DNA of 64,000 bases from an uncultured Erysipelotrichaceae bacterium (GCA_947569705.1 CANOSP010000003.1:62001-126000); one strand, 5' to 3'; numbered from the stretch's first letter, positions 1 to 64,000 are shown. Notes: generated from the sequence alone by a model not told the origin. Numbers and translations are program-made.

Positions 1-602
1 CGGCATATACGATTGAAATACTTATTCTGCTTGCACAAAATAAATTCATGACATTAGAGCTTTATGTAAGTGCCTATGCGGTTGACGGAAATATCGGCAA
101 TCAAACAACGTTGTCCTTCTTTATTATTTGCATTATCGGTAATATCATCAATGTGATCATGGAAGAAGGCTTGTTCAGAGGATTGTTTCAAAAAATGCTT
201 GAATATAAATATTTATTTATGACAAGTACGATCATCTCATCAACTCTTTTCGGCATATGGCATATTATGGCGCCTATCAGAAGTTATTGTGACGGAATGA
301 TCACAGAGAGCGAGCTCATTTCCGGTATAATTATGTTAGCAGCTGCTTCATTTATGGTTGGCATTAAATTTTGCTTGCTTACGAAAATGACAGGCAGTTT
401 ATATATGGGAATGAGTGACCATTTTGTAAATAACACAATAATAAATATTCTTCATGTAATGAGTAATACAGGGGCAGATGAGCTTCAGGCAGTGAGAATA
501 GCTATTGCGCAAAGCCTGTCATTCATTATAGTGTTATACTTTTATATGCGAAATTATAAGGGGAAATCAGAGTGTGACGATCAAAAGAAAGAACGTTGCT
601 AA
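1..602 (+). CDS. CPBP-family intramembrane metalloprotease (5' end cut by window)
   Basis: The frame is open from base 3, so the gene begins before the window; the ATG at 48 is internal or uncertain. The visible part is very hydrophobic, with several membrane segments. It carries the CPBP/Abi hallmarks: an EEGLFR motif (EExxxR, glutamate pair and arginine of the active site) and a later FGIWHI segment that supplies the metal-binding histidine. A third conserved region (SDHFVNN) follows. Family members are CAAX-type prenyl-protease homologues, and bacterial ones are often tied to bacteriocin self-immunity or membrane-protein processing. The substrate cannot be told from sequence. A hairpin follows the stop codon. 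Confidence 0.8.
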   Translation, partial: AYTIEILILLAQNKFMTLELYVSAYAVDGNIGNQTTLSFFIICIIGNIINVIMEEGLFRGLFQKMLEYKYLFMTSTIISSTLFGIWHIMAPIRSYCDGMITESELISGIIMLAAASFMVGIKFCLLTKMTGSLYMGMSDHFVNNTIINILHVMSNTGADELQAVRIAIAQSLSFIIVLYFYMRNYKGKSECDDQKKERC

Positions 603-630
603 AACAAGAGATTTATCAATAATACATCAA

Positions 631-671
631 AGAGCCGATGAACGAGTGAGTAACAACAGTTCTGCGGCTCT
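631..671 (+). terminator. Hairpin downstream of CPBP gene
   Basis: Arms AGAGCCG (631-637) and CGGCTCT (665-671), extended by GAAC/GTTC inside the loop. The following T-tract is weak (GTTATATTT), so this is a probable but not strong terminator. Confidence 0.45.
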
Positions 672-769
672 GTTATATTTCATACAATTTTAAGGCAGTC
701 ATTTCACATATAAAGAATAATTGAAAGCTATAGAACTAAAGATATATTACCAAACTGTTATCAGCTAAA

Positions 770-1144
770 TCAGTGATTGAAAGGAATTCTCAAAGCGTTT
801 TCTGTCTCCATTTGTTTCATAATGAGAAAAAAGGTATCCGTTTCATTACAATGGTTTAACTTCCTTAAAGCCAGAATCACCTGTTCATCAAAATAACGGA
901 CCTGATAAATATATTCAAAGTCTTTTCCGTTATGCTTTCTTATTCTTACTGCCGAGAAAGCTTCATAATGAGAATATAAATTCATCTGTTTAGCCAGTTT
1001 GGAAATCATCCGTTCCATCTTGGCTTTGTTTACTTGAAATAATAATTGCAGTTGCTTCAAATTCAGCCAAATACGCTGATCCCATAATACAACGGAATCG
1101 ATAACCGGATGTGCAATCTTGATAATGCGATAATCAGTAATCAT
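770..1144 (-). CDS. Small RhuM-like protein
   Basis: 124 residues, second gene of a minus-strand pair, starting 3 bases after the stop of the DUF815 ATPase gene, so the two are probably co-transcribed. Residues about 20-90 resemble the N-terminal region of RhuM (virulence-associated, Fic/DOC-neighbour) proteins: a 'W-L-x-L-K-Q-L-Q-x-L-F-Q-V' helix-turn-helix-like segment, a basic stretch, then 'Y-x-V-R-Y-F-D' and 'I-L-A-L-R-K-L'. RhuM proteins are usually over 300 residues, so this would be a free-standing N-terminal domain. The assignment is from pattern only; the function is unknown, and DNA binding is an inference. Confidence 0.5.
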   Translation of the reverse strand: MITDYRIIKIAHPVIDSVVLWDQRIWLNLKQLQLLFQVNKAKMERMISKLAKQMNLYSHYEAFSAVRIRKHNGKDFEYIYQVRYFDEQVILALRKLNHCNETDTFFLIMKQMETENALRIPFNH

Positions 1145-1147
1145 AAG

Positions 1148-2446
1148 CTATTGTATCTGTGTTGCTTTCAAGTGGTCAATCAACTGTCTTGCACATCTGC
1201 CCGATACACCGCCGTGTCTTAATTCCCATGCGGTCGCTGCCTGCCATAATTCCTGTTCACTGTAACCGGTTAAATGTGCCGCCTTAGCCAGTTCGGTAAC
1301 GATTGTTTGATATTCTTGATTGCTCGGTTTGCCGTAATAGATAGAAATACCGAAGCGTGCTACCAAAGACAGCTTCTCAGACATTGTCTCTGAAATATGG
1401 ATGTCTTGATTTGCATTCACATCACTTCGATCTCGCCATGTTTCCTTAATTAAATGGCGACGATTGCTGGTCGCATATATTAATACATGATTCGGCTTCA
1501 TTTCTAAATCGCCTTCAATCACTGCCTTAAGATATTTATACTCGATTTCATTCTCTTCAAACGACAAGTCGTCCATATAAATAATAAAACCGTAATTTCG
1601 TGATTTCAACACCTGCATCAACTCATTCAATAAATAAAATTGATGCTTGTGAATTTCAATCAGACGTAATCCCTGCTCATAATACTGATTGGCGATTGCT
1701 TTAATACTGGTGGATTTTCCCGTACCGCTTTCACCGTATAACAATACATTGTTTGCCTGACAGCCGGCTAAGAATGCTTCGGTATTTTCAGCCAGTTCTT
1801 TCTTTTGTGATTCATATCCGATTAAATCATGAAACGTAATCTTTGCCATATTGGTAATCGGAATGATTTCCAATTCATTTGCCCCCTCACAAATACGAAA
1901 TGCTTTATGAAAAGCGAATTTACCGCAGCCGTAGCGTCCGTAAAAATCATCGATAATTTTAAGCATTGCATTACCGTTTTCGGCATTTGCCAGTTTTTGA
2001 TTGATTTCAATGATTTTTGTGCCGGTTAAATCATCAACGATTTCTTCGCGTTTTTCAATTGCCTGATAATCGGTGATAATTCGGAAACAATCTACATTCA
2101 GTGATTCTTCAACCTCGCTGAAATCATAATGAAACAGTTCATAAAATAACTGCATATCATGACGCAGAAACTGATGAATACTACCGTCGAATTCATCGGT
2201 TATCCGCTCTTTACTTAAAGTATAAGAATTCTCATCATAAAGCAAATGATAGGTCAATAAGCACTGCCATAAATTATGATTCCATCCGTATTTTGTCGCA
2301 ACATCCAACAACTCTTTCACTGCGGCATAGCACAGTGAGCGCTGTTTTTCGACATTTTCGGAATGATTCACAGCCTCAGCGATTCGCATAATTAATGAAT
2401 CTTTATCAACGCGATAAATAATTAGATTTTCTAAACGATTCTGCAT
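1148..2446 (-). CDS. DUF815-family AAA+ ATP-binding protein
   Basis: 432 residues. The C-terminal half is a P-loop ATPase: Walker A GESGTGKST near residues 236-244, Walker B-like FIIYMDDLSF, then a sensor segment (VLIYATSNRRHLI) and an ETWRDR motif typical of DUF815. The N-terminal 200 residues are helical and not recognised. DUF815 proteins are predicted AAA+ ATPases of unknown physiological role. The gene begins with ATG after a GGTAGAGG-type ribosome site and is followed at once by a RhuM-like gene. Nothing else in the neighbourhood shows a substrate. Confidence 0.85.
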   Translation of the reverse strand: MQNRLENLIIYRVDKDSLIMRIAEAVNHSENVEKQRSLCYAAVKELLDVATKYGWNHNLWQCLLTYHLLYDENSYTLSKERITDEFDGSIHQFLRHDMQLFYELFHYDFSEVEESLNVDCFRIITDYQAIEKREEIVDDLTGTKIIEINQKLANAENGNAMLKIIDDFYGRYGCGKFAFHKAFRICEGANELEIIPITNMAKITFHDLIGYESQKKELAENTEAFLAGCQANNVLLYGESGTGKSTSIKAIANQYYEQGLRLIEIHKHQFYLLNELMQVLKSRNYGFIIYMDDLSFEENEIEYKYLKAVIEGDLEMKPNHVLIYATSNRRHLIKETWRDRSDVNANQDIHISETMSEKLSLVARFGISIYYGKPSNQEYQTIVTELAKAAHLTGYSEQELWQAATAWELRHGGVSGRCARQLIDHLKATQIQ

Positions 2447-2575
2447 GATTCCTCTACCTTCCTTTAAGGGTAGTTTATCATAAAAACAGCTTTTCGTATA
2501 GCACCTGTGAGGAAGTAATCGGAAATAAAGTGAAATCTGTTTCGTTCACGAACCATCGCAATTTAATGATCATTG

Positions 2576-2584
2576 TGATATAAT
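2576..2584 (+). promoter_or_regulatory. Extended -10 promoter for the lipoprotein gene
   Basis: TGATATAAT, a perfect TATAAT preceded by TGn, lies 45 bases upstream of the lipoprotein ATG. No clear TTGACA is seen upstream; an extended -10 can compensate for that. Confidence 0.5.
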
Positions 2585-2628
2585 ATTGACAGGAAAAGAA
2601 TACATAGTTTAAACAGGAGGAAAAAACA

Positions 2629-3069
2629 ATGAAAAAAGGATTATTGGTATTATTTGCGGCAGTGCTGCTTGCCGGATGCGGCGGAAACAAAGAGAAAGTC
2701 GTGAAAACATGCAAAATGGAAGAAGAAGGCATGAGTGCAGTGTTAGATATGGAAGGCGAAGGCGATACATTAACAAAGGCTTCCCTGTTATTCAAAGTTT
2801 CCTTTGATGCACTCGGAATTGATGAAGAAACATATTCAAGCATTACAGAAGATAACAAATCACTGTTTTTGGATAAAATGGAAGAAACACTGTTAGAAGA
2901 ATTAGATATGAGTGAAGAAGAAGGCTATGACGTAGATACGAAGCTTGATGAAAATGGTTTCGAGATGAGAATATCCGCGGAAGCAGGAATTTTTGAACAA
3001 ACCTTCAATGCGACCAGTGTAACAGAAATGGTAAGCTCTTTAGAAAAAGAAGGATATACTTGTAAATAA
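2629..3069 (+). CDS. DUF1307-like lipoprotein
   Basis: 146 residues with a lipoprotein signal peptide: Lys-Lys start, hydrophobic core and lipobox LAGC with Cys17 as the lipidation site. The mature part is acidic. It begins with a short Lys/Cys segment (KTCKMEEEG) and ends in 'LEKEGYTCK', a layout like DUF1307/YehR lipoproteins of Firmicutes, whose role is unknown. It has its own extended -10 promoter, an AGGAGG ribosome site and a strong terminator, so it is probably monocistronic. The frame on the opposite strand here is a shadow. Confidence 0.75.
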   Translation: MKKGLLVLFAAVLLAGCGGNKEKVVKTCKMEEEGMSAVLDMEGEGDTLTKASLLFKVSFDALGIDEETYSSITEDNKSLFLDKMEETLLEELDMSEEEGYDVDTKLDENGFEMRISAEAGIFEQTFNATSVTEMVSSLEKEGYTCK

Positions 3070-3076
3070 GCAAAGG

Positions 3077-3102
3077 ATCTCGCAGCGATGTGAGATTTTT
3101 TT
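3077..3102 (+). terminator. Intrinsic terminator after lipoprotein gene
   Basis: Eight-pair stem ATCTCGCA/TGTGAGAT (3077-3096, one G-T pair) with a GCGA loop, followed by a T-run. Confidence 0.85.
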
Positions 3103-3231
3103 ATTTGACATCACACAGCGTATATCATAGAATTAATTAAAAAAATGATAAATAAAAAAGAACATTTATATCAAATAACGCTCCGAATATATCAGTATAG
3201 TTTCCATAACGGTTACCGATATGGTACAATT

Positions 3232-3240
3232 TTATAATAA
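3232..3240 (+). promoter_or_regulatory. Extended -10 promoter for the two-component genes
   Basis: TGGTACAAT lies 29 bases before the response-regulator ATG. A second AT-rich -10-like string (TATAATAAT) overlaps just downstream. Confidence 0.4.
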
Positions 3241-3268
3241 TGAGCAAATAAGAAAGTGAGGTAATTTC

Positions 3269-3946
3269 ATGTATCGAATAATGGTAATTGAAGATCATGA
3301 AAAAATCAGAAATGAACTATGTGATTTTTTAAATAAAAACGGTTATGAATGTATCAGTGTAAATGATTTTGAGCATGTGATGGAAGCGATACAAAAACAT
3401 AACCCCGATCTGATCTTATTAGATTTGAATTTACCCGTATATGACGGACACTATATATGCAGAGAAGTACGCAAAAGCAATCAAAATGTCGCAATCATCG
3501 TTGTAACAAGCAGGGATTCGGATATGGATGAGCTGATTTCAATGAATTTAGGGGCAGATGATTTTATAACCAAGCCATACAATTTACAGATTTTGCTGGC
3601 ACGAATTGCGCGCATTCTTCATCGTACTTATGAAAGCGGCGGATCGAATATTTTATCTATCAATGATATTTTATTGGATATTGGAAAAAGTACCGTTACC
3701 TATCAAAATAAAAGCATTGACTTAACGAAAAATGAACTGCGTATTATGCATTGTCTGTTTCAAAATAAGAACAAAATCGTATCAAGAGAAGAACTGATGA
3801 AGCATATGTGGGACTGTGAAATCTTTGTCGATGACAATACCTTGACCGTAAATATCAATCGATTGCGTAAAAAACTGGAATATCTGCGCTTAGATGATAT
3901 GATTCAGACAAAACGGGGGATGGGGTATATGATCTATGAAGATTAG
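3269..3946 (+). CDS. OmpR-family response regulator, BceR/VirR-like
   Basis: 225 residues. Receiver domain (about 1-115) with the acidic pair ED near residue 8, phospho-acceptor Asp52 (LILLDLNLP), Thr80 (VVTSR) and Lys101 (ITKPY). A winged-helix DNA-binding domain (about 130-225) ends in RGMGYMIYED. The companion kinase overlaps its 3' end by 11 bases. The closest type is BceR-like regulators, which normally control an adjacent peptide-antibiotic ABC transporter; no such transporter is next to it here. Confidence 0.9.
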   Translation: MYRIMVIEDHEKIRNELCDFLNKNGYECISVNDFEHVMEAIQKHNPDLILLDLNLPVYDGHYICREVRKSNQNVAIIVVTSRDSDMDELISMNLGADDFITKPYNLQILLARIARILHRTYESGGSNILSINDILLDIGKSTVTYQNKSIDLTKNELRIMHCLFQNKNKIVSREELMKHMWDCEIFVDDNTLTVNINRLRKKLEYLRLDDMIQTKRGMGYMIYED

Positions 3947-4946
3947 CACCTTTCTCAGAGATAAGCTGTATATTCTGCTTGCGTCTGTATTGACATCGTT
4001 GATTATGGTGCTGTTTCTTCGAGCGGTGCACTGTAATCCGTATGTAGTGATTGTTATTATCATGTTATTTTGGGGTGTGATCGCCGCAATATTAATCGTT
4101 GAATACTTTCGCAGAAAAGTGTTTTATCAGACTTTGGAAGAAGTGTTAAATGATTTGGATCAAAAGTATTTGATCAGTGAAATCATCGAAGCACCGCAGT
4201 TTATTGACGGTATTTTAATGAGTGAATATCTTCAGGAAATCAATAAGAGTATGTTGGAACATGTCAATGAATATCGCCAAAGAGAAGAGGATTACCGCAG
4301 CTATGTGGAAATGTGGGTACATGAAATTAAAACACCGTTGGCAGCTGCGAAGCTGATCAGTGATAATCATGATAATGATGTGATGCGCAGTATTGCCGAA
4401 GAGATGGAAAAGGTTGAGAGTTTTGTGGAACAGGCGCTTTATTATGCGCGATCAACGACACTTGAAAAAGATTATATGATTAAAGAAATGCCGCTTCAGC
4501 CGATTGTGAACAAGGTCATTCGTAAACATGCCAAACAGTTTATCTATCGCAGAATTAAACTGGAAACAGAGGGATTGGATGCCTTGGTTTATTGTGACGG
4601 AAAATGGCTGGAATTTATTATCAATCAAATTCTTTCCAATGCTTTAAAATACAGTGAAGACGGAAGCAGTATCCGTATCTATACCAAAAAGGCACAGGAG
4701 AATGTTATTTTAACTATTGAAGACCACGGCATCGGAATAGCGCTGAATGAGCTGCAAAAAGTGTTTGAAAAAGGTTTTACCGGAACAAACGGCAGAAACT
4801 TTGAAAAGGCTACCGGTATGGGGCTGTACTTATGCAGGCAGTTATGTGATAAACTGTATTTAGATTTAAAAATATCCTCGCAAGAGGGAATCGGTACAAG
4901 TGTGAGTATCATTTTTCCGATCAATACCATGATGCTTTTGAAATAA
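3936..4946 (+). CDS. Sensor histidine kinase, BceS-like (intramembrane-sensing)
   Basis: 336 residues. Two closely spaced membrane segments (about 12-32 and 36-56) with almost no external loop mark an intramembrane-sensing kinase. The dimerisation/phosphotransfer helix holds His129 in WVHEIKTPLAAAK, the BceS-type H-box. The ATPase domain has the N-box (INQILSNALKYS), DHGIGI and a GMGLYL motif. Such kinases sense through a BceAB-type transporter rather than by a ligand domain. The neighbouring genes hold no transporter, so its partner must be elsewhere or lost. Confidence 0.9.
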   Translation: MKISTFLRDKLYILLASVLTSLIMVLFLRAVHCNPYVVIVIIMLFWGVIAAILIVEYFRRKVFYQTLEEVLNDLDQKYLISEIIEAPQFIDGILMSEYLQEINKSMLEHVNEYRQREEDYRSYVEMWVHEIKTPLAAAKLISDNHDNDVMRSIAEEMEKVESFVEQALYYARSTTLEKDYMIKEMPLQPIVNKVIRKHAKQFIYRRIKLETEGLDALVYCDGKWLEFIINQILSNALKYSEDGSSIRIYTKKAQENVILTIEDHGIGIALNELQKVFEKGFTGTNGRNFEKATGMGLYLCRQLCDKLYLDLKISSQEGIGTSVSIIFPINTMMLLK

Positions 4947-5038
4947 GCAATGCGAAAAATGAAAGCATATGGTAAACAATATATCGTTTATGAATTATCT
5001 TTAAAAAAGTTTGATCAACCAATAAAAAACTTAATATA

Positions 5039-5105
5039 AGAAGCAGAAAAAAGATCAAGTCTGATACTTGATCCGTTAAAACGCATGTTGTCTGCTTCTT
5101 TTTCT
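5039..5105. terminator. Nested bidirectional terminator between the kinase gene and his operon
   Basis: Outer arms AGAAGCAGA (5039-5047) and TCTGCTTCT (5091-5099) enclose a second perfect hairpin, GATCAAGT/ACTTGATC (5053-5073). T-rich tracts on both strands would let it end the two-component operon and the converging histidine operon. Confidence 0.7.
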
Positions 5106-5151
5106 GATTGACCGTCATGAATATTGAACTCACTGAGTTCAGTTTTCATAT

Positions 5152-5478
5152 CTAATACTTTTCAATCGGTTTGCGTTCTGCTTTAAGATTGCCTTGTTTT
5201 TGCGAACGCTTGGTAAGCTCTGCTTCAACCTGTTCCAAGGTTACACCGCTCGCTGCCATTAAGACGAACAGATGATAAATTTCATCACTGATTTCACAGA
5301 TCAATTCCTCTTGATCTTGTTTCATTGCCGCAATAATGACCTCGGTCGTTTCTTCTCCTACTTTCTTACAAATCTTCTCCAAACCTTTTTCAAATAAGTA
5401 GGCGGTATAGCTTCCGGGTTCCGGATTTTGTTTGCGCTGTTGAATTGTTTCATATAAATGCTTCATTTCTTGTGACAT
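5152..5478 (-). CDS. hisE: Phosphoribosyl-ATP pyrophosphatase HisE
   Basis: 108 residues, the usual size of HisE. It hydrolyses phosphoribosyl-ATP to phosphoribosyl-AMP, step 2 of histidine synthesis, in the cytoplasm. All-alpha MazG-like fold: the EKGLEKICKKVGEETTEVIIAA region and a following ExxDEIYH segment carry the metal-binding acids. Last gene of the his operon, 19 bases after hisFI. In many bacteria HisE is fused to HisI; here HisI is fused to HisF instead and HisE stands alone. Confidence 0.93.
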   Translation of the reverse strand: MSQEMKHLYETIQQRKQNPEPGSYTAYLFEKGLEKICKKVGEETTEVIIAAMKQDQEELICEISDEIYHLFVLMAASGVTLEQVEAELTKRSQKQGNLKAERKPIEKY

Positions 5479-5497
5479 GGGAGTTCCTCACTTTCTA

Positions 5498-6616
5498 TTA
5501 TTGATCGCCTTGTTGATAAAGCAGCTGATAAAAACAGCTGTATGCGTCCGTATGACAGGCTGCCGTTGTTTGAGTTACCGAGAATAATAACGTATCACGG
5601 TCGCAGTCTAAACGAATTTCATGAATGGCTTGATAGTGTCCGCTTGTTTCTCCCTTTAGCCATAATTCATTACGGGAGCGACTGTAATAACAGGCAAGTC
5701 CTTTTTTCCAAGTGATCTGTAAGGACTCCTTGTTTGAATATGCAAGCATTAACACTTCCTTTGACTCATGATCCTGTACTATTGTAGGAATCAAGCCGTT
5801 TTGTTTCGCAAAATCAAGCTGTGAGAACAGCGCAGATAAATCCTGCGGCATTGTTTTCTTACGCACGGGAATGCCGCGATAGGTTAAGTAATCCTTAACC
5901 TCACCGACACTTAATTCCCCATAGTGAAACAGGGAAGCAGCCAGTGCCGCGTCTGCCGCATTTTCCGCAAATACCTCATAGAAATGCGCTAAGCTGCCGC
6001 AACCGCCCGATGCGATGACGGGAATATCGGAAATTTGATTGACTGCACTTAATAAGGGAAGATCAAACCCTTGCTTTCGACCGTCTTGATCCATACTCGT
6101 CAACAGGATTTCGCCTGCGCCCAATTCCTGAATTTTCTTGACCCATTCCAACACATCAATTCCTGTATCGATGCGACCGCCGTTGATTACAACATTCCAG
6201 CCGTCTTTTGTCTCACGCTGTTTGGCATCGATCGCAACTACGATACATTGGGATCCGAAGATCTTGGCACCCTCGCTGATCAATTCCGGATTTCTGATCG
6301 CTGCGGAATTCAAGGATACTTTATCCGCACCTGAGCGTAAAATGCGTTTAATATCATCAATCGTTCTGATTCCGCCGCCGACCGTGAAAGGAATAAATAT
6401 TTTAGCGGCGACCTGTTCACACAGTTCACTGATCGTATCACGTGCTTCATGCGTGGCAGTAATATCTAAAAATACCAGTTCATCGGCTCCTTGTCGATAA
6501 TACTCATAAGCAAGCTCTACAGGATCACCGACTTCCTTCAATCCGACGAAATTAACACCCTTTACTACTTTACCGTCTTTTACATCAAGACAGGGGATGA
6601 TTCGTTTTGTGTGCAT
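5498..6616 (-). CDS. hisF: HisF-HisI fusion: imidazole glycerol phosphate synthase cyclase subunit plus phosphoribosyl-AMP cyclohydrolase
   Basis: 372 residues. Residues 1 to about 252 are a full HisF (beta/alpha)8 barrel: start [16 protein letters not shown] with the catalytic Asp, the second catalytic Asp in [13 protein letters not shown], and phosphate loops GGGIR and ASGGCGS. It makes ImGP and AICAR using ammonia from HisH. After a short linker, residues about 264-372 are His[23 protein letters not shown], zinc/magnesium ligands in LDCDRD and the cysteines of ACHT and SCFY. Both halves keep their key residues, so both should be active. HisIE fusions are common; this pairing is not the usual one. 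Confidence 0.93.
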
Positions 6617-6627
6617 ATCGTTCTCCT

Positions 6628-7347
6628 TTATTCTGTCTCACATAAGCGAAGCGCATCTTTCAGCTGAAGTGTTCCTGCATACATCGCTTTACCGGTGATT
6701 GCGCCGTAAAGCGAAAGCTCCTTCAACGCTTTTATATGAGAAAGATCCTTAATTCCGCCCGATGCGATAATATTCAATGACACCTGCTTGCTTAATCGCT
6801 CCAGCATTGCCAGATTCGGTCCTTCTAAAGTACCGTCGGTAGCTATATCGGTAAAGATGATTGTTTGTACGCCTAAAGATTCTAAGTGTTCGGCAAACGT
6901 TAAATAATCTACTTGACTGTCATTGAGCCAGCCTCTTGTACATACGTAACCGTTTTTACAATCCAAACCGACCGCAATACGTTCTTGATAACGCGATACA
7001 GCTTCCTTTAAAAAAGCTTCGTCTTCGATTGCCGCAGTTCCTAAAATAATCCGTGATACGCCGTGCTCCAAATAATAAGCAGCTGTTTCGATATTGCGGA
7101 TTCCGCCGCCTACCTCTATCGGAATTGATAAAGCTTGCGCTGTTTCACAGATGATGCTTTGATTCACAAGCTTACCTTCCTTGGCACCGTCTAAATCTAC
7201 CAAATGAAGATACGTTGCCCCTTGTTTTTCAAACGCTTGAGCTATTTCCAATATGCTTTCGCCGACAACTTCTTTTTTGGCATAATCACCTTGATATAAG
7301 CGAACCGGCTGTTTATTTATAATATCGATTGCGGGTAAAATAATCAT
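6628..7347 (-). CDS. hisA: ProFAR isomerase HisA
   Basis: 239 residues, standard length. It catalyses the Amadori isomerisation of ProFAR to PRFAR, step 4 of histidine synthesis. Half-barrel repeats are visible: N-terminal [20 protein letters not shown] with the catalytic Asp8-type residue, GGGIRN phosphate loop, [13 protein letters not shown] with the second catalytic Asp, and ASGGIKD. Its start overlaps the stop of the GNAT gene by 4 bases (ATGA), and it lies 11 bases before hisFI, so it is part of the same transcript. Confidence 0.95.
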
Positions 7348-7874
7348 CTTAACGCCCCTTTCCTTAAATCACATTCCATTATATAAGCGTCGTAATCTTT
7401 TCCGTCTATTCTGAAAAACTGATGCAGGCATCCGCTGATTTGGAAACCGAAGCGCTCATATAAATGAATCGCATGTTCATTTTCACAGATGACTTCTAAG
7501 GTCAGTATCGTAATGTCACCGAGTGCTTTTGCATGTTCCATCAGCTTTCGCATCATCGCTGTGGCGATTCCCTGATTCCAATATGCTTTTCTTACCGAGA
7601 TACCGATCGAAGCACGATGTGCCATGCGCTTGTTTTTTATCGCATCGAAGGAACAAACGGCAATGATGTCTTCATGATCGATTGCGCACCACATGGCATT
7701 GTGAGAATCATTTTGACAATTGCGGATGAAGGCGGCTTCCGCTTGAATTGAAATCGGAATACCGTCTTTACCGAAGCTGAGATAATCAGATTCACTGCCG
7801 ACAGTTTTGGTATAAGCTAAAAATGCTTCCGCATCACTTTCTCTTGCTTCTCTGATCAAATATGTCTGTTTCAT
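7344..7874 (-). CDS. GNAT-family N-acetyltransferase inside the his operon
   Basis: 176 residues. GNAT fold with an IREARESDAEAFLAY start, an acetyl-CoA-binding segment around GISVRKAYWNQGIATAMMRKLMEHA (motif A, Q/RxxGxA) and the terminal 'LYERFGFQISG' and 'Y-I-M-E' strands; closest to RimI/RimJ-type or small-molecule acetyltransferases. Both ends overlap neighbours by 4 bases (hisH stop, hisA start), so it is translationally coupled in the middle of the histidine pathway. The substrate is not known. A role tied to histidine or an intermediate is an inference from position only. Confidence 0.88.
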   Translation of the reverse strand: MKQTYLIREARESDAEAFLAYTKTVGSESDYLSFGKDGIPISIQAEAAFIRNCQNDSHNAMWCAIDHEDIIAVCSFDAIKNKRMAHRASIGISVRKAYWNQGIATAMMRKLMEHAKALGDITILTLEVICENEHAIHLYERFGFQISGCLHQFFRIDGKDYDAYIMECDLRKGALR

Positions 7875-8485
7875 AAGGATACCTCAAAGGCTAAGAAGTT
7901 TTTCAACATCGTTATGCCGTCTTCGCCGCTTTTTTCGGGATGAAATTGACATGCCCAAATATGATCCTTATGAAAGGCACCGGGAACTTTTAAATCTCCG
8001 TAAGTGCTGTAAGCAATTAAATCACTTTCCTCATAGGCAGTGGCACGATAGGAATGCACATAATATACATAAGGCTGATGTAAACCGGCGAACAGCGGAT
8101 CAGAATGGGTGAAACAAAGATCATTCCATCCGATATGCGGGATTTTTACATTTGGATCTTCCATTCTTCGGATATGTCCCTTAAATATGCCCAATCCCTC
8201 ACATTCTTCCATTTCATCACTGCTTTCAAACAGCACCTGCATACCTAAACAGATACCCAAAAACGGCACTTTATTATTGATAGCCTGTTTGATCGCATCG
8301 ATAAGATCACGCTGTTCCAACTGTTTCATACAATCCGCAAAAGCGCCGACACCGGGAAGAATCAGGCGGTCGCAATGTTCGAAATCAGTCTTTGTCCCGC
8401 AAAGCATATGCGGGGCATGAAGACGTGTCAGGGCATTTTGAACACTTTTTAAATTACCGGCACCGTAGTCAATAATTCCGATCAT
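7871..8485 (-). CDS. hisH: Imidazole glycerol phosphate synthase glutaminase subunit HisH
   Basis: 204 residues. Class I glutamine amidotransferase that supplies ammonia to HisF. The catalytic triad is visible: Cys in GICLGMQ, and His and Glu in QFHPEKSG near the C terminus. N-terminal IGIIDYGAGNLKSV and LPGVGAF are typical. Its ATG overlaps the hisB stop by one base (TAATG), which implies coupled translation. Confidence 0.96.
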   Translation of the reverse strand: MIGIIDYGAGNLKSVQNALTRLHAPHMLCGTKTDFEHCDRLILPGVGAFADCMKQLEQRDLIDAIKQAINNKVPFLGICLGMQVLFESSDEMEECEGLGIFKGHIRRMEDPNVKIPHIGWNDLCFTHSDPLFAGLHQPYVYYVHSYRATAYEESDLIAYSTYGDLKVPGAFHKDHIWACQFHPEKSGEDGITMLKNFLAFEVSL

Positions 8486-9063
8486 TATAACATCCCCTTA
8501 GTGGAAGGCAGGGCATCAGAGGTAATGCGAATCGCTTCCCTGAAAGCACGACCGAAGCCTTTGAATACAGCCTCCAGCTTGTGATGATCATTTTCACCGT
8601 AAAGCACATTGATATGTAAAGTAATTCCTGCCTGATTAACAACGGCACGGAAAAATTCACTGACCATCTCACAAGAGAACGTACCGATCATATCACGCTT
8701 TATATCTGCCTGATAAACAAGATACGCGCGATTGGATAGATCTAATGCGACTTGTGCCAATGTTTCATCCATCGGTAATAAAAAGCTGCCGTAGCGTTGA
8801 ATGCCTTTTTTATCACCGAGAGCGGCTTTGATACACTCTCCTAATACAATCCCGCAATCCTCTACCGTGTGATGATCACAGACATGAAGATCACCCTTTG
8901 CCTCAATCTGCAGGGAAATTCCTGCATGAAAGGCAAACAGCTCCAGCATATGATCAAAGAAACCGATTCCGGTAGAAATCTTTGTGTCTTCTTGATTGTC
9001 TAAATTAAGCTTGATATAAATATCGCTTTCTTTGGTTGTTCGTCTTTTTTCAGCTGTTCTCAT
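8485..9063 (-). CDS. hisB: Imidazoleglycerol-phosphate dehydratase HisB
   Basis: 192 residues: the single-domain dehydratase, without the histidinol-phosphatase half found in enterobacterial HisB. The Mn-binding histidine motifs are present: GFFDHMLELFAFH, CDHHTVEDCGI and ENDHHKLEAVFKGFGRA. It forms imidazole-acetol phosphate, step 6. A 95-base gap separates it from hisC upstream, the largest gap in the operon, in which no clear promoter or terminator was seen. Confidence 0.96.
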   Translation of the reverse strand: MRTAEKRRTTKESDIYIKLNLDNQEDTKISTGIGFFDHMLELFAFHAGISLQIEAKGDLHVCDHHTVEDCGIVLGECIKAALGDKKGIQRYGSFLLPMDETLAQVALDLSNRAYLVYQADIKRDMIGTFSCEMVSEFFRAVVNQAGITLHINVLYGENDHHKLEAVFKGFGRAFREAIRITSDALPSTKGML

Positions 9064-9158
9064 AAAACCCCTCCTTATTCAATCTTCATTTAATTTTATT
9101 ATTTCAATCATTGTATTGCTTATCTTTTTTAGAATACGATCTATTTCACAATATTCTA

Positions 9159-10178
9159 TTAAGAAAAAACCTGCTTCATAACATCTAACACCAGATCATT
9201 TTCCTGCGGTGTACCGATACTGATGCGAAAGCTGTCATTGTGAGCATAATCACGAATGACGATGTTTTGAGCTTTTAAAGCACTCAAAAAAGCCTGTTTA
9301 TTTGATGATGTACCAAATAGATAATTAGCCTTTGAAGGATAGATCACTACGTCAGATAAATCTGCTTTTTGAATTTCTTGAAGCATACGTTCGCGTTCCG
9401 AAATCAAGGTGCGAATATTTTCTTTCATTGCTTGTGAATGTCGTAACAGTACGATGGCACATGCCTGCGTAAGTGAATTAATATTATACGGAACTTTGTA
9501 GGGAAGCAGTTTTGAAACAGTGGCTTTTGTGCCGACCATACAGCCGCAGCGAATCGCTGCCATGCCGAAGGCTTTCGACATTGTACGCAATATGATTAAA
9601 TTATCATATTGATCCAAGTACGGCAACATACTCATATCACTAAATTCACCATAGGCTTCATCAATCACGACATAACAGTCATGAAAGGCTTCAATAATTT
9701 TAATAAGATCACTTTGGGCAATGCATTGGCCGCCGGGATTATTCGGATTAGAGAACATGACAAGTTTTGCCTTAGCTGCTTTCCCTTGTTCGATAAATGC
9801 TTGAACATCAAATGGTTGATCTAACGGATACGGGTATTTTTTCATAATACCTTCATGTAAATGTGTATAATAATCATACATGGAGAAATCCGGATCCATG
9901 GTATAGACACAATCGCCCTTTGAAATTTGCGTTGCGATTAACAGACCGATCATTTCATCACTGCCGTTTCCCATGATCAGCTGCTCGCCGGTTACCTCTA
10001 AATACTTCGCATATTCCTCTTTTAGCTGTTGGTGCGTATCATCGGGATAGCGATGAAAGTCAATGTTTGCGAGGGCATCACGGATTTCATTGAGACATTC
10101 CGCTGAAATCGGAAACGGAGATTCATTGGCATTTAAACGAATGCCGTCTGTCTGAATAACCTGATACGTGCTACTCAT
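9159..10178 (-). CDS. hisC: Histidinol-phosphate aminotransferase HisC
   Basis: 339 residues, a fold-type I PLP enzyme. The PLP lysine lies in RTMSKAFGMA; the Asp/Tyr pair that holds the cofactor is in VVIDEAYGEF, with NPNNPGG upstream and an Arg that binds the substrate phosphate/carboxylate in DSFRISIGT. It makes histidinol phosphate from imidazole-acetol phosphate. Its start overlaps the hisD 3' end by 8 bases. Confidence 0.95.
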   Translation of the reverse strand: MSSTYQVIQTDGIRLNANESPFPISAECLNEIRDALANIDFHRYPDDTHQQLKEEYAKYLEVTGEQLIMGNGSDEMIGLLIATQISKGDCVYTMDPDFSMYDYYTHLHEGIMKKYPYPLDQPFDVQAFIEQGKAAKAKLVMFSNPNNPGGQCIAQSDLIKIIEAFHDCYVVIDEAYGEFSDMSMLPYLDQYDNLIILRTMSKAFGMAAIRCGCMVGTKATVSKLLPYKVPYNINSLTQACAIVLLRHSQAMKENIRTLISERERMLQEIQKADLSDVVIYPSKANYLFGTSSNKQAFLSALKAQNIVIRDYAHNDSFRISIGTPQENDLVLDVMKQVFS

Positions 10179-11457
10179 GTTCTAACCTCACTTTTACGGC
10201 ATTTGCGTGAGCATCTAAATGTTCATGCTCGGCAATATGTATGATTTTTTTGCCGTCTTTTTTCAACGCTTCTTCACTCCAGTACAGGTAAGAAGATTTT
10301 TTTACAAAGTTATCGACATTTAAGGCCGAATAGAAGCGTGCTGTTCCGCCGGTCGGTAATACGTGGTTGGTGCCGCCGAAATAATCACCGATCGATTCAC
10401 AGGTCATATAGCCGAGGAAGATACTGCCGGCATTGCGAACCTGATCCAAATATTGCTTCGGCTCTTTTAACATTAATTCCAAATGTTCGGGGGCGAGTTC
10501 GTTGGAAATTTCAAAGCATTCTTCCAAAGTATCCAGCACCATAATCGCACCGTAATTAGCTAGGCTTTCTTCGACAATATCCTGCTTCGGCAGCTGCGCG
10601 CTTTGAATTTGAAGCTGTGTAATTACTCCTTGTGCCAAGGTGTGATCGGTAGTTAAAAGGATCGCAGATGCCATCGGATCATGTTCTGCCTGTGACAGTA
10701 AATCGGCAGCGACATAGCGAGGATTTGCGTCTGCGTCGGCGATGACAAGAATTTCGCTCGGACCGGCGATCATATCAATATCTACCTGTCCGTATACCAG
10801 CTTTTTGGCGGTTGCGACGAAGATATTCCCGGGACCGATAATTTTATCCACACGCGGTATGCTTTGTGTACCGTAAGCCAAAGCAGCGACTGCCTGCGCT
10901 CCGCCGACTTTATAAATCTGATCGACACCGGCGATTTTTGCCGCAGCGGCAATATACGGATCAATCCCGCCTTCTTTATTCGGCGGCGTTACCATGATGA
11001 TTTCTTCAACGCCGGCAATGCGGGCAGGCAATACATTCATCAATACGCTGGAAGGATAAGCGGCACGACCTCCAGGAACATAAACACCGACACGCTGAAG
11101 CGGTGTGATGCGCTGTCCTAAATAAATGCCGTTTGCTTTTGTCAATTCAAATCCTTGTTTCTTTTGTGCTTCATGATAGAAAATGATATTTGTTTTCGCT
11201 TCTTCCATGTATTGTATAAATTCTTGATCAACACTCTGATATGCGTCGTTTAATTCTTCCTCACTGACACGCAGTGAAGAAAGGTTTACATGATCGAATG
11301 CTTTTGTATAATCAAATAATGCTTGATCACCTTTTGCGATCACGCTATCAATAATCGCTTTTACCTGATCAATGATTTTGGGATCATCATTGCCTTTTCG
11401 CTCATTAATCCATTTGGCAATAGCGGCTTTATCATTTTTAGTAAATTGTCTAATCAT
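10171..11457 (-). CDS. hisD: Histidinol dehydrogenase HisD
   Basis: 428 residues, standard length. NAD- and zinc-dependent, it oxidises histidinol to histidine (last two steps). Recognisable segments: [23 protein letters not shown] split across the N-terminal domain, [31 protein letters not shown] with zinc ligands, APEHLEL, and a C-terminal [15 protein letters not shown] region with the catalytic and zinc histidines. It overlaps hisG by 8 bases at its start and hisC by 8 at its end. Confidence 0.97.
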
Positions 11458-12088
11458 AATCAGTCTCCTTAATTGCGTTTTTCAGATCATTCAATAATTC
11501 CTGTATTTCATTGCGCTTTAAGCGAAAACTTGCCTTATTCACAATAACACGGGCGCTGATTTCACACACGGTATCAAATACAACAAGTCCGTTTTCTTTC
11601 AGTGTCGTACCGGTTTCCATAATATCAACGATCGCATCGCACAGACCTAAGATCGGTGCCAATTCGACCGAGCCGTCTATTTTAATAATTTCTACATCTA
11701 AGCCTTTTTGTTTAAAGTAGCGCTTTGTGACAGTCGGATACTTTGTGCCGATTTTAATGTGTCCCTGCTTTTTTAAGACGTTGTTTTCCGGTAAAGAGGC
11801 AAGGATGAAACGGCATTTTCCGATGCCTAAATCCATCACCTCATAATATTGGTCATTGCTTTCCAGCAGTGTATCCTTACCGACAACACCGACATCCGCA
11901 ACACCGTGTTCTACATAGGTAACGCAGTCATTGGCTTTCACTAAGAAATATGAAATATCTTTTTTAGAATCAGGAAAGACAAGCGCTCTGCCTTTGTCCT
12001 TTAAGGCTTCGATTCCGTAGCTGCTTTGTTCCAGCAGCTTTACGGTTTGTTTTTCCAGTCTGCCTTTGGTTAATGCCACTGATAACAT
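11450..12088 (-). CDS. hisG: ATP phosphoribosyltransferase, short form HisG
   Basis: 212 residues: the short HisG, which lacks the C-terminal ACT-like regulatory domain and needs HisZ. It joins ATP and PRPP in the first, committed step of histidine synthesis. Seen: SVALTKGRLEKQTVKLL, the YVEHGVADVGVVGKD region, and the PRPP-binding loop IVDIMETGTTLKENGL. hisZ lies one base upstream, which fits a HisG-HisZ hetero-octamer under histidine feedback control. Confidence 0.96.
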   Translation of the reverse strand: MLSVALTKGRLEKQTVKLLEQSSYGIEALKDKGRALVFPDSKKDISYFLVKANDCVTYVEHGVADVGVVGKDTLLESNDQYYEVMDLGIGKCRFILASLPENNVLKKQGHIKIGTKYPTVTKRYFKQKGLDVEIIKIDGSVELAPILGLCDAIVDIMETGTTLKENGLVVFDTVCEISARVIVNKASFRLKRNEIQELLNDLKNAIKETDYD

Positions 12089-12089
12089 A

Positions 12090-13205
12090 TTAAGCCTCCT
12101 CCTTGATTTGTATTTGTTTGATCGTATCGTCTGCCAAAAGCTTTACGACGGTTGTTTCGCGAAGCTTATGTGCCTGCTTCAATGCCTCGCTCTGCATCGA
12201 AGTCGGATAGGACAGGGTAATTGTTTTTTGAGAAGGTGTATGATGCAGTAAAGTTGCCAGTGCATCTAAGCGGATCGCAAAGCCGATCGCACTGATATTT
12301 TTGCCGAATCGTTGGGTCAGCTGATCATAACGGCCGCCGCTTAAAATACTGTCGCCGATCCCTTCCGCATACGCATCAAAGATAATGCCGGTATAGTATT
12401 CCATGCGCGGCAGTTTGCTTAAATCAATCGAGATCTGTTGTTCATAGCCGAGTTCTTTTAATTGATCACACAAGCTTTCCAGTTCATCAAGAATGGCGTG
12501 TAAAGATTCATCGAAAGCAATGCTTCGTGCTTCCGCAATTGTCGAAAGATCACCGCACAGCCACGGCAGTTGCTTAAAGAAATGCTTATGTTTTTCACTG
12601 ATCGCTAATTCATCAACGTAATCCTGGAGTTCCTTTAAGCTTTTGCGGTTAATAAAATCTGCCAGTTTTTCAACTGCGCTTTTTTCTAATGATAATGCGG
12701 TACATGCGTTATGAAAGAAATTACGGTTGCCGATTTCCAACGTATATTGACAGCCTTCCAATAAGGATAAAGCGTCTAACGCACAGACTAAAATCTCTAA
12801 ATCGCCGATCGGCGCATCAACTCCGTAGAGTTCAACACCGCAGTCGGTGCTTTCATTTTGATTGCCGCTTAAGCGCTCCTTAACCTTAAACACATTGGCA
12901 CAGTATTGGAAACGCAAAGGCAACGGACTGTCTTTGAATTTAGTCGCAACGACACGTGAAATCGGAATTGTCATATCACCGCGCAAGGTTACGATGCGAT
13001 TCGATGCATCCAGTATTTTATAAACCTCTTTTTCTTTCATGTTGGCGATGGAAAAGGTTTGATAATATTCCAGCATCGGTGTCATAACTTCTTCATATCC
13101 CCAGCGGGTAAATATATTGCGAAAATGTTGTTCTAAAAAGCGTTTGTCCACACATTCCTGACGAATTAAATCCCTCGTTCCCGGCGGTGTTGTAAATTCT
13201 ACCAT
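12090..13205 (-). CDS. hisZ: ATP phosphoribosyltransferase regulatory subunit HisZ
   Basis: 371 residues, related to the catalytic core of histidyl-tRNA synthetase but without its anticodon-binding domain, and placed directly before short-form hisG. The N terminus (TPPGTRDLIRQ), motif 2-like RGDMTIPISRV and GGRYDQLTQRFG are typical of HisZ/HisS. It activates HisG and mediates feedback inhibition. A true HisS would be about 420 residues; the T-box could in principle serve a synthetase, but length and context favour HisZ. First gene of the operon, with an AGGAG ribosome site just after the leader terminator. Confidence 0.92.
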   Translation of the reverse strand: MVEFTTPPGTRDLIRQECVDKRFLEQHFRNIFTRWGYEEVMTPMLEYYQTFSIANMKEKEVYKILDASNRIVTLRGDMTIPISRVVATKFKDSPLPLRFQYCANVFKVKERLSGNQNESTDCGVELYGVDAPIGDLEILVCALDALSLLEGCQYTLEIGNRNFFHNACTALSLEKSAVEKLADFINRKSLKELQDYVDELAISEKHKHFFKQLPWLCGDLSTIAEARSIAFDESLHAILDELESLCDQLKELGYEQQISIDLSKLPRMEYYTGIIFDAYAEGIGDSILSGGRYDQLTQRFGKNISAIGFAIRLDALATLLHHTPSQKTITLSYPTSMQSEALKQAHKLRETTVVKLLADDTIKQIQIKEEA

Positions 13206-13222
13206 ACGATCACTCCTTTAAT

Positions 13223-13252
13223 AAAAAAGCCTTCATCCTAAGGACGAAAGCT
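13223..13252 (-). terminator. T-box leader terminator of the his operon
   Basis: On the minus strand an 11-pair stem (13228-13252; two G-U pairs, TTA loop) is followed by a T-run. It overlaps the region just after the T-box sequence, so antiterminator and terminator can be alternative folds. It ends 17 bases before the hisZ start. Confidence 0.85.
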
Positions 13253-13480
13253 GATACTTACGTGGTTCCACCTTATTTTATTATTCTTTTCACAAAGAAT
13301 AACCTTGTCGAGTATAAAAATACTCCGGTGCTTGTAACGTAGCACAGGGGGACGATCAAAGCTACTGTTGTTCACTCTGACAGCTCAGGGGCGTGTTCTC
13401 TGAACAGATTCGATTTCCTTTCACCAAACGGAAACTCTCTGAGCGAATCATATTCAGTTACTATTCCCTTCATTGCTTTT
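13223..13480 (-). promoter_or_regulatory. T-box riboswitch leader of the histidine operon, His (CAC) specifier
   Basis: Read on the minus strand it has the T-box order: AGAGAG bulge of Stem I (13435-13440), a GGTGAAAGG apical segment, a specifier region GAA-CAC-GCCCCTGAGC with codon CAC at 13393-13395, further stems, the 14-base T-box AAGGTGGAACCACG (13261-13274) and an intrinsic terminator. Uncharged tRNA-His should stabilise the antiterminator and turn the operon on. The T-box variable base is A (TGGA), which would pair with a U73 discriminator rather than the C73 usual for tRNA-His; see findings. Confidence 0.9.
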
Positions 13481-13490
13481 CTTATATAAT

Positions 13491-13520
13491 ATAATATTAT
13501 ATTTCAGTGTAATATGTCAA
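13491..13520 (-). promoter_or_regulatory. Promoter of the his operon
   Basis: On the minus strand TTGACA (13515-13520) is followed after 18 bases by TATTAT (13491-13496). Transcription would start just before the T-box leader. The surrounding DNA is strongly AT-rich. Confidence 0.7.
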
Positions 13521-13695
13521 CGCTTTTCATAATTTTCAGAAAGAAAATGAAAGTAAAAGAATATATCAATTTACTGGGGACGGGAATCCATGGAATACGT
13601 ATGAATTATGGTTTGAAAAAGATGAAAAAAGACAGGACATCCGATATAAAATGTTTCTCTCATTTGAACAGTCAAATAAAGAAGATTTATTTTAA
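13513..13695 (+). pseudogene. Possible 3' remnant of a protein gene
   Basis: A 60-codon open frame with no start codon and no ribosome site, ending at TAA (13693-13695). It encodes protein-like sequence rich in aromatic and charged residues (for example FTGDGNPWNTYELWFEKDEK), more natural than the overlapping ATG-initiated frame at 13514-13756. Its 5' end runs into the his promoter. It may be the tail of a gene cut off when the his operon was placed here. The family is not recognised, and the call is tentative. With the T-box leader this fills the 547-base gap between hisZ and the glucosaminidase gene. Confidence 0.3.
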
Positions 13696-13752
13696 TCGAT
13701 TCCTGTCTGATGTCAACGTGTTTTCATTGTTATTTCAATCTGTTATGTTCAG

Positions 13753-16605
13753 CTAATCTCTGAAGTAATGAATCAGTTCCTCTTCTTCCTGTTCTTTTTC
13801 AGCTTCCGGCTGTATCACTTCTTCAGGCTGCGGTTTCGCTGCTTCTGCCTGCGGCTTCTGTTTTTTTCGCCGTGGCTTTTTTATTTTTTGTTTCGGTGTT
13901 TTTTTCGTCCCTTTCGGATTGTGCTTTTTACGAAGGATCACTGTGACAATCACAGCGATGATTATAAAGGCAACAGTGATAAGGATCCACAACAGATAGT
14001 CCCAAAGCGAATGCGGATTTGTTAAAACACTGTTATTCTCACTGACTTCATCGGGATCATAAACAGAAGAACTGTTTCGATAAACAAGGGCAAAATCACC
14101 GATATGGTCAGTCAAGAAACGAATTTGATTGCTTGCCTGTTCCACCGGAATCTGAACAACTTCCTGATCCTCATAGGCTAATACCATATATTGTCGATTG
14201 ACATTACTGTCATTTTTAACCGGCAATGCATAGATGAGTTTTTCTTTCGGTGAAACCGGCGCAGAGCCGTGTGCAGTTTTTAAATGGAAACAATAGTCCA
14301 TGGAATAGCCGTTTCCTTGTGCAACCTTTTCTAACAGTGTTTCCGCTTCCTCATCAATACCTTTTGAAAAGTACAGATGAAGCGACTGCGGGAAAAAGGA
14401 TGGTTTTTCTAACGGTACGGCAACACTTAATCCCGAAACACTGATTCCGCTGTCATCGTCATGAACCATTGTGCGTAAGGATTTACCGTATGCCTTTTGA
14501 ATAAGGGTGTCAAAGGAGCGATAGCTGCCGATATGAAAGTCAGCCACTCCCTGTCGGTCCATTTTTTCTTTTAATGTGAGGATTTCATTTTCATCTGTTT
14601 CACTCAGCGATTCTGAAGAATTTATTTTTTCTAATAATGCATTGACCTGTTCGGTAAGTGTCGAGGTCTGTTCTTTTTTCGCTGCTTGGAATTCAACTTC
14701 ATAATCTACAGATGCCCCCTGATAAGAGACATGAATGGTCTGTTTACCGCTTTTTTCATTATCGAAAGCGGATACCATGGAGCTGTTTAACGGGATATGT
14801 TGGGTTTCACCCTCTGCCAATACAAGTTCTAAGACACCGCCGCTTACATCAAGCTGTTCTTCTGATTCATATTGTTGCTTAGGCAGCTTCACTAATTTTG
14901 CGCTTGTGATTTGAACATATTGCGCTGTATATTCCGCATCTTGAGTTACCGGTTGTATTTCTTTATCCCATCCGGTAAATAAATACCCTTCTTTGATCGG
15001 TGCGACAACCGATGGCAGCTGTCCTTCTTTTAAATGATATTGAAGCTTACTGCTTTGATTGTTAAATTTGCCGTCTGCGGCATCAAAACTGACGGAATAG
15101 CGCTTTTCTTTTTTTGCTTCAACGGGTTTACTGATAATATCTACATCGCTTTTTTTCACATAAGCGACATCTCGAGCATAATCATAACCGTTGTCTGTTG
15201 CCGGTTCACTTTGAATTTGATAATAGTCCTGTACTTCATCTAAAATGATCACGGCAAAATCTTTTAATCCCTGAGTGCTGTAAAGCTTGGTATCTTCGTT
15301 TGCGTCTTTATAAAAGGATACAGTATGATCTCCTTCAATAATTCCTAATGAGTATTGATGAAGGTCTTTATTTCCTAATGCTTCATCTAATCTCAAACAG
15401 TATTGCGCTGCTTTTTCGCCCCAATACGGATCGGATGCATACATCACATTCATACCGCTTGCTTTATTACCGAAGTAGCCGCCGTGCCATACATAATTAT
15501 CGGGATCGACATATCCTTCATGCAGATAGTGATAAGCGTGTGAATAAACACTTGCTTCAATGCTGTGATAACGCGATGCATTTTCTTCCACGGCAGAATC
15601 AAACGCCGCATGTCCGAATAAATTATTGCGGGTATAAGCCAGATAGCTTCGTCCCATGGCGCTCTCATTCATTGATAATGCCAGCATCATCAGTGCATTT
15701 GTACCGAATTCGCTTTGGTTTTGCAGGAATGCCGCGGCACTGCCTTTTAATAAGCTTTGTGTTAATATCGCATGGTAAGAGGTTTGAATACTGCGATAGC
15801 TTGTCAGCGGTCCTTTGATTTGCAGATAATCGCTGAAATAGTTTTCAAGTTCCGCTTCGCTGTAAGAGGTTTCCGAGCGATGTGACAAATATTGATAATA
15901 TTGATAAAACGGATCTGCCGCATTCACTGCATGGGAATGAGTTTTAGCTTCCAGATCGTCAATCATTTGATGAAATCCGCTGTAATCCTCATTCACGGGA
16001 TAAAAATAATGACCGTCATAGGAATAATACTCCGCTCCGTCTTTTAGATAATCAGGTGCTTCTCCCAAATAAATGAGTGAGGAATATGTCTGATGATTCA
16101 TATCCGTTTTAATTTGATGATACAGTTTGCCTTCCGCTACGCGATAGTTTGAAACCTGCTTCGCTGTTTCAATCGGCATCAGGGTGACATCATCGCCGGT
16201 AGTGCTGCCGAAAATGCCCGAAATATAAAAATCCAAATAGCCGGGATTCGCCGATCCCACATATGCGGCATCAATTCCGTAGCACCCGTTGGTATAGCCG
16301 TTTCCGCTTTCACTCAGATACGTTACATTATAATCACATGTATCTGTTGTATGAAAGAGAACTACTCCGTACTTCATTTTCCAAACGGTATCGCCTTGGC
16401 GGATCTGTATATTATTGGTATTGGCGGCATGAGAATCATAGCTTGCTTTCGCAGCTTCATAGGATTCTGCCTGATCCAACAAAGCGGTAGTGCCGTCAGT
16501 TTTTATTTCCTCAACATAAAAGGTATTTTCATTTCCATAGGTACTCGATAGGGTACATAAAAATAAGCAAATAATCAGTGTAAGTTTATAAAAGCTTTTT
16601 CTCAT
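13753..16605 (-). CDS. Large secreted, membrane-anchored glucosaminidase-like protein with InlB-type repeat
   Basis: 950 residues. Signal peptide at 1-24. Residues about 285-410 resemble the GH73/LytG-type N-acetylglucosaminidase domain: SMNESAMGRSYLAYTRNNLFG with the catalytic Glu, then a YGxGNKASGMN-like stretch and YASDPYWGEKAAQY. Residues about 500-565 form one InlB B-repeat (SVSFDAADGKF, then EGYLFTGWDKEI and YTAQYV). A single membrane helix near 885-907 precedes a very basic then acidic cytoplasmic tail (RKKHNPKGTKK, ending in EEEELIHYFRD). It probably cuts peptidoglycan at the outer membrane face. The cytoplasmic tail is unusual for an autolysin. Monocistronic with its own promoter. 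Confidence 0.82.
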   Translation of the reverse strand: MRKSFYKLTLIICLFLCTLSSTYGNENTFYVEEIKTDGTTALLDQAESYEAAKASYDSHAANTNNIQIRQGDTVWKMKYGVVLFHTTDTCDYNVTYLSESGNGYTNGCYGIDAAYVGSANPGYLDFYISGIFGSTTGDDVTLMPIETAKQVSNYRVAEGKLYHQIKTDMNHQTYSSLIYLGEAPDYLKDGAEYYSYDGHYFYPVNEDYSGFHQMIDDLEAKTHSHAVNAADPFYQYYQYLSHRSETSYSEAELENYFSDYLQIKGPLTSYRSIQTSYHAILTQSLLKGSAAAFLQNQSEFGTNALMMLALSMNESAMGRSYLAYTRNNLFGHAAFDSAVEENASRYHSIEASVYSHAYHYLHEGYVDPDNYVWHGGYFGNKASGMNVMYASDPYWGEKAAQYCLRLDEALGNKDLHQYSLGIIEGDHTVSFYKDANEDTKLYSTQGLKDFAVIILDEVQDYYQIQSEPATDNGYDYARDVAYVKKSDVDIISKPVEAKKEKRYSVSFDAADGKFNNQSSKLQYHLKEGQLPSVVAPIKEGYLFTGWDKEIQPVTQDAEYTAQYVQITSAKLVKLPKQQYESEEQLDVSGGVLELVLAEGETQHIPLNSSMVSAFDNEKSGKQTIHVSYQGASVDYEVEFQAAKKEQTSTLTEQVNALLEKINSSESLSETDENEILTLKEKMDRQGVADFHIGSYRSFDTLIQKAYGKSLRTMVHDDDSGISVSGLSVAVPLEKPSFFPQSLHLYFSKGIDEEAETLLEKVAQGNGYSMDYCFHLKTAHGSAPVSPKEKLIYALPVKNDSNVNRQYMVLAYEDQEVVQIPVEQASNQIRFLTDHIGDFALVYRNSSSVYDPDEVSENNSVLTNPHSLWDYLLWILITVAFIIIAVIVTVILRKKHNPKGTKKTPKQKIKKPRRKKQKPQAEAAKPQPEEVIQPEAEKEQEEEELIHYFRD

Positions 16606-16634
16606 TTTTTTATCCCTTCTTTTATTGCATATAT

Positions 16635-16664
16635 ATTATAAAGGAAATAATCGGAAAAAGGCAA
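16635..16664 (-). promoter_or_regulatory. Promoter of the glucosaminidase gene
   Basis: On the minus strand TTGCCT (16659-16664), 18-base spacer, then perfect TATAAT (16635-16640), about 30 bases before the start codon at 16605. Confidence 0.6.
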
Positions 16665-16797
16665 AGTTTTTTATTATTTTTATAAAAATTACCAAAGATA
16701 TATGAGATCTTAAAAAAACTTTGATACTTATTTTATTGTACAATTTTGAAGTTAATCCTCTTTTGTACTCTGTGAATCATGAACGATTATACTTTCC

Positions 16798-16835
16798 GAA
16801 AAAAAAACAATTCCTTTCCCAGCGAAAATGAATTG
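16798..16835 (-). terminator. Terminator after copZ-like gene
   Basis: Minus-strand stem CAATTC/GAATTG (16808-16835) with a long loop, then a T-run of about ten bases (16798-16807). Confidence 0.65.
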
Positions 16836-16881
16836 TCCTTTTATATTTTGTTTGATCATATGAGCGTCTTCTCGGATATGA

Positions 16882-17088
16882 TTAAGCAACTACATCATAA
16901 CCGACAGCTTCGATCGTCTCTTTAATTTGATCGACACTGATTTTTGTTTCATCATAATCACATACGACAGTGTGATTTGCCGCACTTGCTTCTGCTTCAT
17001 GAAGACCGTCTAATTCTTTGCATGCCTGTATGACGCGATTTTCACAATGAGCGCACATCATACCTTGAACTTGTAATGTCACCTTCAT
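16882..17088 (-). CDS. CopZ-like heavy-metal-binding (HMA) protein
   Basis: 68 residues. A single HMA domain of beta-alpha-beta-beta-alpha-beta type with the metal motif GMMCAHCENRV (MxCxxC) near residue 10 and a VGYDVVA end. It probably binds Cu(I) and passes it to a P-type ATPase, or senses it; no copA or csoR lies in the window. The start at 17088 is chosen because GAGGTGATA lies just upstream (17092-17100); a longer reading to 17235 has no ribosome site and adds non-homologous residues. Confidence 0.9.
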   Translation of the reverse strand: MKVTLQVQGMMCAHCENRVIQACKELDGLHEAEASAANHTVVCDYDETKISVDQIKETIEAVGYDVVA

Positions 17089-17268
17089 TTTTATCACCTC
17101 ATCATTATTATAGCACAGTCTTTGTAAGGATACACCGAACAAGCTTCTTTTGTTCAATGCGGTAATTGTCAGCGTGTTTAAAAGCGAACATCGGATTATT
17201 TGTATCAAAGGATTTCGCTTGTAATTTTTTATCATATCCGCTACAATGATGAGGAAAGAGGGAATGTC

Positions 17269-19518
17269 ATGCGAAAGGTTGAGTTATTGGCACCGGCAGG
17301 TTCTATGGAAGCGTTGATTGCCGCAGTACAAAACGGATGTGATGCAGTGTATTTAGGCGGGCATCAGTTTAATGCACGTGCATACAGTGATAATTTTGAT
17401 CATGAAAAAATGATTGAAGCAATTCGTTATGCACACGGTTACGGTGTAAAGATCTATGTCACAATGAATACGCTGTTATATGAAAATGAGATGGCGAATG
17501 CGATCGCATATGCGCGTTTTTTATATGAACACGGTGTAGATGCGCTGATTATTCAAGACCTGGGTTTGTTTGATGTAGTGCGTCAATGCTTTCCCGATAT
17601 GGAATGTCACGCCTCAACACAGCTTCATATTCATAATGAAGCAGGCATTCGTAAAATGGCAGAACTTGGCTTTTCACGAATCGTACTTCCGCGAGAAACG
17701 CCGATTGAAGCAGTGCGTCAATATGCAAAGCTCAAAGTGGAATTAGAAGTATTTGTACAGGGAGCGTTATGTGTATCATACAGCGGACAGTGTTTGATGA
17801 GTGCCAAAAAGCTGAATCGTAGCGGCAATCGCGGAGCCTGTGCGCAAATGTGCCGCATGAAATATCGTTTAGGCTATGAAGAAAAAGGCGAGCTTCGCTA
17901 TGCGAAACAAAACGGTGAATATTTAATCAGTCCCAAGGACTTAAATACATTAAAGCACGTACCTGAATTGATAGCGGCGGGAATAACTTCCTTTAAAATT
18001 GAGGGGAGAATGAAGCGTCCCGAATATGTGGCGCAAATGACGGCACTGTATCGTCAGGCAATTGATGCATATGAACAAAGTAGTTTTTATGATGCGGGCG
18101 CAGCCGATACGGAAATGTGCAAGGTGTTTAACCGCGGCTTTACCTCGGGACTGTTGTTTCATGAACAGGATCAGGAATGGATCAATCAAAAGCGACCGAA
18201 TCACATCGGCATTTTGATCGGAGAAGTGTTGGGGCGAAAAAAAAAGCGCGTCACTGTACGATTAAGCGGACCGCTTTCGCAACATGACGGTATTCGCTTT
18301 ATTACCGATAAAGAAGATGTCGGATGTATGGTGAATAAGCTATATCATCGTCAGCTGTTGGTGAATCAGGCACAAAGCGGCGATATTGTCGAAATTGAAG
18401 TTGACGGTTTTATTCCCAAACACAGTCAGGTAGTAAAAACCAGTGATAAGCTGCAGTTACAAAGGCTGCATAAAACGTATGAAAATATTCAACGCCGAGT
18501 ACCCATTACAATGAATATGGATATGCGGATCGGTAAACCGGCAAAACTAACTGTATATGATGATTTAGGAAATATTTGTGAAGAAAATAGTAATACAATT
18601 GCGGAACCTGCGTTAAAAACACCGTTAAGCAATGAGCGGATGATTCAACAGCTGAATAAAACCAATGATACAATTTTTCAAGTAACGCAGATAACGGTTG
18701 AAGCTGATGATAACGCAACGATGCCGATTAAAGAAATCAATGCGATGCGAAGAAATGTATTGGTGAAGCTGTATGAAAAACGCACTGCGGTTTTCAAGCG
18801 TGCAGTGCTTCCGTATAAACAGAATCCGTCTGTCTCAAAGGCGAGCGGTTTATTTGTGAAAGTGATGACTGCACAACAGCTGGAAGCTGCTTCAAACTAT
18901 CAGGCTGCGATTTACGCAGTTTCATCCTTATACAAGAACAAACAATCGGAATATCCGAAGCTTGGATATTGGGGCAAGCGAGTAATGAAAGAAGCGTATC
19001 CGAACACTGCGCTTTTGGCATGTGAAATCAGCGGATGCAAAAAAGGCGCAATCGTTGATCATTTTATGAATTGTACCAATTCATATGCGGCAGCGTTATT
19101 ATTTTCGCTCGGTGTTGAAGGAATTATCTTATCCAATGAATGTGATGAAAAACAGATTGCGGAAATCAAGCAGGCATTTCTTGAACGCTATCAATTTACG
19201 GGGGCTTTTATTACCTACGGTTACGGGAGAGAGGAACTGATGCTCAGTGAGTATTGTGTCATTCATTCCTGTTATCGAGATCAAAAGCCAAAGCATTGCG
19301 GACTATGTAAAAAGCATGATTATTTTTTGGAAGATATTAAGCATCATCGCTATCCGCTGTACGGTGATGAGGATTGCCGCATTCATGTATTAGATGATGA
19401 AGTATTTCAAAGCACTCAGCGAAGTAATGCAATTTATCTTGATTTTTATAATGAAACTGCCGATGAGGTCCATCGGGTGATGCAAAAAGCACTTGAACTT
19501 ATCGAATCTGAAGAATGA
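17269..19518 (+). CDS. U32 family protein with DUF3656 domain, RlhA-like (RNA hydroxylation)
   Basis: 749 residues from the ATG at 17269, which follows GAGGAAAGAGGGA. The N-terminal half is the peptidase U32 fold: KVELLAPAGSMEALIAAV, then CVSYSGQCLMS and RGACAQMC, with four cysteines expected to hold an iron-sulphur cluster. The middle (IGILIGEVLG onward) matches DUF3656. This architecture and length fit RlhA, which makes 5-hydroxycytidine in 23S rRNA; shorter TrhP homologues hydroxylate tRNA uridine. Labels as collagenase or protease in this family are historic. The exact RNA target is not determinable here. Confidence 0.85.
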   Translation: MRKVELLAPAGSMEALIAAVQNGCDAVYLGGHQFNARAYSDNFDHEKMIEAIRYAHGYGVKIYVTMNTLLYENEMANAIAYARFLYEHGVDALIIQDLGLFDVVRQCFPDMECHASTQLHIHNEAGIRKMAELGFSRIVLPRETPIEAVRQYAKLKVELEVFVQGALCVSYSGQCLMSAKKLNRSGNRGACAQMCRMKYRLGYEEKGELRYAKQNGEYLISPKDLNTLKHVPELIAAGITSFKIEGRMKRPEYVAQMTALYRQAIDAYEQSSFYDAGAADTEMCKVFNRGFTSGLLFHEQDQEWINQKRPNHIGILIGEVLGRKKKRVTVRLSGPLSQHDGIRFITDKEDVGCMVNKLYHRQLLVNQAQSGDIVEIEVDGFIPKHSQVVKTSDKLQLQRLHKTYENIQRRVPITMNMDMRIGKPAKLTVYDDLGNICEENSNTIAEPALKTPLSNERMIQQLNKTNDTIFQVTQITVEADDNATMPIKEINAMRRNVLVKLYEKRTAVFKRAVLPYKQNPSVSKASGLFVKVMTAQQLEAASNYQAAIYAVSSLYKNKQSEYPKLGYWGKRVMKEAYPNTALLACEISGCKKGAIVDHFMNCTNSYAAALLFSLGVEGIILSNECDEKQIAEIKQAFLERYQFTGAFITYGYGREELMLSEYCVIHSCYRDQKPKHCGLCKKHDYFLEDIKHHRYPLYGDEDCRIHVLDDEVFQSTQRSNAIYLDFYNETADEVHRVMQKALELIESEE

Positions 19519-19532
19519 TTTTTTATTCAAAT

Positions 19533-19566
19533 AAAAGCCCGCGATTATTTATGATTGCGGGCTTTT
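19533..19566. terminator. Bidirectional terminator between U32 gene and proA
   Basis: Ten-pair perfect stem AAAAGCCCGC/GCGGGCTTTT (19533-19542 and 19557-19566). Because the arms begin with A and end with T, it works for both converging genes. Confidence 0.9.
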
Positions 19567-19567
19567 G

Positions 19568-20812
19568 TTATTTGCGAATTTGTCCGTTTCCCTGAATAAT
19601 ATATTTGGTTGTGGTTAAAGCGTTCAGTCCCATCGGACCGCGGGCATGAAGCTTTTGCGTACTGATGCCGATTTCAGCGCCTAAACCAAATTCAAAGCCG
19701 TCTGAAAAGCGGGTACTTGCATTTGCATATACACAAGCGGAATCGACTTCAGTTAAAAACTGTGTAATCGCATCGGTGTTCTCTGCAATAATTGCTTCTG
19801 AATGATGCGTAGAATACTGATTGATATGTGCGATCGCTTCATTAATATCTGTGACTGTTTTAACAGAGATTTCCAGATCCAAATACTCTTTGGCATAATC
19901 GTTTTCATCGGCAGGGAGAATATCACTATCAAGTGCGGCAATCGTTTCATCACCGTGGATAATCACATGATGTTCTTTTAACAGCTGAATCAGCCTTTCC
20001 GCAAATTGATCGACACAATCCTGATGAATTAAAACACTCTCACATGCGTTACAAACGCTTGTTCGCTGTGTTTTCGCATTGATGATGATCGATGCGGCTT
20101 TATCAAAATCAGCTGAGGAATCCACATATATATGGCAGTTTCCCGTTCCCGTTTCAATGAGCGGTACACTGGCTTTTTCCACACACCGCGCAATCAGCTC
20201 GGCACCGCCGCGGGGAATCAATACATCAAGGTATCCGTGCAGCCGCATAAAGCGCTCGGCACTTTCATGGCTCGGATCCTCTACAAACTGAATGATGTCA
20301 CAAGGTAAATCGTTGCACATACAGGCTCTTTTCATACAGCCGATCAATACAAGATTTGTCTGCATAATATCCTTACTGCCTCTTAGAAATACGGCATTTC
20401 CTGCTTTTAAGCACAGCACCGCCGCATCAATCGTTACATTGGGGCGCGCTTCATAAATCATGCCGACCACACCTAACGGCACTCGCATTTGTGCAATTTT
20501 CAAACCGTTTTCAAGGGTATCAAACGGAGTAAAATCACCGACCGGATCCGGCAGTGCGATTAATTCGTGAATTCCGATGACCATGTCTATAATTCGTTTT
20601 TCATCTAATCGCATGCGATCAATGCGGTTTTCGTTTTTATGAGCGGCTTTTGCCGCAAGAATATCTGCGTTATTTGCGCTCAATATTTCTTCAATATGTG
20701 CGACTAATTCATCTGCGATCGCTTCCAACAGTAGATTTTTTTGTTCGCTGTCGGCACGAGCGATCTTGGGTGCCGCAGCTTTAATTGCTTTTGCCTGTGT
20801 TAATAAATCCAT
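19568..20812 (-). CDS. proA: Gamma-glutamyl phosphate reductase ProA
   Basis: 414 residues, standard size. An aldehyde-dehydrogenase-fold enzyme that reduces gamma-glutamyl phosphate with NADPH in the second step of proline synthesis. Catalytic Cys in RTSVCNACES near residue 253; MIYEARPNVTIDAA and the C-terminal RGPMGLNALTTTKYI are diagnostic. It follows proB by 53 bases on the same strand. No proC is in the window. Confidence 0.96.
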   Translation of the reverse strand: MDLLTQAKAIKAAAPKIARADSEQKNLLLEAIADELVAHIEEILSANNADILAAKAAHKNENRIDRMRLDEKRIIDMVIGIHELIALPDPVGDFTPFDTLENGLKIAQMRVPLGVVGMIYEARPNVTIDAAVLCLKAGNAVFLRGSKDIMQTNLVLIGCMKRACMCNDLPCDIIQFVEDPSHESAERFMRLHGYLDVLIPRGGAELIARCVEKASVPLIETGTGNCHIYVDSSADFDKAASIIINAKTQRTSVCNACESVLIHQDCVDQFAERLIQLLKEHHVIIHGDETIAALDSDILPADENDYAKEYLDLEISVKTVTDINEAIAHINQYSTHHSEAIIAENTDAITQFLTEVDSACVYANASTRFSDGFEFGLGAEIGISTQKLHARGPMGLNALTTTKYIIQGNGQIRK

Positions 20813-20865
20813 TTACTTATTCGGATACAGACGGATTGGTTTCTGTAAATACTTTGTCTGTATCA

Positions 20866-21663
20866 TTATCCTTTCTGTTTATTTTTCCCGATAAATTTAG
20901 TACAGCGGGCGCTTCCGTTAAGAATATCGAAGAGAATATCGGGATTCTCACCGTTCGCAATTACCATATCCATATGATTGTTCAATGCGATTTCCGCTGC
21001 CTGTAATTTCGTAATCATTCCGCCGGTGCCTACTTTTCCGCTGCTGTCTTTCGCTAAGCTTTTCAGCGATTCATCGATTCCGTTTACTTCATGAATCAGT
21101 TCGGCGTTTGGATTCAAAGTCGGATCGTCATTAAATAAACCGTCAATATCACTTAATAAGATCAATAGGTCTGCGTGAATAATGCTTGCGGTAACGGCGG
21201 ATAAAGTATCATTATCACCGTAGGCGATTTCATCAACGGCAACACTGTCATTTTCATTGACGATCGGAATAACACCGTAGGAAAGCAGTGTGCTTAAAGT
21301 ATTCGTCGCATTTTCACGCAGTGCTTCATTGGTCAATACGGTTTTTGTAAGCAACAGCTGTGATACAATCTGTCCGTATTGTGAGAACATCTTATCATAT
21401 AAGAACATCAATTCACATTGACCGATGGACGCCGCTGCTTGTTTTTCTTTCATTAAAGTCGGCCGTTTTTGTAAAGCGAGCTTTGCCGCTCCGGCAGCCA
21501 CTGCACCGCTTGAAACGAGAATAATCTCGTGGTTGCTGTTTTTTATATCGGATAACACCATCGCTAAGCGATCGATGCGGCGAAGATTTAATCCGCCCTG
21601 TGCATGAGTCAGTGTAGAGGAACCTACCTTAACCACAATGCGACGATAGTTTTGTTTTGTCAT
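20866..21663 (-). CDS. proB: Glutamate 5-kinase ProB, short form without PUA domain
   Basis: 265 residues: only the amino-acid-kinase domain, without the C-terminal PUA domain of about 100 residues present in E. coli and B. subtilis ProB. It phosphorylates glutamate as the first step of proline synthesis. Motifs: IVVKVGSSTLTH, LVSSGAVAAG, IPIVNENDSVA, FGDND-like AYGDNDTLSA, and GKVGTGGMITKLQAA. PUA-less forms occur in several Firmicutes, so this is likely intact. First gene of the proBA pair. Confidence 0.95.
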   Translation of the reverse strand: MTKQNYRRIVVKVGSSTLTHAQGGLNLRRIDRLAMVLSDIKNSNHEIILVSSGAVAAGAAKLALQKRPTLMKEKQAAASIGQCELMFLYDKMFSQYGQIVSQLLLTKTVLTNEALRENATNTLSTLLSYGVIPIVNENDSVAVDEIAYGDNDTLSAVTASIIHADLLILLSDIDGLFNDDPTLNPNAELIHEVNGIDESLKSLAKDSSGKVGTGGMITKLQAAEIALNNHMDMVIANGENPDILFDILNGSARCTKFIGKNKQKG

Positions 21664-21718
21664 ATGCGTACCTCTTTTGTTTCTGATATATTTTCATAAT
21701 CTAATAAATACTGATGTT

Positions 21719-22498
21719 TCATTGTTTTTGATTATGAAACAGCGGACAGTGCTTCCATGCATAGGCGATGCCGTCTTGATCAACCGCTGCGGTAATATAA
21801 TCGGCATGTACTTTGGCGAATTCACTTCCTTGTCCCATGACGATTGCGTAACGACTGTTTTTTAACATGCCTATATCATTATCACTGTCACCGAAGGCAA
21901 TATAGGAATCCTGATGAAGCAGCTTCAGCGCTTCTTTGATTCCGACCTCTTTGCCGCTGTTTGCTGCGATAATATCACAATATCCTGCGGCGGCACTGAT
22001 TACTTGGATTCCCGGAATACTGCGATACTTATCATAATCGCTGTCATTCGCTCCGAAGGCCACAAACATATAAACAGCGGCGTCTTCCGGAAGCTGATCC
22101 TTAGGAATATCCATATGAAAAAAGCGATGTGCATGTATTTGGTTTGCGTTCGGCGTTCCGACCTGACACCAGTTCGGAGTACCTGCCAGCAGCGGTTCCT
22201 CATGAAGCTTTGCCGCAGCTATGATCCGTTTAACAATCTCGGGGTCTAAATGAGCTTGATAACGTACTTCTTGATTATGATCATAAACGAGCTGACCGTT
22301 ATTGCAGACATAAGCCGACCATGGAAATGCGGCTGCTACACCGTTTTCAATCAAGGTTGAAAGGGAACGTCCTGTCACGATTCCCAAATCATAAAACGCT
22401 GCCATTTCACGCAAAGTTTGTCGTGTACTGTCGGGGATTTTATGCGTTTTACTGTCTAACAGTGTATTATCAACATCAAAAAATATGAGTTCTTTCAT
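21719..22498 (-). CDS. Cof-type HAD-IIB phosphatase
   Basis: 259 residues. HAD motif I FFDVDNTLLDSK (nucleophile and acid Asp), motif II VTGRS, and motif IV FGDSDNDIGMLKNS, with a C2B cap between. Members dephosphorylate sugar phosphates, pyridoxal phosphate or flavin precursors, so the substrate is open. It precedes proB by 55 bases on the same strand and may be co-transcribed with it. It is not evidence for the missing histidinol phosphatase, which belongs to other families. Confidence 0.88.
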   Translation of the reverse strand: MKELIFFDVDNTLLDSKTHKIPDSTRQTLREMAAFYDLGIVTGRSLSTLIENGVAAAFPWSAYVCNNGQLVYDHNQEVRYQAHLDPEIVKRIIAAAKLHEEPLLAGTPNWCQVGTPNANQIHAHRFFHMDIPKDQLPEDAAVYMFVAFGANDSDYDKYRSIPGIQVISAAAGYCDIIAANSGKEVGIKEALKLLHQDSYIAFGDSDNDIGMLKNSRYAIVMGQGSEFAKVHADYITAAVDQDGIAYAWKHCPLFHNQKQ

Positions 22499-22601
22499 GC
22501 CGCCACCTCTTTTTTCTCCATCATTATACGCTATCTAACTTCACTTTGAAAGCAAAGAATATGTTTTCTGTCTTAAACATTGGAAATATTTGCGAGTTTC
22601 G

Positions 22602-22610
22602 TGGTATACT
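22602..22610 (+). promoter_or_regulatory. Extended -10 promoter of the CAP-domain gene
   Basis: TGGTATACT, with TTGGAA at 22580-22585 (19-base spacer), 27 bases before the start codon. Confidence 0.5.
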
Positions 22611-22637
22611 AAAGATAATGTTCAAGGAGTTGGTTGA

Positions 22638-23663
22638 ATGAAAGGGAAAATGTTATTCTGCAGCGGTATTCTTCTTTTCGTGCATGCCGATTCCTTTTTT
22701 CCGTCTGATTATGACGCTCGCTATTCTTTAACCAAAGATGAGGTCTATATTGAGATCGGATCCTTGGATACTTTTGATCCCTATAATTATTTACTGGAAA
22801 ATCGTCATGAAGTAAGTGAAACTAAGCAAAAGCGGTTTAATGTACGCGGTGATGTTGATGTGAAAAAACTCGGAGAATACACTGTTCATTTTAATGAAGA
22901 TATGAGTTTAAAGGTCATCGTACAGGATACAACACCGCCGCAGTTGGAGCTTGCGTCCATGACATTAAAACAGAATGATGCATTTTCATGGAATAAAGAT
23001 ACATTAACTAAGGTAATTAAGAAGCTTTCGGATAATGAGACAAGCAGTGATGCGTTAAAGGAAAAGCTTCAATGTGATAAGGTGGATACGGCAAAAAGCG
23101 GTAATCAGTATATAAATTGCAGTGTCAAAGATAACAGCGGCAATGTAGCTAAGCATGCACTGACCGTATATGTAGAATCACCGCACATTCTTTCTTCAGT
23201 CAATCGCTCAGCGACACCGGCGATCGCCAAGGAAGATAAAATCGATCCCGTGATTCATATACCTACTGCTTCTTACAGTAATTATGAATTATATCAGATT
23301 CAACAAGTAGCGGGTTTGGTAAATCAGATTCGAGCTGAAAACGGTTTAAATTCATTAAGCTTAGATTTAAGTGATTTTCATAATGTTACTTTTTTACGTG
23401 TGCTTGAGGTTGCGAGCAATTATTCCCACACAAGACCTGACGGCAGAGCTTGCTATACTATTTACGGTGATTACGGTTTAGGTTATCGTTCTTCGGGTGA
23501 AAATATCGCAAGAGGGCAAAAGACAGCACAAGAGGTTGTGAATGACTGGATGAATTCTCCGGCACATCGTGCTAATATTCTGCGACCGGAATTCACGAGA
23601 ATCTGCATCGGTACATACGGACACGGAGATTCAAAGTTTTGGGTACAGGAATTCTTTTCTTAG
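22638..23663 (+). CDS. Secreted CAP/SCP-domain protein
   Basis: 341 residues with a signal-like N terminus (hydrophobic, ending near residue 18). Residues about 90-180 form an Ig-like/DUF5011-type region ending in VKDNSGNVAKHALTVYVE. The C-terminal 130 residues are a CAP (cysteine-rich secretory/PR-1) domain: LVNQIRAENGL, FLRVLEVASNYSHTRPDGR, SSGENIARGQKTAQEVVNDWMNSPAHRANIL and GTYGHGDSKFWVQEF. The conserved histidines and glutamates of the CAP cavity are present. Bacterial CAP proteins are extracellular, with poorly defined functions. Single gene with its own promoter. Confidence 0.88.
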   Translation: MKGKMLFCSGILLFVHADSFFPSDYDARYSLTKDEVYIEIGSLDTFDPYNYLLENRHEVSETKQKRFNVRGDVDVKKLGEYTVHFNEDMSLKVIVQDTTPPQLELASMTLKQNDAFSWNKDTLTKVIKKLSDNETSSDALKEKLQCDKVDTAKSGNQYINCSVKDNSGNVAKHALTVYVESPHILSSVNRSATPAIAKEDKIDPVIHIPTASYSNYELYQIQQVAGLVNQIRAENGLNSLSLDLSDFHNVTFLRVLEVASNYSHTRPDGRACYTIYGDYGLGYRSSGENIARGQKTAQEVVNDWMNSPAHRANILRPEFTRICIGTYGHGDSKFWVQEFFS

Positions 23664-23760
23664 GCTTTCCTATAGATCATTTCATTTGATTTTTATGTTT
23701 TTTTCAAAAAAAGATAGATTATTTTCTAAAAATACGATATGATATTAAGGTAAGTTTCAT

Positions 23761-23846
23761 GCAGTCGTGGTGGAATGGCAGACACGCTACTTTGAGGGGG
23801 TAGTGAGCGTATGCTCGTGTGAGTTCAAATCTCATCGACTGCACCA
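23761..23846 (+). tRNA. tRNA-Leu (anticodon GAG)
   Basis: Acceptor arms GCAGTCG (23761-23767) and CGACTGC (23836-23842), encoded A-CCA end, anticodon stem CTACT/GGTAG around loop TTGAGGG with anticodon GAG at 23794-23796, a long class II variable arm (TGAGCGTATGCTCG), and T-arm GTTCAAATC. It reads CUC/CUU leucine codons. Confidence 0.96.
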
Positions 23847-23856
23847 TTGATCAATG

Positions 23857-23882
23857 AAAGTCTTTCTGTAAGGCTTTTTTCT
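23857..23882 (+). terminator. Terminator after tRNA-Leu
   Basis: Stem AAAGTC/GGCTTT (23857-23877, with G-U pairs) followed by T6. Confidence 0.65.
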
Positions 23883-24034
23883 TTTATGTGGGCAATTAGA
23901 TACGGAAAAAAGATGCCGATATAAAATGTATATAAGCAAAGAAAACGGATAAGCTCAGGAATAAATGCATCTCAACGGTGATTCGATACATAGAATCAGT
24001 GAAAACGGAAATACTGTTTACAGGAGGTATGCGT

Positions 24035-24262
24035 GTGAAAAGTATACAATATGCATTAGATCAGCCGTTGGATAAGCATGATGAAGGAACGATTAAACGT
24101 CGATTGGATGAAATACCGGGAGTAAAGAGTGTCGCTTTGAACTTGCGAAGCTGCTTGCTTTGCGTGGATTATGATGATACGGCAACAGATGAACGAGAGC
24201 TTGAACATCGTTTAACGCAAATGCACTATCCCGTGACATTTATAGACTCCATCTCTTTTTAA
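24035..24262 (+). CDS. Small HMA-fold-like protein without metal-binding cysteines
   Basis: 75 residues from GTG at 24035, chosen because AGGAGGT (24022-24028) sits 7 bases upstream; ATG 24029 would abut it. The pattern strand-helix-strand-strand-helix-strand, with 'IKRRLDEIPGVKSVALNLRS' and a final 'YPVTFID', looks like an HMA domain, but the MxCxxC loop is replaced by a DQPLDKHDEG segment. It cannot bind metal in the usual way. Function unknown. It has its own terminator before cysS. Confidence 0.7.
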   Translation: MKSIQYALDQPLDKHDEGTIKRRLDEIPGVKSVALNLRSCLLCVDYDDTATDERELEHRLTQMHYPVTFIDSISF

Positions 24263-24275
24263 CATGTTAAAAGAA

Positions 24276-24312
24276 ACGTGATATGCGGACATTGTCTTAC
24301 TATCACGATTTT
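24276..24312 (+). terminator. Terminator after the HMA-like gene
   Basis: Stem CGTGATA/TATCACG followed by ATTTTTT. The TCACGATTTTTT end resembles the two long hairpins around the Rpn gene. Confidence 0.75.
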
Positions 24313-24397
24313 TTATTTTTATCAAAAGGCATTTGCACACATTGTTTTATTGCGCATAGGATAGGAAGAAAGCAACAGCGTGCAGGGGAGAATCTAT

Positions 24398-24426
24398 TTG
24401 CCTTTTCATAGGATTGTTGTTATACT
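24398..24426 (+). promoter_or_regulatory. Promoter of the cysS operon
   Basis: TTGCCT (24398-24403), exact 17-base spacer, TATACT (24421-24426), about 70 bases before the cysS start. No T-box elements were found in the short leader. Confidence 0.7.
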
Positions 24427-24494
24427 AATACATACAGATGAATGCTGAAAAACGTATTTCAATAAATAAAAAGGATGACGGGAGGACAACATGT

Positions 24495-25829
24495 ATGAAG
24501 CTATTTAACAGCATGCACAATGAAATAGAAAAAATTAAACCGCTGAAAGAAAATGAAATCAGTATGTATGTGTGCGGTCCTACTGTTTATAATGATGCAC
24601 ATATTGGGAATGCACGCCCGATTATCGTTTTCGATACACTGAAGAAAACATTAGAGGAATTGGGTTATAAAGTACACTTTGTCAGTAATTATACCGATGT
24701 CGATGATAAAATTATCCGTAAAGCTAAGGAATTACAGGAGAGCGAAAAAGCAGTCAGTGAGCGTTATATCGAAGCATATCAAGAAGTGCGTATGCGTTTG
24801 AATGCCGATATGCCCGATGCTTGTCCTAAGGTAACGGAAACAATGGACGATATTATTGCGTTTATTGAATTATTAGTGAAAAACGGTTCTGCGTATGCGG
24901 TAGACGGTGATGTATTCTTTCGTATATCAAATGTTTCTGATTACGGCTGCCTGTCCAACCAACAGATTGCCGACTTACAGGTAGGCGCTCGTATCGATGA
25001 AAATACCAAAAAGGAAAATCCGTTGGATTTTACATTGTGGAAAAAAACGGAAGAAGGCATTAAATGGGATTCACCGTGGTCCGTGGGACGCCCCGGTTGG
25101 CATACCGAGTGTGTTGTCATGATCAATCGCGAGTTTCAAAAGCACTTAATTGATATTCACGGCGGCGGCATGGACTTAAAATTTCCGCATCATGAGAATG
25201 AAATAGCGCAGTCAAAGACAGCTTACGGTACGGCAATTGCGAATTATTGGGTGCATAACGGCATGGTGAATATCGACGGTGAAAAAATGTCTAAATCACT
25301 GGGAAATGTCGTGTGGGCAAAAGATATGATTGAAAAGATCGGGGCGAATACAATGCGTTGGATGATGCTTTCCGCACATTATCGCGCTCCGCTGAATATT
25401 AATGAAGAAAGTGTTGAAACAGCACAAAAAGAATTGACTAAAACATTAAATACATTAAAACAGGCAATGATTTTCAGTGAGCGAAAACAATTGTCGGTTG
25501 TACAAGATGTGAATGATGACGTTTATGTGTCATTTTTGGAAGCAATGCGTAATGATTTGAATACACCGAATGCCTTTGCGGCAGTATTTGAGACATGCAA
25601 AAGGCTGAATCAAGCTATGCGTCAAAAAGCATTCGACGGCGCGGAGATCAATTCTTTGATCAATGCATTAAAGCGCATGTTGCATGTGCTGGGAATCGCT
25701 TATGAGGAAATTACATTGAGTGAAGCAGATCATCAGCTGTTTGCCGCATGGGAAGATGCCAAGGCACAGCGTGATTTTGCGAAAGCAGATGAATATCGAA
25801 ACGAATTGACGCAGCGAGGTCTTTTATAA
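24495..25829 (+). CDS. cysS: Cysteinyl-tRNA synthetase
   Basis: 444 residues. Charges tRNA-Cys. Class I signature HIGN at 36-39 after zinc ligand Cys27 (CGPTVYNDAHIGN); further zinc-site residues in CVVMINREF and HHENEIAQS; KMSKS near residue 265. ATG 24495 is chosen over an upstream in-frame ATG because GGAGG (24481-24485) is 9 bases before it. It starts the cysS-mrnC-rlmB-sigma cluster, whose order matches that of Bacillus. Confidence 0.97.
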   Translation: MKLFNSMHNEIEKIKPLKENEISMYVCGPTVYNDAHIGNARPIIVFDTLKKTLEELGYKVHFVSNYTDVDDKIIRKAKELQESEKAVSERYIEAYQEVRMRLNADMPDACPKVTETMDDIIAFIELLVKNGSAYAVDGDVFFRISNVSDYGCLSNQQIADLQVGARIDENTKKENPLDFTLWKKTEEGIKWDSPWSVGRPGWHTECVVMINREFQKHLIDIHGGGMDLKFPHHENEIAQSKTAYGTAIANYWVHNGMVNIDGEKMSKSLGNVVWAKDMIEKIGANTMRWMMLSAHYRAPLNINEESVETAQKELTKTLNTLKQAMIFSERKQLSVVQDVNDDVYVSFLEAMRNDLNTPNAFAAVFETCKRLNQAMRQKAFDGAEINSLINALKRMLHVLGIAYEEITLSEADHQLFAAWEDAKAQRDFAKADEYRNELTQRGLL

Positions 25830-26213
25830 ATGAATGCGAATGAATGCAACGCAACGACATTGGCATATATCGGAGATGCGGTCATGTCACTTTGGGTACG
25901 GGAGCTGCTGGTTGAGCAAGGCTGGCAGAAACCGAAGATCCTGCAACAGAAAAGTATCGCTTGGGTGAGCGCACGCGCTCAGGCTAAAATGGTGATCGCA
26001 TTGCTGGAAGAAGAATTTTTTACGGAAGCAGAGCGTGCAGCGTTTATGCGCGGACGCAATGCAAAATGTGAAAGTCACGCGAAAAATGCCGATATGATCG
26101 AGTATCGCATGGCAACGGGACTGGAAACCGTGATCGGTTATTTGTATTTAAATAAAGAAGAAGTGCGCTTACAGGCATTATGGGCTGAAATTAAACGAAT
26201 AGGAGAGCAGTAA
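25830..26213 (+). CDS. mrnC: Mini-ribonuclease III MrnC
   Basis: 127 residues. RNase III catalytic domain without the double-strand RNA-binding domain; it matures 23S rRNA ends in Bacillota. Acidic active-site region TLAYIGDAVMSLWVRELL near residue 10, and the ARAQAKM and GRNAKCESHAKNADMIEYRMAT segments are typical. It abuts cysS with no gap and is followed directly by rlmB. Confidence 0.95.
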   Translation: MNANECNATTLAYIGDAVMSLWVRELLVEQGWQKPKILQQKSIAWVSARAQAKMVIALLEEEFFTEAERAAFMRGRNAKCESHAKNADMIEYRMATGLETVIGYLYLNKEEVRLQALWAEIKRIGEQ

Positions 26214-26942
26214 ATGACACAATATGTCTACGGTAAAAATGTAATCAGACAAATCCTTTCTTCCGAAAAGAAGGTTTATGAAGTGGTCATTTCTGATTCT
26301 TTGAAAGACAAGGAAATTAAACGCATGCTGAATGAGCGCCGCATACCTGTGCGCTTATTACCGAAAAAGAAAATGGATGCGTTATTGCGAAATGATACCC
26401 ATCAGGGAATCGCAGCGAAAATCGATGATTATCGTACTTATTCGATTGAGGAATTGACAGCTTCGATACCGGAAGGGAAAACACCGCTTTTGATCATGCT
26501 GGACGGCTTAGAGGATCCTCATAATCTCGGGGCAATTTTAAGAACGGCTGATTGTGTCGGCGTAGATGGTATCATATTAGGCAAGCATCGCAGTGTGGCT
26601 TTAACGCCTACCGTGGCAAAAGTCAGCACCGGTGCGATAGATACTGTGAAGGTTGCGGTTGTAAACAACCTTTCTCAGACACTGGAGAAATTAAAGAAAC
26701 AGGGGTTCTGGGTTGTCGGCGCAGATGCGCAAAATGCACAGGATTACCGTCAAGGACAATATGATGTGCCTTTGGTATTGGTCATCGGCTCGGAAGGCTT
26801 CGGCATATCTTCACTTGTGCGAAGACATTGCGATTATGCGATTGCATTACCGATGGCAGGAAGTGTAACTTCCCTGAATGCATCGGTTGCTTGTGCAGTA
26901 TTGCTCTATGAAATCTATTCCCAACGCCATCCCCTGAAATAA
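26214..26942 (+). CDS. rlmB: 23S rRNA 2'-O-ribose guanosine methyltransferase RlmB (SpoU/TrmH family)
   Basis: 242 residues. N-terminal substrate-binding domain (YVYGKNVIRQILS) and C-terminal SPOUT knot with motif 1 LEDPHNLGAILRTAD, motif 2 VIGSEGFGISSLV and motif 3 PMAGSVTSLNASVA. Expected to methylate G2251 in 23S rRNA using SAM; family members with other targets exist. Adjacent to mrnC with no gap. Confidence 0.93.
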   Translation: MTQYVYGKNVIRQILSSEKKVYEVVISDSLKDKEIKRMLNERRIPVRLLPKKKMDALLRNDTHQGIAAKIDDYRTYSIEELTASIPEGKTPLLIMLDGLEDPHNLGAILRTADCVGVDGIILGKHRSVALTPTVAKVSTGAIDTVKVAVVNNLSQTLEKLKKQGFWVVGADAQNAQDYRQGQYDVPLVLVIGSEGFGISSLVRRHCDYAIALPMAGSVTSLNASVACAVLLYEIYSQRHPLK

Positions 26943-26953
26943 CAGGAGGATTT

Positions 26954-27562
26954 ATGAATTTATACGACAGTGAAAATGATTCTGTTCTGTTGTATATGAT
27001 CTATCAAATGGATGAAGAAAGCTTAGAAACAATGCTGGATAAATATTATGTGTACAGTGTAAAGCTGTTGAAGTGTTATTTATATCATCAAGAATATGAA
27101 ATGTTCGGTGAGGACTGCTTAAAGGATATTCAAACAGTAATATTAAAAGCAATTTACGGTTATCGATATGATCGCAGAGCCAGTTTTATGACATATTATC
27201 ATAAGATGTTCTATTATCGCATTCTTAATTATCGCCGCCGTTTATTGTCTTATAAAGGCATTATGGAGCGCAGTTTGGTATCATTGGATAACTTTGTCAA
27301 CAAAGAAAGTTCCGATACCTTTATGGATTTTATGGTAAATGATGATGTTACACTGGAAGGAAGCTATACCTTGCATAAAGAAGAATATCGATATGTTTTA
27401 AAGCGGCTGCTTTTTGATTTGCGGCCCGATGAGCAGCAAGCCGTCATCATGCATCAAGACGGATATTCTTATCGAGATATCGCAGAAACGTTACATATGA
27501 ATCAGCGGCATGTTGAATATGTTATTATGAAAGTGCGGAAATCAAAAGCATTGATTGACTAA
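26954..27562 (+). CDS. Sigma-70 family RNA polymerase sigma factor at the sigH position
   Basis: 202 residues. It lies between rlmB and rpmG/secE/nusG, exactly where sigH sits in Bacillus. Region 2 is diverged (FGEDCLKDIQTVILKAIYGY, then DRRASFMTYYHKMFYYRILNY); region 4 is recognisable as LLFDLRPDEQQAVIMHQDGYSYRDIAETL followed by a second helix with basic residues. It could be a SigH-like stress, competence or division-linked factor. AGGAGG lies 7 bases before the start. The rae1 (yacP) gene that normally comes between is absent. Confidence 0.82.
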   Translation: MNLYDSENDSVLLYMIYQMDEESLETMLDKYYVYSVKLLKCYLYHQEYEMFGEDCLKDIQTVILKAIYGYRYDRRASFMTYYHKMFYYRILNYRRRLLSYKGIMERSLVSLDNFVNKESSDTFMDFMVNDDVTLEGSYTLHKEEYRYVLKRLLFDLRPDEQQAVIMHQDGYSYRDIAETLHMNQRHVEYVIMKVRKSKALID

Positions 27563-27610
27563 AGAGCCGGTTTGTGATAAAGTTATTAGGCAAAGGTGAG
27601 GTGTTTGCCA

Positions 27611-27760
27611 ATGAATGATAAAGTGATCTTGACTTGCACCGTATGCTTATCACGCAATTATACGACGCATCGAAATAAAAAAACGCATGCAGAGCGTTTG
27701 GAATTGAAAAAATATTGTAAGAAATGCGGCTGTCATACGCTGCATAAAGAGACTAAGTAA
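27611..27760 (+). CDS. rpmG: 50S ribosomal protein L33
   Basis: 49 residues, too short for many gene finders. Zinc-binding form with two CxxC pairs, CTVC near residue 9 and CKKC near 36, and the usual [18 protein letters not shown] core. Upstream AAGGTGAGG supports the ATG at 27611. Located just before secE and nusG, as in Bacillus (rpmGB). Confidence 0.93.
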
Positions 27761-27772
27761 GGAGTGATGTTC

Positions 27773-27949
27773 ATGAAGTGGTTCAGCATCGCAGGGATTC
27801 GTTCTGAAATCAGCAGAATCCGTTGGCCAAAGGGTAAGGATTTAATGGGAAACAGCGGCAAGGTGATTTTCTTCACTGTTGCGTTTGCCTTGTTTTTTAC
27901 CGTATGCGAGATCATAGCTTCAGGATTCCTGAAGTTTGTAGGAATTTAG
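27773..27949 (+). CDS. secE: Preprotein translocase subunit SecE
   Basis: 58 residues with one C-terminal membrane helix (about 32-52) after an amphipathic helix and the RWPKGKDLM motif typical of SecE. It clamps SecY in the translocon. The start at 27773 (GGAG 8 bases upstream) is preferred over in-frame starts at 27764/27767. It lies 12 bases after rpmG and 9 before nusG. Confidence 0.93.
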   Translation: MKWFSIAGIRSEISRIRWPKGKDLMGNSGKVIFFTVAFALFFTVCEIIASGFLKFVGI

Positions 27950-27958
27950 GAGGAGCTT

Positions 27959-28507
27959 ATGGCTGAAGGTAATAAAGAATGGTACGTAGTTAATACGTAT
28001 GCCGGGCATGAGAATCGAGTAAAAGAAAATCTGGAGCGTCGTATGGAAACGATGGGTCTGCAGGATTACTTGTTTCGAGTAATTGTCGCTGAAGAAAAAG
28101 AGATTGAATATAAAAACGGCAAGGAAGTTGAAAAAGTTAAAAACCTTTTCTCCGGATATGTTTTTGTAGAGATGATCATGACGGATGAAGCTTGGTATAT
28201 TGTTCGTAATACACCGGGTGTTACCGGATTTATCGGATCCAGCGGCGGCGGCGCTAAGCCTTTCCCGGTTGCTGAGGATGAAATGGAATCCATTCTGAGA
28301 CGTCTCGGTATGAGTGAGCGCAGAGTGAATGTTGACTTTACAATCGGGGATCGCGTGAAGATTTTATCGGGCGCATTCGACGGTGTAGAGGGAACTGTTG
28401 AAGAATTAGACAACGAAACACAGACAGCAGTCGTATTAACAATTCTATTTGGTAGAGAAACACCGACAGAAATCAGCTACAGTGATTTAGAAAAAGTTGA
28501 ATTTTAA
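27959..28507 (+). CDS. nusG: Transcription termination/antitermination protein NusG
   Basis: 182 residues. NGN domain (KEWYVVNTYAGHENRVKENL, then LFSGYVFVEMIMTDEAWYIVRNTPGVTGFIG) and a C-terminal KOW domain (FTIGDRVKILSGAFDGVEGTVEEL). It binds RNA polymerase and modulates pausing and Rho- or ribosome-linked functions. A strong terminator follows, and rplK/rplA, its usual neighbours, are not here. Confidence 0.97.
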   Translation: MAEGNKEWYVVNTYAGHENRVKENLERRMETMGLQDYLFRVIVAEEKEIEYKNGKEVEKVKNLFSGYVFVEMIMTDEAWYIVRNTPGVTGFIGSSGGGAKPFPVAEDEMESILRRLGMSERRVNVDFTIGDRVKILSGAFDGVEGTVEELDNETQTAVVLTILFGRETPTEISYSDLEKVEF

Positions 28508-28512
28508 ATAAG

Positions 28513-28550
28513 AAATGCACATGGTTCTGAGTGAATCGGTGCATTTTTTT
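28513..28550 (+). terminator. Terminator after nusG
   Basis: Stem AAATGCAC/GTGCATTT (28513-28520 and 28539-28546) followed by a T-run. Confidence 0.85.
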
Positions 28551-28752
28551 ATGAGAAAGAGACTTAGGTAATTGAACTTTTTAATGTGTTATCCTGTTTA
28601 TTATTAAGGTTTGTTATTTACAAATCGGAGCCCAAAAAAGCTCACAGGTATTTGAATGGTACAGTCGCTTCGCAAGAGGATAAACACGACGAGTTATTTT
28701 GACAAGTTTTTACGATCGACTTCGTTATAATATGAAAAAGGAAGTGAGGAAT

Positions 28753-28941
28753 ATGCGCAGGCGCGTCGGCATTATTCTGATCGTAAGCGGTCTGATTTTG
28801 ATCATTAAGCCAAACTTAGATTTTGACACTATGATGATGGGGTTCAATTACATAGCGGTACATTATTGGCCGATCGGTTTTATCTTTGTCGGTGCTTTGT
28901 TATTGTGGCCGCAAAAGCATAGCGCAAAACGAAAACGGTGA
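28753..28941 (+). CDS. Small two-helix membrane protein
   Basis: 62 residues from ATG 28753, chosen because GGAAGTGAGG lies just upstream and a TATAAT (28726-28731) would place the transcript start near 28738, after the alternative ATG at 28732. It has two hydrophobic helices (VGIILIVSGLILII and WPIGFIFVGALLLW) with a short loop and a basic C-terminal tail (HSAKRKR). The layout resembles the LiaI/LiaF N-terminal or DUF5668 type of envelope-stress membrane modules, but identity is not established. Confidence 0.6.
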   Translation: MRRRVGIILIVSGLILIIKPNLDFDTMMMGFNYIAVHYWPIGFIFVGALLLWPQKHSAKRKR

Positions 28942-28957
28942 ACAAGCCGTTTTTTTA
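28932..28957 (+). terminator. Terminator overlapping the end of the small membrane protein gene
   Basis: Stem AAAACGG/CCGTTTT overlapping the TGA stop codon, then T-run. Confidence 0.7.
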
Positions 28958-29230
28958 TGTAAGCATGTAAGATGTTCGTGTTGCTCTGAATACAGGGTAT
29001 TTTCTTTAAGAACAAAGTGATTGATAAGAGAAAAATTGCGGATTTATCATGTGAATTTATAACTTTAATTCACTGTATTAGAAGATATACTGCTAAAAAA
29101 AGATAATTTTTGAACATTATTCTTATCGAATGTCAGAAATACCTCTTTGGGTAAAATTACCTGATAATTTTCATAAACTTTTACTGCTTTCTATGTTATA
29201 ATAATAAACGGCAAGCAAGGAGGGGTGTAC

Positions 29231-29920
29231 GTGATCTTATTGGAAAACGTCTCTAAATCATTTAAAAATGGTGTTCATGCTTTACGTGATGTAAATTTAT
29301 ATATTGAAGAGGGCGAATTTGTTTATATTATCGGCCCGACAGGAAGCGGTAAATCAACCCTGATCAAGCTGCTGGACGGTGAATTGATTCCGTCAAGCGG
29401 CCGTGTTGTCGTTGCCGGAACCGATGTAGGAAAACTGCGTCATTCTAAAGTACCTCTGTATCGCCGCAATATCGGTGTCGTATTTCAGGACTTTCGCTTA
29501 TTGCCGGAATTGACGGTATTTGAGAATATCGCATTTGCTTTGCAGGTGATCGGATTGGATAAGGTTACGATTCGTCGTCGCGTGCGTGAAATACTGGAGC
29601 TTGTTTCTTTAGAGGATAAGGCGAAATCCTTTCCGCGTGAATTATCCGGCGGGCAACAGCAGCGTGCTACGATCGGTCGTGCGATTGCGAACAGTCCGCG
29701 TGTATTAATTGCGGATGAGCCTACGGGAAATCTTGACCCCGAAAAAAGTCAAGAGATTATGGATTTATTAGAGAAGATTAATCAAGAAGAGAATACCACG
29801 ATATTGATGGTTACTCATGATTCTAATTTGGTTGATATGAATAAAAAGCGCACGATTGCTTTAGAGGAAGGATATATTGTAGCTGATATTCAGAAGGGTG
29901 GGTATATCCACCATGATTAG
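29231..29920 (+). CDS. ftsE: Cell division ATP-binding protein FtsE
   Basis: 229 residues from GTG 29231, 7 bases after AGGAGG (29218-29223); an in-frame GTG at 29225 is too close to it. Walker A GPTGSGKST, Q-loop VVFQDFRLLPELTVFENIAFAL (FtsE-specific), signature LSGGQQQR, Walker B VLIADEPTGNLDP, H-loop VTHD. It energises FtsX to activate an extracellular peptidoglycan hydrolase at the septum. Its stop overlaps the first ftsX start (ATG inside CATGATTAG). Confidence 0.96.
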   Translation: MILLENVSKSFKNGVHALRDVNLYIEEGEFVYIIGPTGSGKSTLIKLLDGELIPSSGRVVVAGTDVGKLRHSKVPLYRRNIGVVFQDFRLLPELTVFENIAFALQVIGLDKVTIRRRVREILELVSLEDKAKSFPRELSGGQQQRATIGRAIANSPRVLIADEPTGNLDPEKSQEIMDLLEKINQEENTTILMVTHDSNLVDMNKKRTIALEEGYIVADIQKGGYIHHD

Positions 29921-30815
29921 ATTTTTCCGCTTATTGCCTTATCATTTAAAATCGGCAATACAGGGATTGGTTCGCCACAGTGCAACCGCTTTTTCTGCTA
30001 TATCGGCTGTTACAATGACATTGATTCTGATGGCATTGTTTATGCTGCTGACGGGAAACATCTCAAGCTTTACTAAGAATATCGAATCGGATTTCCGTAT
30101 TCATGCTTCTATTGACGCTGTTCAAGATGAAGCTGATATTGCGAAGCTGCAACAGAAGGTGGAAAGCATACCCGGTGTGAAAATAGTAGAATTTTCAAAC
30201 AAGGATCAGGAATTGGCAAAGCTGAAAGAAGAAAATGAAAATATTTTCGGCATGTATGAGGAAGGCGATGCGAATCCGCTGCGTGATGTTTTTATTATTG
30301 AAACTGCAACACCGGAAGATATTGAACCGGTGACTGCGACTTTAAATACAACCGAAGGCATCAATAAGGCGGAATACGGCGGAGACGGCGTGTCGGTAAT
30401 GGTAGATTTGTTTAAGGCAATTCGTAACGGCGGTTTTATCTTTGTCGGCGCATTGAGTCTTTTGGCGGTATTTTTAATATCAACTACAATTAAAATGACT
30501 ATTTATGCGCGTAGTACGGAAATCGGTATTATGCGTAATGTCGGCGCAACAAACGGTTTTATTCGTGTTCCTTTCATTGCGGAAGGCTTAGTGATCGGTT
30601 TAGTCGGAGCGTTGTTGCCGTGTATTTTTACGTATTTCGGATATAGCTATTTATATCAAATATTAAACGGACAATTTTTATCAAATATGCTTGTGATGCA
30701 GGAAGTATATCCGTTTGCGTTAAATATCTGTTATGTGCTGTTGGGGTGCGGTGTACTTGTCGGTGTACTCGGCAGTTTTATGGCAGTATCGAAATATTTG
30801 AGGTGGAAACGATGA
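29913..30815 (+). CDS. ftsX: Cell division protein FtsX, first copy
   Basis: 300 residues from ATG 29913. Four membrane helices: one near 25-45, then a large extracellular loop (about 48-165, with 'IPGVKIVEFSNKDQELAKL'), then three C-terminal helices including GALSLLAVFLISTTIKMTIYARS and IMRNVGATNGFIRVPFIAEG, the permease motif. It ends in KYLRWKR. Partner of FtsE; its loop is expected to bind the downstream M23 hydrolase. Overlaps ftsE by 8 bases and the hydrolase gene by 4. Confidence 0.94.
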   Translation: MIRFFRLLPYHLKSAIQGLVRHSATAFSAISAVTMTLILMALFMLLTGNISSFTKNIESDFRIHASIDAVQDEADIAKLQQKVESIPGVKIVEFSNKDQELAKLKEENENIFGMYEEGDANPLRDVFIIETATPEDIEPVTATLNTTEGINKAEYGGDGVSVMVDLFKAIRNGGFIFVGALSLLAVFLISTTIKMTIYARSTEIGIMRNVGATNGFIRVPFIAEGLVIGLVGALLPCIFTYFGYSYLYQILNGQFLSNMLVMQEVYPFALNICYVLLGCGVLVGVLGSFMAVSKYLRWKR

Positions 30816-32191
30816 AAAAGAAATTAACAGCATTGATTACTGCATTTGCATTAATATGTATTATACCTTATTCAAGCGAGGTAGTACATGCGGAAGACTT
30901 TGCGAGCAATCAAGACTACTATGATTCTGTATGTCGTCAATACAATAAGGATTCAGAAACTACAGCTTTATGTAATCGTTATCGTGATTGGCTGAGTAAT
31001 GAGCAGGATGCGTTAAAAGGTCAGGTTGCGAATATTAATTCATCAATTGAGAAGCTTCAGGGCAACATTGATGCACTACAGTCTGAAATCAATAAGAATC
31101 AAGCTTCAATCGATAAGTTAGATGCTCAGATCGCAAAGAATGAGGAAGCGATCCAACAGATTCAAGGTGTTATTGAAAATTTACAAGTAGAAATCAAAGA
31201 AACAGAGAACGATATTGAAGTTCGTGATGATCAGATTAAGGACCGCATGGTCAGTGAGCAGGCTTCCATCGGAACCAATGCCTATGCGGAGTTTATTATG
31301 GGAGCGACGGATCTGGTTGATATGGTGCGTATTGTTGAGGGTATTACACGCATTACGGAAAATGATCAAGATGAAATCAAAGCGTTAGAGGAAGATAAAG
31401 CGAAGCTGGATCAACAAAAGGATGAACAGGAGCGCTTAAAGAACGATCAGGAAATCGCAAAAAAGGAAAATGAGGAAAACCGAGCAGTGATCATTGAGGC
31501 AAAGGAAGCCAATGAAGCATTAAAAAGCGAATATTTAAAACAAGAAGCAGAATTAATTGAACAAAAGCGTAGTGCAGAAGGTGCTTCTCAAGCAATTCAA
31601 AGTCAAATAGCCAGTATAAACTCAGCTGATTTAGGCTTTGTCGCAAGCAGCGGCTGGATCGTACCGGTGCCGAGTGCCTATATTTCCGCGGGAACATGGG
31701 CTTATCCGGGCGGCGGGTTCCATCCCGGAAGAGATTTTGCGGCATCTGTCGGTACACCGATTTATGCGCCGATCGGCGGGGTAATCGTTTATGCAAATAA
31801 TCCGATTCCTACATATAACGGCTTTTTAGGAAACTGGGTAGGTTATCCGGCAGGCGGCGGAAATACGATTCATATGATCGGATCTGTGAACGGAACGACT
31901 TATGCGATTTCTTTCTTCCATATGGCACAAGAAAATTTCTTAGCTTCTCCGGGCATGGCTGTTACGCAAGGTCAGCAGCTCGGCGCAGTCGGTCATACAG
32001 GGAACAGTACCGGTCCGCATTGTCATGTGGAAGTGTTCAATCTCGGCAGTATGTCGGTTGAAACAGCAGTAGCACAGTTCTCATACAGTGCCGATTTTGC
32101 ATGGGGCTGCGGCTGGCGCACGGAGTCTACAAGCTGTGATGCGAAAGGCGCTGCACCGTGTCGCGAGCGACCGGAAAAATTCTTCGGATAA
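30812..32191 (+). CDS. Secreted murein hydrolase (EnvC/PcsB-like coiled coil plus M23 LytM domain)
   Basis: 459 residues from ATG 30812 (overlaps the ftsX stop as ATGA). Signal peptide 1-27, long coiled coil about 60-265 (many heptads, e.g. KLQGNIDALQSEINKNQA), then a LytM/M23 endopeptidase domain near 300-425. Zinc motifs HPGRD (HxxxD) and HCHVEVF (HxH) are both present, so it should be catalytically active, unlike EnvC. In pneumococcus FtsX activates PcsB through its coiled coil; the same logic is inferred here. The Cys-containing C-terminal extension (ESTSCDAKGAAPC) is unusual. Confidence 0.92.
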   Translation: MKKKLTALITAFALICIIPYSSEVVHAEDFASNQDYYDSVCRQYNKDSETTALCNRYRDWLSNEQDALKGQVANINSSIEKLQGNIDALQSEINKNQASIDKLDAQIAKNEEAIQQIQGVIENLQVEIKETENDIEVRDDQIKDRMVSEQASIGTNAYAEFIMGATDLVDMVRIVEGITRITENDQDEIKALEEDKAKLDQQKDEQERLKNDQEIAKKENEENRAVIIEAKEANEALKSEYLKQEAELIEQKRSAEGASQAIQSQIASINSADLGFVASSGWIVPVPSAYISAGTWAYPGGGFHPGRDFAASVGTPIYAPIGGVIVYANNPIPTYNGFLGNWVGYPAGGGNTIHMIGSVNGTTYAISFFHMAQENFLASPGMAVTQGQQLGAVGHTGNSTGPHCHVEVFNLGSMSVETAVAQFSYSADFAWGCGWRTESTSCDAKGAAPCRERPEKFFG

Positions 32192-32217
32192 AAATAGAAA
32201 GGCGGTAAGACAGAGAT

Positions 32218-33120
32218 ATGATTCAATTTTTCAAAAGCATACCTTTTCATATAAAATCCGCTGCGAAAAGTTTGGTAAGGCACTTGGTTATGACCTTGTC
32301 GGCAGCTTCCGCAGTCATGGTAACCTTAGTACTGCTTGCCGCATTTTTAATGATTGCCGGCAATGTCAGCGGCTTTGCCGATCATATCGAAGACGAAATC
32401 CGTATTCATGTGATTTTGGGAGAAAACATCGTCAGTGAAGAACAGCTTCAGGAAACAAAAACTGAAATAGAAGCGATCGACGGTGTAAAAGAGGCTGAAT
32501 TATCTGATAAGGAAAATGAATTAAAACTGTGGATTGCGGAAAAGGGTGAAATCTTTTCTATGTATGAGGGCGAAAATAACCCGCTCCACAATGCGTTCTT
32601 TGTCAGTGTCACTGATCCTGATCGTATTGCCGAGATCAATGATACAATTATCGCGCTTGATTTTGTAGATGATGCGATGTACGGAGGAAACAGTATTTCT
32701 ACTTTGATATCAATGCTTAACACAGTACGCAGCGGTATCATTGTCTTTGTGGCATTGTTAGGTGTACTTGCCATCTTCCTGATCAGTAATACGATTAAAA
32801 TGGGTATTTACGCTCGAACTAATGAAATTGCGATTATGCGCAATGTCGGTGCGACGAATACCTTTATCAAAACACCGTTTATGATCGAAGGTATGATCAT
32901 CGGCTTACTGGGATCAATTCTGCCTTGTATCGGAGCTTATTTCGGCTATGCTTATCTATACAATGCGATGGGCGGACAGCTCTTCAGTAATGTATTTGCA
33001 TTCCAGCCGATCAATCCGTTTGTATTTGAAATCATCGGTATTTTGATTATCACCGGAATGTTTGTCGGTGTCTTTGGTTCTTTCTTATCAACGACTAAAT
33101 ATTTGCGTTGGAAACGATAA
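32218..33120 (+). CDS. Second FtsX paralogue
   Basis: 300 residues, same length and topology as the first FtsX: helix near 25-45, extracellular loop with 'IDGVKEAELSDKENELKLW', three C-terminal helices with LLGVLAIFLISNTIKMGIYART and IMRNVGATNTFIKTPFMIEG, ending in KYLRWKR. It lies 26 bases after the hydrolase gene with its own AAAGGCGG site and no second ftsE. Two FtsX copies flanking one hydrolase suggest a heteromeric FtsE2-FtsX1-FtsX2 complex; this is inference. A bidirectional terminator follows. Confidence 0.92.
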   Translation: MIQFFKSIPFHIKSAAKSLVRHLVMTLSAASAVMVTLVLLAAFLMIAGNVSGFADHIEDEIRIHVILGENIVSEEQLQETKTEIEAIDGVKEAELSDKENELKLWIAEKGEIFSMYEGENNPLHNAFFVSVTDPDRIAEINDTIIALDFVDDAMYGGNSISTLISMLNTVRSGIIVFVALLGVLAIFLISNTIKMGIYARTNEIAIMRNVGATNTFIKTPFMIEGMIIGLLGSILPCIGAYFGYAYLYNAMGGQLFSNVFAFQPINPFVFEIIGILIITGMFVGVFGSFLSTTKYLRWKR

Positions 33121-33122
33121 TA

Positions 33123-33146
33123 AAAATCAGCTTTCGGGCTGATTTT
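33123..33146. terminator. Bidirectional terminator between ftsX2 and veg-like gene
   Basis: Perfect nine-pair stem AAAATCAGC/GCTGATTTT with TTTCGG loop between two converging genes. Confidence 0.9.
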
Positions 33147-33387
33147 CTTTATGTGCGCTGATTACACAGCTTTTCGTATAAACATCCAAATAAGTAATGG
33201 TGGTTTTGTAGCTTCCGTATTCTTTAGTATCCACTTCAACTTCAAAAAAATGGCGAAACAATGCGGTAACCTTTGCATCTCCCTGCTTAATCATACGATA
33301 TGTCGAATGCGGGTGATAAACGATATCAACACGCTGTCCTTTCAGCTTTGCTATTTCTTCTTTGATTTTAGCCACACAAGCATCCAT
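33127..33387 (-). CDS. Veg-like protein (DUF1021)
   Basis: 86 residues. Resembles Bacillus Veg: an N-terminal helix (ACVAKIKEEIAKLKGQRVDIVYH), a basic YRMIKQGDAKVTALFRHFFEVEV segment and a C-terminal TTITYLDVYTKSCVI strand. Veg is a small cytoplasmic protein that stimulates biofilm matrix genes in Bacillus, mechanism unclear. AAGGAGTG precedes the ATG. The resemblance is by pattern and size; moderate confidence. Confidence 0.68.
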   Translation of the reverse strand: MDACVAKIKEEIAKLKGQRVDIVYHPHSTYRMIKQGDAKVTALFRHFFEVEVDTKEYGSYKTTITYLDVYTKSCVISAHKENQPES

Positions 33388-33461
33388 TTTATCACTCCTT
33401 ATTTAATTGTATGAAGAATGTGCCGGCTTTATGTTATAATACAGAACAGAAGGTGATCACT

Positions 33462-34694
33462 ATGCCGAAAATCGGAATGAGACTCATAAAAACTGCACTT
33501 GCCGTATTTCTTTGCTTTATTATCTATCAGATCAGAGGCGAAGGAATTCCGTTTTATTCCGCGATTGCGGCTGTGCTTTGTATGCAAAGAGAGATCGAGG
33601 ACTCAAAGGAAAAAGGGAAAAGCCGAATGCTTGCGACGCTGATCGGGGGTATTGCCGGCATGGGAATTTTGTATTTATTCAAATATTACGGTATTGACGC
33701 AACATCATGGCTTTGTTATCTGCTTGTGTCTGTATCCTTAATTCCGTTAATATATACCACTGTGCTGTTGAAACAGCCGGATTGTGCATATATCAGTTGT
33801 GTCGTATTTTTATGTATTTGTATATCTCACGGCAATGATGCAGATCCGTTTGCGTTTGCACTGAATCGAATGTTAGATACATGGATCGGAATTCTTGTCG
33901 CTATCGGTGTCAATGCTTTTCATTTGCCCCATCGTAAGCATAAGCATTTATGGTTGGAAATTCCGTTTGGCTACTTAAGTGAAAACGGCAGCTTATCCGT
34001 TTATATGCAGCATTATTTAAGGCGATTTTCCAAAGAAGGATTGCATTTGTTGATCACATCATCTAAAACACCGGCGCAGCTGAATCAATGTGTTTCCGAT
34101 TCGTTCCCGCTGTCAGCCTTTGCATTGTTAGACGGGGCGATTTATTATGATCGACAAAACGATCGCTGTCAAGCACTGTGCGAGATGCCTTATCCATTAT
34201 GGTCAAAACTGGCGAATACATTGTCAGCTTCCGGATTTTTACCGTTTTTATATGAAATCAGTGATCAGCGATTATATATTCATCATCAAGAGATCATGAC
34301 TGATGCAGAAAGACAATTTTACATACAATGCTTAAGCAATCATGAAAATCACTTTGTCCTGAGTGAACACGCAATCAGTGAAAGTTATCGTCATGATTGT
34401 GTTATGTTGGAATTGTTGGTGGAAAAAGAACGGATAGAAGCGCTGTATCATCTGTTAAAGGTGTTCATTCAGGAAATTACATGGATTGCATATGAGCGAG
34501 ATCATGAGATGACGCAGATTCGCATTTATTCACAGCGATTAGTACAAAACGATTGTTTGAAAGACGCGATGGGTCAATCTGCACAAACTGATATTCAACA
34601 TTTGCGCTATAAGCATCAACCGAGTGAAAAACAGATCATTCAAGATATGAAAAAGCTGTTTTATCATCATGAGCATAAAAGTGACGGATCATGA
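33462..34694 (+). CDS. FUSC/aromatic-acid-exporter-type membrane domain fused to a degenerate HAD-like domain
   Basis: 410 residues from ATG 33462 (AAGGTGAT upstream). Residues 1-155 are hydrophobic with about five or six helices and the ArAE/FUSC start 'GMRLIKTALAVFLCFIIY', then 'FYSAIAAVLCMQREIEDSKEKG'. After LPHRKHKH, residues about 165-290 follow the order of a Cof-type HAD: 'FSKEGLHLLITSSKTP' (like TGRP) and 'ALLDGAIYYD' (like SNGALIYD), but motif I DxDGT is replaced by PFGYL, so catalysis is unlikely. The tail is helical. Transport and regulatory roles are inferences. Confidence 0.7.
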   Translation: MPKIGMRLIKTALAVFLCFIIYQIRGEGIPFYSAIAAVLCMQREIEDSKEKGKSRMLATLIGGIAGMGILYLFKYYGIDATSWLCYLLVSVSLIPLIYTTVLLKQPDCAYISCVVFLCICISHGNDADPFAFALNRMLDTWIGILVAIGVNAFHLPHRKHKHLWLEIPFGYLSENGSLSVYMQHYLRRFSKEGLHLLITSSKTPAQLNQCVSDSFPLSAFALLDGAIYYDRQNDRCQALCEMPYPLWSKLANTLSASGFLPFLYEISDQRLYIHHQEIMTDAERQFYIQCLSNHENHFVLSEHAISESYRHDCVMLELLVEKERIEALYHLLKVFIQEITWIAYERDHEMTQIRIYSQRLVQNDCLKDAMGQSAQTDIQHLRYKHQPSEKQIIQDMKKLFYHHEHKSDGS

Positions 34695-34766
34695 TGATAT
34701 TAGCTTCAAAATAGGAGTCTGATAGGATATAATTCAGCTTGAAAGTAGTTTTGTTTCAAAGAAGCA

Positions 34767-34775
34767 TGATATAAT
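34767..34775 (+). promoter_or_regulatory. Extended -10 promoter
   Basis: TGATATAAT, 48 bases before the asparaginase-like gene. Confidence 0.5.
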
Positions 34776-34822
34776 ACTCATATCCAAAATAAAGATGGAA
34801 ATACAGAAAGGCAGTGATAGTA

Positions 34823-35773
34823 ATGTGGGGTATGATCGCAACATGGAGAATGGCATTAGAAGGTGTGGAAAAAGCATCATCCTTATTAAAGGAAAACGGT
34901 TCTTGTTTTGATGCGCTGGAAACAGCGGTGAAAGAGGTAGAGGACTTTCCGTTTTATAAATCAGTCGGTTACGGCGGTTTACCGAACGAGGAAATGGAAG
35001 TTGAATTGGATGCGGCTTTTATGAACGGTACGACCATGGATTTCGGCGCAGTGGCTGCGCTCCGTGACTTTGCGAATCCGATCAGTATAGCCAGAGCGTT
35101 AAGCAAAGAGCCGGTGAATAATATGTTAGTAGGTGACGGAGCGGCGAAGTATGCGGCGCTCAACGGCTTTGAGCGGAAAAATATGTTGACTGAGCGTGCT
35201 AAGCATTACTATGAGAAACGGCGCAAAGAATTGTCACAGGCTGATCGTCCTTATGACGGACATGATACTGTCGGTGTTGTCAGCTTAGATCAAAATAGGC
35301 AAATGTGTGCAGGTACCAGTACATCAGGATTATTCATGAAACGCCGAGGCAGAGTCGGAGATTCCCCGATTTGCGGTTCAGGCTGTTATGTAGACAGTGA
35401 GGTCGGCGGTGCTTCGGCAACCGGATTAGGTGAGGACTTAATGAAAGGATGTATTTCCTATGAAATCGTTCGCCGCATGAAAGAAGGCATGACACCGCAA
35501 GAAGCTTGTGAGACAGCTGTCAATGAACTTGATGAACGACTTCGTAAACAGCGCGGAAGTGCCGGAGACTTATCTGTGGTTGCGATGAATGCCAAAGGGG
35601 AATGGGGTTGTGCGACGAATATCGAAACCTTTTCCGTAGTGGTTTGCAGCGAAGTACAGCCGTTAAGCGTCTATCGTGTATCAAGAGATCAGGAAGGCAA
35701 TATGAAGCGTGAATTGGCTGATCAGGAATGGATCGATGACTATGTGACACAGCGATCTAAGCCGTTGGAGTAA
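34823..35773 (+). CDS. Ntn-hydrolase: N4-(beta-N-acetylglucosaminyl)-L-asparaginase / isoaspartyl peptidase-like
   Basis: 316 residues from ATG 34823. The precursor would self-cleave before the Thr of HDTVGVVSLD, making alpha and beta chains; GTSTSGLFMKRRGRVGDSPI and GSGCYVDSEVGGASATGLGEDLM supply the substrate-binding Arg/Asp and oxyanion residues. The TSGLxxKxxGRVGDSPIxGxG pattern is that of glycosylasparaginases. It releases aspartate from N-glycan asparagine or isoaspartyl dipeptides. A signal peptide is not seen, so it is cytoplasmic. cutC follows 4 bases later. Confidence 0.87.
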   Translation: MWGMIATWRMALEGVEKASSLLKENGSCFDALETAVKEVEDFPFYKSVGYGGLPNEEMEVELDAAFMNGTTMDFGAVAALRDFANPISIARALSKEPVNNMLVGDGAAKYAALNGFERKNMLTERAKHYYEKRRKELSQADRPYDGHDTVGVVSLDQNRQMCAGTSTSGLFMKRRGRVGDSPICGSGCYVDSEVGGASATGLGEDLMKGCISYEIVRRMKEGMTPQEACETAVNELDERLRKQRGSAGDLSVVAMNAKGEWGCATNIETFSVVVCSEVQPLSVYRVSRDQEGNMKRELADQEWIDDYVTQRSKPLE

Positions 35774-35777
35774 TAAA

Positions 35778-36521
35778 ATGAAGTATACGGCAGAGATCTG
35801 TTGCGGCAGCTATTATGACGGTGTACAGGCAATACTCGGCGGTGCGAAGCGCATTGAATTAAATTCGGCGCTGCATATGGGCGGGTTAACTCCGAGCATT
35901 GCGCACTTGCGCATGTTAAAACAAAATTTTGATTGTATGATTATTGCGATGGCAAGAGTGCGAGGCGGCGGCTTTTGTTATAATCAATTAGATAAAGAGG
36001 CTATGTTTGCCGATGCGGCATTATTACTGGAAAACGACGCAGACGGCATTGCATTTGGTTTTTTAGATGAACAAGGCAATATCGATACAGAAAGCAGTCG
36101 AAAAATGATCGATCTAATTCATTCTGCGGGAAAACAAGCTGTCTTTCATCGGGCGTTTGACTGTTGCAGCGATCCGTATCGAGCGATTGAACAGTTGGTG
36201 GAATTACAGGCAGATCGAATTTTAACGAGCGGCGGTAAGCCCACGGCTTTGCAGGGAAAGCAGTTGATCAAAGAACTGCAAATGCGCTATGGCAAGCGGA
36301 TTGAACTGTTGGCAGGCAGCGGTATCAATGAAACCAATGCGAAAGAAATACTCACAGACTGTGGCATTACGCAAATTCATTCTTCCTGTAAATGCTGGAT
36401 CAGTGATCCGACAACAATTTCCGCAAATGTCAGCTATGCCTATGCATCTGCGAAATACAGTGACTGTTATGATGCCGTTGATCAAGCTAAGGTTAAGGCA
36501 TTAATTAACAGTATTCAATGA
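35778..36521 (+). CDS. cutC: CutC family protein
   Basis: 247 residues, full-length TIM barrel. Typical segments: EICCGSYYDGVQAILGGAKRIELNS, GGLTPS, RVRGGGFCY, FHRAFDCCSDP and ILTSGGKPTALQG. Named for copper tolerance in E. coli, though its real activity is uncertain. Four bases after the asparaginase-like gene, so likely one operon. Confidence 0.93.
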   Translation: MKYTAEICCGSYYDGVQAILGGAKRIELNSALHMGGLTPSIAHLRMLKQNFDCMIIAMARVRGGGFCYNQLDKEAMFADAALLLENDADGIAFGFLDEQGNIDTESSRKMIDLIHSAGKQAVFHRAFDCCSDPYRAIEQLVELQADRILTSGGKPTALQGKQLIKELQMRYGKRIELLAGSGINETNAKEILTDCGITQIHSSCKCWISDPTTISANVSYAYASAKYSDCYDAVDQAKVKALINSIQ

Positions 36522-36534
36522 AAAGAGGAACACT

Positions 36535-38307
36535 ATGCTTATCAGTATCGAGTCTTTAAGCAAATATCATAATGAAAAATGTATTTTAGATCATGTTTCT
36601 TTTACGATCGAAGCAAAACAAAAATGGGCGTTTATCGGTATTAACGGTACCGGTAAAAGCACTTTTTTGCGTATTTTGGCAGGATTGGAGCCTTATAAAG
36701 AGGGTACGATTTTAAAGAAAAAGGATCTGCGCATCGCCTATCTTTCGCAAGTCGATCAGTTGAATGAAAATTATACGATATTGGAACAAGTGATTTCTCA
36801 TGCGCAAAATGATCATCAAGCACAAACGAAAGCTTATGAAGCAAAAGCCATATTAGGTAAATTGGGCATTACGCAATATGATCGTAAAATAGCACAGTTA
36901 TCGGGCGGAGAGCGTAAGCGTGTTTCTTTGGCAGAGGTTTTATTAAGAGACTGTGATTTATATTTGCTTGATGAGCCGACCAATCATTTAGATGCAGAAA
37001 TGATTGAATGGTTGGAAAACTTTCTGATTAAGACAACCAAGGCAGTGTTGATGGTTACGCATGATCGATATTTTATGGAGCGCATCACCACGCGTATTCT
37101 TGAACTTGATCAAGGGAAGTTGTACAGCTATGAAGGAAATTATGATACTTATATTCAAACAAAACAGCAGCGTTATGAAAATGCCAAAATCAATGAAGCG
37201 AAGCGTCAAAGCTTTTTAAAGAAAGAATTGGAATGGGTAAGAGCCGGTGTTCAGGCACGCGGCACCAAAAGCAAAGAGCGATTACAGCGGTTTGAGAAGC
37301 TGAATGAGGTTAAGCAGCCGATCGAAACCGGAACATTAAAACTGACTGCTGTCTCATCTCGATTGGGCAAAAAGACACTGTGCATTCATAACATCAGTAA
37401 ACAGTATCACGACAAACAATTATTTTATCCGTTTTCTTATCAAATGAAGCGATATGAGCGAATCGGAATCATCGGCAGAAACGGATGCGGAAAATCTACG
37501 CTGCTAAAAATTTTGGCTAATGAAATAAACAGTGATCAAGGAAATATTGATTACGGTGATACGGTGAAAATCGGATTTTTTAAACAAAGTGCCGATGCGC
37601 TTGATCCGCAAAAACGCATCATTGATGTAATCAGTGAAATCAGTGATGATATTCAAACACAGGAAGGAAGCTGCAGTGCCGCACAGATGCTGGAACAGTT
37701 TCTGTTTCCGCGAGCGACCCATTATCAAAAGGTTTCAGCGTTGTCCGGCGGAGAGCGCAGACGCTTATATTTATTATGTGTACTGATGAGCGCGCCGAAT
37801 GTATTGTTGCTGGATGAACCGACAAATGATTTGGATATCGCTACCTTACAAGTATTGGAAGGCTATTTAGATGATTTCTGCGGGAATGTCATCGTGGTTT
37901 CTCATGATCGTTGGTTTCTTGATCGTATTTGTGATACGATGTTTATCTTTCAGGAGGATGGGTATATCACAACTTCGATCGGCGGTTATTCACAATATAT
38001 GACGCAAAAGAAGCAGTCGCTTTTAAAGAGTGATCAAGCCATTGATAAAAAAGAAAAAGGAAAGCGTTATCGTATGCCTGCTTTAACAAGCAAAGAGAAA
38101 CAAGAACTGCAGGCAATGGAACAAGTGACCTTCGATTTGGAACAGAAAATCGCAGCTGTAGATCAACAGATGGAAAAGGCGGCAGATGATTTTGTGCAAT
38201 TACAGGTTTTAAGTGAAACTAGAGCGAGTATTGAACAGGAATTAGAGCGCACAATGGAGCGTTGGATGGAGTTGGAAGCGAAACAGGCTGCTTTAAATAA
38301 AAGTTAA
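36535..38307 (+). CDS. ABC-F family ATPase, Uup/YfmR-like
   Basis: 590 residues, no membrane segments. Two ATP-binding cassettes: Walker A GINGTGKST and GRNGCGKST, signatures LSGGERKR and LSGGERRR, Walker B LYLLDEPTNHLD and VLLLDEPTNDLD. The interdomain linker (WVRAGVQARGTKSKERLQRF) and the C-terminal coiled coil (from about 520, KEKQELQAMEQVTF onward) match Uup/YfmR, which act on ribosomes stalled at difficult sequences. An antibiotic-resistance ABC-F is a less likely reading. 13 bases after cutC. Confidence 0.9.
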   Translation: MLISIESLSKYHNEKCILDHVSFTIEAKQKWAFIGINGTGKSTFLRILAGLEPYKEGTILKKKDLRIAYLSQVDQLNENYTILEQVISHAQNDHQAQTKAYEAKAILGKLGITQYDRKIAQLSGGERKRVSLAEVLLRDCDLYLLDEPTNHLDAEMIEWLENFLIKTTKAVLMVTHDRYFMERITTRILELDQGKLYSYEGNYDTYIQTKQQRYENAKINEAKRQSFLKKELEWVRAGVQARGTKSKERLQRFEKLNEVKQPIETGTLKLTAVSSRLGKKTLCIHNISKQYHDKQLFYPFSYQMKRYERIGIIGRNGCGKSTLLKILANEINSDQGNIDYGDTVKIGFFKQSADALDPQKRIIDVISEISDDIQTQEGSCSAAQMLEQFLFPRATHYQKVSALSGGERRRLYLLCVLMSAPNVLLLDEPTNDLDIATLQVLEGYLDDFCGNVIVVSHDRWFLDRICDTMFIFQEDGYITTSIGGYSQYMTQKKQSLLKSDQAIDKKEKGKRYRMPALTSKEKQELQAMEQVTFDLEQKIAAVDQQMEKAADDFVQLQVLSETRASIEQELERTMERWMELEAKQAALNKS

Positions 38308-38323
38308 AGAGTATATTATCATA

Positions 38324-38349
38324 CTTGTTCATAACAAAAAATGAACAAG
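38324..38349. repeat. Inverted repeat after ABC-F gene
   Basis: Perfect 9-base arms CTTGTTCAT/ATGAACAAG with an A-rich loop. No T-run follows on the plus strand, so it is either a weak terminator or an operator upstream of the thioredoxin-like gene. Confidence 0.45.
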
Positions 38350-38459
38350 CAATTATGATTTGATTCAGGATAAATTACCGAGAAAAAGAGTGTATCTGTT
38401 CAAAACCACTTTATTTTTATTACAATTTCGTTTATACTATATACATTGAGGTGAAATAC

Positions 38460-38927
38460 ATGAAGATAAGAAGATATTTATGTGTATTTGCGTTTGTGCT
38501 TATATCACTTGTCGGTTGCGGCGGTGAAAAGGATAATGATACAACGAAAGAACCCGGACAGGTTGTTGAAATTAACACCGACGCATTAGTTAAAAAAATG
38601 AATGATAAAGAAGATTTCGCGATTGTCTTTACTCAGACAACCTGCGGACATTGTGAAACTTTTTTAGGCTTAATGGACAATTATATGAAAAATCACAATG
38701 TGACATTGTATAATCTTGTTTTAGATAAAGAGGCGGATGTAGATGAAGCCTTGAAAAAGCTAAAAACAGTTTTCCCTGAATTTACGGCAACTCCTGATAT
38801 CTACTGTGTAGAAAAGGGGGAAATTAAAAGTCGATTCTGGAAAGAGTATCAAGATAAGGGACTGGATAAAGATACATTTCATGAATGGGTCATGAAATAC
38901 GGATTAATGAAGCTTGATCCGCAATAA
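38460..38927 (+). CDS. Thioredoxin-like lipoprotein
   Basis: 155 residues from ATG 38460 (GAGGTG just upstream, which rules out the in-frame GTG at 38451). Signal peptide with lipobox LVGC, Cys20. Thioredoxin fold with active site CGHC (62-65) in FTQTTCGHCETF and the cis-Pro region FTATPDIYCVEKG. Probably a membrane-anchored thiol-disulphide oxidoreductase outside the cell; redox partner unknown. Own terminator. Confidence 0.88.
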   Translation: MKIRRYLCVFAFVLISLVGCGGEKDNDTTKEPGQVVEINTDALVKKMNDKEDFAIVFTQTTCGHCETFLGLMDNYMKNHNVTLYNLVLDKEADVDEALKKLKTVFPEFTATPDIYCVEKGEIKSRFWKEYQDKGLDKDTFHEWVMKYGLMKLDPQ

Positions 38928-38959
38928 TCTTCTTTGAGCAATCAAGGAAGATTTTCTTT
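38926..38959 (+). terminator. Terminator after thioredoxin-like gene
   Basis: Stem AATCTTC/GAAGATT (38926-38953), beginning at the stop codon, followed by a T-rich tract. Confidence 0.75.
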
Positions 38960-39027
38960 TTTATGATCGATGTACAGAATAATAAGCGAGCTGATGATTT
39001 TTTAACAAGCCGCTTGGGAGGCAGAAA

Positions 39028-39693
39028 ATGGTACAAATAGGAAATGATTGGGATGAATTATTAAAGGATGAATTCACAAAGGATTATTATCAACAGCTGC
39101 GGCGTTTTTTAGCGACAGAATACCGGACAAGAAAAATATTTCCCGATATGTATGATATTTTCAATGCATTAAAATATACTGCATATGAGGATGTAAAGGC
39201 AGTGATATTGGGACAGGATCCTTATCACGGTGTCAATCAAGCGCATGGTTTATGTTTTTCGGTTCAAAAGGGAATAACTCCGCCGCCTTCATTAGTGAAC
39301 ATCTTTCAAGAGCTTCATGAAGATTTAGGCTGTACGATACCGAATCACGGTAATTTAACTTCATGGGCAAAACAGGGGGTATTGATGTTAAACACTGTGT
39401 TGACGGTAAGGCAGGGAATGGCGAATTCTCATCAGGGAAAAGGCTGGGAACAGCTGACTGATCGTGTGATTTCGTTGATTGATCAAAAGAATACACCGGT
39501 GGTTTATTTATTATGGGGTAAGAATGCAAAAGCAAAGATGTCACTGCTTCATAATCCCGATCATCTTGTGTTGACAAGCTCTCATCCAAGTCCGTACAGT
39601 GTGGATTACGGCTTTCACGGATGCCGCCATTTTTCTAAAGCCAATGCTTATTTAACTGAGCATGGTTTAGCGGAAATTAACTGGCAGCTGTAA
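39028..39693 (+). CDS. ung: Uracil-DNA glycosylase
   Basis: 221 residues, family 1 UDG. Water-activating motif GQDPYHG near residue 64, FSVQ substrate loop, and the Leu-intercalation motif HPSPYS near residue 190; LLWGKNAK is also typical. Removes uracil from DNA to start base-excision repair. An AGGAG-like GGGAGG site precedes the ATG. Confidence 0.97.
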   Translation: MVQIGNDWDELLKDEFTKDYYQQLRRFLATEYRTRKIFPDMYDIFNALKYTAYEDVKAVILGQDPYHGVNQAHGLCFSVQKGITPPPSLVNIFQELHEDLGCTIPNHGNLTSWAKQGVLMLNTVLTVRQGMANSHQGKGWEQLTDRVISLIDQKNTPVVYLLWGKNAKAKMSLLHNPDHLVLTSSHPSPYSVDYGFHGCRHFSKANAYLTEHGLAEINWQL

Positions 39694-39734
39694 ATAAAAT
39701 TGATTATTGAAGTAGTTTAGAAAGGAGTGATAGG

Positions 39735-41462
39735 ATGCGGTTAATATTATCCTATTTAAAAAGATATAAAGGATTGTTTGTGATCAATGTGATTTCGGTT
39801 TTCGGCTTTGCGCTTGTAGAACTGGGAATACCGACAATCGTTGCACAAATGATCGATGAAGGCGTAGCAAAGCAGGATCAGTTTTATCTTTATCAAATGA
39901 GTGTGGTGATTGCGGTCATTTCTTTATTGGGCGTTGCCGGAACGATTTTATTGGGATATTGTTGTGCAAAAATATCTACCTCGATCACAAGAGATATGCG
40001 CAATGATATTTTTACAAAGGTTCAGACTTTTTCTCATCATGAATTTAATCATTTCGGTGTTTCTTCCTTAATTACAAGAACAAATAATGATGCTTTTCAA
40101 ATTCAAATGTTTGTGAATGTATTGTTAAGAACGGCATTGATGACACCGGTCATGGCGATCTTAAGCATGTTTATGACAATACGGGCATCGCTGCCGCTGT
40201 CTTTGGTCATCGGGGCTACGATTCCGGTTATTATTATCGGTGTTTATGCCGTTGCGAGAAGCTCTAAACCGATCTCCGAGCATCAACAGGAGTCAATAGA
40301 CGCATTAAATCGTATTTCCCGGGAAAATTTGACAGGAATTCGTGTTATTCGCGCTTTTAATAATGACGCATATGAAGCAGAACGCTTTGATGTCAAGAAT
40401 AAAGATTTTATGCGCTATTCCAAGCACCTGTTTAAATTGATGATGATTACTCAACCGATCTTTTTTCTTTTGATGAATTTAGCATCGATGGGAATTTATT
40501 GGATTGCGGCAGGCTTGATTGATGCAGGATCACTTCCGGTCGGACAGCTGATCGCATTTAATGAATATTTATTCCATGCGATGTTTTCCATGATGTTATT
40601 TTGTACCGTATTCATGATGTATCCGCGAGCCGCAGTTTCGGCGCATCGTATTGAGGCAGTGTTAAACAGCACTACAAGTATTGAATCAGATGAAAACGGT
40701 ATACGCTTAGATGATGTTTCATCTATTCGTTTTGAGCATGTGACCTTTGCGTATCCGGATGGTGAAGAGCCGGTGTTAAAGGACATTAGCTTTGAAGTGC
40801 ATAAAGGCGAAAAAATTGCGTTTATCGGCAGTACCGGATCGGGAAAAAGTACATTGATTAATCTGTTGCCGCGGTTTTATGATATTTCACAAGGTCATAT
40901 TTATATTGATGATACGGAGCTGCGCAAATTAGAAGTTTCGTCATGGCGTTCTCTGATCGGTATGATTGCTCAAAAAGCGAATCTATTCACCGGTACGATT
41001 GCGGATAATATTCGTTTCGGAAAAGCCGATGCAAGTGAGGCAGAAATGATTCATGCGGCGAAGATTGCACAGGCATATGATTTTATCACAGAAAAGCCGA
41101 ACGGTTTTGATGAACAAATTGTGGAAGGAGCCACCAATCTGTCCGGCGGGCAGAAACAGCGTCTTTCCATTGCTCGTGCATTAGTCAGAAAACCAAAGGT
41201 TTATGTGTTCGATGATTCTTTTTCAGCCTTGGACTTTAAAACAGATGCGAAGCTGCGCAATGCTTTAAGCAGTGAAACAAAGGATGCGATCACAATGATT
41301 GTAGCGCAGCGTATTGCGACGATTATGGATGCCGATCAAATTCTTGTTCTGCATGAAGGAAAATTGGTTGGTAAGGGAACCCATCAGGAGCTTTTAAAGA
41401 ACTGTGCGATTTATTATGAAATAGCAGCTTCTCAGTTAAGTGAGGAGGAATTACAGCGATGA
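39735..41462 (+). CDS. ABC exporter subunit 1 (degenerate-site half, BmrC/LmrC-like)
   Basis: 575 residues: six membrane helices then an ATPase domain. Walker A GSTGSGKST, signature LSGGQKQR, but Walker B reads YVFDDSFSALD (Asp in place of the catalytic Glu) and the switch histidine is Gln (AQRIATI). This is the hallmark of the subunit that carries the non-hydrolysing site of heterodimeric multidrug exporters. The stop overlaps the next gene by 4 bases (ATGA), fixing the pairing. Substrate unknown. Confidence 0.93.
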   Translation: MRLILSYLKRYKGLFVINVISVFGFALVELGIPTIVAQMIDEGVAKQDQFYLYQMSVVIAVISLLGVAGTILLGYCCAKISTSITRDMRNDIFTKVQTFSHHEFNHFGVSSLITRTNNDAFQIQMFVNVLLRTALMTPVMAILSMFMTIRASLPLSLVIGATIPVIIIGVYAVARSSKPISEHQQESIDALNRISRENLTGIRVIRAFNNDAYEAERFDVKNKDFMRYSKHLFKLMMITQPIFFLLMNLASMGIYWIAAGLIDAGSLPVGQLIAFNEYLFHAMFSMMLFCTVFMMYPRAAVSAHRIEAVLNSTTSIESDENGIRLDDVSSIRFEHVTFAYPDGEEPVLKDISFEVHKGEKIAFIGSTGSGKSTLINLLPRFYDISQGHIYIDDTELRKLEVSSWRSLIGMIAQKANLFTGTIADNIRFGKADASEAEMIHAAKIAQAYDFITEKPNGFDEQIVEGATNLSGGQKQRLSIARALVRKPKVYVFDDSFSALDFKTDAKLRNALSSETKDAITMIVAQRIATIMDADQILVLHEGKLVGKGTHQELLKNCAIYYEIAASQLSEEELQR

Positions 41463-43225
41463 AAACGACAAAAATAAAATGGAATGTGATGTGGAAAACG
41501 CTGTATCCTTATATCGCGCCTTATAAATGGGGTTATATTACAGCGATTCTAATGGTTTTTATTACAACCTTAACACTGGCGATCGCTCCGAGTGTGGAAG
41601 GAAGTATCACATCAGGTTTGATTGAAGATGTGATGCAGCAGCGCAGTGTTCGTTTTGATCTCATCTTTGAAACCTTAGTGGTTCTGTTAGCTTTGTATAT
41701 GATCAAAACAGTCTCACAGATATTAGAAATCTTTTGTTTGACCAATGCGATTCAAAATGCGATGCACGATTTGCGCAATGCACTCCAACAAAAGATTCGC
41801 AGACTTCCCGTTCGATATTTTGATAATCATAAATACGGTGATATTTTAAGCATTATTACCAATGATGTCGATACGATGTCAAATGCGCTTCAACAGAGCT
41901 TTATGAATATTTTGCAGGGAATTTTGACACTTTGTATGGCTATTGTTATGATGTGGCGCATCAATGCACAGATGGCGCTGATTGCGATGATGCTGGTTCC
42001 GTTGGCATTGTTAATTACGCAATGGATTGTGCATCGTTCACAAAAAAAGTTTAATGCCCAACAAGATGCATTAGGTCGCTTGAACGGAACGATTACGGAA
42101 CTGTACGGCGGCTTTCATGAAATCTTATTATATAATCGCCAAAAGCAAGCGATCAGTGATTTTAAAAAGGTCAATTCAGAGCTTCAGAGCAATGCGTTTC
42201 AGGCTCAGTTTATGTCTTCGATGATCTCTCCGCTGATCTCACTTTGTACGTATTTGATTATCGGTACAATAGCTTTAATCGGCAGTATTTATGCAATCAG
42301 TAAAACTATTTTGGTCGGAGAGCTTCAGGCGTTTATTCGCTATATTTGGCAGGTCAATGATCCGCTGTCGCAAGTTTCCAATCTGTCGGCACAGATTCAA
42401 TCAGCATTTGCGGCAATGCGCAGAATTGTGATTTTGTTAGAGGAAGCGGAAGAAGTTGCCGAAGCCAAAGAACCGATCCGCTTACCGCAGGTAAAAGGCA
42501 ATGTCAGCTTTGAACATGTTCGTTTCGGTTACGGAGATGAAGCTGTTATTAAGGATTTCAGTGTTGAGGTAAAGGCAGGTCAAATGATTGCGATTGTCGG
42601 ACCTACCGGTGCCGGCAAAACGACCTTAATCAATTTACTGGAGCGTTTCTATGATGTAAACGGCGGCGCAATTAAAATTGACGGTGTGGATATCAGAGAT
42701 ATGACTCGTCAGGATTTGAGAGATATTTTTGCGATGGTACTTCAGGACACATGGCTGTTCAGCGGTTCAATTTACGATAATATCCGTTACGGCCGCTTAG
42801 ATGCTCGTAAGGATGAGGTCATTCAGGCGGCAAAGGATGCAAATGTTCATCACTTTATCCGCACATTGAGTGATGGTTATGATATGGTGTTGAATGAGGA
42901 AGGCAACAATATTTCTCAAGGCGAAAAACAGCTGTTGACAATTGCACGAGCGTTTTTAAAGGATCCGCAGATTTTGATTTTGGATGAAGCAACCTCATCG
43001 GTTGATACACGCTTAGAAAAAATGTTGCAGGAAGCGATGCACAATGTGATGAAAGGCAGAACCTCTTTTGTGATAGCACATCGTCTGTCTACGATTCGTA
43101 ATGCGGATTTGATTTTAGTACTTCAAAACGGCAATATTGTGGAACAGGGAACTCATGATGAGCTGTTGGCACAAAAAGGTGTATATGAATCCTTATATCA
43201 TTCTCAGTTTGCCCTGAATGATTAA
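41459..43225 (+). CDS. ABC exporter subunit 2 (catalytic half, BmrD/LmrD-like)
   Basis: 588 residues: six membrane helices and ATPase. Walker A GPTGAGKTT, canonical Walker B LILDEATSSVD with the Glu, and His switch AHRLSTI; its signature is altered to ISQGEKQ, which completes the degenerate site with subunit 1, while the LSGGQ of subunit 1 completes the good site. So the pair has one working and one degenerate site. Followed by a terminator. Confidence 0.93.
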   Translation: MKTTKIKWNVMWKTLYPYIAPYKWGYITAILMVFITTLTLAIAPSVEGSITSGLIEDVMQQRSVRFDLIFETLVVLLALYMIKTVSQILEIFCLTNAIQNAMHDLRNALQQKIRRLPVRYFDNHKYGDILSIITNDVDTMSNALQQSFMNILQGILTLCMAIVMMWRINAQMALIAMMLVPLALLITQWIVHRSQKKFNAQQDALGRLNGTITELYGGFHEILLYNRQKQAISDFKKVNSELQSNAFQAQFMSSMISPLISLCTYLIIGTIALIGSIYAISKTILVGELQAFIRYIWQVNDPLSQVSNLSAQIQSAFAAMRRIVILLEEAEEVAEAKEPIRLPQVKGNVSFEHVRFGYGDEAVIKDFSVEVKAGQMIAIVGPTGAGKTTLINLLERFYDVNGGAIKIDGVDIRDMTRQDLRDIFAMVLQDTWLFSGSIYDNIRYGRLDARKDEVIQAAKDANVHHFIRTLSDGYDMVLNEEGNNISQGEKQLLTIARAFLKDPQILILDEATSSVDTRLEKMLQEAMHNVMKGRTSFVIAHRLSTIRNADLILVLQNGNIVEQGTHDELLAQKGVYESLYHSQFALND

Positions 43226-43365
43226 GCTGAGGCAGATAAAGTATTTATCAGGTTTCATTAGAAATATGCCGGCAGTGATTGATCTGCCTGTCAAACAGAT
43301 ATTGGATAGTGCGGAGAGACGACAAACAAATACAAATAAGAAAGGGACTTCCTCAATCCTTTAAA

Positions 43366-43395
43366 GGCTATGACAATCGGTTATAGTCTTTTTTT
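43366..43395 (+). terminator. Terminator after ABC exporter operon
   Basis: Stem GGCTAT/ATAGTC (43366-43388, one G-U pair) followed by T7. An earlier imperfect stem, AGGCAGAT/ATCTGCCT (43230-43289), lies between it and the stop codon. Confidence 0.7.
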
Positions 43396-43454
43396 CATGC
43401 GGTAATTACCCTATAAGATGAACTCCATTCCCACAAGCAGAGAAATACCCAACA

Positions 43455-43700
43455 CCAATATTACGCAATCCAATCTCCAGTCGCCTTTATACAAGGGATC
43501 AGATGGTCATACGGAAACTTGACACACTTATTACCGACTTTCCCTACATCTACAAACTGACAAGGCAGGATGAGGTATCTAAGACCTATTCTTTTCCGAA
43601 GCCATACGTCAGTTACCGAAAGCCGAGAGCGGTTCACACAGAGAAAAGGGAATGGGCAAAGCAGATGATGATTGCAGCAAATAAGGTAAAAGAAGTTTAA
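43455..43700 (+). pseudogene. Fragment resembling a mobile-element small protein
   Basis: Open frame of about 80 codons ending at TAA 43700; an ATG at 43503 would give 65 residues but has no ribosome site. The C-terminal part (ILPD-like 'LITDFPYIYKL', then 'KTYSFPKPYVSYRKPR' and a basic helix) recalls small proteins carried by phages and conjugative elements, whose members are usually longer. It is likely a remnant. Together with the terminator it accounts for the 564-base gap before the CPBP gene; the rest of the gap shows nothing recognisable. Confidence 0.35.
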
Positions 43701-43789
43701 GGGATATTTAATAGAATTAAGTATTTGCTTATGATAAAATAATGTTGCTATACAATTCAACAAAAACAGATTGAAACGAGGAAAATGAA

Positions 43790-44539
43790 ATGAATACAAG
43801 AAAATTGAATAAAGAAGTATTATTGTGGACAGCTTTAACTCTTATACTTTCTTACTTATGTTATCTTCCCATGTTTTTAGAAAAAAAGAGTATTCACATT
43901 TCCCAAGTGTTACTTAATTCAAAATACTTGTTTATTATTGTGCCATTTTTGGTATCAATATTCATTATGCTAAAACATGGATACTTAAAAAAATGGTTTA
44001 AGGCTTTATTTGTGGAAAAGATAAAACTTCAAGCAATATTTAGTTGCATAATATTGGGAAGTATTGGGTTGAGTTTTTCAATAATATACTGTTTGTTTGC
44101 GGGCGAAAAAGATTTGTTCATAAGCAGTTATCCAAGCGTTTTAGCAGTTGTCTTTAATTGTTCTTATTTGTTTGTGACAGCCTTGCTTGAAGAAATGGCA
44201 TGGAGAGGTTTTTTATTGAATAAATTAGCTACTGCAAAAGGAAAAAAATTTGCTTTAGTATATGTTGGAATTATTTGGACAATATGGCATATTCCCATGT
44301 GGGCAGTTAGAAATTCGCTGGAATTTAGCGAGATACTAATGTATGCTATATGGACAATTTTAATTTCGCTAATTTTAGGATTACTTTTTTACAGATATAA
44401 AAATATATTAATAGTTTCATTATCACATATGATATTTAACACTTGTTTTATAGCACCTGTAAAATATAATGTAATTTTATTGATGTGCATAATCAGTTTA
44501 TCATTTGTCATTTTTAATAAAAAGATTAATACAGTTTAA
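43790..44539 (+). CDS. CPBP-family intramembrane metalloprotease
   Basis: 249 residues, about seven or eight membrane helices. CPBP motifs: EEMAWRGFLLNKL (EExxxR), GIIWTIWHIPMW with the His, and a later SLSHMIFNT. Related to but clearly distinct from the truncated protease at the left edge. The gene is noticeably richer in A/T at third codon positions than its neighbours (many TTA, ATA, AAA), suggesting recent transfer. CPBP proteases near mobile remnants often act in bacteriocin immunity; that role is an inference. Confidence 0.9.
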   Translation: MNTRKLNKEVLLWTALTLILSYLCYLPMFLEKKSIHISQVLLNSKYLFIIVPFLVSIFIMLKHGYLKKWFKALFVEKIKLQAIFSCIILGSIGLSFSIIYCLFAGEKDLFISSYPSVLAVVFNCSYLFVTALLEEMAWRGFLLNKLATAKGKKFALVYVGIIWTIWHIPMWAVRNSLEFSEILMYAIWTILISLILGLLFYRYKNILIVSLSHMIFNTCFIAPVKYNVILLMCIISLSFVIFNKKINTV

Positions 44540-44731
44540 CTCAAAAAATGAATATACGTTTACTAAGAACATATATTAAGAACTTAGGAAATTTTAAGTG
44601 AATATTTATGGAATAGTTTTGCAGATAGCGTATATAAACTAAAAGAAAAACAATGAGTTTTTATGTCCGTATTTGTAATATGATTTTGTTTCTTTTTTTA
44701 AGAACAAGTAATTCAGTGATAAACGATACGG

Positions 44732-45172
44732 TTATTTGCGGTACACAACTTTAAATTCCTCACATACAACTTTCATATCATCACTGAATTTTAAATGCGC
44801 TTCTTCTAAACATGCGGTAAAGAATTCTTTATGAACTTTTCGCCAATACGCCAAAGATTTATCTCCCTCGCCTTCTTTAAATGCATGTTCTGCACTGACA
44901 TCATGAAATGCCGTTACATATACACGCTGCATTTGAATTACACATACAGCATTATTTTGAGCGTCTAAAATTACACTGTAATCACCTGCTTTAGGCAAAG
45001 GTTCATTCTCTGTTTCATACAGCTGATAAGCAGAAGATGTTGCGTTTTTTTCGCCGGTTGCCGTTAAATGAGCAAGTAAATCAGCTTCTGCGCCGAATGC
45101 CCATGCAGTATAATCAGCTTCATTGATGTTGTGTTTTGTTATAAATTCATTCCAAAGTGCTTTATCTGTCAT
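44732..45172 (-). CDS. ASCH-domain protein
   Basis: 146 residues. ASCH (PUA-like beta barrel) family of the YhfF type: TAWAFGAEADLLAHLTATGEKNATSSAYQLY, then LPKAGDYSVILDAQNNAVCVIQ and the VSAEHAFKEGEGDKSLAYWRKVHKEFF segment. Such domains bind nucleic acids or modified nucleosides; some have amidohydrolase activity on acetylated cytidine. Precise role unknown. Monocistronic. Confidence 0.9.
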   Translation of the reverse strand: MTDKALWNEFITKHNINEADYTAWAFGAEADLLAHLTATGEKNATSSAYQLYETENEPLPKAGDYSVILDAQNNAVCVIQMQRVYVTAFHDVSAEHAFKEGEGDKSLAYWRKVHKEFFTACLEEAHLKFSDDMKVVCEEFKVVYRK

Positions 45173-45250
45173 TCGTATTTTACCTGTAAACCTTTCGCAG
45201 AAAGTATTATATCATAATACGATATTGAAAAATATAGAATTGCCGAATAT

Positions 45251-45284
45251 AAAAAAGGTTGCATGATCCTAAAATCATACAACC
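45251..45284 (-). terminator. Terminator of the YjzC-like gene
   Basis: On the minus strand, an 11-base stem GGTTGTATGAT/ATCATGCAACC with one mismatch (45257-45284), followed by T6. Confidence 0.8.
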
Positions 45285-45348
45285 GACTTCTATCCGTAAC
45301 CATCAAACAGATGCGGGATAGAGAGTTTATGATGCTAAAGTACGGAAA

Positions 45349-45510
45349 CTACTGTTCCTGATAATAGCATCCTTCCTCTTGTGCAGGAGGAAATCTTCTG
45401 TCCTTTTCCATGTCTACGTCATCGTTGACAAGCTTACCTTTGCTGTTGTAGCAAGCATACTTGCCGCTTTTTTCGCAGTTCATGCCCGGACGATATTTCT
45501 TCTGTGCCAT
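45349..45510 (-). CDS. Small YjzC-like protein
   Basis: 53 residues, starting MAQKKYRPGMNCEKSGKY and ending CYYQEQ. GGAGGTG (rc of 45518-45525) lies 8 bases before the ATG, and a terminator follows. The pattern 'K/RFxxG...SGxY...D...RFPPA...G' resembles the short YjzC family of Bacillota, function unknown, with two or three cysteines here. Frames on the plus strand over it are shadows. Confidence 0.7.
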   Translation of the reverse strand: MAQKKYRPGMNCEKSGKYACYNSKGKLVNDDVDMEKDRRFPPAQEEGCYYQEQ

Positions 45511-45621
45511 TTGGTAACACCTCCTGATGATATTGTGGGTTTAATTCTGTATCTTATACGTTTTTCTTAAAAAAAAGTGTATCTTATGATAAAATATAGA
45601 AGTGAAAACGAGGGAATAATG

Positions 45622-46395
45622 ATGAAAATATTTGCGAGTGATTATGACGGAACATTGCGTACATCGGAATATGTGTCACAGCGTGATCGACAAGCGATTG
45701 CCGCTTGGCAGAAACAAGGAAACTTATTCGGCATTGTAAGCGGACGCAGTATGGAAAGTATGCGCGCAGAAGCTTTGAAAAATGAGCTTCATGCGGACTT
45801 CTATATCGGTAATAACGGCGGTGCTGTTTATGATAAGCATTTTAATGAAATGAAAGTTTATTTTTTTCCGTTTTTTAAGGCATTGGATTTATTAAATTAT
45901 ATCCGTCAGGAAAAGACGATTTCTTATGTAATCAATGATGGCTTCTATCGCGCTAAAAGGGTGATTGATGAATCACGCGAAGATAAAAAATATGCGAATA
46001 CGAAAACGACAAAGAGCGAAGCGGAAATTTTAGATGCCCAAAAGATTGCACAGATTGTCGTGTCACTGGACAGTTCTGTCGATTGTCAGCGAATTGCGGA
46101 TTATATCAATGCGACCTTCGGTGATGCGGCATGTGCGTATCGCAATATTAATTGTGTGGATATTGCGCCTCACGGTGTTTCAAAGGCAACCGGGTTGGCA
46201 TATATGGCATCTGAATTTCATGTAAAACCAAGCGATATTTATACGATCGGTGATTCATATAATGACATCCCGATGCTTTCTACTTTTCACGGCATTGCGA
46301 TGAACAGTGCTGATGCACAAGTGAAAAGTTATGCGAAAACAACGGCAGCGGATGTTGCGGAAGCAATCAACTGTTTACTGTCATCAGCGGATTGA
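45622..46395 (+). CDS. Cof-type HAD-IIB phosphatase
   Basis: 257 residues from ATG 45622 (GAGGG upstream; ATG 45619 also possible). Motif I FASDYDGTLR, motif II GIVSGRS, cap with GNNGGAVYD, motif IV TIGDSYNDIPML. A cytoplasmic Mg-dependent phosphatase with unknown substrate. Independent of the proBA-linked HAD gene in sequence. Confidence 0.9.
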   Translation: MKIFASDYDGTLRTSEYVSQRDRQAIAAWQKQGNLFGIVSGRSMESMRAEALKNELHADFYIGNNGGAVYDKHFNEMKVYFFPFFKALDLLNYIRQEKTISYVINDGFYRAKRVIDESREDKKYANTKTTKSEAEILDAQKIAQIVVSLDSSVDCQRIADYINATFGDAACAYRNINCVDIAPHGVSKATGLAYMASEFHVKPSDIYTIGDSYNDIPMLSTFHGIAMNSADAQVKSYAKTTAADVAEAINCLLSSAD

Positions 46396-46445
46396 CAGCC
46401 TGCGTAAAAGAAAAATGAAAAAAACGAAAGAATCCGATATAAATA

Positions 46446-46454
46446 TGGTATAAT
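46446..46454 (+). promoter_or_regulatory. Extended -10 promoter of cdaA-cdaR-glmM
   Basis: TGGTATAAT, 25 bases before the cdaA start; no clear -35 box. AAAGGAG ribosome site between. Confidence 0.55.
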
Positions 46455-46478
46455 AATACTTATGAAAGGAGTCATTCT

Positions 46479-47966
46479 ATGTTTGATTACTTTACAATAA
46501 ATAATGTGATTCAATTTATAAAAATGGTTCTGAATGTTGCCGTTGTTTGGGTAGCGTTCTACTTTATATTAAAAATTGTGAAGAATAATTCACGAACGAT
46601 TCAAATATTTAAAGGGATTCTGCTTGTCTTTATTATTAAAGGGGCAGCCGATCTTTTAGGCTTAAAAGCGATGCAGTATTTGGCTGATCTGTTTGTTCAA
46701 TACGGACCGATTGCGATCATTATCATCTTTCAGCCGGAATTCCGTGCGTTATTTGAGAAGATCGGTAAAACCAATATATTTTCACGCATCTCAACTTTAA
46801 CTTTAAATGAAAGAGAGCGTCTTGTGGATGAATTGGTAAAAGCCTGTGCAGAGATGTCAAAAACCAAAACCGGTGCTTTGATCTCATTGGAACAGGGGCA
46901 TTCACTGAGCGACTTTATTAAAACCGGAACACCGATGAATTCAGTGGTGACAAGTGAACTGTTATGCTCGATTTTTGTGCCGGGTACACCGCTTCATGAC
47001 GGTGCGGTTATTTTACAGGGGGTTAAGATTGCCTGTGCGGCTGCGTATTTCCCGCCGACTACGCAAGATTTGGCAACGATGTACGGTGCGCGTCACCGCG
47101 CCGCTGTCGGTATCAGTGAAATTACCGATTCAATTACGATTATCGTCAGTGAGGAAACCGGTAATATTTCTATCGCAGAAGGCGGAAAATTAAGTGTCGT
47201 AACGGAAAAGAGCCTGCGTGAATTCTTAACTATGGTGATTTGTCAGACACAAACGGAAGTACAAAATGAAAAAATCCGTAAGGACAGCGATGCGGAAAAA
47301 GAGACGCCGGCGGTAAAACCGGAGGAAATTGTTGAGCCTGATAAAAACAAAGGAATTTCCGCAATATTCCGTGCTAAAAATAAAAATGAAAAACAAAAAG
47401 GCGTGAAAAAACGCTTTACTAAAACAAAAGAAAATAAACCGGTGAAAAAACAAGAGGTGAAAACCGAAAAAATCGGTATTGCGAATTTAGTGGAAGAAAG
47501 TATGCCGTTAGATAATCTATTTGATTCCATTGTATCTGACAGTGAAAATAAGCAAAGCGATGCGAAGCCGAAATCACTGTTGACACAGGTGAAAGAGGAA
47601 AGCGAAAAGCAGCGCAAGCCGATTCGTAAGCAGCGCCATAATGTTGAAAAGAATGATTCCGAAACCATCAGTGCGCTTTTGAATCCGACTGTTAAGATCA
47701 ATGAGAAAAAGCCGGTTTCGGATAAAGCGAAAAACGATAAAAAAGAAAAGAAAAACGAAGTAATTGAAGCGAGTACAACCGAAAAGCATGTGGTAAAACG
47801 CACTCATGTGAAAAAGCAAACGGTGACGAATGAAGCCGCATCGCTGTTGGATGATGTGATTTCTCCGGAAGCGATTGTGCTGAATTATAAAAATGATAAA
47901 TCAAATACACAGGACGGTAAGAATACTTCCCTTGACAAAGCAACAAAAGAAGGGGGTGAGCGCTGA
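46479..47966 (+). CDS. cdaA: Diadenylate cyclase CdaA with long charged C-terminal tail
   Basis: 495 residues; usual CdaA is about 270. Three N-terminal membrane helices, then the DAC domain with DGA at 174-176 (TPLHDGAVI) and RHR at 205-207 (GARHRAAVGIS), so it should make c-di-AMP from two ATP. From about residue 268 there is a 225-residue Lys/Glu-rich, low-complexity tail with short hydrophobic islands (MPLDNLFDSIV, ETISALLNPT, EAASLLDDVI). CdaR and GlmM, its known regulators, follow, with a one-base overlap to cdaR. The tail is likely cytoplasmic and disordered. Confidence 0.94.
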   Translation: MFDYFTINNVIQFIKMVLNVAVVWVAFYFILKIVKNNSRTIQIFKGILLVFIIKGAADLLGLKAMQYLADLFVQYGPIAIIIIFQPEFRALFEKIGKTNIFSRISTLTLNERERLVDELVKACAEMSKTKTGALISLEQGHSLSDFIKTGTPMNSVVTSELLCSIFVPGTPLHDGAVILQGVKIACAAAYFPPTTQDLATMYGARHRAAVGISEITDSITIIVSEETGNISIAEGGKLSVVTEKSLREFLTMVICQTQTEVQNEKIRKDSDAEKETPAVKPEEIVEPDKNKGISAIFRAKNKNEKQKGVKKRFTKTKENKPVKKQEVKTEKIGIANLVEESMPLDNLFDSIVSDSENKQSDAKPKSLLTQVKEESEKQRKPIRKQRHNVEKNDSETISALLNPTVKINEKKPVSDKAKNDKKEKKNEVIEASTTEKHVVKRTHVKKQTVTNEAASLLDDVISPEAIVLNYKNDKSNTQDGKNTSLDKATKEGGER

Positions 47967-49336
47967 TGGCTAAGAAAAAGAAATCGCAGCTGAGTGCGGA
48001 AGGCAAGACTGAGCTGGCAAAAGCGATAGCGGAAAAGAGTCAAACCTTTGCGCGTACTTATGCCAATATGGAAACGAGTGTAACGAAGTTCTTTCGTTGG
48101 TTAAGCAGTTGGATCGATCGTTTGTTGTTTAATCAAAAGCATGGTAAGTTGGTCGCTTTAATATTGGCGATACTCTTCTGCTTTATGGTAGGCAGCGATG
48201 AAGACTTTGATTTATTTAAAGCAAATCGTGAAGTAAAAACATTGAATAACTTAAATGTCAGTACTATTGTATCCGAACAAGCCTATGAAGTCAGCGGCAT
48301 TCCCGAGAATGTTACGGTTGAGGTCATCGGTGAATCAGGGGACTTGCAGATGCTGAATTTGCAGGATAACTATCAGATTGTTGCCGATTTAAGCGGTTTA
48401 ACCGAGGGTACACACGATGTAACACTGCAGGCAAAAAACTTCTCTTCACGCTTAGAGGTTATTATTAAACCGAGTACGGCAGTTGTAACAATTAAGCGTA
48501 AGGAATCAAAACGCTATACATTGGGATATGATTTTGTAAATACAAGCAAGATGGATTCGATCTATGCGTTAAGCGAGCCGGAATTTGATCAGGGCGAGGT
48601 CGTGGTCAGAGCGTCATCGGAAACATTGAATAAGATAGCGTTTGTAAAAGCGCTGATTGATGTGAGTGATGTGGATTCAGATTTTGAATCCGATGCGGAA
48701 ATTGCGGCTTATGATCAGTCCGGTAATCGTATTAATGTAGATATTCGTCCTTCAAATGTGAAGGCGAAAGTGAAAGTAACCACTCCGAGCAAATCCGTTC
48801 CTATCACTTTAATACCGAACGGTACAATGCCTGATAATAAGGCGATCGCTTCTTATAAGATGGATACGCAGTCAGTAACTATTTATGCGCCGGAAGATGT
48901 ATTGGAAACGATCACTGAGCTTCCGATTTATATTCCTGTGAATAATCTTCGCGGTGATCAGCGTATTCCGATGCCGATTAATCTTCCTTCAAAGGTTACG
49001 AGCGCATCGGTGAAAAACGTGATGATTGAAATCAAAGTGGAAGAAGCGCAGACAAAAGAAATTAAAGATGTTGTGATTCAATTCAAGAATGCACCGGATG
49101 CGGCTTATGATGTTCGTGCGATTGAAGGCGGCGGTACCATTACGGTCAAAGTGATCGGTGCCAAAGGACAAATTGATAAGCTGACAAAGAATGATATAAA
49201 TGTTGTGGCTGATTTCAGTAGCGTAACCGAGCCGGGTGTATATAATATACCGTTGAGTGTCAGCGGATCTAATAAATTAGTAACCTATGAATTGGAAAAC
49301 ACAACAGCTAAACTGGAGTTTAAAAGTAAGGAGTAG
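47966..49336 (+). CDS. cdaR: CdaA regulator CdaR (YbbR-domain protein)
   Basis: 456 residues. An unusual 58-residue cytoplasmic N terminus (basic KKKKSQ, helical), one membrane helix (LVALILAILFCFMVG), then about four extracellular YbbR domains with recurring 'VxVxG' strands such as 'VTVEVIGESGDLQML' and 'ITVKVIGAKGQIDKL'. In Bacilli CdaR binds CdaA and changes its activity. Middle gene of the operon; stop followed after 5 bases by the glmM ATG. Confidence 0.92.
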   Translation: MAKKKKSQLSAEGKTELAKAIAEKSQTFARTYANMETSVTKFFRWLSSWIDRLLFNQKHGKLVALILAILFCFMVGSDEDFDLFKANREVKTLNNLNVSTIVSEQAYEVSGIPENVTVEVIGESGDLQMLNLQDNYQIVADLSGLTEGTHDVTLQAKNFSSRLEVIIKPSTAVVTIKRKESKRYTLGYDFVNTSKMDSIYALSEPEFDQGEVVVRASSETLNKIAFVKALIDVSDVDSDFESDAEIAAYDQSGNRINVDIRPSNVKAKVKVTTPSKSVPITLIPNGTMPDNKAIASYKMDTQSVTIYAPEDVLETITELPIYIPVNNLRGDQRIPMPINLPSKVTSASVKNVMIEIKVEEAQTKEIKDVVIQFKNAPDAAYDVRAIEGGGTITVKVIGAKGQIDKLTKNDINVVADFSSVTEPGVYNIPLSVSGSNKLVTYELENTTAKLEFKSKE

Positions 49337-49341
49337 TGAAC

Positions 49342-50676
49342 ATGGCTAAATATTTCGGAACTGACGGCGCACGAGGTCGTGCCAATGATACCTTAACCTT
49401 GGATATGGCGGTAAAAATCGGACAGTATGTCGGATGGTATTACGGGAAAGAGCGTCATGCAAAGATCTTGATCGGCAAGGATACTCGCTTATCAAGTGAT
49501 ATGTTTGAAATGGCTTTGGCTGCCGGTGCCAGTGCCGCAGGGGCAAAGGTGTATCTGTTAGGAGTTTGTCCGACACCGAGTGTTTCGTTTTTGATCCAAA
49601 AGGAAGGCTTTGACTGCGGTATTATGGTATCCGCAAGTCATAATCCGTTCTATGATAACGGGATCAAGCTGTTCAACGGTTCCGGTATGAAAATGAATCC
49701 TGAGGTAGAAGCACAAATTGAAGCGTATATCGACAAAGAAACAACAATTCCGATGGCAATTAATGAAGCAATCGGCAATGTGATCGAATGGAGCGAAGGC
49801 TTAGAGATTTATGAGTCATGGTTGAAATCATTAATGAGCTGTGATTTCAACGGTATGAAAATTGCTTTAGATTTAGCAAACGGAAGTGCTACTTCCTGCG
49901 CAGCGGCAGTTTTAAGTGAATTAGGCGCAACCGTTGAGGTCATTCATACCTCACCGAACGGCATCAATATTAATACGAAATGCGGTTCAACTCATCCTGA
50001 GGAACTGCAGGAAATGATGAAGAACGGTGATTTTGATGCAGGCTTTGCGTTTGACGGAGATGCCGATCGCTTAATAGCGGTTGATGAAACGGGTAATTTG
50101 ATTACCGGGGATCATACTATGTATATCTGCGGCTGCTATATGCATGATCATAACTGCTTAAATGAGAATAAGGTAGTTACTACCGTCATGTCTAATCTGG
50201 GTTTGTATCGCGCATTTGATCGCAGAGGCATTGCTTACGAACAGACACAGGTCGGAGATAAATACGTGTTTGAATGTATGAATGAATACAATTATTCAAT
50301 CGGTGGTGAACAAAGCGGACATATTATCTTTAAGAAGCATGCGAATACGGGTGACGGCTTATTAACGGCTATGAAGCTGTTAGAGGTGATGAAGCACACG
50401 AAGCAAAGCTTAAAGGAGCTGAGTGAGGACTTATTTATCTATCCGCAGTTACTTGTTAATATTGAGGTCAAGGATAAGCATCAGGCGCTGCAAGATCAAG
50501 GATTGCTTCAGGAAGTTCAAAAAGTAGCTGACAGCTTGGGACAAGACGGCAGAATTTTAGTAAGACCGAGCGGAACCGAGCCGTTAGTGCGCGTCATGGT
50601 AGAAGCGAAAACAGATGAATTATGTCATCAGTATGTATATCAAGTGATTGATTATATAAAAGAAAAGGGCTTGTAG
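49342..50676 (+). CDS. glmM: Phosphoglucosamine mutase GlmM
   Basis: 444 residues. Converts glucosamine-6-phosphate to glucosamine-1-phosphate for UDP-GlcNAc and peptidoglycan. Active-site phospho-Ser99 in SASHNP, metal loop FDGDADRLI, sugar loop GGEQSGH and phosphate loop RPSGTEPLVRVMVE. ATG 49342 follows AAGGAG. GlmM inhibits CdaA by direct contact in several species, so this operon couples cell-wall precursor flux to c-di-AMP. Confidence 0.97.
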   Translation: MAKYFGTDGARGRANDTLTLDMAVKIGQYVGWYYGKERHAKILIGKDTRLSSDMFEMALAAGASAAGAKVYLLGVCPTPSVSFLIQKEGFDCGIMVSASHNPFYDNGIKLFNGSGMKMNPEVEAQIEAYIDKETTIPMAINEAIGNVIEWSEGLEIYESWLKSLMSCDFNGMKIALDLANGSATSCAAAVLSELGATVEVIHTSPNGININTKCGSTHPEELQEMMKNGDFDAGFAFDGDADRLIAVDETGNLITGDHTMYICGCYMHDHNCLNENKVVTTVMSNLGLYRAFDRRGIAYEQTQVGDKYVFECMNEYNYSIGGEQSGHIIFKKHANTGDGLLTAMKLLEVMKHTKQSLKELSEDLFIYPQLLVNIEVKDKHQALQDQGLLQEVQKVADSLGQDGRILVRPSGTEPLVRVMVEAKTDELCHQYVYQVIDYIKEKGL

Positions 50677-50764
50677 TCTGTTTGAGTAAGACGCTGTAAA
50701 AGTATGAATCTTATTAATAATTATGGGATTCATGCGGAAATCAAGTAGTAAATTATCTAAATTG

Positions 50765-50795
50765 AAAGGGACTGTAAGAAAGTCCTTTTTTTTTA
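50765..50795 (+). terminator. Terminator after glmM operon
   Basis: Stem GGACT/AGTCC within AAAGGGACT...AAGTCCTTT, followed by T8. Confidence 0.8.
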
Positions 50796-50831
50796 TCGGC
50801 TTTTACGGTACAATGATAGAGAGGTGTTTGT

Positions 50832-51491
50832 ATGAAAAAAGTGATATGTGTTGTAGAAGATGAAGTCGCAATCAATGACTTGGTTTGTCAATATTTACGT
50901 AAAGAAGATTACGAGGTTCGTTCTTATTATACTTATGAACAAGCCAGTGCTCATGTCAGCGATGATGATGTGCATTTGTGGATCTTAGATATTATGTTAG
51001 ATGATAAAAGCGGTTTTGATCTGATTGAAGAAATTCGCCTTCAGGCAAAGGATATTCCGGTGATTTTTATGTCGGCACGTGACAAAGAATTTGATCGAAT
51101 CATCGGTTTGGAAAAGGGCAGTGATGATTATATCACTAAGCCGTTTTCACCTAAGGAGCTTGTATTAAGAGTCAATAATGTAATTAAACGAGTTTATAAA
51201 AACGAAAACAGCCGCATAGCGATTGACGGCTATGAATTGGATGAGGAACAGCGCAAGGTTTTTGATAACGGAGAAGAAATTGATCTAACGACGAAAGAGT
51301 TTGATCTGTTAATGATGTTTATCAAAAACAAAGGTATTGCTTTCTCTCGTGATATGATTCTTACGAATGTGTGGGAAGAAAACTATTACGGCAGTGATCG
51401 TGTTGTCGATGATACATTACGTCGTTTGCGCAAAAAACTCCCGAATTTAAATATTCATACGATTTACGGATTTGGTTATCGTTTAGGATAG
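50832..51491 (+). CDS. OmpR/PhoB-family response regulator
   Basis: 219 residues. Receiver with EDE near residue 10, Asp54 region LWILDIMLDDKSG, MSARD and ITKPFSPKEL; C-terminal winged helix ending in TIYGFGYRLG. The kinase gene begins 4 bases later. Target genes not evident; the pair lies between glmM and the Rpn gene. Confidence 0.93.
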   Translation: MKKVICVVEDEVAINDLVCQYLRKEDYEVRSYYTYEQASAHVSDDDVHLWILDIMLDDKSGFDLIEEIRLQAKDIPVIFMSARDKEFDRIIGLEKGSDDYITKPFSPKELVLRVNNVIKRVYKNENSRIAIDGYELDEEQRKVFDNGEEIDLTTKEFDLLMMFIKNKGIAFSRDMILTNVWEENYYGSDRVVDDTLRRLRKKLPNLNIHTIYGFGYRLG

Positions 51492-51494
51492 TAT

Positions 51495-52832
51495 ATGAAG
51501 CGCTTTTCATTATTCATAAAACGATTATCGCTGTCTCAACAGCTGTTTGCGCTGATCTTTTTCTTCGTTACTTTTTTTGCGGCATTCTTTTTTGTATATT
51601 TGAACGGCAAGGTAGATACTGTTATTCAAACCAAAACCTTTAATGACTTGGTGAGGATGCAGAATGCGATTGCGGATAAGCTGCGCGGAGAATACAATTC
51701 CTATTTATATTTGAATGTCGGTGATTCTTCAATAACTAATATTATCATTATTGGCTCCAAAGCCTATTATCTCGGTGAACCGAATGAAGAAATCGATCGT
51801 TCTTCACCGCGTTTTCAGGATATGTATAATAAAGCACAAATGGCTACCGAGGTACCTACTACATATACGTTTCAAGGGGATAAAACTTATTACAGTGTTG
51901 TAATGATCGATCATAATCAGATGCTGATATCTTTTACACGCAGTCAGGAGTTGGAATCATTTCGTAATGATTTAGTATCCTCTGTGATCAACATCACGGT
52001 AATGGTTGTCGGTTTCTTCTTTATAATCTTAATGATTTGGGTGGCGTCGCTGATTCATCCGCTGAATCAAATACGTAATTATATTGAGAAAGTAAAATTA
52101 GGAAAAACAACCGGTGAGTTAAAAATCAATCGTGAGGATGAAATCGGTGAACTGGCAGAAGCGCTTGTTTCCATGCGACGTGAATTGCAGAAGCAAGAAC
52201 AGACAAAAGAGGATATGATTCATAATATCTCACATGATCTAAAGACGCCGATAGCTACTATTAAATCATACGGAGAAAGTATTAAGGACGGTATTTATCC
52301 TTATGATACATTAGAAAAAAGTGTGGATGTCATCATTGAAAATGCAGAGCGTTTAGAGAAAAAGGTACACAGTTTGTTATATCTGAATCGTGTTGAATAT
52401 TTGATCTCACAAGATCACGGCATGAATCGAACGGATATGAAACAGGTAATTGAAACGGTGATTTTGAATCATCGGGTCATGCATCCGAATATTGAAATCA
52501 ATACGGATTTATCCGAAAATGTATATTTCGACGGTGTAGAAGAGGCATGGCGTGTTACGGTTGAAAACATCATGGAAAATGCGCTGCGTTATGCGAAAAC
52601 GACCATTACGATTCAGTTGAATAATGATGAATTAACCATTGAAAATGACGGTCCGTCGATTGATGAGGAGCGCTTAAAAGTGTTGTTTAAGCCGTATGAA
52701 AAAGGACAAGGCGGTAAGTTCGGTTTAGGTCTTTCGATTGTTTGGAAGGTCGCTACGGCAAATCATTATACAGTGACCGGAGAAAATACGGCAAACGGTG
52801 TAATTTTCCGTATTGTGAAGCGTAAGGATTAA
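51495..52832 (+). CDS. Sensor histidine kinase
   Basis: 445 residues. Membrane helix about 15-37, extracellular sensor about 38-155, second helix about 160-185, HAMP (IHPLNQIRNYIEKVKLG, then REDEIGELAEALVSM), HisKA with His247 (HNISHDLKTPIATIKS), and ATPase with VENIMENALRYA, ENDGPSI and FGLGLSIV. A classical envelope-sensing kinase; signal unknown. Start 51495 follows the regulator closely. Confidence 0.93.
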   Translation: MKRFSLFIKRLSLSQQLFALIFFFVTFFAAFFFVYLNGKVDTVIQTKTFNDLVRMQNAIADKLRGEYNSYLYLNVGDSSITNIIIIGSKAYYLGEPNEEIDRSSPRFQDMYNKAQMATEVPTTYTFQGDKTYYSVVMIDHNQMLISFTRSQELESFRNDLVSSVINITVMVVGFFFIILMIWVASLIHPLNQIRNYIEKVKLGKTTGELKINREDEIGELAEALVSMRRELQKQEQTKEDMIHNISHDLKTPIATIKSYGESIKDGIYPYDTLEKSVDVIIENAERLEKKVHSLLYLNRVEYLISQDHGMNRTDMKQVIETVILNHRVMHPNIEINTDLSENVYFDGVEEAWRVTVENIMENALRYAKTTITIQLNNDELTIENDGPSIDEERLKVLFKPYEKGQGGKFGLGLSIVWKVATANHYTVTGENTANGVIFRIVKRKD

Positions 52833-52892
52833 GTACAGTACAGATGATTCTAAGGCATTTGTATTAATCGTTAAATATTCAAATAAATTTAA

Positions 52893-52942
52893 AATCGTGA
52901 TGATGCAAAATGAGTTTCGTTTTGTGATCTCACGATTTTTTT
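52893..52942 (+). terminator. Long palindromic terminator before the Rpn gene (copy A)
   Basis: Arms AATCGTGA/TCACGATT (52893-52900 and 52930-52937) with an inner GCAAAA/TTTTGT stem, then T7. The same outer arms, inner stem and T-run recur after the Rpn gene at 54164. Confidence 0.8.
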
Positions 52943-53100
52943 GTGCTTTTTTACCGGCGAAACAATCGTGAATTAAAAATCTTATGTCGAATTAAAAAAA
53001 ATTCAACTTTTTTTAGTAATTTCACTTTTTTGCGTGTATAACAATAGTAGAGGCTTGTTAAAGCCGCACAGCGTTATTCGCGAAAGGAGAAACCAAATTT

Positions 53101-54144
53101 ATGCATACAAGTACAGAACTCGTTGAGTCAATCAATCGAAATCCTTACAATCTCACCTATGATGAATATTGTAAAAGGATTTTATGTAATAAGCAGATCT
53201 TGGCTCGGATTATTAAAGAGTGTGTTTCGGAATTTCATGATATTCCGTTAGCCGAGATTCCCAATTACATGGAAAGTGGTCCGACAAGGAATATAAATAT
53301 TGATAAAGCCGCCGATAAAGTCTATGGGATGAATACTGAGGATATCTCTGTACCCGGTGCTAAAATCATCTTTGATATTATAGTAGGTATCAGATTACCT
53401 GATTCACCTAACAAGGAAAATATTGGTTTAATCCTGAATATCGAAGCACAGGCAAACGGTAATACCTCTTATCCGTTATTAAACCGTGCGATTTATTATT
53501 GCAGTAGATTACTGGCAAGACAAAAGAATCGTCCGGATGGCTTCCAACATTCTGACATTCAAAATCTAAAAAAGGTCTATTCGATATGGATCGTAATGAA
53601 TTCTAAAAAGGCAACCGAGGGTGTAATGAATCAATATTCAATCAGTGAGAAATGTTTGAAGCGGGCATATCATTTTTCTAAAGAAGAATATGATAAATTG
53701 ACGATCATTATGATTTATCCCAACAGTAAATATGATGTGAATGATGATAAATATAGTTTGATGGAGATGTTACATATCTTACTTAAAGCAAAAATGACAG
53801 CAACGGAGAAAAAGTGCCAACTGGAACAAAATTATGGTATAATGATGACAACAAAAACAGAACGGGAGGTTGAAGGTATGTGTAACTTGTCACAGATTCA
53901 TGTGGATGAAGGTCTTAAACGCGGTTTGGCAAAAGGACGCATAGAGGGTCGTAAAGAAGGTCGTAATAAGGGATTGATCGAGGGACTGGCGATTTCAGCG
54001 AAAATTATCGTTACTATAATGAATAAGACGAATCAATCAGTGATTGAAGTAATGAATCAGTTAGGCATAGATGAAACCGTTCGACCCCAATTAATTCAGC
54101 TTATCGATGAACAGAACATCAAAGAATCCATGACAGCTATATAA
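53101..54144 (+). CDS. Rpn-family PD-(D/E)XK nuclease (recombination-promoting nuclease/putative transposase)
   Basis: 347 residues. N-terminal half has the PD-(D/E)XK pattern: 'DIIVGIRLPD' supplies the Asp and 'ILNIEAQAN' the ExQ catalytic pair, followed by 'LLNRAIYYCSRLL'. The C terminus holds the Gly/Lys-rich repeat (GLKRGLAKGRIEGRKEGRNKG) seen in this family, then a helical tail. Rpn proteins promote RecA-independent recombination or DNA cleavage and are often found as multicopy mobile-like genes. GAAAGGAG site before ATG. It is bracketed by two related hairpins. Confidence 0.88.
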   Translation: MHTSTELVESINRNPYNLTYDEYCKRILCNKQILARIIKECVSEFHDIPLAEIPNYMESGPTRNINIDKAADKVYGMNTEDISVPGAKIIFDIIVGIRLPDSPNKENIGLILNIEAQANGNTSYPLLNRAIYYCSRLLARQKNRPDGFQHSDIQNLKKVYSIWIVMNSKKATEGVMNQYSISEKCLKRAYHFSKEEYDKLTIIMIYPNSKYDVNDDKYSLMEMLHILLKAKMTATEKKCQLEQNYGIMMTTKTEREVEGMCNLSQIHVDEGLKRGLAKGRIEGRKEGRNKGLIEGLAISAKIIVTIMNKTNQSVIEVMNQLGIDETVRPQLIQLIDEQNIKESMTAI

Positions 54145-54163
54145 AATTCTTATTTTATGATTC

Positions 54164-54214
54164 AATCGTGAAGGTACAAAGTGAATTGCTGCTTTGTGTA
54201 TTCACGATTTTTTT
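54164..54214 (+). terminator. Long palindromic terminator after the Rpn gene (copy B)
   Basis: Arms AATCGTGA/TCACGATT (54164-54171 and 54202-54209), perfect inner ACAAAG/CTTTGT stem and T7. Similar in arms and layout to copy A at 52893. Confidence 0.85.
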
Positions 54215-54379
54215 ATCTTTTGAGTTGATTCTTATTGCTTCATACAAAACTTGATTGAGTTATTCGATCGTTTGTCTTTATCAATTACCATACTTCAAGG
54301 AGTGCATTTCCTTTTTTATTTATGACATAGGAAGCGATGCAAATGAATAATATAGAAAGAATAAGAACGGAGGAATTTC

Positions 54380-55096
54380 ATGGATAGTATGATTACGATA
54401 CAGGGGGAACAGCTTCGTATTCACTACACGCTGGAAGGAAAAGGAACACCTTTGATACTGCTTCACGGATGGGGACAAAATCTCGAGATGATGAAATTTA
54501 TCGCCGACTATTTTCAACGACGCTTTCAAGTATTGAATTTGGATTTACCCGGATTCGGTGAAAGTGAAGAACCGCATCATGCATGGAGTTTAGACGATTA
54601 TGTTTTATTTATTCATGAAATCTGCATAAAAGAAAACCTGCAAAATCCAATCCTGGTCGCACACTCTTTCGGAGCCAGAATTGCCCTGTTGTATGCGCAT
54701 AAATATCAAGCAGATAAATTGGTTTTGACCGGTGCTGCGGGAATTAAAAAACCGAAAACATTCAGCTATTATGCAAAAGTATACAGCTACAAGCTGTTAA
54801 AGAAGCTGCGCATGGCACCACATATGGGAAGCGAGGATTATAAAGCGGCAAGCGATGTGATGAAAGGGGTTCTGATTCAAAGCGTCGAACGTGATTTATC
54901 ACCGTTACTGCCTAAAATAACGAATGAAACACTGTTGGTATGGGGTGAAAAGGATCAGGCAACACCGCTGTGGATGGGGGAAGCGATGGAAAAAGCCATG
55001 CCGAATGCGACGTTAATTGTATTAGAAGATGATGATCATTTTGCCTATTTTCATCAGCCGAAGCGCTTTCTTGCAATCTTGGAGTATTTTTTATGA
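54380..55096 (+). CDS. Alpha/beta hydrolase
   Basis: 238 residues. Oxyanion LLHGWGQN, nucleophile elbow VAHSFGAR (Ser near residue 95), acid Asp in the VWGEKDQATPL region and His in DDDHFAYF. Esterase/lipase-like; substrate unknown. Its stop overlaps the next gene by 4 bases, so it is coupled to the MurF-like and Ddl genes, which suggests a cell-wall-linked role. Confidence 0.9.
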   Translation: MDSMITIQGEQLRIHYTLEGKGTPLILLHGWGQNLEMMKFIADYFQRRFQVLNLDLPGFGESEEPHHAWSLDDYVLFIHEICIKENLQNPILVAHSFGARIALLYAHKYQADKLVLTGAAGIKKPKTFSYYAKVYSYKLLKKLRMAPHMGSEDYKAASDVMKGVLIQSVERDLSPLLPKITNETLLVWGEKDQATPLWMGEAMEKAMPNATLIVLEDDDHFAYFHQPKRFLAILEYFL

Positions 55097-56670
55097 GTGT
55101 AATATTATTCTATAGCTTCTATGCGGTATTTCTTTATGTGCCGCTGAAAGAGTCCATCCATATGCTTCAACAAAATCGTTATCAAAGAGATCGCTATCGC
55201 ACTTGGCTGAAGGAAGCGTTCTCTTCAAAGCAGCGCGCTATTCAGCTTCGTTTTTTATCACTGTTGCCGCTGTGGCTGATGGTATTTGCTTTACACTTAA
55301 CCGTATATCCGTATTTATGGTATTTATGTATCGCGGTGTATGCTTATCTGTATATTAAGGCAGATCAGAAAAAAGAGTATATAAAAAAAATCGTTTTTAC
55401 TCATCGAGCAAAGCGTTTATTTTTCATCCATACCATATGCAGCGTATCATTACTATATCTAATGTCTGTTTGTCTCAATCCGTTGTTGTATATTCTTTGT
55501 ATGCCTATACTATATTTTATACCGTGGGTGCTGTTATGCTTCACGGCACAGCTTTGTGAACCGTTAGAACAATGGATCAAAGACAGTTATGTACAAGATG
55601 CAAAAAAGATCCTGGCAAAACGTGATGACTTGATTAAAATCGGAATTACCGGAAGTTATGGGAAAACAAGTGTGAAGCATATTTTGCATACGGTGCTTTC
55701 AGAGGAATATTATGCATATATGACACCGCATTCTTATAATAACCTGATGGGCTTAACAATTTCAATTCGCACACAGTTGAATGCCTTGCATCAGGTGTTG
55801 ATTGCGGAAATGGGTGCGGATCATGTCGGTGAGATTGATGAACTGGCTTGTTTTATTCAGCCTTCTGTTGCGGTGGTCACAGCTGTAGGACCTCAGCATT
55901 TATCAACTTTTCATACGCAGGAAAATATTTTGAATGAAAAAATGCGTTTGGTAGAGCGTTTACCGTTTCACGGAACCGCGGTGTTAAATTATGATAATGA
56001 ACTGATTCGCTCTTATCCGCTTTCGCATTTTGTGAATCGCATTACCTATGGCATACACTATGAAGATGCGGATGTCAGAGCAACACAGATTCATTACAGC
56101 GTGAAAGGCACAAGCTTTACAATCCTTTATCCCGGCGGTGCTTTTGCGGTAGAAACGGTACTGCTCGGGGAACATAACGTATTAAATATCTTGGCGGCTG
56201 CGGCAGCCGCATTATCAATGAAAATCGCTCCCGAACAAATCAGTACGGCAGTTAAGCGGCTTCGTTATGTGGAGCATCGCTTAGAGGTGCGAAAGATGGG
56301 GAATTATACCTTGTTGGATGATGCTTATAATTCCAATCCGCAAGGTGCCGGCTATGCGCTGGATGTATTGGCTGCGATGCCGAACAAGCGCTTTTTACTG
56401 ACGCCGGGATTTTTGGATCTGGGTGAACAAACCAAGGAAGCACATATTGCCTATGCCAAAAAAATGAGTCGCTGTGCCGATGAAATTCTGTTAATCGGCA
56501 AGAAACAAACTCATGATATTTATGATACATTGATTGAACAAGCCTATCCTTCGGAACAGATTCATGTTTGTGACTCAACCAAGGAAGCGTTTGCCTTATT
56601 GCAGCGACTGGCTGTACAGGGAGATTGTGCGTTGATTGAAAACGATCTGCCGGATGCCTTTAATCATTAA
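55093..56670 (+). CDS. MurF-like Mur ligase with N-terminal membrane domain
   Basis: 525 residues. Residues 1-160 hold four or five hydrophobic helices (such as LLPLWLMVFALHLTVYPYLW and a cluster near 110-155) instead of the UDP-MurNAc-binding domain of normal MurF. From about 185: ATP loop GITGSYGKTS, AEMGADHVGEIDEL, TAVGPQHLSTF, ALNYDN-type VLNYDNELI, domain 3 with EHRLEVRKM, LLDDAYNSNPQGAGYALDVL and TPGFLDLGEQTKEAH. These are MurF-like signatures, so D-Ala-D-Ala addition to a muramyl peptide is likely but not proven. Ddl follows. Confidence 0.85.
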   Translation: MSVILFYSFYAVFLYVPLKESIHMLQQNRYQRDRYRTWLKEAFSSKQRAIQLRFLSLLPLWLMVFALHLTVYPYLWYLCIAVYAYLYIKADQKKEYIKKIVFTHRAKRLFFIHTICSVSLLYLMSVCLNPLLYILCMPILYFIPWVLLCFTAQLCEPLEQWIKDSYVQDAKKILAKRDDLIKIGITGSYGKTSVKHILHTVLSEEYYAYMTPHSYNNLMGLTISIRTQLNALHQVLIAEMGADHVGEIDELACFIQPSVAVVTAVGPQHLSTFHTQENILNEKMRLVERLPFHGTAVLNYDNELIRSYPLSHFVNRITYGIHYEDADVRATQIHYSVKGTSFTILYPGGAFAVETVLLGEHNVLNILAAAAAALSMKIAPEQISTAVKRLRYVEHRLEVRKMGNYTLLDDAYNSNPQGAGYALDVLAAMPNKRFLLTPGFLDLGEQTKEAHIAYAKKMSRCADEILLIGKKQTHDIYDTLIEQAYPSEQIHVCDSTKEAFALLQRLAVQGDCALIENDLPDAFNH

Positions 56671-56716
56671 CCAAATCGTGATGAACGCATAGACTATGTG
56701 TGAAGGCGGTGGAGGA

Positions 56717-57865
56717 ATGAAATTACAGCTCGGGGTATTATTCGGCGGAGCTTCCGTTGAACATGAAATCAGTATTATATCGGCTATTCAGGCAATGAAA
56801 CATTTGGATCAAGATCGTTATCATATCATACCGATTTATGTCGCAAAGGATCATCAGCTTTATCATAGTTCGATGTTAACAGATGTGAAAAATTTTCGTG
56901 ATTTAGATCAGCTATGCGCGAAACTGACACCGGTTGCGTTTTATCGAAAAGGCAATCAAACCGTATTGAAAAGCAGTTCGTTATTTCAAAAGGACATCGT
57001 TATTGATCTCGTCTTACCGATCATGCACGGAACCTTTGGGGAAGACGGTACTTTACAAGGTTATCTGCGCATGTTGAAGGTACCGTTTTGTGCGTGTGAA
57101 TTAAGTGCAGCGGTGTTAGGGCAGGATAAAGAATTGATGAAACAAGTACTGGAAGCTCATCAGCTGCCGATTGTACCGTGGTTTGCCGTAGAAAAAAACA
57201 AATTGGATGAAGCAGCGCTTATCAAACAGTGCGATGAAATCGGTTGGCCGCTGATTATTAAACCGGCAACGCTCGGTTCCAGTGTAGGCATTCATGTCGC
57301 AGCGAATGCGGAACAATTAAACGAAGGATTGGCAGATGCATTTCAATACGATTCTCATGTTGTGATTGAACATGCAGTAACGCAAATGCGTGAATTTAAC
57401 TGTGCGTTAATCGGCGATGAAGAGGAAGTGACACTCAGTTGTATTGAGGAAGTGTTAAAAGGTGATGAAATCTTATCCTATAAGGATAAATATGAAGGAA
57501 ACGGCAAAAGCAAGGGAATTGTTTCAACCGGTCGAAAAATTCCGGCAGATTTGACAGCAGAACAACAGGAGACCATTGAAACATTGGCTCGTCAGGGTTT
57601 TCATGCATTGCGCGGCTTCGGTATTGCGCGGATTGACTTTCTGATGGATTCTGATACTCAAACTATTTATATCAATGAAATTAATACGATTCCCGGTTCG
57701 TTATCTTTCTATTTATTTGAACCGAAAGGAATTGCTTTTGCACAACTATTGGATCAGTTGATTCAGCTTACCTTGAAAAGACAGCGAAAACAAGCTCAGA
57801 TGATTTTCTCTTATTCGACAAATGTATTGTCTGCGTATTCCGGCGGCGCTAAAATGATGAAGTAA
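56717..57865 (+). CDS. ddl: D-alanine-D-alanine ligase
   Basis: 382 residues from ATG 56717 (GAAGG 10 bases upstream). ATP-grasp enzyme: GVLFGGASVEHEISI, LPIMHGTFGEDGTLQGYL, PLIIKPATLGSSVGIHV, and RIDFLMDSDTQTIYINEINTIPGS. The omega-loop reads SYKDKYEG, with the Tyr that favours D-Ala over D-lactate, so it should make D-Ala-D-Ala for the neighbouring MurF-like enzyme. About 20-30 residues longer than average at the C terminus. Followed by a terminator. Confidence 0.95.
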   Translation: MKLQLGVLFGGASVEHEISIISAIQAMKHLDQDRYHIIPIYVAKDHQLYHSSMLTDVKNFRDLDQLCAKLTPVAFYRKGNQTVLKSSSLFQKDIVIDLVLPIMHGTFGEDGTLQGYLRMLKVPFCACELSAAVLGQDKELMKQVLEAHQLPIVPWFAVEKNKLDEAALIKQCDEIGWPLIIKPATLGSSVGIHVAANAEQLNEGLADAFQYDSHVVIEHAVTQMREFNCALIGDEEEVTLSCIEEVLKGDEILSYKDKYEGNGKSKGIVSTGRKIPADLTAEQQETIETLARQGFHALRGFGIARIDFLMDSDTQTIYINEINTIPGSLSFYLFEPKGIAFAQLLDQLIQLTLKRQRKQAQMIFSYSTNVLSAYSGGAKMMK

Positions 57866-57928
57866 TATTACCTAGGAAATAATCCTATTGCGCAGAATCA
57901 GAATTTGTAATATTTATCAATGAACAGT

Positions 57929-57957
57929 GTTCGTAAGCTCAGTCTTGCGAACTTTTT
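57929..57957 (+). terminator. Terminator after ddl
   Basis: Nine-pair stem GTTCGTAAG/CTTGCGAAC (one G-U pair), then T5GT5. Confidence 0.85.
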
Positions 57958-58060
57958 GTTTTTGGTCAAAGAAATATTCATTTATTTCTATAAAAAGAAC
58001 GCTTTTTCTATCAATTTAACTGAAAAAATAGTAAAATAAAAGCAGAAAGGAGGATACGAC

Positions 58061-59416
58061 ATGGAAATGACGGAAATGATTCAAACCGAAGATTTAAAAA
58101 GATTGATTGAAACGAAACAAATCGCTCAATTACGCGAATTATTTGATAAGCATAATGTTGTAGATATGAGTGAATTGGTTGGCGAGTTAGAACCGCAGGA
58201 AGCATTATTCATATTTAAAACATTAAAAAAAGATCAGACTTCTCAAATCTTTGCCTATTTACCTCATGATAAACAAGAGACTTTGATTCAGTTATTTACC
58301 GGTCCGCAGATTCAAGAAATGCTGGATGCACTCTACGATGATGATATTATTGAATTCATTGAGGATTTGCCTGCGAATATTGTGAAGCATGTCTTACAGA
58401 GTGCCAGTGCCGAACAGCGCATGGAATTGAATCGTTTGTTAAGCTATGAGGAAAACAGCGCCGGATCGATTATGTCGACTAATTTTGTGGTGCTGAAGGA
58501 AAAGGATACGGTCGCGGATGCGCTCATGAAAATACGTGAGCAGGGAAAGGAAGCCGAAACGATCAACTACTGTTATATTACGGATTCCAGAAAGATTCTG
58601 CGCGGTGTTATAACGATGCGTGATATTGTACTGTCTTCTTTGAATGAAACTGTATGTGATTTAATGGACAGTGATCTGGTAATGGTAAAAACCAATGATG
58701 ACCAGGAAGATGTCGCTAAGCTGTTTGAAAAATATGACTTGACTGTGATTCCGGTAGTAAATGATGATTCATGTTTGGTCGGTATTGTCACCGTAGATGA
58801 TATTATTGATGTTATTCATGAGGAAGCGACCGAGGATATTCATAAGATGAATGCGATTGCGCCGATCGATAAAACCTATTTGGAAACCGGTATATGGGAA
58901 ATGGCAAAGGCACGCATTGTGTGGCTGTTGATTTTAATGATTTCAGCGACTTTTACCGGCTATATCATGTCAGGCTATGAGGAGGTTTTGGCTGCGAATG
59001 TAACGCTGTCGATCTTTATTCCGATGCTGATGGATGCGGCGGGGAACGCTGGCAATCAAGCGAGTACGATGGTGATCAGAGCGTTGGCAACCGGGGAATT
59101 ACATGCGAAGGATATGCTTAAAATCTGGTTGAAGGAGATACGGATTGCGGCGATATGCGGTACGATTATGGGGATCGTCAATTTCCTGCGCATTTTGTTG
59201 TTCATGGGAGAAACTGATTTTGCCGTTTCATTGGTAGTCAGTGCAACCGTATTTATCACAGTGGCGCTTGCTAAAATGGTCGGCTGTACCTTGCCGGTAA
59301 TTGCGCAGCGTTTGCATTTTGATCCGGCAGTTATGGCAGGTCCTTTGATTACAACATTGGTAGATGCGATGAGTTTAATGGTATATTTTCAATTAACCGT
59401 ACATTTTGTATTATAG
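58061..59416 (+). CDS. mgtE: Magnesium transporter MgtE
   Basis: 451 residues. N-terminal superhelical domain (VGELEPQEALFIFKTLK...), two CBS domains (IMSTNFVVLKEKDTVADALMKI and DLMDSDLVMVKTNDD...LVGIVTVDDIIDV), then five membrane helices with GNAGNQASTMVIRALATGE and a LTGPLITTLVD-like pore helix (AGPLITTLVDAMSLM). CBS domains gate the channel by cytoplasmic Mg. AAGGAGG lies before the ATG. No Mg-sensing riboswitch was recognised in the 100-base leader after the ddl terminator. Confidence 0.95.
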   Translation: MEMTEMIQTEDLKRLIETKQIAQLRELFDKHNVVDMSELVGELEPQEALFIFKTLKKDQTSQIFAYLPHDKQETLIQLFTGPQIQEMLDALYDDDIIEFIEDLPANIVKHVLQSASAEQRMELNRLLSYEENSAGSIMSTNFVVLKEKDTVADALMKIREQGKEAETINYCYITDSRKILRGVITMRDIVLSSLNETVCDLMDSDLVMVKTNDDQEDVAKLFEKYDLTVIPVVNDDSCLVGIVTVDDIIDVIHEEATEDIHKMNAIAPIDKTYLETGIWEMAKARIVWLLILMISATFTGYIMSGYEEVLAANVTLSIFIPMLMDAAGNAGNQASTMVIRALATGELHAKDMLKIWLKEIRIAAICGTIMGIVNFLRILLFMGETDFAVSLVVSATVFITVALAKMVGCTLPVIAQRLHFDPAVMAGPLITTLVDAMSLMVYFQLTVHFVL

Positions 59417-59424
59417 TTCGACAA

Positions 59425-59448
59425 AAAACAGAGGTCAGCCTCTGTTTT
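59425..59448. terminator. Bidirectional terminator between mgtE and methyltransferase
   Basis: Ten-pair stem AAAACAGAGG/CCTCTGTTTT with a TCAG loop between converging genes. Confidence 0.9.
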
Positions 59449-59469
59449 CATTTTGCTTAAAATTGATTG

Positions 59470-60345
59470 TTACTTCTTTACCCATCTGCCGTAAATACCG
59501 CAAGGCAATAATGTATCGGTGCGCGTAATCGGCAGATTCATTTCGCCGGCTTCAATGATTCCGTTCGGATATTTATTTAACAAATAATGATCTAGGATAT
59601 TATACAGTACAGTGGATGAAAATCCGGTTGTATAAGAATTCACCAAGAAAAACAACGGATGATCATCAAGAATATCCAAACAGGCTTCGATCAGTCCGAT
59701 CAGCTGTTCTTCCAGCTTCCACATTTCACCGTTCGGTCCTCTGCCGTAGCTCGGCGGATCCATAACAATCGCGTGGTAGGTTCTGCCGCGGCGCTTTTCT
59801 CTGGCGACAAACTTTAACACATCATCAACGATAAAGCGAATCTTGCGATCGCCGAGATTTGACAACTGCATGTTTTCCTTTGCCCATGCGACCATGCCTT
59901 TGCTCGCATCGACATGAACAACTTCCGCTGCGCCTGCCTTTGCACATGCCATTGTAGCACCGCCGCTGTAAGCAAATAAGTTTAACACGCGAATTTCGCG
60001 ATCGGCTTGTGAAATCTGTTCCATCATAAAATCCCAGTTCGCAGCCTGTTCGGGAAACAATCCCGTATGCTTAAAGCCGGTTGGTGCTACTTTGAAGCGC
60101 AGCTCTTTGTAATTTACGGTCCAATGCTCAGGCAGCTTTTTCATGAATTCCCAATGCCCGCCGCCGCTTTTGGAACGGTGATAGCGTGCATGCGGTTTCA
60201 GCCATGCTTCGTCTTCATTGTAAATCGGCCATAATACCTGCGGATCGGGACGGCGCAGAATAATATCGCCCCATCGCTCCAGTTTTTCTTTATTTCCGGC
60301 ATCTATGCATTCGTAATCATGCCAATTTGTCGCTGTTTGATTCAT
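59470..60345 (-). CDS. Class I SAM-dependent methyltransferase, RlmI/RlmK-like
   Basis: 291 residues. Rossmann fold with SAM motif VLNLFAYSGGATMACAKAGA, acidic strand end VVHVDASKGMVAWAKEN, FIVDDVLKF and catalytic-region motif VMDPPSYGRG. N terminus (YECIDAGNKEKLERWGDIILRRP) and GGGHWEF are typical of this short group, which lacks the PUA domain of RlmI. Probably modifies rRNA; target base not determinable. Monocistronic. Confidence 0.86.
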   Translation of the reverse strand: MNQTATNWHDYECIDAGNKEKLERWGDIILRRPDPQVLWPIYNEDEAWLKPHARYHRSKSGGGHWEFMKKLPEHWTVNYKELRFKVAPTGFKHTGLFPEQAANWDFMMEQISQADREIRVLNLFAYSGGATMACAKAGAAEVVHVDASKGMVAWAKENMQLSNLGDRKIRFIVDDVLKFVAREKRRGRTYHAIVMDPPSYGRGPNGEMWKLEEQLIGLIEACLDILDDHPLFFLVNSYTTGFSSTVLYNILDHYLLNKYPNGIIEAGEMNLPITRTDTLLPCGIYGRWVKK

Positions 60346-60508
60346 AATTTGCTCCTATCTTTATCCAGTGTTTGAATTTTCATTGTTTTTTTACTTTATT
60401 TGCTTTTCTATTATAACATGATTTCACATACTTTTTGTGCTGCTTCTATAACAAAAACATTGAAAAATGTGATACAATGATAAATATAAGCAGATTGGGA
60501 GGAATTAG

Positions 60509-61672
60509 ATGATTAATAAATTGTTAGATAATTGTTTTTTAACCGAATTAAATACCATTGTCACCGATGTGGAAGAAGATAATCATTTATATTGGTATGC
60601 CTTTAAGGAAACTGTTTTCTTTATGAAGCAGGGCGGTATGGAAGGCGATATCGGTGTCATTAACGGTCATGAAGTATTGGATGTGAAAATCAAGGATAAT
60701 AAACAATGGCATTTGATGGCAGAGGAAATGCAGGTAGGTGATGCGGCATTTATGAGCATCAATCTGCATGAACGTTTTCGTAAATGTCAAATACACACAG
60801 CTCAGCATTTAATCAGTGCGCTGTTATGCAATGTATATAAAGTAGATACACTGTCTCATCATGTCAGTGATGATGAAAATGATATAGAATTTAACTTGGA
60901 AAGCTTTACCGATAAAATGAAGAATGAATTGATGGTGTTATGTAACGGCTTGATTCGCGATGATTTAGAAGTCTCTGTTCTGTATCCGTCAAGAAGTGAA
61001 GCGGCATTACATGCCCCTGCGGAAAAGCTGAATCATGATGAGCTTCGTGTCGTTCGTATCGGCGCTTTGGATTATAATTTATGCGGCTGTATGCATGTTC
61101 CGAGTCTTCGTTATCTGCAAATGATTTATATCAGCGGTTATGAAAAGACACCGCGCGGTTATAAAATCAAATATATTTGCGGTGATCAGCTGTTGGACAG
61201 TGTCAGTCGTCGCTATAAAGTACTGAATGAAGCGAGTCAAACCCTTGCGTTGTCACATCTGTACTTAAATACCGGAATTAATAGGCTGATTAATGAACAA
61301 AAAGCTTTAAGCCGTGATATTGTATTATGGAAACAGAAGTATTTTGTTTTATTTGCGGAAAAGCTGAATCAAAGCGATTGTGCATGTGTCACTTATGAAT
61401 TTGATGATATTGATGTGAAATCGCTTGTACAGCTGGCACAATATCTCACAACGGAATATCAAAAGCCATGTGTATTGTTGGCGAAGCTGTATGATAAGTG
61501 TCATTTGGTTGTCGGTGCGCCCAAGGATTTTGATATTGATTGCAGCACTTGCTTTAAAGCGATTGCACAACAGTTTGAACTCAACGGCGGCGGCAGTCGA
61601 ACACTTTCTCAAGGCGGCGGATCTTATACAAAATCACTGTCAGATTACGTAAAAGCAATACAAAAATTATAA
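60509..61672 (+). CDS. Free-standing alanyl-tRNA editing protein (AlaX-L type)
   Basis: 387 residues. N-terminal tRNA-editing domain with zinc ligands His96/His100 (HTAQHLIS) and Cys192/His196 (CGCMHV), then a long helix and a C-terminal DHHA1 domain ending in 'LNGGGSRTLSQGGGSYTKSL'. This matches the long AlaX form that hydrolyses Ser- or Gly-mischarged tRNA-Ala. It lacks the aminoacylation domain of AlaRS. GGGAGG before the ATG. Confidence 0.87.
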   Translation: MINKLLDNCFLTELNTIVTDVEEDNHLYWYAFKETVFFMKQGGMEGDIGVINGHEVLDVKIKDNKQWHLMAEEMQVGDAAFMSINLHERFRKCQIHTAQHLISALLCNVYKVDTLSHHVSDDENDIEFNLESFTDKMKNELMVLCNGLIRDDLEVSVLYPSRSEAALHAPAEKLNHDELRVVRIGALDYNLCGCMHVPSLRYLQMIYISGYEKTPRGYKIKYICGDQLLDSVSRRYKVLNEASQTLALSHLYLNTGINRLINEQKALSRDIVLWKQKYFVLFAEKLNQSDCACVTYEFDDIDVKSLVQLAQYLTTEYQKPCVLLAKLYDKCHLVVGAPKDFDIDCSTCFKAIAQQFELNGGGSRTLSQGGGSYTKSLSDYVKAIQKL

Positions 61673-61712
61673 AAATATGATATACTAATACTGGCTTTTA
61701 CGGAGGATGAAT

Positions 61713-62333
61713 ATGGAAAAGAGAATAAAGCGCGGTATGCTTTGTTTGATGGCTACCTGCTTATGCATGGTTGGCGGATGTTCAAAGGATACAGAAGAAG
61801 AAAATAAACAGGAAGAGGTCAGTCTGATTGCCAATGCAGTCTATGAATCGCCTAAAAATGCGACCCCGGAACAAACTAAGGTCTTTAATGAATTAAGCAA
61901 TGCCTTAAATAATAATGCGGAACAACGCAAGGTCGCAGAACTTGTCGCAGTCAATTTTGCTTATGAATTTTTCTCTTTATATCAAAAGGAAGGGAAAGAG
62001 GATATAGGCGGCTTAACTTTCTTACCGAAAGATGAGCAAGCGGATTTCAAAGAATATGCGATGTATCATTACTATAACAATTATACGACTGTTGTATCTC
62101 AATACAGTAAAAAAGATTTACCGAATGTAATTATGCATGAGGTAAAAGCGACAGAACCGATTGAAGTCACTTTTCATGAACAGGCTTATGAAGGCTATGC
62201 GGTATCACTTATTTTAAAATACAGTGACAGTAAGCTTCCTGCGGATGGTATGAAAACAAAGATGCAGGTACAAGTCATTCAAATGGACGGTGTCTATCGA
62301 GTGATTGCGGTAGAGGATCCGCAGAACGAATAA
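61713..62333 (+). CDS. Lipoprotein of unknown function
   Basis: 206 residues from ATG 61713 (GGAGG 6-7 bases upstream; ATG 61707 is too close). Signal peptide with lipobox VGGC, Cys23. The mature part is acidic-polar, predicted mixed alpha/beta, with 'VAELVAVNFAYEFFSLYQKEG', 'YYNNYTTVVSQYSKKDLPNV' and a final 'VYRVIAVEDP' strand, like a small NTF2/cystatin-type extracytoplasmic domain. Family not recognised. Position 40 bases after alaX suggests possible co-transcription. Confidence 0.75.
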   Translation: MEKRIKRGMLCLMATCLCMVGGCSKDTEEENKQEEVSLIANAVYESPKNATPEQTKVFNELSNALNNNAEQRKVAELVAVNFAYEFFSLYQKEGKEDIGGLTFLPKDEQADFKEYAMYHYYNNYTTVVSQYSKKDLPNVIMHEVKATEPIEVTFHEQAYEGYAVSLILKYSDSKLPADGMKTKMQVQVIQMDGVYRVIAVEDPQNE

Positions 62334-62341
62334 AGAACAAG

Positions 62342-62361
62342 CGCTCTCAATGAGCGTTTTA
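62342..62361 (+). terminator. Terminator after lipoprotein gene
   Basis: Short stem CGCTC/GAGCG (62342-62356) with T4 following. Confidence 0.6.
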
Positions 62362-62392
62362 TTTAGCACAGCCTGCAAGGAAAGGAGCTTTT

Positions 62393-63622
62393 ATGGCAAT
62401 TGAGGTAACTTTAGAAGGTAGATTGGAAGAAGAAAATGATTTTGAAGGGTATATGAAGTTTATTCAGGAAACAGCGATTCAAAATCAGTTGAAAATGGAA
62501 ATTTATGAGGATTGTGCAGTAATTGATGTATGTCCGGAAGGCTACATTGAAATCAGCTGTGAAAATCTATATGTAAGTATCAGTGCGCAAACTAATGTGG
62601 CAGGTCCCGGCTTTCATGCATTTGTCTGTGATTTCTTTGCGCAGATTCAAAAACAGAGTCCGATTGCGCTCAATGCCAATGATCCGACCGGCTATTATGA
62701 CCGGCGTAATTTCAATCATTTGAAATACGGAATTTTTCATCGTTGGTTGGCAGATATTGCGGCATATGTGAGGGAAGAGCAAAATACAGTGTCAGAGCTT
62801 TGTATATCATGGCCTTTGGATTATTATCAACCGAAACATAAACAAGGTTATATTGTAACACCGCTTGGTTATATGAATAAACAGGATTTCTGTGATACGG
62901 ATATTAATGAACTGGCAGAACGCTTCTTTATTTGGAATCAGCTCGGTCGAACAGCGGACTATTATCGCAATGCGGCTTTGAATTTATTATGGAAGGAATG
63001 TTATTTTGAATTTTCCGATATGAATGAGGAAACCAAAAAACAAGCAGATACAATTTTAGATTTATTAGAAATCGCATATGAAAAAAATCCTGAGCTTCCG
63101 TTACCGTTAGCGGAATATCATTTGCTTTGTGATATTAGAAAACGTGAGAAAAAGCTGGTCGATGCTAAAGCGATGACAAGTCCGATTAAAGTCGGTTATC
63201 GTTATGATACTGTTGAATATCATTACGGAAACTGGTGTATCACTTCAGAAGGCTTTTGTGAAAAAAACTTTGATCATATCAATCAGCTTTGTTATCTGAT
63301 GTCACCGTATCGAAGTGAGGAAGAACCTTGGAAATGGATGATTCGTATGGAAGCGGTAAATGATTTGATCGATTTGAATCAACAGGAAAATGATTGGAAA
63401 GCCATCGGCAAGAGTATTTCATGGAAACAGGAAGAGGTTTCAGGTATCGGGGTACTGATTGTCAATGAAGATCATGTCTTAATCGAAGCTTATTTAGCGC
63501 ATCATGATGAACAACTGTTTGTGCAGGCGGTTGTTTGTGATGAAAGTGACGTTGAATATCTATTAAAGCAAATACAAAGAATTTCATATCAAAACAAAGC
63601 GATGCCTTCCTTACAGGCATAA
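62393..63622 (+). CDS. Uncharacterised 409-residue protein
   Basis: Cytoplasmic-looking, no signal or membrane segment, with a good AAAGGAG site. The first 130 residues look alpha/beta (IEVTLEGRLEEENDFEGYM; a GPGFHAFVCDFF segment), the middle is helical (ERFFIWNQLGRTADYYRNAALNLLWKECY), and the C terminus is alpha/beta, ending LKQIQRISYQ. Rich in Tyr, Trp and acids. It is not a family I recognise. A hairpin separates it from the converging gene at the right edge. Confidence 0.75.
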   Translation: MAIEVTLEGRLEEENDFEGYMKFIQETAIQNQLKMEIYEDCAVIDVCPEGYIEISCENLYVSISAQTNVAGPGFHAFVCDFFAQIQKQSPIALNANDPTGYYDRRNFNHLKYGIFHRWLADIAAYVREEQNTVSELCISWPLDYYQPKHKQGYIVTPLGYMNKQDFCDTDINELAERFFIWNQLGRTADYYRNAALNLLWKECYFEFSDMNEETKKQADTILDLLEIAYEKNPELPLPLAEYHLLCDIRKREKKLVDAKAMTSPIKVGYRYDTVEYHYGNWCITSEGFCEKNFDHINQLCYLMSPYRSEEEPWKWMIRMEAVNDLIDLNQQENDWKAIGKSISWKQEEVSGIGVLIVNEDHVLIEAYLAHHDEQLFVQAVVCDESDVEYLLKQIQRISYQNKAMPSLQA

Positions 63623-63627
63623 TAAAA

Positions 63628-63650
63628 AACAGCGCGAGCTGTTCTTTATT
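63628..63650. terminator. Bidirectional terminator
   Basis: AACAGC/GCTGTT stem with a GCGA tetraloop (63628-63643), T-rich on the plus side and A-rich before it for the minus-strand gene. Confidence 0.75.
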
Positions 63651-64000
63651 TTTTATCAGGCTTCTTATCGGCACTGCTTCCTGTATCTTTTTCGGGAGCA
63701 GTGTTTTCCTGTGATCCGCCCGGTTTATTATTATCCGGTTTAGAGGTATCCGGCTTTGATGTGTCGGGTTTAGAGGTGTCCGGTTTTTCCGTATCGGGCT
63801 TCTCTGTTGTTGAATCATCCGGTGTCGGTTTTTCCGGTGTTGTATCCTCGGGATCGTTTGTTTCAGGCTGATCCGGTTGTTCTTCCTTGGGCGGCTGCGG
63901 AGTTGTTTCCTCCGGCTGTTCCGGTGTAATCGGTGCTTCCGGTTCTGTCGGTTCTTCCGCCGGCGGGGTTTCACTCGGTGGTGTGATTACATAGTCGCTG
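63646..64000 (-). CDS. C-terminal end of a protein with a long Pro/Asp/Lys-rich tail (cut by window)
   Basis: Minus-strand frame with stop at 63646-63648, open to the right edge (first full codon at 63999). It encodes 'SDYVITPPSETPPAEEP' followed by about 100 residues of Pro, Glu, Asp, Thr, Lys, with tandem PDTEK/PDTSK units and ending ADKKPDKK. Such tails are common at the C terminus of secreted or membrane penicillin-binding proteins and other wall proteins; a class A PBP would fit but the folded part lies outside the window. No ATG is present, so simple ORF calling would miss it. Confidence 0.72.
   Translation of the reverse strand, partial: SDYVITPPSETPPAEEPTEPEAPITPEQPEETTPQPPKEEQPDQPETNDPEDTTPEKPTPDDSTTEKPDTEKPDTSKPDTSKPDTSKPDNNKPGGSQENTAPEKDTGSSADKKPDKK

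Follow-up and report, generated by a model that had tools for sequence, protein, structure and literature searches.

The window analysed here, a stretch of 64,000 nucleotides from an uncultured Erysipelotrichaceae bacterium (GCA_947569705.1 CANOSP010000003.1:62001-126000), contains on its plus strand four closely packed genes encoding FtsE, FtsX, a coiled-coil M23 murein hydrolase and a second FtsX. The ftsE gene (29231-29920) starts with GTG, has a GGAGG motif just 5' of it, and its product scores 272.7 bits against TIGR02673 (cut-off 264.85), which places it in the FtsE family. It overlaps by 8 nt with ftsX1 (29913-30815), which starts with ATG and encodes a protein of 300 amino acids with the FtsX_ECD and FtsX Pfam domains (NF038347, 316.6 bits; cut-off 225). 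A second overlap, of 4 nt, joins ftsX1 to the hydrolase gene (30812-32191), whose 459-amino acid product carries a signal peptide, a CC_PcsB coiled coil and a C-terminal LytM domain (Peptidase_M23). After a gap of 26 nt follows ftsX2 (32218-33120), also encoding 300 amino acids (NF038347, 310.7 bits against the cut-off of 225; Pfam FtsX_ECD), and a terminator-like hairpin with a 10-pair stem and a T-rich tail (33123-33146, plus strand) closes the four-gene unit. The two FtsX proteins are 45% identical, have the IMRNVGAT motif in common and both end in KYLRWKR. An earlier note on this DNA had described this gene order, the overlaps and 26-base spacing, and the length and common motifs of the two FtsX proteins, all of which the gene calls and family scores bear out, with minor corrections. 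In the region past the ftsX2 hairpin, a small convergent ORF of 86 amino acids lies on the minus strand (33127-33387).

Distribution of the FtsX pair in the Erysipelotrichaceae

In a survey of 273 genomes from this family of gut bacteria, the FtsX1/FtsX2 pair is found at 31 loci in 15 genera, and most remaining members of the family have ftsE-ftsX-M23. The search of related genomes that the earlier note had proposed as a check recovered the order ftsE-ftsX1-M23-ftsX2 throughout the window's genus (seven genomes) and a rearranged order, ftsX1-M23-ftsE-ftsX2, in 12 other Erysipelotrichaceae genera, among them Holdemanella, Faecalicoccus, Faecalitalea, Floccifex and Merdibacter; three genomes (G012, G066 and G238) have ftsE-ftsX1-M23-ftsE-ftsX2. 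The pair occurs in records named Holdemanella, Faecalicoccus, Faecalitalea, Floccifex, Merdibacter, Longicatena sp. and Ileibacterium sp., and the named record nearest to the window is 'Bacterium c-19'. Outside the family, no genome of a class-wide sample of 394 had more than one FtsX match at E 1e-50, with a model that misses some FtsX proteins. Full-length FtsX is absent from genus g4 (G009, G061-G064) and from G017, G022 and G060, all of family f1, and FtsEX thus seems to have been lost in these parts of the family.

Origin of the two FtsX proteins

In a tree of 110 FtsX sequences, all 31 FtsX1 proteins group in a single clade (support 98/97) and the 31 FtsX2 proteins in a second (100/100). 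A single duplication hence took place before the 15 genera diverged, and both of its copies have been kept since. A recent duplicate that close relatives lack, which the earlier note had named as one finding that would overturn its reading, is therefore ruled out. The same evidence weighs on the proposal that ftsX2 is a dispensable leftover of a tandem duplication with no distinct role. Tandem duplications are common and the copies are still 45% identical, as this proposal would have it, but both are intact at all 31 loci and carry paralogue-specific fixed residues, and the sole apparent loss comes from a damaged or misassembled locus, so that we regard a leftover as very improbable. This locus (L091 of G141) has a single FtsX nested inside the FtsX2 clade. 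In it, ftsX1 is reduced to a 3' end joined onto the 5' part of an upstream ftsE, a part that recurs together with its leader in the downstream ftsE, and the hydrolase gene has its junction at a single ambiguous base. The locus was thus not accepted as a natural loss of FtsX1 and was left out of the loss count.

The simplest history is a tandem duplication of ftsEX followed by loss of either ftsE. In the three genomes with two ftsE genes, identity between the FtsE copies is 77-79%, compared with 43-50% for the FtsX copies. The FtsE tree is weak and does not reject a clade uniting the FtsE of the window's gene order with the first FtsE copy of the two-ftsE genomes (p-AU 0.205), its signal being likely blurred by gene conversion. 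A different arrangement, ftsE-ftsX-ftsX-M23, is found in Breznakia pachnodae and a relative (G069 and G070; L072 and L073). The FtsX tree rejects a common origin with the FtsX1/FtsX2 pair and identifies a separate local duplication, from which it follows that one FtsE with two FtsX proteins arose at least twice in the family.

One FtsE for two FtsX proteins

In the window genome, a genome-wide profile search gives a single TIGR02673 match above the cut-off, in agreement with the absence of a second ftsE claimed in the earlier note. The same number was obtained in every checked genome with the order ftsE-ftsX1-M23-ftsX2, ftsX1-M23-ftsE-ftsX2 or ftsE-ftsX-ftsX-M23, none of which has a hidden second ftsE over the cut-off; two matches occur only in the three genomes with two ftsE genes at the locus. 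The ftsE gene is single at 28 of the 31 two-FtsX loci, in either of two positions. Both states are found within genus g48, in which G066 has two ftsE genes and G067 one, both genomes keeping both ftsX genes. No ftsE remnant was detected 5' of ftsX1 at the 26 ftsX-M23 loci tested, at five of which less than 700 bases of upstream DNA were available. That both FtsX proteins share one FtsE is strongly supported by these gene counts.

A third FtsX clade occurs at four loci (L042, L069, L071 and L084, from G012, G066, G067 and G238), in each case with its own coiled-coil M23 gene and no ftsE. FtsX3 must therefore borrow an FtsE if it works as an FtsX, and these pairs suggest that an extra FtsX can do so while serving its own hydrolase. 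They also imply that a heterodimer is not needed for the sharing of FtsE alone.

Probable shared drive and diverged grip of FtsX1 and FtsX2

Both paralogues have the FtsX architecture, with four transmembrane helices, an extracellular domain with an X-lobe and a coupling helix between TM2 and TM3, an assignment based on model and profiles for FtsX2 and on sequence alone for FtsX1. The single-chain AlphaFold2 model of FtsX2 (pLDDT 80.6) has helices at residues 2-60, 158-199, 201-209, 214-250 and 265-298, and in a fold search it matched solved FtsX chains best and LolC/LolE next. Divergence between the paralogues is unevenly spread over this architecture, with its minimum in the coupling helix (mean column divergence 0.084) and its maximum in the X-lobe (0.304). 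This distribution indicates that the contact with FtsE is common to both proteins and that the grip on the hydrolase has diverged. Because FtsX1 and FtsX2 are nearly alike where FtsX contacts FtsE and differ most in the lobe that grips the hydrolase, a single FtsE very probably powers both.

The divergence of the lobe can be followed to individual residues. In pneumococcal FtsX, residues E109, Q111, L115, M119, W123, F126 and N131 have been mutated as contacts of the hydrolase PcsB (PMC6355983), and they align ungapped to E99, E101, W105, K109, F113, Y116 and N121 of FtsX2, respectively. Five of these seven positions are alike in both paralogues. The remaining two are the equivalent of L115, which is leucine in 31 of 31 FtsX1 proteins vs methionine, tryptophan or tyrosine in FtsX2, and that of M119, which is mostly asparagine in FtsX1 vs mostly lysine in FtsX2; in the window's FtsX1 these residues are L104 and N108. 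They rank first and fourth, respectively, of 300 columns for paralogue-specific difference, although the enrichment at contact positions is modest and computed with relatedness ignored (Fisher p 0.02 to 0.04, depending on the threshold). The difference in the extracellular loops that the earlier note had pointed out is thus found, in the alignment, at positions of hydrolase contact. The evolutionary rates of the FtsX1 and FtsX2 extracellular domains are also correlated over the branches of the tree (partial r 0.43), which weakly hints at mixed pairing of the two proteins; this correlation is gone on terminal branches and is for that reason given little weight.

The same anatomy has to be weighed for an arrangement without a mixed pair, in which FtsX1 and FtsX2 form homodimers that draw on a common pool of FtsE and compete for the same M23 hydrolase, or engage it successively, at different sites or stages of division. 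The dimer-forming helices of the two proteins are similar, so that homodimers could form, and both proteins keep the complete FtsX architecture together with the coupling helix and most of the residues at hydrolase contacts; the ftsX3-M23 pairs, moreover, imply that FtsE can be shared without heterodimers. Homodimers, however, require an unproven division of labour and would not by themselves explain why neither ftsX was lost at any of the 31 loci while ftsE copies were. We therefore rate this arrangement as unlikely, though it is the one among the alternatives to a mixed pair to which we give most weight.

The M23 hydrolases

The single-chain AlphaFold2 model of the hydrolase combines a long hairpin of two helices (residues 48-163 and 168-269) with a C-terminal LytM domain rich in beta structure, and its best fold match is EnvC from the FtsEX-EnvC complex. 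With its CC_PcsB and M23 domains, its EnvC-like fold and a gene located beside ftsX (as in nearly all f1 loci inspected), the protein has the features of a PcsB/EnvC-type effector, whose binding to FtsX is predicted. The zinc and catalytic residues H304, D308, H370, H403 and H405 (HxxxD and HxH) are present in 30 of 30 hydrolases from two-FtsX loci. The earlier note had taken the hydrolase to be active; the zinc sites on which it relied are indeed kept and make activity likely. Alignment columns special to the hydrolases of two-FtsX lineages were also sought and proved uninformative, as diversity is simply higher among the one-FtsX hydrolases.

How many such hydrolases a genome encodes bears on whether the two FtsX proteins serve one partner or two. 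In at least five genera (G007, G020, G035, G065 and G239), each with two FtsX proteins and one FtsE, there is only one CC_PcsB protein genome-wide, and the second FtsX is thus left without a second partner of the PcsB type; in Longicatena sp. G020 and G065, moreover, the hydrolase profile has a single match. The window genome, in contrast, encodes a second coiled-coil M23 protein of 509 amino acids (G000:C1:203637-205160, L185:2638-4167; CC_PcsB 36 bits) with a Pro/Asp-rich linker, intact zinc residues and no adjoining ftsX. FtsX1 could accordingly serve the neighbouring M23 and FtsX2 another hydrolase such as this one, a proposal also favoured by the further M23 proteins with a related C-terminal domain found in many two-FtsX genomes. 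Yet both FtsX proteins are kept in the five genera with one CC_PcsB protein, including the two genomes with one profile match (counts that cover hydrolases of the M23 and CC_PcsB types), and in G004 the gene for the second coiled-coil M23 reads as stop-broken although both ftsX genes are intact. Separate partners are in our judgement rather improbable, more so than homodimers. The earlier claim of two loops on one hydrolase is therefore the simplest reading where a genus has one such hydrolase, but it is not forced in the species of the window, given its second coiled-coil M23.

A proposed mixed FtsX clamp and its relation to known systems

FtsEX is the main switch that links cytoplasmic ATP to cell-wall cutting at division. 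The system described here departs from the usual FtsEX, in which FtsX is the product of one gene and forms a homodimer, in having two FtsX genes, from two clades, for one FtsE; every other FtsEX feature is present, and it is thus classed as an FtsEX variant. One FtsE gene, two FtsX genes that are always kept and, in five genera, one PcsB-type hydrolase would fit a lineage-specific FtsEX in which FtsX1 and FtsX2 form a mixed clamp on the neighbouring M23 hydrolase, which we regard as the most likely reading, at about even chances. In such a system, one FtsE homodimer would drive two unlike FtsX proteins derived from one old tandem duplication, which would pair as a mixed dimer whose two unlike X-lobes hold the coiled coil of the hydrolase like a clamp. 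Binding of ATP by FtsE would then move the lobes and free the LytM domain of the hydrolase, as in FtsEX-EnvC and FtsEX-RipC. A stricter form of the mixed clamp, which we put forward tentatively and rate somewhat below an even chance, is an obligate FtsE2-FtsX1-FtsX2 heteromer that would hold the M23 protein in a fixed orientation, having arisen as LolC and LolE did from LolF. In some genera, FtsX2 might then be a common subunit encoded with FtsE, and FtsX1 or FtsX3, each with its own hydrolase, might give specificity.

Solved FtsX dimers hold one coiled-coil partner, itself asymmetric, between their two lobes, which move differently in M. tuberculosis (PMC10694151) and alike in P. aeruginosa (PMC11627006). 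The FtsEX-RipC system of Mycobacterium tuberculosis is similar to the mixed clamp in that its FtsX dimer holds a single coiled-coil hydrolase in an asymmetric grip (PMC10694151), one that is predicted here; it differs in that the asymmetry comes from two identical FtsX proteins and the hydrolase is of the NlpC/P60 type. As a homodimer already grips asymmetrically, the asymmetry that the earlier note had presented as a departure from known systems is not new in itself; its fixation by two genes would be. Similarly, FtsEX-PcsB of Streptococcus pneumoniae has the same FtsE and FtsX families, PcsB-type coiled coil (PF24568) and equivalent lobe contact residues (PMC6355983), but only one FtsX and a CHAP domain instead of M23, whereas here two contact positions differ between the FtsX paralogues.

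Type VII ABC permeases form either homodimers (e.g., MacB and FtsX) or heterodimers (e.g., LolCE) (PMC5985334). LolCDE, the homodimeric counterpart of which is LolDF, is such a transporter with one ATPase and two related permeases that form a heterodimer (PMC5985334), a likeness that here is one of gene content. LolCDE, however, moves lipoproteins, and FtsX1 and FtsX2 are both plain FtsX proteins, the heterodimer of which is predicted. A literature search, outside which most subscription papers lay, returned no description of a two-FtsX system or of an FtsEX of such a kind in Erysipelotrichaceae. If real, the mixed clamp would show that evolution can turn a homodimeric mechanotransmitter into a heteromeric one. 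Where a single ftsX gene supplies both lobes, neither can be mutated without the other, whereas here they are encoded by two genes in 15 genera, several of which (Holdemanella, Faecalicoccus, Faecalitalea, Floccifex and Merdibacter) have cultured type strains, so that the role of each lobe is directly testable.

FtsEX-EnvC of E. coli, P. aeruginosa and V. cholerae is the system nearest to both structural models, through EnvC for the hydrolase and the FtsX chains for FtsX2. It has one FtsX, and the LytM domain of EnvC is an inactive amidase activator, in contrast to the M23 domain encoded in the window, in which the zinc and catalytic residues are kept.
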